From a virus: 20,855 bases of DNA. Of the stretch, positions 1-20,855 are shown one piece after another. A program made the position numbers and the translations under genes. The stretch's first letter is position 1. The number at the start of each line of letters is the position of its first letter. The stretch spans positions 1 through 20,855 of IMG/VR virus record IMGVR_UViG_3300006925_000202. One strand, 5' to 3'. The notes below the pieces were generated by a model. It saw nothing but the letters and a program-made list of their open reading frames with translations. It did not search any database and was not told where the DNA came from.

Positions 1-2
1 AT

Positions 3-776
3 ACAGATGCTGAAGCGGAGACAAAGGTCGAAGCAAAATCTGAAACTAAGGCCTCTACAGGTGTAGAAGTTAGAGATGGCAAGATGTATGTGGCGGGTGT
101 AAGAGTTTACACCAGAGATGACACAAACAGAATCGCGGCAAATGCCAAGAAGGACGCTGAAAGCAGAATTCTTAGTGATTTAGAAGTTGAAAGTTTTGAC
201 AAAGTCAAATCAGTTGTTTCACAATTGCGTGATGCACCAGAAGGCGAAAGTCTAAATGTTCAAAGTCTAAAAGATGCTGTTAAGAAACGTGAGCAAACAG
301 TGGAAGAGTTACGTGCAGAATTACAATCGGTTAAAACTGATTATGCACTTAAAAGCCACATAGGTTCATTGAAAGATTCAATGCCAACTGCATGGAACAG
401 TGATCAAAAGTCAGCAGTAGTTGATTTAATGAAAGCAAGGAACATGCTACACTTGGAAGGAGATGTTTTTGCCATTAAGAGTGGTGAAGATTATCTCACA
501 GTAGATGGAGAAACTCCAGACTATGCCTCAGCAGTTAAAGTTGTTGGGCAAACATTGGGTTTACCATTTGCTAAAAAAGGCAATAGTGTAATCGATGTAG
601 ATAAAACACCAGCAGGTGAAAGTAGTAATAAAGCACTTGACATGACAAAAGTCAACAGTGATAGTGCATACAGAGCCGCTTATGTTAGTATACGTCAACA
701 GAACGCCACTTTACCACGTGATCAAATCACAAATAAAATGGTGCTCGACCAAATAAAACGAACAGGTAGAGGATAG
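3..776 (+). CDS. Probable capsid scaffold protein, 5' end cut by window edge
   Basis: The reading frame is open from the first complete codon (position 3) with no stop upstream, so the gene starts outside the window; the first ATG inside it (84) is probably internal. The visible 257 residues are charged. A helical, heptad-like stretch around 290-360 (rich in E, K, R, L) looks like a coiled coil. The remainder has alternating acidic and polar segments, and a basic C-terminus ends in RTGRG. There are no catalytic motifs. A charged, helical protein with a basic tail directly upstream of the major capsid gene is the usual picture of a scaffold that binds capsid subunits through its C-terminus and is lost on maturation. 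The call rests mainly on position and composition; the missing N-terminus could carry a prohead protease domain, so a protease-scaffold fusion is possible. Confidence 0.6.
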   Translation, partial: TDAEAETKVEAKSETKASTGVEVRDGKMYVAGVRVYTRDDTNRIAANAKKDAESRILSDLEVESFDKVKSVVSQLRDAPEGESLNVQSLKDAVKKREQTVEELRAELQSVKTDYALKSHIGSLKDSMPTAWNSDQKSAVVDLMKARNMLHLEGDVFAIKSGEDYLTVDGETPDYASAVKVVGQTLGLPFAKKGNSVIDVDKTPAGESSNKALDMTKVNSDSAYRAAYVSIRQQNATLPRDQITNKMVLDQIKRTGRG

Positions 777-819
777 GTTTCCAATACCAAATTAAATAAA
801 TTATATAGGAGATACCATC

Positions 820-1797
820 ATGGCATCAACAACAAGCGTAACAGCACTATATGAAGACATCGTTGCAGACTTAATTCCGTTTTATGACAATTTTGTCCTA
901 TTACCGAATCAGCAATTAATCGTCAACTCATATAACATAGAAGGCGGAACTGGAAATTCAATGAAAATTCCAACTGTCAATTCATGGACAACAGGTTCAG
1001 TAGTAAACCCAGGTGCGGCAATCGTCGATATCGGCGGAACCGACCAATCAACACCAGTAAATGACTTCGATCCAGATCCAGTTTCTTTAGGCGTAAGCAA
1101 AAGAGCTTCTGGAACACTCGTAAACATGGAAGACTTTGAAGACGGCGGAATCGACACAGTTCGTAACGCAGTAGTAACAAGACTTGCAAGAGCAATTGCT
1201 CAAAGCACAGACAAAGCAGGTTTCAACGTATTAGGCGCTGGATCAGAAACTGTAATGACTGACCTTTCAGACGTAACAACAATTGGAATGGACGGTTTAG
1301 CATCAGGCGACAACAAAGGCGATTGCGAATTAGCATACGTTATGTCACCAGAAGCACTTGCATACGCAGTTAAGCGTTCACCAGAAGTTAAATTCTTCGA
1401 AAACGTAAACCACGACAGAGCTGAATATACTTCAACTGTGAGAAACGGTTTTGCAAGAATCAGACCTGAGTTCATCAGAGGTATTGCTACTAAAGAAGGA
1501 ATTGGCGGCGCTACAGACGGAGCATCACTTGACTTCTTCGCTACTTCAGTTGCTAACTTAAGAGCAGTAAACGCACCAACAGATGGCGCAGGTTTCTATG
1601 CCGCAGTTATTACACCAGCACAAGAATTAGCACTTGCTAAACAACTTAATGGTGCAGGTGCAGTTAGCAGTGGTTCAATTGGTTCAGTTGCACAAGACAT
1701 GGCTAATGACGCATTACTAAGAAGTTTGATCACTCAAGCACTTGGTTGTTCATTCATCCGTTCTAACAACTTACCATCTGGCTTAGCATCAGCGTAA
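820..1797 (+). CDS. Major capsid protein
   Basis: This 325-residue protein would form the icosahedral shell. It is preceded by a good ribosome binding site (TAGGAG, about 8 nt before the ATG) in a 43-nt AT-rich gap (777-819). It lies just after the scaffold candidate and before connector and tail genes, the standard capsid position, and its length suits an HK97-fold coat protein. Visible segments are an N-terminal helical arm, a region rich in short beta-type stretches (KIPTVNSW, GTLVNMEDFED), a helix NAVVTRLARAIAQSTDKAGF typical of the coat-protein spine/P-domain area, and a beta-rich C-terminal half with AYVMSPEALAYAVKRSPEVKFF. Codons often end in C (GAC, AAC, TTC, TAC), unlike the T-ending preference of neighbouring genes, which fits a very highly expressed gene. 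The family is inferred from pattern and position; no search was run. Confidence 0.82.
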   Translation: MASTTSVTALYEDIVADLIPFYDNFVLLPNQQLIVNSYNIEGGTGNSMKIPTVNSWTTGSVVNPGAAIVDIGGTDQSTPVNDFDPDPVSLGVSKRASGTLVNMEDFEDGGIDTVRNAVVTRLARAIAQSTDKAGFNVLGAGSETVMTDLSDVTTIGMDGLASGDNKGDCELAYVMSPEALAYAVKRSPEVKFFENVNHDRAEYTSTVRNGFARIRPEFIRGIATKEGIGGATDGASLDFFATSVANLRAVNAPTDGAGFYAAVITPAQELALAKQLNGAGAVSSGSIGSVAQDMANDALLRSLITQALGCSFIRSNNLPSGLASA

Positions 1798-1818
1798 TTT
1801 AACAATAGGAGATTTGAT

Positions 1819-2379
1819 ATGGCATTTATAGTAGCAGGCGGTAGTGTAGTAAGTTATGCTGAAGCACTTGACGTAAGAGATAAAGATCAAAGGGTTTTTG
1901 AAGCCAATGAGATCAACTTCACTGACGTGCCTGACGCACCTGCAAATCTCGACGAATACATTGAGGATCTCGCTACCAAGGCAACTGATCGTATCAACAC
2001 AAAGATACGTTTAAGCCGACAGTGGCGAGAATACTTAGGTAAGACTGGCAGTGGTTCAACATCACTAAATGACTTGCCTGATTTCAATCCAAATTATATT
2101 GTGACCCACAAGGCAATGTTCACAGACATGTGTGCATATTATGTGCTCAAAGAGTTTTTATTGCCTAAGGTTGCAGACTTTGGAGACCCAGAATCACCAG
2201 ACGTTCAGAAAATACAGTATTATGAAAATAAGTTTAACGACTATTTTACTGAACTGATGAGTGATTTCATTTACTATGATGCAGACGGTGATGGCACCGT
2301 GCAAGATGGTGAAAAACAGGTCACATTCAATATCCTCAGACGTGGACGTGGACGCAGGAACGTGGTGAGGGTTAGATAA
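1819..2379 (+). CDS. Head-tail connector (gp6-like) with EF-hand loop
   Basis: This 186-residue protein, mostly helical by eye, probably forms the adaptor ring between portal and tail. Support is the position right after the capsid gene and the N-terminal pattern (NEINFTDV, then DEYIEDLATKATDRINTKIR, then SRQWREYL), which is like HK97 gp6-type connectors. Near the C-terminus, residues 154-165 (nt 2278-2313) read DADGDGTVQDGE. This is a complete EF-hand calcium loop, with Asp at positions 1, 3 and 5, Gly at 6, Val at 8 and Glu at 12. The protein ends in a very basic tail (RRGRGRRNVVRVR) suited to contact DNA or an acidic partner. The ribosome binding site is AGGAG, 7-8 nt before the ATG. The stop shares its A with the next start (TAATG). 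The exact connector class is inferred. Confidence 0.6.
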   Translation: MAFIVAGGSVVSYAEALDVRDKDQRVFEANEINFTDVPDAPANLDEYIEDLATKATDRINTKIRLSRQWREYLGKTGSGSTSLNDLPDFNPNYIVTHKAMFTDMCAYYVLKEFLLPKVADFGDPESPDVQKIQYYENKFNDYFTELMSDFIYYDADGDGTVQDGEKQVTFNILRRGRGRRNVVRVR

Positions 2380-2774
2380 TGAGTATCAGAGATACGTTAT
2401 TAGCCAACGTTACAACAAGTTTAAGCGGTAGTAGTGTTAGTGTAAGCAGTGAGTTGCCATGGAATAGTGGACAACGACCATTGTATGAAAAAAACATGAA
2501 ACACTTTTATCTCAGTGAAGCATCACTGGATATAACGCAAAACCAAATAACGTTGGATAGAAATGACGTATTTCAAACTGAAACTCAATTGACAGCCTTT
2601 GTCTCAGTAGACGCCAAAAATCAACCAACAGATATTAGCACTGTGATTTCTGCAGTGCTAAATTCGAAGAACTCTGTTTCGGACCAGTATATCATGGAAT
2701 GTAACGGAACAACAGAAATAGTTGAAGATCGAATCACTTATCAATTTGATTACCGATTTGTTAAAATTAATTAA
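2379..2774 (+). CDS. Tail terminator / tail completion protein
   Basis: This 131-residue protein starts in a TAATG overlap with the connector gene and is followed after 12 nt by the tail tube gene. Its pattern is a short N-terminal helix (IRDTLLANVTTSL), an edge-strand region LSEASLDITQ, a strand 'TETQLTAFVSVDAKN' followed by a helix 'ISTVISAVLNSKN', and a final strand 'ITYQFDYRFVKI'. Alternating beta strands and helices ending in an aromatic strand are typical of lambda gpU-type terminators, which cap the tail tube and join it to the head. Size and position between connector and tube support the role. Similarity is judged by eye only; a neck/stopper protein is the main alternative. Confidence 0.55.
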   Translation: MSIRDTLLANVTTSLSGSSVSVSSELPWNSGQRPLYEKNMKHFYLSEASLDITQNQITLDRNDVFQTETQLTAFVSVDAKNQPTDISTVISAVLNSKNSVSDQYIMECNGTTEIVEDRITYQFDYRFVKIN

Positions 2775-2786
2775 TAGGAGAAACCC

Positions 2787-3269
2787 ATGGGTTATATAGC
2801 AGTAAACGAAGAAGCAGAATTTGTTAAATTGCAAATAGTCGCAAATGGTAATGCCTACGCAAACGCTAATGTGGCGATGGCTGTCACAACCGACGTTATG
2901 GTGGTGCCTGCAATGCAGGAAATAACACTAAACATGACGCCAGGCACATTCCGTTGGAAACAACTGGATGAGTTAAGCGAACAAGTAGTAACTACCTCAA
3001 GCACAAACAGTCTTGAAGCAACGATTGTCTTAGATGACGAATCATTCTTCACAGGCAAAGGTGCAACGACTGGCATATTCAATGTCACAAATAACAAAAC
3101 TGAAGCATACTTTAGAATGTATTGGCAAGGCGACAGCACTGGCGATAGATATGTTGAAGGAACAGGATACTTAACAGGTGTAGCACCTACAGTATCACCA
3201 GACTCACCAGTTTGGACATCACCTTTAACAATTGAAATCTCAGGTGACTTAGTTCCTGGCGTAGTATAA
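2787..3269 (+). CDS. Major tail tube protein
   Basis: This 160-residue, beta-rich protein should polymerise into the hexameric tube of the tail. It has a strong ribosome binding site (TAGGAG, 7 nt before ATG). Visible features are an N-terminal strand 'AEFVKLQIVANG', a central motif 'ITLNMTPGTFRWKQLDELS', 'SLEATIVLDDESFFTG', and a late strand pattern 'EAYFRMYWQGDSTGDRYVEG' followed by 'PLTIEISGDLVPGVV'. The final block, a polar loop leading into a short strand with 'GDL', is common at the end of lambda gpV-like tube proteins. It sits between the terminator protein and the chaperone genes, as expected, and a hairpin terminator follows immediately, which fits a product needed in more copies than the genes after it. 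Confidence 0.75.
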   Translation: MGYIAVNEEAEFVKLQIVANGNAYANANVAMAVTTDVMVVPAMQEITLNMTPGTFRWKQLDELSEQVVTTSSTNSLEATIVLDDESFFTGKGATTGIFNVTNNKTEAYFRMYWQGDSTGDRYVEGTGYLTGVAPTVSPDSPVWTSPLTIEISGDLVPGVV

Positions 3270-3293
3270 ACATAAAGTAATTGTTATTAGATT

Positions 3294-3325
3294 ATATAGG
3301 GAGATTTATTTCTCCCTGTATTTTT
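3294..3325 (+). terminator. Intrinsic terminator / attenuator after the tail tube gene
   Basis: An 11-bp stem (3294-3304 with 3311-3321, including one G-T wobble; core AGGGAGA / TCTCCCT) with a 6-nt loop TTTATT is followed by a T-rich stretch (3321-3325). It lies in the 69-nt gap between the tail tube gene and the next gene. As the downstream tail assembly genes have no clear promoter of their own, it probably acts as a partial terminator that lowers their transcription. Confidence 0.7.
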
Positions 3326-3338
3326 ACAAGGAGCAGAT

Positions 3339-3569
3339 ATGAAACATCATCCGAAACACAGACGCATTGTAGAACAATGCATCAAAGATGGAAAACAAGA
3401 AGTGATACTAAGTGGCCAATTACACAATGTCAACGACATAGCAGTGGAAATGGGCATAGAATCTCACAATGCAGATAAATATAGGAAAGAACATGCAGAT
3501 ATGGAAACAGAAGACCACAGCAGAGATATTGAAGACTCTGGAGATGGAATTAGCGAAAGCGAAGAATGA
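3339..3569 (+). CDS. Small protein, possible helix-turn-helix, acidic C-terminus
   Basis: This 76-residue product of unknown function is the first gene after the hairpin that follows the tail tube gene. The start is secured by a strong AAGGAG site 7 nt before the ATG. Residues 1-50 are basic and helical; 'NVNDIAVEMGIESHNADKY' resembles the two helices of a helix-turn-helix, although this is only a pattern impression. The last ~25 residues are extremely acidic (ending SGDGISESEE) and lie in the region where the next gene is read in another frame, so their composition may be constrained by that overlap. Its place just before the tail chaperones suggests a tail assembly or regulatory role. A frameshifted fusion with the next reading frame is possible. 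Confidence 0.55.
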   Translation: MKHHPKHRRIVEQCIKDGKQEVILSGQLHNVNDIAVEMGIESHNADKYRKEHADMETEDHSRDIEDSGDGISESEE

Positions 3570-3669
3570 ATTAAAGTGCCTCACACAAGATGCAGGCAAA
3601 GTAAGTAACAGAGTGAACTTTTTATTAACGGCAGTTCACGCACTACAAGATAAGGATTTGAAGATATGA
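3493..3669 (+). CDS. Small coiled-coil protein overlapping its upstream neighbour
   Basis: A 58-residue reading frame, +1 relative to the preceding gene, with ATG at 3493 and an AGGA element 6 nt upstream; an earlier in-frame ATG exists at 3469. Residues 'AEILKTLEMELAKAKNELKCL' carry heptad-spaced leucines, followed by 'VSNRVNFLLTAVHALQDKDLKI', so the product looks like a helical hairpin or coiled coil. It overlaps the previous gene by 77 nt. Its stop overlaps the chaperone start in an ATGA junction (3666-3669), which is good evidence that it is translated and coupled. The function is unknown. It could also be expressed as the C-terminal part of a fusion with the upstream frame, since that frame is open from 3460. 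Confidence 0.55.
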   Translation: MQIWKQKTTAEILKTLEMELAKAKNELKCLTQDAGKVSNRVNFLLTAVHALQDKDLKI

Positions 3670-3968
3670 AATTACAAGAATTAGCAGTTAAACCCGTTTT
3701 AATCACAGTCACAATCGATGACGAAGACATCATAGAACAATATGGAGAGCCACTCGAATTTTACGTGTGGGACAGACAACCATTGGAAAAATTTATGATG
3801 TTTGCAGGTAAAAAACTGGAAGCAGAAGATTTACCTATGATGCTGGACTTTTGTCGTGAGATGATTCTCGATGACAAAGGCAAGCCAGTGTTAACAAATG
3901 AAAAAGTTCTACCAACTCAGGTGATGACAAAGTGTGTCACTAAAGTTATGGAACAATTGGGAAAGTAA
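3666..3968 (+). CDS. Tail assembly chaperone, lambda gpG-like
   Basis: This 100-residue protein has the look of gpG-type chaperones: an N-terminal beta region ('PVLITVTIDDEDIIEQYGEP'), the segment 'LEFYVWDRQPLEKFMMFA' seen in this family, and a helical C-terminus with 'VMTKCVTKVMEQLGK'. In lambda, gpG coats the tape measure during tail tube polymerisation and is absent from the finished virion. It starts in an ATGA overlap with the previous gene. The last two sense codons (GGA AAG) lie in the slippery heptamer GGGAAAG, immediately before the TAA, so most ribosomes make this short form and a fraction continue into the -1 frame to make the long form. Confidence 0.78.
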   Translation: MKLQELAVKPVLITVTIDDEDIIEQYGEPLEFYVWDRQPLEKFMMFAGKKLEAEDLPMMLDFCREMILDDKGKPVLTNEKVLPTQVMTKCVTKVMEQLGK

Positions 3969-4228
3969 CAGGAAGTAGTTTCTCTCCCAACGATCCAGTG
4001 TTAAGCAGTGCTATAATGCTGGATCAAATGGCTAATCGATATGGTATGTTGCCCAGTCAAGTATTAGAGATAGCCACAACGCAAGATCTGTTTGTGTATG
4101 ATGCTTATATAACATATACCAATCATGAAGCAGAGAAACGTAATCGCAAAAATGGAGGCCCGCCAAAGGCCCAAAGTATTACTTCCGATAATTTACAAGA
4201 ACGTTTGGCTAAATTTAGAGAACAATAA
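3666..4228 (+). CDS. Tail assembly chaperone GT fusion made by -1 frameshift
   Basis: The expected join is 3666-3965 with 3965-4228, giving 187 residues: the 100 residues of the G-like protein plus an 87-residue T-like domain. The T part begins VTGSSFSPNDPV and contains 'MANRYGMLPSQVLEIATTQD' followed by 'LFVYDAYITYTNHEAEKRN', a pattern I recognise from the T domains of siphovirus tail chaperones. The T domain recruits tail tube subunits in lambda while the G part binds the tape measure. The T frame has no plausible independent start signal and stops one base before the ATG of the next gene. The ratio of short to long form normally matters for tail assembly; it cannot be read from the sequence. 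Confidence 0.8.
3959..3965 (+). promoter_or_regulatory. Programmed -1 ribosomal frameshift site GGGAAAG
   Basis: In the chaperone frame the heptamer reads G GGA AAG, directly before the TAA stop at 3966. It is the X XXY YYZ form and is the same heptamer that lambda uses in gene G/T. After a -1 slip, decoding resumes with GTA at 3965, and that frame is open to 4226. The downstream frame has no Shine-Dalgarno sequence near its only early start (GTG at 3998). Confidence 0.85.
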
Positions 4229-4513
4229 ATGAAAATGGATCGTAAACAATTTGACAAACTGATGACACAACTTGAAGATGTGCCACCAGCAGTGATGCGT
4301 GAAGCATTACCACGTATGCAAAAGTTTACACCAAGAGCATCAGGTAATGCTCGTAGTAAAACTCAGAAACGAGATGAAACAACCATAATAGCCGATTATG
4401 CTTATGCAGATAGATTGGACAATGGTTGGAGTAAACAAGCACCAAAAGGTTTTACAGATCCCACAATAGATTTCATAGAGCAACAAATCATGCGTGACAT
4501 TGGGAGGATGTAA
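4229..4513 (+). CDS. HK97 gp10-like tail component
   Basis: This 94-residue basic protein starts immediately after the chaperone stop (TAAATG), so it is probably translated by coupling. It contains 'FTPRASGNARSKTQ', a short strand 'TTIIADYAYADRLDNGWS', and 'KQAPKGFTDPTIDFIEQQ'. This order (P-x-x-S/T-G-N-A-R, then YA-x-x-L-x-x-G, then QAP-x-G, then P-T helix) resembles the HK97 gp10 family of neck or tail-completion proteins. In many siphophages that gene lies between connector and terminator; here it lies between the chaperones and the tape measure, which makes the exact role less certain. A second tail-completion factor is an alternative. Confidence 0.5.
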   Translation: MKMDRKQFDKLMTQLEDVPPAVMREALPRMQKFTPRASGNARSKTQKRDETTIIADYAYADRLDNGWSKQAPKGFTDPTIDFIEQQIMRDIGRM

Positions 4514-4515
4514 GT

Positions 4516-6657
4516 GTGGCTAAAAGTATAAAAATTGCATTAGAATTAGATACCAGTCAATTTGACAAAGGCATAAAAAGTGCCAAACGTGATTTAAGTG
4601 GTTTAAATTCTGAATTAGGCAATGGCAAAAGCAAAGGTGATGGTTATAAGGTCAGCATGATTGGAGTTGCTGGTGCCGTAGCCGCAGTAGGCACAGCCGC
4701 AATGGGACTGAAGAGTGCCCTGGATGCCGCTCAAAGTGTTGAGAACCTCAATGTAACATTGACCACATTGTATGGTGATGCAGGACTGGCCGCAGAGGCA
4801 ATGGCCACTGTTAAAGAACAAGCCGCAGGACTAACATTTGCACTCAGTGATATTCAAAGTGGTGTTCCTTCACTGGCATTGGTAGAAGAAAAGTTTGGTG
4901 GATTGGATAACGCAATTCAATTTACATCTGGTGTTGCAAGTGCATTTGGAATGACGTTCCAAGAAGCCGCAACCAACGTTCAGAGATCCATGACTGCTGG
5001 TATTGGTGCCGCAGACTTATTCAGAGACAAAGGTGTTAAAGCATTCCTCGGATTCCAAGAGGGTGTAAAATACACTGCTGATGAAACACAGGCCATGATG
5101 TTAGCATCATTTGAAAAAGTAACAGATGCAAACGAGGCTGCCGCTGACACACTAACAGGTCAGTTCTCTATGATGGAAGATGCCGCTTTCCAATTAAGTG
5201 AAGCAGTAGGCACAGCATTTGGTGCCACACTGAAAGCAGAATTATCAGAACTAAACACTGCATTCGCAGAAAACAAAGAACAAATTTTAGCAGTTGCAAG
5301 AACAATTGGTGAAACACTGGGTAGAGCATTAACACTGGCAGTGAACAATGCAGATATCTTGCTTGGTGTGATGAGTGGTATATTTGCCGCGGCCGCAGTA
5401 GGTCGTGTTGTTGCAGTTGTAACAGCAGTTATGAACTTCACAAAGGCAATGCAAGCCGCCGCAGTAGCAGGAACCATATTGCAAGGTGTTACTGGTGTAG
5501 GTTTACTCAAAGTAGGTGCTGGGTTAACAGCCGCGGCAGCCAGTATAGCAGTGATGAATGGCATGTTCGAAGAACAAGAAGAAGTTGTGAACGATGTTCT
5601 TATTGCAGATGACGACCTTGAATCCAGCAGAGCAGAAAATGATGCCGCAGAGAAGAAACGTGCAGAAGAACGTGATGCAAGACAACGTGCCGAAGAAGCA
5701 AGACTACAAGCAATAGCGGCCGCAGAAGTAGACAAAGCCGCTAAAGTAGAAGAAGCCGCACAAAAGAAAGCAGAAAAAGATGCAGAACGTGCCGCCAAGG
5801 AAGAAGAACGCAGAGCAGAGAAAGAACAACGTGCCGCGGAACGTCATCAGAAAGAATTGTTAAGAGCTCAAGAAGTAATGGAGCAGGCAAATAACAAATT
5901 TGAAGCAGATTTACGTGATATAAACAGCACAACAGAAAAAATAGGCTTAACAGAAACACAAATTCAGCAATTAGATGCCGTGAATGCATTAAACGCCGAA
6001 AGAGAAGTCAAATTAGCAGAGATTGCCAAGTATAATATATCAGATGCAGAAAAGAACCAGTTACAAGAAGAATTAAACGCACTGTATGACGCTCAAATAC
6101 CCAAGATCAGAGACGCAATAGAGGCTGTAGACACGCAACAACGTAAATTCAGCACAGGTTGGACCAAAGCATGGACACAATACAAAGATGATGCTGAAAA
6201 CAATGCCAAAACAGCAGAGCAAATGTTCACCGCTGTTACTGGCACAATGGAAAGTGCATTTGTAGACTTTGTTGCCACAGGTAAAGGCAGTTTTAAAGAT
6301 CTTGTTGATGACATGATTAACCAATTGAAACGTATCATTGCTAAAAAGATATTTGTTACCATACTTGAGTTTCTTGTGCCAGGATTGGGCAATATATTTT
6401 CTTTTCTTGATTCAGGTGGAACTATTGGCCCCGGCAAATTAGGTATTGTGGGTGAGAAAGGTCCAGAGATTGTGAGAGGACCAGCACAAATCATCGGCAG
6501 ACAACAAAGTGCAAGTATGTTAGGTGGTGGTGCAGGTGGCCAAGTCACATACAACATCAATGCAGTTGATGCCAGTTCATTCAAAACACTGGTTGCACAA
6601 GATCCTGAGTTCATATACAACGTTACTGTAGCAGGCAGTAGGAGAATACCACGATGA
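4516..6657 (+). CDS. Tape measure protein
   Basis: This 713-residue protein sets tail length. The start is GTG at 4516 with GGGAGG 8 nt upstream. In order it shows: N-terminal 'IKIALELDTSQFDKGIKSAK' (residues 5-24), typical of tape measures; a hydrophobic segment at about 47-63; a helical body; a long hydrophobic, alanine-rich region at about 280-350 that may act in membrane passage of DNA; a highly charged A/E/K/R coiled coil at about 370-460; and a C-terminal lambda-type block (about 568-665) with 'FVDFVATGKGSFKDLVDDM' and 'GIVGEKGPEIVRGPAQIIG'. The length is modest, implying a tail of about 100 nm if the usual ~0.15 nm per residue holds. It follows the chaperones and overlaps the next gene by ATGA (6654-6657). 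Confidence 0.93.
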   Translation: MAKSIKIALELDTSQFDKGIKSAKRDLSGLNSELGNGKSKGDGYKVSMIGVAGAVAAVGTAAMGLKSALDAAQSVENLNVTLTTLYGDAGLAAEAMATVKEQAAGLTFALSDIQSGVPSLALVEEKFGGLDNAIQFTSGVASAFGMTFQEAATNVQRSMTAGIGAADLFRDKGVKAFLGFQEGVKYTADETQAMMLASFEKVTDANEAAADTLTGQFSMMEDAAFQLSEAVGTAFGATLKAELSELNTAFAENKEQILAVARTIGETLGRALTLAVNNADILLGVMSGIFAAAAVGRVVAVVTAVMNFTKAMQAAAVAGTILQGVTGVGLLKVGAGLTAAAASIAVMNGMFEEQEEVVNDVLIADDDLESSRAENDAAEKKRAEERDARQRAEEARLQAIAAAEVDKAAKVEEAAQKKAEKDAERAAKEEERRAEKEQRAAERHQKELLRAQEVMEQANNKFEADLRDINSTTEKIGLTETQIQQLDAVNALNAEREVKLAEIAKYNISDAEKNQLQEELNALYDAQIPKIRDAIEAVDTQQRKFSTGWTKAWTQYKDDAENNAKTAEQMFTAVTGTMESAFVDFVATGKGSFKDLVDDMINQLKRIIAKKIFVTILEFLVPGLGNIFSFLDSGGTIGPGKLGIVGEKGPEIVRGPAQIIGRQQSASMLGGGAGGQVTYNINAVDASSFKTLVAQDPEFIYNVTVAGSRRIPR

Positions 6658-7322
6658 GTTTACAAACAATAATTGACAATGCCACCAGCATAAACATAGG
6701 CAGAACAAAATTAGCCAGTAGCACAATAAGTCGCAGTGGCAGAATCAAAACAGGCATACAAGCAGGTAACCAACCATTCTTCTTTAACGTTGCAATGAAT
6801 CCTGCAAGTTTATATGTTAACTTCAGAGACACACTGGAAGAGATAGACAGATTGGATGCCATATTCAGTGCTAACATCAACATAGGTTCTTCCAATGCAG
6901 GACTAAGTTGGATAACACAATATCAAGGTGATTTAAGTTCAGCACAACTTGGTCAAATAACAGCCACAACAACATTTGCAGGCAACACCATTGAATTAGG
7001 TGTAAGTGGTGTATCAGGTGGTAACAGCACAGATCTCGTTTTCAAAGCAGGTGATTATTTCACATTTGATTCAGGATACAAATATCCATACACTGTGGTC
7101 AGTGATGTCACATTGGGAACAGGTAGCACCATAAGTGTAACACTGAACAGACCAATTATAACACAAACAGGTTATACCATAGACAGTGGCAAAGGCATAT
7201 TGGTAGGCACTGATGTAACATGGCAAGTTAAAATGTTAACCAAACCCACTTACACAATAACACCAGATAGATTTGTTGAATTCAACGGAGAGTTCGAATT
7301 AGTAGAAGTTGTGGAGGACTAA
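6654..7322 (+). CDS. Minor tail protein, distal tail / gpM-like position
   Basis: A 222-residue, strand-rich protein whose ATG overlaps the tape measure stop (ATGA), with an AGGAG site about 9 nt upstream. An N-terminal part (to about residue 80) with 'FRDTLEEIDRLDAIFSANIN' is followed by a beta-rich part containing 'FKAGDYFTFDSGYKYPYTVV' and 'GYTIDSGKGILVGTDVTWQV', and ending 'PDRFVEFNGEFELVEVVED'. The 'aGDyf.fd...yPYtVvsDvt' segment is a pattern common in tail-tip proteins that follow the tape measure. By position it corresponds to lambda gpM or to a distal tail (Dit) protein forming the ring at the tip of the tube. No catalytic motifs are seen. The assignment is by synteny. Confidence 0.6.
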   Translation: MSLQTIIDNATSINIGRTKLASSTISRSGRIKTGIQAGNQPFFFNVAMNPASLYVNFRDTLEEIDRLDAIFSANINIGSSNAGLSWITQYQGDLSSAQLGQITATTTFAGNTIELGVSGVSGGNSTDLVFKAGDYFTFDSGYKYPYTVVSDVTLGTGSTISVTLNRPIITQTGYTIDSGKGILVGTDVTWQVKMLTKPTYTITPDRFVEFNGEFELVEVVED

Positions 7323-7901
7323 ATGTCAACATCCATTCCAGCAGTAGGGGCCAATCAAGTAAACAGTGCAACATTCATTGATTTGCAACTTGGTGGCACA
7401 ACATACTATATCACAGATGCATACAAGCCAATGACCATAAACAGTAACAGTTATACTCAATTGGGCATATTGCTTGATGTCAGTGAAATCACATACGATT
7501 ACAAAACCACATCAGGCACAATGACGTTTGCCATATCAGGTGTGCCTAACACACCAGACTTTTTACAGTTGATTGAGAACACAGAAATCAAAGGTGGTGA
7601 CGTAGAAATAAGACGTGCATTCTTTGATCCTGTAGACAGTGATGTGATTGCTGGAGAAGATTATTTACGTTTCAAAGGCATAGTGTCAAACTATGGCATT
7701 GAAGAAGAAACAAACATCATAGAAGGCAGAGCCACTAACACAATCATATTTGAATGTGCATCTACATTTGCCATATTAGAAAAGAAAATAGCAGGACAAA
7801 GAACAAACGGATCAGATAGACGTAGATTTTATCCTGGTTCCATAGACTTTGATCGTATTAAGTTTATACAAGATGATAATTTACCGGAGTTTGATCGATG
7901 A
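7323..7901 (+). CDS. Minor tail protein, tail-tip component (gpL-like position)
   Basis: A 192-residue protein beginning directly after the previous stop (TAAATG) with GGAGG 6 nt before the ATG. It is beta-rich and contains 'ITYDYKTTSGTMTFAISGVP' and 'GGDVEIRRAFFDP', then 'YLRFKGIVSNYGIEEETN', 'IIFECASTFAILEKKIAGQR' and 'RRRFYPGSIDFDRIKFI'. The sequence of strand, 'KGiVsnygi', 'ecas.fa.le' and a final 'R(R)FyPgs..FdrI' is a pattern I associate with tail-tip proteins encoded just before the gpJ hub (DUF2163-like or gpL-like). It lacks the cysteine set that would point to an iron-sulfur gpL. The stop overlaps the hub start (ATGA, 7898-7901). Confidence 0.55.
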   Translation: MSTSIPAVGANQVNSATFIDLQLGGTTYYITDAYKPMTINSNSYTQLGILLDVSEITYDYKTTSGTMTFAISGVPNTPDFLQLIENTEIKGGDVEIRRAFFDPVDSDVIAGEDYLRFKGIVSNYGIEEETNIIEGRATNTIIFECASTFAILEKKIAGQRTNGSDRRRFYPGSIDFDRIKFIQDDNLPEFDR

Positions 7902-10615
7902 GTTTAAAAAGTTTACTTGAAGCGGTAAGTCAAAACGCCACCATTGTCACAGAAAGCGAAAGTGTTAGAGCCGCTATAGGCACACAATTATTACCAGGCA
8001 GTTTGGGTGTGAGCGGATTACCTTCTGATGTGGTCAGCCAAAGTATAAGAATATCCAGCAGTGCAGACACCAACATTCAAGGTGGTAGTTCACAAGCAGA
8101 CAGAGCTCAAGTAAATCCAAATACCTTAAACAAAGTTCCAAGAGTATATGGTAGGATTGTTTCAGGTGGTGTTATCACAGATGCACACAAAAACAATGCT
8201 AACAGTTTGGTGTATTGCATGACGTTAAGTGACATCAACACAGATGGCAATGATTATGTAGACAATGGCAGTGGACAAAGACCAGGATGGCAGTTCAATG
8301 ATGTATTCAGAGACAAAGACAAATTGGTGTTCAGTGCTGTAAGTGGTTCAGAACACAAAGTTATCACATTGAACAACATAGAAGACAATTCAAATGCAGA
8401 CTTAACAGGCACAGATGCCATAAGTGTTTATGCATGGAGCGGCAATGCTCATGCTAATGCACAGATATTTCCTGCATACAGTAAAAGCAGTATATACAGA
8501 CAAAATGCATATGACATAATGCCCAATTGGACCAGTGCTAACACCATGGAAGATCTTGTGTTTGCCATTGTGGAAGTAAATGTGTTGGAAAATGTAAATG
8601 CCAACATAACACAATTTGGCACATTCTTATTTGATGAACAAAGTTTGGGTTTTGTTAATTCAGGACTACAAGCAGACCACAGACCATTAGATAATCCTGC
8701 TTATGCATTGTGGGACTATTTAACAGACAGCAGATATGGTGGTGGATTGAGCAATGTAGACCTCGATGTCAATGCCATAGAATCATGGGCTGATTACTGT
8801 AAAGAAACTGTTCAATTTGTCACAGGCACTTATGCTTCACCTGTTGGTCCATTCAGCAGAGATAGATTTCAATCAAACATATACGTGAATCCACATAACA
8901 CTGTGATGACAAACGTAAATGAATTGTGCAAAGCAGGACAAGCCACATTCGCATATGATGGCAAGCAAGGCAAGTTCACAGTGTTCACAAACAGAGCAAT
9001 AACAGCCTCAGAAAAGTCAAACGCATTCCTATTTGATGACGACAACATAGTGAGCAGAATAAATGTAAACAGCACTGACTTATTCAGTTTGTTTAATTTT
9101 GCAGAAGTAACATTTCCAAACATATTAGAAAATGATGTCACAGACACAATGTTTGTGGAAACACCTACTGCAGACAAGTTGAGCAATGAACCAACCAGTG
9201 GTATGACAATATCATTTCAAGGTGCTAATCAACGCAGTCAAACAGCCGCAATTGCAAACACCACATTGAAACAAAGTCGTGTAACAGATGTTGTTTCATT
9301 CACAGCAGACCACAGCACCATGGTTGTTGATGTAGGTGACTTTGTGAAAGTTACTAATGCAGAGAAAGGCTATGATGAAAAGTTATTCCGTGTGGTGAGA
9401 ACAGTAGAACAAAACATCATGGGTGCATTGACAGTGAAGTTTACACTTGCTGAATATTCAGATGCGCCATTTGAAGATATCATATACTTGGATACCACTG
9501 ATGAACCATTTGCCACAGGCGTAGGCACATTGGAAAATTACAGTGACAACGGCAGTTTCTCATTTGTTGACAAGTGGACAACATTCCAACCAAATCCAGA
9601 AACATCAGGCATATATCAAGGTTGTTACATTGTGAACAATCCTCAAAGTGGTAATGGTAGCATAGTTGATTTGTCAACAGGCAATGTCACAGGCACAGAA
9701 ACAATCACAAACATAAATGCATTGACCATAGTGGGTGGTTCATTTGATCCCACAGAAGAAAGTTGGATGATTGTGAGAGGGGGACTTGATGGCACAGTGG
9801 ATCCTGCATACAATGATATAACAGTGACACTTGAGAATCAAAACACAGGCCAATCCATACAAAGCAGTAGTGCTAAAATGGGTGCAAGTGGACAAATATA
9901 CACTTACAGTTTATTCAAATTAAACAAGATAACACCTGGCACATACAAAGTGAAAACACAATATGATTACACTGGATTTGCACCTAAGAAACAAAGTTTG
10001 ACATACACCAGTGCAAGTATCACAATGGATGATTACAGTATAACAGGCAATGCACTTGTTGACACATATGGATATAAAACAGCAGTAACACAAAATCCTG
10101 TGCAAGTTCAAGGACCAACTAACACCAGAGGTTATGACATTACCAACAGTAAGCAACATGACTTCACAGGTGTAACACCAGGTAAATTTACCATAGAAAC
10201 AAAAGTAACACCAACTTGGAATACTATACAAACATACAGTGAAATACAATTTGTTCCACATGTTGAAATAGTGTTTGTTAACAGTGTGGACAATGAAACA
10301 GTCACACAATTGCACAACAGTGGTGGATTTGATTATGTTGGCAGTAATGCTATCAACAACAGTGGTATACAAAACACAGAACAAACCATAACTTCAGAAT
10401 TCTTTGTAGATCCAAAAGCATATGGATTAGACAGCACATGGTATGTGAGCAGAGTGAATGTGGTTATGAAAGGTTCTTCATATGGTGCACCAAACGATAT
10501 AGCATTCACAAACATTGAATATACCTTAAGTCAACGCACATCCTACTGGCGTTATCTCGATAGTGATGAAACACCAATAATAGACAGAATAGGAAATGCT
10601 GGATATACACCGTAA
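7898..10615 (+). CDS. Tail tip hub protein, gpJ / TipJ-like
   Basis: This 905-residue protein would form the central tail tip and carry the host-facing end of the tail. Residues ~73-100 contain 'LNKVPRVYGRIVSGGVI', the start of the TipJ-type hub domain. At about 266-300 there is 'NPAYALWDYLTDSRYGGG' followed by 'NAIESWADYC', a strong family signature; 'NELCKAGQATFAYDGKQGKF' follows around 345-365. From about residue 540 the protein is low-complexity beta-rich (many T, S, N, G), likely sandwich domains exposed at the tip. It starts in an ATGA overlap with GGAG upstream and is followed after 13 nt by the adhesin gene. The C-terminal third may define receptor contacts; that is inference. Confidence 0.85.
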   Translation: MSLKSLLEAVSQNATIVTESESVRAAIGTQLLPGSLGVSGLPSDVVSQSIRISSSADTNIQGGSSQADRAQVNPNTLNKVPRVYGRIVSGGVITDAHKNNANSLVYCMTLSDINTDGNDYVDNGSGQRPGWQFNDVFRDKDKLVFSAVSGSEHKVITLNNIEDNSNADLTGTDAISVYAWSGNAHANAQIFPAYSKSSIYRQNAYDIMPNWTSANTMEDLVFAIVEVNVLENVNANITQFGTFLFDEQSLGFVNSGLQADHRPLDNPAYALWDYLTDSRYGGGLSNVDLDVNAIESWADYCKETVQFVTGTYASPVGPFSRDRFQSNIYVNPHNTVMTNVNELCKAGQATFAYDGKQGKFTVFTNRAITASEKSNAFLFDDDNIVSRINVNSTDLFSLFNFAEVTFPNILENDVTDTMFVETPTADKLSNEPTSGMTISFQGANQRSQTAAIANTTLKQSRVTDVVSFTADHSTMVVDVGDFVKVTNAEKGYDEKLFRVVRTVEQNIMGALTVKFTLAEYSDAPFEDIIYLDTTDEPFATGVGTLENYSDNGSFSFVDKWTTFQPNPETSGIYQGCYIVNNPQSGNGSIVDLSTGNVTGTETITNINALTIVGGSFDPTEESWMIVRGGLDGTVDPAYNDITVTLENQNTGQSIQSSSAKMGASGQIYTYSLFKLNKITPGTYKVKTQYDYTGFAPKKQSLTYTSASITMDDYSITGNALVDTYGYKTAVTQNPVQVQGPTNTRGYDITNSKQHDFTGVTPGKFTIETKVTPTWNTIQTYSEIQFVPHVEIVFVNSVDNETVTQLHNSGGFDYVGSNAINNSGIQNTEQTITSEFFVDPKAYGLDSTWYVSRVNVVMKGSSYGAPNDIAFTNIEYTLSQRTSYWRYLDSDETPIIDRIGNAGYTP

Positions 10616-10628
10616 CGGAGATTAATAA

Positions 10629-12071
10629 ATGTTAAGCAAAGTAGCATACAGAAAAAGCATGGTCCCACAACAACTTCCGCCAGGAACTCCACCTACGTAT
10701 GATGTAACTTATACAACAGTAGTAGAACATTACACAGGAACATCTTTTACTAATCAAATTAATGTAGACATAGATAGTTCTATAGGACAAGGCAACGTAT
10801 TATACATAGAATATGCTGGGTTGGCAAATAGTTTTATCACTGGTGGAGCAAATGTAATTCCAGTCTCACTTGATGTAAATGGAGATGGCAATGCTTCTAC
10901 AATTATAACACCAGCAAGTTACAACAGTGGCACATATCCTTTTACCATTAACGTAAGAACAGGTGATCCTCGATTAGGTCAAATAGTTAGTAGCACCACA
11001 GGAAATATTACCAGCTCTACAGTTAATATTAGTTCATCAGGCAGTAATTTAAGCACAGGCACAGCATATGGTAAAAATTACTATAAATGGGAACCATCAT
11101 CAAATAAAACCACAGCAGGTGATTTAGATACTACTGGTTCTTTTGCTTCAACTACACCAGCAACAATTAATATTTTTGCTTTATCAGGTGGTGGAGCAGG
11201 TGGTGTTACTGCCAGAGGTGGTGGTGGAGGAGCAGGTAAAGCTCTAACAGCAAATTCGTTTATCATTAATAGCTCTACTCCTTCAGGAATCACTGTAGGT
11301 GGAGGCGGATATGTTGGATTCTATGGTAACAACGAACCAAGCGATTTTACCAACGAAGGTTTCAATGCAGGTGAAGGTAATTCCACAGTAGTATTTGGTA
11401 ACGAAATATTTGGTGGAGGACGAGGCGGTCATACAAATACAAGCATGATTGGCACAGGCACCACAATTGCAGAAATTATGGGAGGTTCTCAAAACTCTTA
11501 TACATACGCATACTGTTCGGCTCCTTTAGGAAACGTTAGTGGTAACTTCACTGGCACAGGTGGCGGTGGATATGGCTTTGGCACTAATTATGGTGTAAAT
11601 TATGGTGCCGGTGGTGGAATAACGCCAACAATCTTTGGAGGCGGTGGAGCATCATATCCATATAATTATGATGTGTGTTCTAATGGCACAATTGAATATC
11701 CAGTGAGTGCTGAAATGATTGATAAAGGAATCTTAGCAGGCTTTAGCGGTGGTGACGGCGGAGGCAACGGCGGTGCTGGAGGGGGCGGCACTGGTAGTAG
11801 AGGATCAGATGGATCCACTTCTGGTGCAACTGCAAGTGGCGGTGTTGGCATAACAAATAATTTTACAGGTTCTACTATAACATACGGCATAGGTGGTCAA
11901 GGTTTAGGTTCAAGCACCACAGGCGGTAATTTGCCTGCATCACAATTTGGTAAAGGCCATGGTGGTGGTTGCATGGGTGCAAAAAGAACTGGTTACGAGA
12001 ATTCAGGTGGTGGCGGAGTTGTAATCTTTCAATTAGAAGGCGATCATAACCATACTGTAATATTAGATTGA
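10629..12071 (+). CDS. Glycine-rich tail adhesin / fibre tip
   Basis: A 480-residue protein with GGAG 8 nt before the ATG, directly after the hub gene. Residues 1-185 are Ser/Thr/Asn-rich beta sequence. From about residue 186 the protein is dominated by glycine clusters ('GGGAGGVTARGGGGGAGKAL', then GGGGY, GGGRGGH, GTGGGGYGFG, GGGGA, GGDGGGNGGAGGGG, GGHGGGC), separated by short polar segments. It ends 'GGGGVVIFQLEGDHNHTVILD'-like, a beta strand closing a polyglycine sandwich. This is the layout of Gly-rich_2-type domains and resembles the polyglycine II bundles of T-even gp38-type adhesins, which bind outer membrane receptors through loops between glycine stretches. No chaperone partner is seen. 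It is a strong candidate for receptor recognition; a structural fibre role is the alternative. Confidence 0.7.
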   Translation: MLSKVAYRKSMVPQQLPPGTPPTYDVTYTTVVEHYTGTSFTNQINVDIDSSIGQGNVLYIEYAGLANSFITGGANVIPVSLDVNGDGNASTIITPASYNSGTYPFTINVRTGDPRLGQIVSSTTGNITSSTVNISSSGSNLSTGTAYGKNYYKWEPSSNKTTAGDLDTTGSFASTTPATINIFALSGGGAGGVTARGGGGGAGKALTANSFIINSSTPSGITVGGGGYVGFYGNNEPSDFTNEGFNAGEGNSTVVFGNEIFGGGRGGHTNTSMIGTGTTIAEIMGGSQNSYTYAYCSAPLGNVSGNFTGTGGGGYGFGTNYGVNYGAGGGITPTIFGGGGASYPYNYDVCSNGTIEYPVSAEMIDKGILAGFSGGDGGGNGGAGGGGTGSRGSDGSTSGATASGGVGITNNFTGSTITYGIGGQGLGSSTTGGNLPASQFGKGHGGGCMGAKRTGYENSGGGGVVIFQLEGDHNHTVILD

Positions 12072-12086
12072 TAAAAATTTTAGATT

Positions 12087-12095
12087 AGATAAATA
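12087..12095 (+). promoter_or_regulatory. Possible phage promoter element AGATAAATA
   Basis: The 9-mer AGATAAATA occurs in this gap and again at 20824-20832 in the gap after the last terminator. GATAAATA differs at one position from the T4-type late promoter TATAAATA. With AT-rich DNA and only two copies, this is a weak pattern-based call. Confidence 0.2.
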
Positions 12096-12109
12096 TAACT
12101 TATAGAACT

Positions 12110-12135
12110 TCAATACACCTTAGTGTGTTGATTTT
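12110..12135 (+). terminator. Hairpin with T-run between adhesin and fibre operon parts
   Basis: A 9-bp stem (TCAATACAC at 12110-12118 pairing with GTGTGTTGA at 12123-12131, one G-T wobble) with a 4-nt loop CTTA is followed by TTTT. It lies in the 82-nt gap after the adhesin gene. It is weaker than the other two terminators in the window, so partial read-through to the fibre genes is likely. Confidence 0.6.
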
Positions 12136-12153
12136 ACCCCTTAGGAGAACAAT

Positions 12154-12666
12154 ATGTCCGGTAGATTACTCGATTTTAAATCATATATTGGCGGAGCCGA
12201 TAATGTGGTTGTTCAGGAAATGTTTCCTGGAGACCAACAAACTTTTTCATATGACTTTGGAAGTATAAATTTAACAAACTATACTTTCTCAGCAGACTAT
12301 CAAAGCCTTTTATTAAGCAGTGTAGCATACGATCGTGTCACAGGCGATGTAAACTTTGCAGATACATCTGTTAGCGGTTATTTCACAAACACAGCAAATA
12401 TTTCAGCAAGTTTCATTGATAGATCAAGTCAAAGTTCAGGTGTGATAGCATTCACAATACCTGAAAACAGATATACCGGAAACGTTCTCCCTAACGCAAG
12501 AACAAATGTTGTTGCTACTATTGTTTCTTTTGAATGGGAAACAGATGATGCAACACCTCAAAAACAACGACACAGGTATTGCATACTTGAACGCTTTGAT
12601 CCAACTGTGGGCAAAGTTCCAGGAGATCCGGCCGACGAAGCCAACTTTATATCATTGACAACATAA
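12154..12666 (+). CDS. Small virion structural protein upstream of the fibre
   Basis: A 170-residue protein with TAGGAG about 8 nt before the ATG, encoded 10 nt before the giant fibre gene. It starts 'MSGRLLDFKSYIGGADNVVV' and then shows alternating strands ('FSYDFGSINLTNYTFSADYQ', 'GVIAFTIPENRYTGNVLPNA', 'NVVATIVSFEWETDD', 'RHRYCILERFDPTVGKVPGD'), which suggests an immunoglobulin-like or BppU N-terminal-like beta sandwich. I do not recognise the family. The closeness to the fibre gene suggests an adaptor that fixes the fibre to the tail tip, or a short accessory fibre. No signal peptide or membrane segment is present. Confidence 0.55.
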   Translation: MSGRLLDFKSYIGGADNVVVQEMFPGDQQTFSYDFGSINLTNYTFSADYQSLLLSSVAYDRVTGDVNFADTSVSGYFTNTANISASFIDRSSQSSGVIAFTIPENRYTGNVLPNARTNVVATIVSFEWETDDATPQKQRHRYCILERFDPTVGKVPGDPADEANFISLTT

Positions 12667-12676
12667 GGAGTAAAAA

Positions 12677-15600
12677 ATGCCAATAACATTAACAACTAAT
12701 ACTTCTAACGTAACTGTCGATGCAACCACAAATACCATAACAGTAAGTTCAACGCCAGCAAATGTTGTTGTAAGCACCCAAGCAAGTGGTATATCAAATG
12801 CTGTGATTAGATCAGCATTCAGTGTAAACGACACAGGCGGTGATGGAAGTTTAACATACGCAGAAGCAACAGGCGAATTCACATACGCAGGCCCAAGTGC
12901 GGCAGAAGTGAGAAGTCATTTCAGTGCAACATCACCTATATCATTGAGCTCAGGTGTTATAAGCATAGATTCAAGTGCTTTGTTCAGTGGTAAAACCACA
13001 GATGACTTAGCAGAAGGTTCTACTAACTTATACTTCACAGATGCAAGAGCAAATGCTGTTCTTGCCGCAAACACCACTGATGAGTTATCTGAAGGCACAC
13101 AAAATTTATACTGGAGTAAAATAGGCGATCCAGTAATTACCACATATTTGCCAGAAGGAACAAATTTATACTTCACAGATGCAAGAGCAGATGCTCGTGT
13201 AAATGCTTTATTGCCAAACACTGACAGTTTGTCAGAAGGTTCTACTAACTTATACTTCACAGATGCAAGAGCAGACGCAAGAGTAAATTTACAAACAGGT
13301 ATTAACCTTGATCTACAACACAAAACCACAGATGAGTTACACGAAGGCACAAACAATTTATTTTATACCACTGATAGATCAAACACTGCTATAACGGCCC
13401 ATTTTGCAAATGCATCAGCGGCACCATTTGTGTTCAACGGTAACGTAGACGTTCAAGGTAACTTGAATTACGTTAACACTGAAGACTTATTAGTAAAAGA
13501 CAGCAGTATCACTCTCAATGTTGGCAATGTGGCACAAGATGCACACATATTTGTTGATAGAACAGGTGCAAGTGGTAATAATGTTGCTATTAGATGGAAT
13601 GAAACCACAGACAAGTGGCAGTTTACCAATAACGGAACTACATATCAAGACATAGGCAGTTTTGGTGGTGCAACTTCAGATGATTTACCGCAAGGCACAA
13701 ACAACATTTACTTCAGCACAACTGGTGCGGCAGTAAACACAACAAATTTAACTGAAGGCACTAATCTTTATTACACAACTGCAAGACAAAACACAGATTT
13801 TGACACAAGACTTGCAACAAAGACCACAAGTGATATCGCAGAAGGCACTAACTTATATTACACTGATGGTAGATTTGACACAAGATTTGATTCAAGACTT
13901 GCATCAAAATCAACTTCAAACTTAACAGAAGGCACCAACTTATACTATACCACTGATAGAGCTAACACAGCCATCGGTGCATACACTGGTGACATGTTGA
14001 ACATAAACAACATCACACCTGATATCATAACACTAAAAGACGTTAAAGAAACAAGACACGATCATGGTAACGTGAGTAACCAAGTGTCAGTTGATATATC
14101 AGATGGCACAATACAATCAATGAGACTTGTGAGTAACATCACAGGATTTACATTCTCAGATCTCGATGATGGTGGCAGTGTAACATTAATATTACAGCAA
14201 GATGGTGTGGGTTTTAGAACACTTGACTTTACAACCACACCCAGCAATTGGACAAATTGGAAATGGGTAAGCGATTATAAAACACTAAACACTGCAAATG
14301 ATTCATATGATCTTATTTCAATCACATATGATGGCACATACTATTTTGCAAGTCTTGTTGCATTTGAAGATTCCAGTGTTATACAAAATTCAGATCTTGC
14401 TAACAGCAGTATCACAATAAACAACAAAGTATACAATCTCGGTGATGATGCAACTTTAGAAGGCTTAACAGGAAATATTGCAACAACAGGCAATTTATCA
14501 ATAACAGGACATATTGCAACAACAGGCAATGTAGATGCTTCATACTTTATTGGTGATGGTAGCCAATTAACAAACTTACCAGGCGGTGGTGGAGGAAGTG
14601 GCACAGTTACTTCTGTTACTGCTGGCGATGGTATGACACAAAGTGGAACAAGCACTATAAATCCAACACTGGATGTTGTAGGTGGATTTGGTATCACAGT
14701 AAATGCAGACAACATTGAATTGTCAAATGCTGATTTGGCATCTTTGACTGATCCAATTACCACAACAGGCACTATCACAGCAGGATTATTTGAAGGTAAT
14801 ATCAATGGTGCAGTATTACTAAAAGTGTTTAACAACACAGGCACAAGAATTGACAAAGGCAATGTTGTATACTTGCCAGGTGGCAACCATGGTGCTGAAG
14901 CATACGTAGAAAATGCAAGAGCAGACAGTGCCACCACAATGCCAGCATTTGGTATAGCATATGAAGACATCACAGCAGGTAATCCAGGTGAAATAGTAAC
15001 ATTAGGTGAACTAACTGGTCTTGATCTAACAGGCTTTACCACAGGTGATCATTTGTTTGTGTCACCAACAACTGCAGGTGCATTCCAAAATACACAACCA
15101 ACAGGCGAAGCAAACCTCATACAAAACATAGGTAAAGTGGTCAAAGGCGGTAACGGCGGAGCACTTGAATTCACAGGAGCAGGTCGAGCCAATGACACAG
15201 ATAACTTAGATGAAGGCAACATCTTCCTTGGGTCTACAAGCAACACAGCAATTAATGTAACGCCCTCTAACAACTTTAATACATTAAGTAATGCATTTGA
15301 CTTATCTAATGATTTAACCAACATAAACAGCATTACAAGTGCTACTAACAGCGATTTAAAACTGTATGCTGGTAACGTAAGTCCTGGATCAACACAATTT
15401 CACAGTAAATTTGGTGCTGGCTTAGTAGACACCAATGTTGGTAGCATAGTAGGTGATGGTTATGGTATCAATAATACTTTTAATTTCAGAGACACCATAA
15501 ACACAGATGCTCAAGCAATTACCACAACATTGTTAAATGACAGCAGTCAAAACATTGATGCATATGCATTCGCAGGAACAACCACAGCAGGCAGTAATCA

Positions 15601-17935
15601 ATTTGCAATCACAGATGGTGGAACATTTAGATCATTTAATTTAAACGGATCATTTACATCTGATTTCACAACTGCTAAAGCAGGTATTGGTCAATATTGT
15701 GGTTGGCAAGACATTTATCTTGCAAACTGGTTATTACCACAATTCACAAATCAAGTTCCAGGTTTCCCACCAGACGTATATGTGGTCAGTGTTGACACAG
15801 TAGGCAACACAATCACAATGAGCAAAAACGCTCAAACATCAGAAACATTTACTGCAAGTTCACCAGCAATTATACCACAAGGTGCAGTGGACACTGCCAG
15901 TGGTTTCTTGTTAGACATCACCAGTGAAAATGACTTTGGTATAAGCACAGATAGAACTGTGATACCAATGGGAACTGGTGCTCAGTTTGGTGTTATAGGT
16001 GTTGGTGTGAGAAAATTAAGTGATACTTATAATTATCCATTAACTGGTCCTACACAAGATGACTTCCAATGGAGTTTGGGCTCAAGCAGTGATTGGACAT
16101 ACAATTTAGGTAGTGTTCAAGCAAACAGAGAACCATTTTTAAAACAAAGATCAAGTCTTGAAGTTGAACAAGGACATTACAAAGCACCACGTGGAATGTT
16201 AATTGGTAACAGCACAGAAATGTCAAACAGAGGTTTTGCTGATCCAATTACCAGTTTTGGTCTCAACATTATGTGGGATGGCTCCACAGACAGCACAAAC
16301 TTGCAAGATTTTGACAGTGCTGGTTCGGCTCTTCCTCAGATATTGTTAAAATCATATAACACTGGAACATTTGGCGGTATAGGTGCAAGTCAAAGAAGCA
16401 GAGGTGGTCCAAGATTATTCTTTGCGGCTGCCAATGGTAGTGTAAATGACAGTGAAGTCAGTGTATATCCAATACAAGATCAAGAATTAGGTAGACTGAG
16501 TTTTTGGGGTAGTGCAGGCGATAATGCCACTCCAAGTAGTGTTAACGTTCCAGCATTGATCAATGTGAATGCACATGATGATTGGACTTCACAAGGCGGA
16601 TCTGGCGTAGGCGGTAACTCAGACATGCATCTTGCCGCAACATCAAACAAAGACAATGGCGCAGATGTGTTTATGAGTTATGAGGCAGGAGAACTTGTTC
16701 TTGCTTCAGGTAAAACCACAGCCAGTGCAAACATTGTATTAGCACCAGCACAACAATCAAACAATGGTAACGTTAGTTCAGCATACAGTGGTGCAGTGCA
16801 TCAGTATGCAAGAGCAAACTACAACAACATGGGAACCGAAACAGGTAGTAAATTAAGTGTTGTGCAAGGCACAAACTCAAATACTATAGGTGATATTGCA
16901 TTAAGCATAACCAGAGACTACATTGAAGGCACAGACAGTGTGTCATTAGCACAATATGCCAGTTGGATCAATGGTAATGACGTAGCAGAAGGTGACACAG
17001 TTATTATTCTCAGTAATCCAGGCACTTTTAACAGCATTGAAACAGATGGAACTCAAATAACCATATCAGGTGTTAGTGGCCCAGGAAGCAGTAACTTAAA
17101 TGGTGGAACATTCTATGTTAAAACCATAGCAAGTGAAGACGTTGGCACTGGTTTAGGTGGCTCTGGTTCTGCAGTATTTTTATACACAGATGCCGCAACA
17201 ACCACAAGAGCAACAAATACTGCAATAGGTGTGCAGACTGATTTTGGACCCCCAAGTGGTGGCACTGGAACGCAATCAGGAACTGTTTCATGGACTGTAA
17301 CAGGCACAGCCGCTAAGGAATGGGAATTTGAACTTGAATCAGGTAGCACTGATCTAAAAATCAAAGAAGATGGTGTAACCAGAGTAACTGTTGACAGTGC
17401 TGGTGATATAACTGCTAACTCATTTATAGGTGATGGTAGTCAATTAACAGGTTTACCAGGTGGTGGTAGTGTGACATCAGTGGGATCAGGAAATGGTCTA
17501 ACAGGTGGTCCAATCACAGGATCAGGTTCATTGGAAATAGACACAGGTGTTGTAGTAGACTTAACCACAGCACAAACCTTAACTGGTGCTAAAACACTTG
17601 ATGATGCAACACTTAAAAAGTTCAAAGAAACAGTGGTAGCACTGGGTAATCAAAGTGGTGATATCAGCAGTCAATTAGATGCAAACAATGGTTCAATATA
17701 CACTGTCACAGCAACAGGTGGTATAACCATAGACAGCATTGCAAACGCACAAACAGGCACATCAATGACAATCAAAGTTGTGCAAGATGGCACAGGTTCT
17801 CATGCATTAAGTAGCACAATGAAGTTTGCAGGCGCTGAAAAAACATTAAGCGCCGCACCAAACGCCATTGATGTTATAAGTGTGTTCTATGATGGATCAG
17901 ATTACTTAGCAAGTCTAACCAAAGGATATGCGTAA
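12677..17935 (+). CDS. Giant repeat-containing tail fibre protein
   Basis: A 1752-residue protein with AAGGAG 8 nt before the ATG. In order: an N-terminal Thr/Val-rich segment (1-45); nine 'EGTNLYFTDARA'-type repeats (about 110-437), with an inserted domain between repeats five and six ('GNVDVQGNLNYVNTEDLLVK' and 'WNETTDKWQFTNNGTTY'); a beta domain (about 450-570) with 'DLISITYDGTYYFASLVA'; a linker 'FIGDGSQLTNLPGGG' (about 622); a domain with 'KVFNNTGTRIDKGNVVYLPG' (about 710-840) known from many marine phage fibres; a long Ser/Gly/Asn-rich beta region (840-1580); a second 'FIGDGSQLTGLPGGG' (about 1580); and a terminal domain (about 1640-1752) similar to the 450-570 domain. No Peptidase_S74 chaperone domain is seen. 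It should form the long side or central fibre. The stop overlaps the next start (TAATG). Confidence 0.85.
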   Translation: MPITLTTNTSNVTVDATTNTITVSSTPANVVVSTQASGISNAVIRSAFSVNDTGGDGSLTYAEATGEFTYAGPSAAEVRSHFSATSPISLSSGVISIDSSALFSGKTTDDLAEGSTNLYFTDARANAVLAANTTDELSEGTQNLYWSKIGDPVITTYLPEGTNLYFTDARADARVNALLPNTDSLSEGSTNLYFTDARADARVNLQTGINLDLQHKTTDELHEGTNNLFYTTDRSNTAITAHFANASAAPFVFNGNVDVQGNLNYVNTEDLLVKDSSITLNVGNVAQDAHIFVDRTGASGNNVAIRWNETTDKWQFTNNGTTYQDIGSFGGATSDDLPQGTNNIYFSTTGAAVNTTNLTEGTNLYYTTARQNTDFDTRLATKTTSDIAEGTNLYYTDGRFDTRFDSRLASKSTSNLTEGTNLYYTTDRANTAIGAYTGDMLNINNITPDIITLKDVKETRHDHGNVSNQVSVDISDGTIQSMRLVSNITGFTFSDLDDGGSVTLILQQDGVGFRTLDFTTTPSNWTNWKWVSDYKTLNTANDSYDLISITYDGTYYFASLVAFEDSSVIQNSDLANSSITINNKVYNLGDDATLEGLTGNIATTGNLSITGHIATTGNVDASYFIGDGSQLTNLPGGGGGSGTVTSVTAGDGMTQSGTSTINPTLDVVGGFGITVNADNIELSNADLASLTDPITTTGTITAGLFEGNINGAVLLKVFNNTGTRIDKGNVVYLPGGNHGAEAYVENARADSATTMPAFGIAYEDITAGNPGEIVTLGELTGLDLTGFTTGDHLFVSPTTAGAFQNTQPTGEANLIQNIGKVVKGGNGGALEFTGAGRANDTDNLDEGNIFLGSTSNTAINVTPSNNFNTLSNAFDLSNDLTNINSITSATNSDLKLYAGNVSPGSTQFHSKFGAGLVDTNVGSIVGDGYGINNTFNFRDTINTDAQAITTTLLNDSSQNIDAYAFAGTTTAGSNQFAITDGGTFRSFNLNGSFTSDFTTAKAGIGQYCGWQDIYLANWLLPQFTNQVPGFPPDVYVVSVDTVGNTITMSKNAQTSETFTASSPAIIPQGAVDTASGFLLDITSENDFGISTDRTVIPMGTGAQFGVIGVGVRKLSDTYNYPLTGPTQDDFQWSLGSSSDWTYNLGSVQANREPFLKQRSSLEVEQGHYKAPRGMLIGNSTEMSNRGFADPITSFGLNIMWDGSTDSTNLQDFDSAGSALPQILLKSYNTGTFGGIGASQRSRGGPRLFFAAANGSVNDSEVSVYPIQDQELGRLSFWGSAGDNATPSSVNVPALINVNAHDDWTSQGGSGVGGNSDMHLAATSNKDNGADVFMSYEAGELVLASGKTTASANIVLAPAQQSNNGNVSSAYSGAVHQYARANYNNMGTETGSKLSVVQGTNSNTIGDIALSITRDYIEGTDSVSLAQYASWINGNDVAEGDTVIILSNPGTFNSIETDGTQITISGVSGPGSSNLNGGTFYVKTIASEDVGTGLGGSGSAVFLYTDAATTTRATNTAIGVQTDFGPPSGGTGTQSGTVSWTVTGTAAKEWEFELESGSTDLKIKEDGVTRVTVDSAGDITANSFIGDGSQLTGLPGGGSVTSVGSGNGLTGGPITGSGSLEIDTGVVVDLTTAQTLTGAKTLDDATLKKFKETVVALGNQSGDISSQLDANNGSIYTVTATGGITIDSIANAQTGTSMTIKVVQDGTGSHALSSTMKFAGAEKTLSAAPNAIDVISVFYDGSDYLASLTKGYA
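13004..13986 (+). repeat. Nine in-gene repeats of the 'EGTNLYFTDAR' type
   Basis: Within the fibre gene, a unit of about 20-25 residues with the core (L-x-E-G-T-N-L-Y-F/Y-T-x-A/D-R) recurs nine times, with an insert between units five and six. Two units are identical over 41 nt (13011-13051 and 13233-13273), and a third (around 13165-13190) shares 24 nt of this. The exact repeats could recombine and change fibre length. Confidence 0.85.
14475..14530 (+). repeat. 20-bp direct repeat in the fibre gene
   Basis: The sequence ATATTGCAACAACAGGCAAT occurs at 14475-14494 and again at 14511-14530, 36 nt apart and in frame, encoding two copies of a short 'NIATTGN'-like unit separated by 'LSITGH'. This is a small tandem duplication in a beta-helix or shaft region. 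Confidence 0.8.
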
Positions 17936-18780
17936 TGCCATTTAGTGCCAGGGGTGGATTTCTTGCACAGGCAGGAGCACCTCCAGGACCTCCATTGTGG
18001 ACACCAGCAGACATAACCACAGAAGCATGGGTTGAAGCAACAGTAAGTGATTTAACACTCAGTGGCACCAATGTTACAAGTTGGACTAACAAAGCCAATG
18101 GCACAAACACAGTGGATTATGCTAATTCAACCAGCAGTGAACAACCTACATGGGATAGTGCAGGTGGTTATGTGCATTTTGATGGTGTTGATGATTATTT
18201 ACAAGCAGACAGTGCCTTTGCATTCAGTGGACGTGATGATATCATGGTTATATGTGTTGTAGACATACCAGCAAGTTCAAGTTATTTTAGTGGTGTAGCA
18301 GACAAGTTCTTCCAGCAATCAGGACTTCCAGGTGGTGGTTCCAGCACACATGGTGCATACAGTTTGGCAGCAGGTTCAGGCTCAATTGGTTGGAACAACA
18401 GATACAACAATGGCTTTAGTGCATTTGCCAATGGTTCATTTGCCACTAAAAATTTACATGCAGGCTTTATGGCAAGTTCAGATAACTATGGCAGTGCAGA
18501 ATGGTATTTGAATGGCTCAGACATAGGCCCAAGAAGCAGTGGTAACAATGCTAATAACAGTTTGGCATTGAATAATGCATACAGTTATCTTGGTGGTGGA
18601 CCTGCAGGAAACAGTGGACAGTTTATGTATGCAAATTGTAAAATGTATGAATTGGTAGTGCTCAATGATGTCACAACCACAAACAGACAATTGGTAGAAG
18701 GATACATGGCATGGAAACATGGACTTGAAGGTGACTTACCCAGTGGACATCCTTACAAAACAGCGGCACCTACAACATGA
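17935..18780 (+). CDS. LamG / concanavalin A-like lectin-type tail appendage
   Basis: A 281-residue protein starting in a TAATG overlap with the giant fibre gene. The N-terminus 'MPFSARGGFLAQAGAPPGPP' looks like an attachment peptide. The core has the LamG/laminin-type jelly-roll pattern: 'VTSWTNKANG' early, 'YVHFDGVDDYLQADSAFAFS' at about 78, 'EWYLNGSDIGP' at about 189, and 'CKMYELVVLND' near 236. It ends with 'RQLVEGYMAWKHGLEGDLPS' and 'GHPYKTAAPTT', a motif common at the end of such phage proteins. LamG folds often bind glycans, so host surface polysaccharide recognition is likely. No catalytic acid pair is recognisable, so I favour binding over enzymatic activity. Confidence 0.75.
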   Translation: MPFSARGGFLAQAGAPPGPPLWTPADITTEAWVEATVSDLTLSGTNVTSWTNKANGTNTVDYANSTSSEQPTWDSAGGYVHFDGVDDYLQADSAFAFSGRDDIMVICVVDIPASSSYFSGVADKFFQQSGLPGGGSSTHGAYSLAAGSGSIGWNNRYNNGFSAFANGSFATKNLHAGFMASSDNYGSAEWYLNGSDIGPRSSGNNANNSLALNNAYSYLGGGPAGNSGQFMYANCKMYELVVLNDVTTTNRQLVEGYMAWKHGLEGDLPSGHPYKTAAPTT

Positions 18781-19025
18781 TAAATTTATATTTTAACACA
18801 CAAGCAGAAGCAATAACTGCCATGGCCACAATCAATGGTAGATTGGGTATACCAGATGAACATGGCACAACAACATGGGCAAACATAAAACCATGTGTGA
18901 ATGGCACTTGGACATTTATAAAACCTGAATGTGATTTAGGTGGATTACCTGAATACACAGAAAAAGAATTTGACAAAGTCACTGATTTAGGACTGGGCAA
19001 CAGTGCCAGTGACGCAGACGGATAG
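18777..19025 (+). CDS. Small protein co-translated with the LamG protein
   Basis: An 82-residue protein whose start overlaps the LamG stop (ATGA) with no good ribosome binding site, so translation is probably coupled. It has a short helix 'TQAEAITAMATINGRLGIP', then 'TTTWANIKPCVNGTWTFIKP', and an acidic C-terminus ending SASDADG. The W-x-x-I ... N-G-x-W-x-F-x-K-P spacing looks like a small beta-hairpin domain seen in fibre-associated proteins, but I do not recognise the family. Given its place, an accessory of the fibre or LamG protein (tail fibre cap or assembly factor) is a reasonable inference. Confidence 0.55.
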   Translation: MINLYFNTQAEAITAMATINGRLGIPDEHGTTTWANIKPCVNGTWTFIKPECDLGGLPEYTEKEFDKVTDLGLGNSASDADG

Positions 19026-19033
19026 GATATAAC

Positions 19034-19189
19034 ATGAATACAATAGCAGAATTATTAACAGAATTTGCCAAGCACACTGATGCAAGTGCAGAACGCAAAA
19101 AGAAAGTGTTTAACATGATACGCAAAGAAGAAATAGACACTGTGGAACAAGTAAAATATATCATGAATCTCGGTCATCATGGCGAGTAG
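19034..19189 (+). CDS. 51-residue helical protein, unknown function
   Basis: ATG at 19034 with AGGA about 7 nt upstream; the gene begins 8 nt after the previous stop. The product is 51 residues, charged and helical: 'NTIAELLTEFAKHTDASAER', then 'KKKVFNMIRKEEIDTVEQVK', ending YIMNLGHHGE. The pattern is two amphipathic helices, without cysteines or membrane segments. Its last 11 nt overlap the start of the next gene. I do not recognise it. Tight spacing and a real ribosome binding site support it as a gene. Confidence 0.55.
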   Translation: MNTIAELLTEFAKHTDASAERKKKVFNMIRKEEIDTVEQVKYIMNLGHHGE

Positions 19190-19358
19190 ACGCATGTATA
19201 AAGGTTCACCATGCAAAGCAAATTGTGGTGGACACAGAGCCGGTGCCGCATATGCAAGAAGAGGTGGTCAAACACCTTCAGGTAGCAGTAGCAGTTTCAA
19301 CAATGGAATGAAGATTGCAAACGGCACATTCAAAAGACCAAAAAAGAAAAAGAAATAG
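19179..19358 (+). CDS. 59-residue basic Cys/His protein
   Basis: Start ATG at 19179 (MASRRMYKGSP), overlapping the previous gene by 11 nt; an alternative ATG lies at 19194. The product has 'CKANCGGHRAGAAYARRGG' (Cys12, Cys16, His19: C-x3-C-x2-H), then a Ser-rich linker with 'SSSSFNNGMKIANG', and a tail KRPKKKKK. The arrangement of a small Cys/His cluster with a polylysine tail suggests nucleic acid binding. I have the impression that similar short proteins with 'NC(S/G)GHRAG' and 'SFNNGM' occur in marine phages, but I cannot verify this. The function is unknown. Confidence 0.6.
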   Translation: MASRRMYKGSPCKANCGGHRAGAAYARRGGQTPSGSSSSFNNGMKIANGTFKRPKKKKK

Positions 19359-19367
19359 GAGAATAAC

Positions 19368-19445
19368 ATGCCAGGTAAAAACAGAGGCGGAAGCAAAATG
19401 CCTAAGAAGAAAAAGTCACGTGGTGGCAAAAAGAAAAGAGGTTAA
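19368..19445 (+). CDS. 25-residue K/R/G-rich peptide gene
   Basis: A very short open frame with a strong AGGAG site 6-7 nt before the ATG at 19368 and a TAA at 19443. The peptide has 12 Lys/Arg of 25 residues plus many Gly and no acidic residue (MPGKNRGGSKMPKKKK, then SRGGKKKRG). This composition resembles nucleic-acid-condensing or ribosomal-type tails. Its neighbour upstream also ends in polylysine. As the ribosome binding site is among the best in the region, I think it is translated, but a 25-residue gene cannot be proven from sequence. It overlaps the possible N-terminus of the next gene. Confidence 0.45.
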   Translation: MPGKNRGGSKMPKKKKSRGGKKKRG

Positions 19446-19836
19446 TTGGTTAGAATACTACAAGAGCATAGCAAATGTGTGCCCTTGGAGTTACAAATCA
19501 TTTATCATGGGTAAAATAATAACCATACCTTACACGGATAACACTTTTATGACTTTTGCAAGTGCATTTAGAAGTTGTAAAGACATGCACGGTGTAGCAA
19601 CAGATTGTTTTGTTTACACCTGTGAAGGCAAAGGTGTTAGATGGCTGGAAAGCATGGTAGATGAAATGAATGAAGAATATCCAGATGCAGAATGGTTATA
19701 CAGCACACCAGAAGATAATTCAGGCAATGCAACACCAATACCAGTATTGATACAACAACACCGAGCAAAGCTCGAATATTTAAGGGATAAGATAGGATAT
19801 GAAGACCAAGACTGCACAGGTAGTGAAGATGAATAA
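19423..19836 (+). CDS. Conserved-looking small phage protein, start uncertain
   Basis: The frame is open well upstream, but coding character starts at about 'NWLEYYKSIANVCPWSYKSF' (from 19444). In-frame start candidates are GTG at 19420 or 19423 (137 residues from 19423), GTG at 19477, or ATG at 19507 (109 residues). None has a convincing ribosome binding site. I chose 19423 because the motif with 'VCPWSY' precedes 19507 and looks conserved. The rest has 'GVRWLESMVDEMNEEYPDAE' and 'IQQHRAKLEYLRDKIGYEDQ', with an acidic C-terminus (CTGSEDE). The protein is cytoplasmic-looking, without known motifs. The function is unknown. The end overlaps the next gene by a few bases. Confidence 0.55.
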   Translation: MAKRKEVNWLEYYKSIANVCPWSYKSFIMGKIITIPYTDNTFMTFASAFRSCKDMHGVATDCFVYTCEGKGVRWLESMVDEMNEEYPDAEWLYSTPEDNSGNATPIPVLIQQHRAKLEYLRDKIGYEDQDCTGSEDE

Positions 19837-20065
19837 CAGGACCACTGTGAAGGATTTAGCAGTGGAAATTGACACAATGAAATGTGAGAATGCAGTGCAA
19901 CATGCACAAATGCGTGAACGCATTGATCTATTGCAAGACAATATCAAAGAAAACAAGTCATGGTTCAATGGCAGATTAGACAAATTAGATCAGCGTATAT
20001 GGGCTATAGTTATGTTAACATTGGGTTCACTGTTAGCCAGTGTGCTCACAATGGTGTTATCATAA
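19829..20065 (+). CDS. Small coiled-coil membrane protein, holin-like candidate
   Basis: The product is 78 residues from ATG 19829; an alternative ATG at 19799 adds ten residues but would overlap the previous gene by 38 nt. An N-terminal helix ('VKDLAVEIDTMKCENAVQHA') and a coiled-coil segment ('RIDLLQDNIKENKSWFNGRL') lead to one C-terminal membrane segment ('WAIVMLTLGSLLASVLTMVL') that ends at the C-terminus. A coiled coil ending in a single membrane helix resembles XhlA-type or similar small lysis-associated proteins. A holin role is possible, but no endolysin gene is visible nearby, so this is only a candidate. It overlaps the next start by TAATG. Confidence 0.5.
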   Translation: MNNRTTVKDLAVEIDTMKCENAVQHAQMRERIDLLQDNIKENKSWFNGRLDKLDQRIWAIVMLTLGSLLASVLTMVLS

Positions 20066-20382
20066 TGCCAAGACCCACACAAACCATACGTAATGCGGCT
20101 AAAAGGGCACTTGAAGCCAGAGAAAAAGCACCAGCAAGTCGCAAAAGCATGACGCTCACAGGACTTGCAAGAGCTAACCAATTGGCCAGAGGTGATAATT
20201 TAAGCATACAAACTCTCAAACGCATGGTTAGTTTTTTAAGCAGACATGAGGGCAATTACAAACGTGCAAAAGCCAAAGGACTTAGTGCAGAACAATCACC
20301 TGCTATACAAAGTTATCTTGGTTGGGGTGGACCTTCTGCTCTTGCATGGGCAAAACGTGAACTCGAAAAAGCAGGACGTTAA
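20065..20382 (+). CDS. Small basic protein with 'RHE...WGG...WA' signature
   Basis: A 105-residue protein starting at the TAATG junction. The N-terminus is basic ('TQTIRNAAKRALEAREKAPA'), followed by 'LARANQLARGDNLSIQTLKR', 'MVSFLSRHEGNYKRAKAKGL', and 'YLGWGGPSALAWAKRELEKA'. The order (arginine helix, F-x-x-RH, WGG...A.WA) is a pattern I recognise from phage proteins linked to head or portal genes and from standalone small genes. It is usually annotated as unknown function. The strongly basic helices suggest DNA contact. The product is soluble with no signal or membrane segment. The end overlaps the following gene by about 26 nt if that one starts at 20357. Confidence 0.6.
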   Translation: MPRPTQTIRNAAKRALEAREKAPASRKSMTLTGLARANQLARGDNLSIQTLKRMVSFLSRHEGNYKRAKAKGLSAEQSPAIQSYLGWGGPSALAWAKRELEKAGR

Positions 20383-20695
20383 TCACAGACTTGCAAAATT
20401 CTTTGCAAGGGCAACATATTCACAAACAGGTTGTTTAGAATATCACGCAGAAAAGTTTGACAACTATATAAATCTCAAAAATGCACCTGAACAATACTTT
20501 AAAACCAAAAGCACATCATTGCACAGATTTGTGTATGCTGTTTGGCATCAACAACCACTGACCACAGATGATGTTATCATGCACACATGCGATAATCGTA
20601 TATGCATCAATCCCAGACACTTGAAATTGGGCACTATTCAAACCAACAATGCTGATAGGACCAGAAAAGCTCGTGCAAAAAATAATAATAAATAA
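20357..20695 (+). CDS. HNH endonuclease
   Basis: A 112-residue protein with a GTG start at 20357 (no in-frame ATG gives a better start; the frame is open from about 20246). The HNH region contains 'VIMHTCDNRICINPRHLKLG', with the order H-x-C-x-N-x-x-C-x-N-P-x-H-L and then 'TIQTNNADRTRKARAK', the usual HNH-type metal-binding and catalytic layout. The N-terminal half ('FFARATYSQTGCLEYHAEKF', 'STSLHRFVYAVWHQQPL') resembles free-standing phage HNH homing endonucleases. It lies at the edge of the module, just before a strong terminator, so a mobile insertion or a packaging-associated nuclease are both possible. The start codon choice is uncertain. Confidence 0.75.
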   Translation: MNSKKQDVNHRLAKFFARATYSQTGCLEYHAEKFDNYINLKNAPEQYFKTKSTSLHRFVYAVWHQQPLTTDDVIMHTCDNRICINPRHLKLGTIQTNNADRTRKARAKNNNK

Positions 20696-20700
20696 GTAAC

Positions 20701-20731
20701 AGTAACATATAATATATTTTTAGATGTTACT
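20701..20731 (+). repeat. Inverted repeat with TATAAT-like centre
   Basis: AGTAACAT (20701-20708) is the exact inverse complement of ATGTTACT (20724-20731), around a 15-nt AT-rich loop that contains TATAAT. It directly follows the HNH gene and precedes the terminator. It could be a weak hairpin or an operator around a promoter -10. No -35 box is apparent. Confidence 0.45.
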
Positions 20732-20737
20732 CCAGTG

Positions 20738-20771
20738 AAAGAGGATAGAATGTGTGCTATCCTCTTTTTTT
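20738..20771 (+). terminator. Strong intrinsic terminator closing the operon
   Basis: A perfect 11-bp stem (AAAGAGGATAG at 20738-20748 with CTATCCTCTTT at 20757-20767), an 8-nt loop and a run of seven T (20765-20771). It follows the last gene of the window and ends the late operon. It is the strongest terminator seen here. Confidence 0.88.
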
Positions 20772-20799
20772 ATGACTTTTTTACCTTATTTTGACCAGA

Positions 20800-20830
20800 T
20801 TTATCGCTTTGTTTTGATAAAACAGATAAA
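20800..20830 (+). repeat. Nested inverted repeat downstream of the terminator
   Basis: Inner arms TGTTTT (20810-20815) and AAAACA (20819-20824) flank GAT; outer arms TTTATC (20800-20805) and GATAAA (20825-20830) lie four bases further out on the left side and directly on the right. The only gene-free DNA here is this AT-rich end (20696-20855). It may be an operator for the next transcription unit, which lies beyond the window. Confidence 0.4.
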
Positions 20831-20855
20831 TAAATATATACAATGCAATAAAGCA

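Follow-up and report, generated by a model that had tools for sequence, protein, structure and literature searches.

The DNA analysed here, called the window, is a stretch of 20,855 nucleotides (positions 1 to 20,855 of the IMG/VR virus record IMGVR_UViG_3300006925_000202, a metagenome-derived contig of a tailed virus that infects bacteria). It carries a putative pair of tail assembly chaperone frames, G and T, that sits between the putative major tail protein gene and the tape measure gene, with a Neck1-like gene intervening before the latter. The features of this region, all on the plus strand, are listed below with the evidence for each.

2787-3269 (+): putative major tail protein, from its position and from the 61 of 66 relatives that have a homologue 5' of the heptamer; no family match itself
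3666-3968 (+): G-like tail assembly chaperone ORF, 100 aa, the predicted main product; open reading frame, 67-member dereplicated family, AlphaFold2 model
3957-3969 (+): recoding motif YTG-GGA-AAG-TAA-C; chance expectation of 0.00 in shuffles, family-wide conservation
3959-3965 (+): putative slippery heptamer G_GGA_AAG (-1); sequence, phase, synonymous-site conservation
3966-3968 (+): G-frame stop TAA abutting the heptamer, with C at 3969 giving a weak +4 context
3965-4228 (+): T-like extension in the -1 frame, 87 aa, predicted only after a slip; open frame, conserved domain in all relatives
3992-4025 (+): predicted RNA hairpin, 26 nt beyond the heptamer, role uncertain; fold z-scores
4229-4513 (+): Neck1/tail-completion-like protein between T and the tape measure; phrog_169 at E 6.6e-6, and 60 of 66 relatives have it 3' of T
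4516-6657 (+): tail tape measure protein, 713 aa, lambda-type; Tape_meas_lam_C PF09718 at E 4e-17, phrog_339

Just 5' of G, the ORFs at 3339-3569 and 3469-3669 overlap in different frames. The second of these (orfB) has homologues at the same place in 28 of 66 relatives and the first in one, and ORF 3339-3569 may be lineage-specific or no gene.

A scan of both strands found GGGAAAG only once in the window, in the phase X_XXY_YYZ (G_GGA_AAG), and the 3' end of G reads TTG GGA AAG TAA, leaving zero codons between the heptamer and the stop. The -1 frame runs without a stop over 3944-4225 and closes at the stop 4226-4228, and translation across the slip predicts a product of 187 residues (100 + 87) with the junction ...QLGK-VTGSS.... 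The first-pass annotation of this DNA had claimed the heptamer at these positions, the G-frame end GGA AAG TAA and a -1 frame open to 4226, all of which are confirmed, and a 187-residue fusion, which is supported as a prediction. Trypsin cleaves QLGKVTGSS right at the G/T junction (K100), and another protease is therefore required to obtain a peptide that spans it. The bare heptamer is at chance level, with one copy in the window against 1.74 expected in shuffled sequence, and judged alone it carries little weight. The extended motif YTGGGAAAGTAAC has an expectation of 0.00 in the same kind of shuffles; the frame, position and conservation of the heptamer exceed chance, unlike its bare count.

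The early part of the T frame in the window offers only three start codons, GTG 3998, ATG 4016 and ATG 4028, with anti-Shine-Dalgarno energies of +0.3, -1.6 and -3.1 kcal/mol against -6.0 kcal/mol for the start of G. Upstream of the first conserved T helix, 61 of the 67 family members have no ATG, GTG or TTG and 66 have no ATG, while the Shine-Dalgarno sequences of the G starts are good across the family (median -5.6 kcal/mol). The weak energies in the window and the missing starts among its relatives bear out the earlier claim that T lacks a usable start or Shine-Dalgarno. Judged by these signals, T cannot initiate on its own.

The identity of the two proteins was approached through structure, profile and sequence searches. 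The AlphaFold2 model of G has a pLDDT of 90, and its two best matches among 350,542 PDB chains are the HK97 tail assembly chaperone 2ob9 (probability 0.89, TM 0.51), a moderate match at E 0.09; among viral models, G comes closest to a protein without a name and to a 'tail assembly chaperone', both from uncultured phages. T is predicted to be helical. Neither protein had a significant match in Pfam or the named PHROG chaperone families (Phage_TAC_13 appeared at E 0.11), and a PDB sequence-profile search returned nothing relevant. In profile alignments with hhalign, T did not match lambda T, P2 E' or pelagiphage T significantly, and G aligned with the G of pelagiphage HTVC111P at E 0.0037. A nucleotide search of INPHARED with the whole window gave no match, and tblastn searches of that collection with G, T, the capsid protein and the T of a relative gave none either, so that no isolate of this family was found. 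A profile search of genome contigs with the G alignment yielded no relative and no prophage clue to the host.

Relatives were collected by scanning viral contigs with an alignment of G, which gave 55 loci (including two near relatives) at identities down to 35%, and with a narrowed alignment of T, which gave 80 loci on contigs partly shared with the first scan. Merging at 90% protein identity left 67 family members including the window, with G identities of about 35-56%. The two near relatives, L006 (99.8% identical to the window) and L005 (93%), both keep the heptamer, the stop and the offset. The first-pass annotation had named conservation of the heptamer and of the -1 offset among relatives as a check, and all 67 dereplicated members have a phased slip site followed by the T domain in -1. 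The slip sites are GGGAAAG in 51 members, GGGAAAC in seven, GGGAAAA in six and GGGGAAG in two (L035 and L053, which use G_GGG_AAG); the remaining member, L055, has AAAAAAA at the stop next to GGGAAAT at the usual place. The site is thus canonical in 65 of 67. L073, which has too little of G on its contig and is absent from the T-based count, carries GGGAAAG|TGAC.

The stop abuts the slip site in 58 of the 67 members. Of the others, one has a single intervening codon, six have 8-12 codons and belong to one GGGAAAC clade (L049 and L058-L062), and two have 5 and 15 codons. Nearly all members with GGGAAAG or GGGAAAA have the stop directly 3', and the exceptions in which a C-ending heptamer abuts the stop are L114 and the pelagiphage HTVC026P.

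Codon choice at the slip site is strongly fixed within this family, in which synonymous sites should be near saturation at the observed divergence. Of the 67 members, 66 have TTG or CTG as the Leu codon before the heptamer, although these two make up 31% of the Leu codons on their contigs (binomial p 1e-32), and 64 have GGA as the Gly codon within it, a codon used at 20% (p 2e-40); these p-values count lineages as independent and ignore shared descent. Because the G protein fixes neither third base and the -1 frame is untranslated there, these bases bear only on re-pairing, and judged from them slippage appears to be under selection. A synonymous variant of the slip site would change TTGGGAAAG to TTAGGTAAA, or likewise to TTA GGT AAA. 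Comparison with L005 shows one difference, at a third position, in the 303 bases of the G ORF, and eight differences in the T frame distributed 1/1/6 over the codon positions, the pattern expected of a translated -1 frame. Compared with L005, from which the window differs by 7% overall, the G ORF changes far less than most of its neighbours, and recombination or unusual constraint could account for this.

We read this locus, with a probability of roughly 0.93, as a site at which ribosomes undergo programmed -1 frameshifting in a G/GT pair of tail assembly chaperones of the lambda type. The slip itself and its rate are what we infer; the phase, the frames, the conservation of site and offset and the missing T start are direct observations, and the model of G resembles a chaperone fold at the moderate level given above. 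The best-supported mechanism would be plain tandem slippage to -1 at a heptamer that shifts very easily, with the release factor competing with a late slip; in E. coli, G_GGA_AAG is known to shift very readily (PMC5009743). Most ribosomes would end at the TAA of G and release the 100-residue protein, and a minority would slip one base back on G_GGA_AAG, with tRNA-Gly re-pairing on GGG and tRNA-Lys on AAA, and go on at GTA ACA... to make the 187-residue G-T fusion. Since no codon separates heptamer and stop, in-frame reading of AAG would put UAA in the A site at once, and a late (E/P-site) slip would compete with the release factor; the weak +4C context, which is conserved, would ease that competition. 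If the proteins act as in lambda, the tape measure protein would be coated by G, and tail-tube subunits would be recruited by the rare fusion.

Other ways of arriving at the same arrangement fit these observations far less well. Termination-reinitiation is frequent in phage operons, and a GTG lies 30 nt past the stop in the window, so that T might arise as a protein of its own, either through re-initiation past the TAA or through a start at GTG 3998, with no fusion. The energy at that GTG and the absence of an ATG (66 of 67) or of any usual start (61 of 67) before the conserved T domain speak against such a separate product, which would also leave the conserved heptamer unexplained, and we consider it very improbable. 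Slippage of RNA polymerase instead of the ribosome as the source of the -1 product is slightly less probable again: the runs in GGGAAAG, of three bases only, are too short for efficient transcriptional slippage, and conservation of the slip site tracks codon phase, even though transcriptional slippage is known for some recoded bacterial genes (PMC5009743). An assembly or sequencing error that split one gene across two frames would be conceivable in a metagenome-derived contig, but is refuted by conservation of the offset, which recurs in the 99.8% identical contig, the 93% copy and more than 100 other loci.

Stimulatory elements of the usual kinds are not a consistent feature of this family. 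The hairpin at 3992-4025 has fold z-scores of -2.0 (80 nt) and -5.5 (60 nt), and no consistently placed downstream RNA stimulator was found across the family, in which the mean z is -1.2 and the signal patchy. Upstream Shine-Dalgarno stimulators are weak or variable among the members, and the window has no strong internal one. The hairpin, which is stable in prediction and lies inside T coding sequence, is too distant for a typical stimulator.

The layout in which the stop abuts the slip site is real and conserved, and it comes with a constrained following base. C follows an abutting TAA in 55 of 56 members; on the same contigs 30 of 196 TAA stops (15%) have it, the most frequent base there being T. 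In bacteria, +4C is a context of inefficient termination (PMC5289835). TGA-C serves as the abutting stop in one of 58. The part that this stop plays in frameshifting is inferred from the layout, and the direction of any effect differs among published systems. Earlier work cited in PMC4373837 is reported to have found that frameshifting at the HIV slip site in E. coli fell when a stop replaced the next codon and disappeared when extra RF2 was supplied. In PEMV, a plant virus, frameshifting is supported by a stop located 3 nt downstream (PMC4737148). Because these effects disagree, we do not endorse the direction proposed in the first-pass annotation, in which a pause at the stop might increase slippage: the computed data give no direction, and the HIV-site work points the opposite way. 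Its guess about stop pausing can instead be recast as a comparative fact, namely an abutting stop in 58 of 67 lineages and +4C in 55 of 56 TAA cases.

Two accounts of this layout deserve consideration, and they contest solely the proposed role of the stop, not the frameshift. The stop may be passive: G would end with the heptamer since a compact genome has no use for a C-terminal tail, and +4C would persist because it gives a Thr in the -1 frame; this is plausible, at somewhat less than even odds. TAA followed by C always encodes Thr in the -1 frame, which leaves nucleotide and protein selection not fully separable, the GGGAAAC clade evidently manages with 8-12 codons before the stop, and TGA-C, which would give Val-Thr and still weaker termination, is nevertheless almost unused. 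On the other hand, Thr follows the first -1 codon in 56 of 58 lineages with an abutting stop and in none of the nine others, within a linker where the third base of the Thr codon and the residues that follow vary freely, and abutting slip sites recur in other chaperone pairs of unrelated sequence. The stop and the +4C might alternatively be working parts of the signal in this family and, judging from the recurrence of the layout, in other phages, the slip site having been placed next to a stop that is weak by design. Slippage to -1 would then compete with the release factor, and the G:GT ratio would track host termination speed. This active role is a rather doubtful proposal; if true, tail assembly would respond to host termination speed, and the site would be the -1 equivalent of the UGA-C switch in prfB.

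Comparison with characterized phages places the site close to that of lambda. The lambda gpG/gpGT pair has the heptamer GGGAAAG in the same phase, the same position before the tape measure gene and T in the -1 frame (PMC5009743), in agreement with the heptamer identity noted in the first reading of this DNA. Lambda differs in that five codons separate its heptamer from TGA and its T part is 144 aa long, against zero codons and 87 aa in the window, and its T has no detectable sequence similarity to that of the window. The layout thus is a variation on the lambda arrangement, as had been suggested, although not one unique to this phage. The distance from heptamer to stop is 6 codons in P2 and 11 in KS9, and the mean slip-to-stop distance is 26 nt in the SEA-PHAGES set and 36 nt in the 2004 tail-gene set (PMC10885494). 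The HK97 chaperones (gp13 and its frameshift product), to which the best fold match of G belongs, share the position and an annotated -1 frameshift; the identity is 12%, and no canonical heptamer was found at the HK97 site.

Abutting stops are also found in other phages. The heptamer abuts the stop in the pelagiphages HTVC111P (AAAAAAG|TAA), HTVC112P (AAAAAAG|TAG) and HTVC026P (AAAAAAC|TAA), whose -1 frame of 56-60 aa reaches just short of the tape measure gene, with no T frame annotated, and whose G is 23% identical to that of the window. They differ from the window in an A-rich heptamer, +4A in place of +4C, and a shorter T. Escherichia phage vB_EcoS-95 (AAAAAAC|TAA), Xanthomonas phage CP1 (GGGAAAA|TAG) and Stenotrophomonas phage BUCT626 (GGGAAAC|TGA) have an abutting stop with the annotated next ORF in -1; their chaperone pairs are annotated as two genes, and the likeness to the window lies in the slip/stop layout. 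Beyond phages, RSV- and BYDV-like systems place a stop immediately or almost immediately after the -1 slip site (PMC4373837, PMC4737148), comparable with the abutting stop of the window and 58 of 67 members; those systems are eukaryotic RNA viruses with downstream structures, and the effect of the stop varies between them. Literature searches, which covered few subscription papers, turned up no description of stop-abutting slip sites in phage tail chaperones.

Slippage of this kind is already known; the variation seen here is a stop that abuts the slip site in a weak-termination context and is shared by dozens of uncultured relatives. The tail chaperones of an uncultured lineage, unnamed in sequence libraries, are thereby placed firmly in the lambda-type recoding scheme. 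Annotations of chaperone pairs as separate genes may overlook frameshift fusions in which the slip site lies against the stop.

Several further observations concern the compared genomes. The unannotated T frames of the pelagiphages lie at 4666-4852 in HTVC111P (L008), 4669-4851 in HTVC112P (L011) and 4678-4851 in HTVC026P (L012), and a minus-strand ORF is annotated over the T frame in two of the three. Their +4A was counted against a pure termination reason for the base after the stop. In BUCT626 (L156, 3100-3106), GGGAAAC before TGA links the first gene at the chaperone position to an annotated tail chaperonin in -1. The two chaperones of S. maltophilia phage Salva are reported not to be frameshift-linked (PMC7953286); the BUCT626 annotation names a Salva protein, and the Salva statement may merit re-examination. 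In Kolga EXVC016S (L007, 2576-2860), G ends GGG AAG AAG AAT TAG, with a T-like frame at -1 and a non-canonical G_GGG_AAG. The Neck1/HK97-gp10-like gene of the window (4229-4513) precedes the tape measure gene and not the major tail protein gene as is usual, and pelagiphage Kolga apparently has the same order (L007, 3344-3727).
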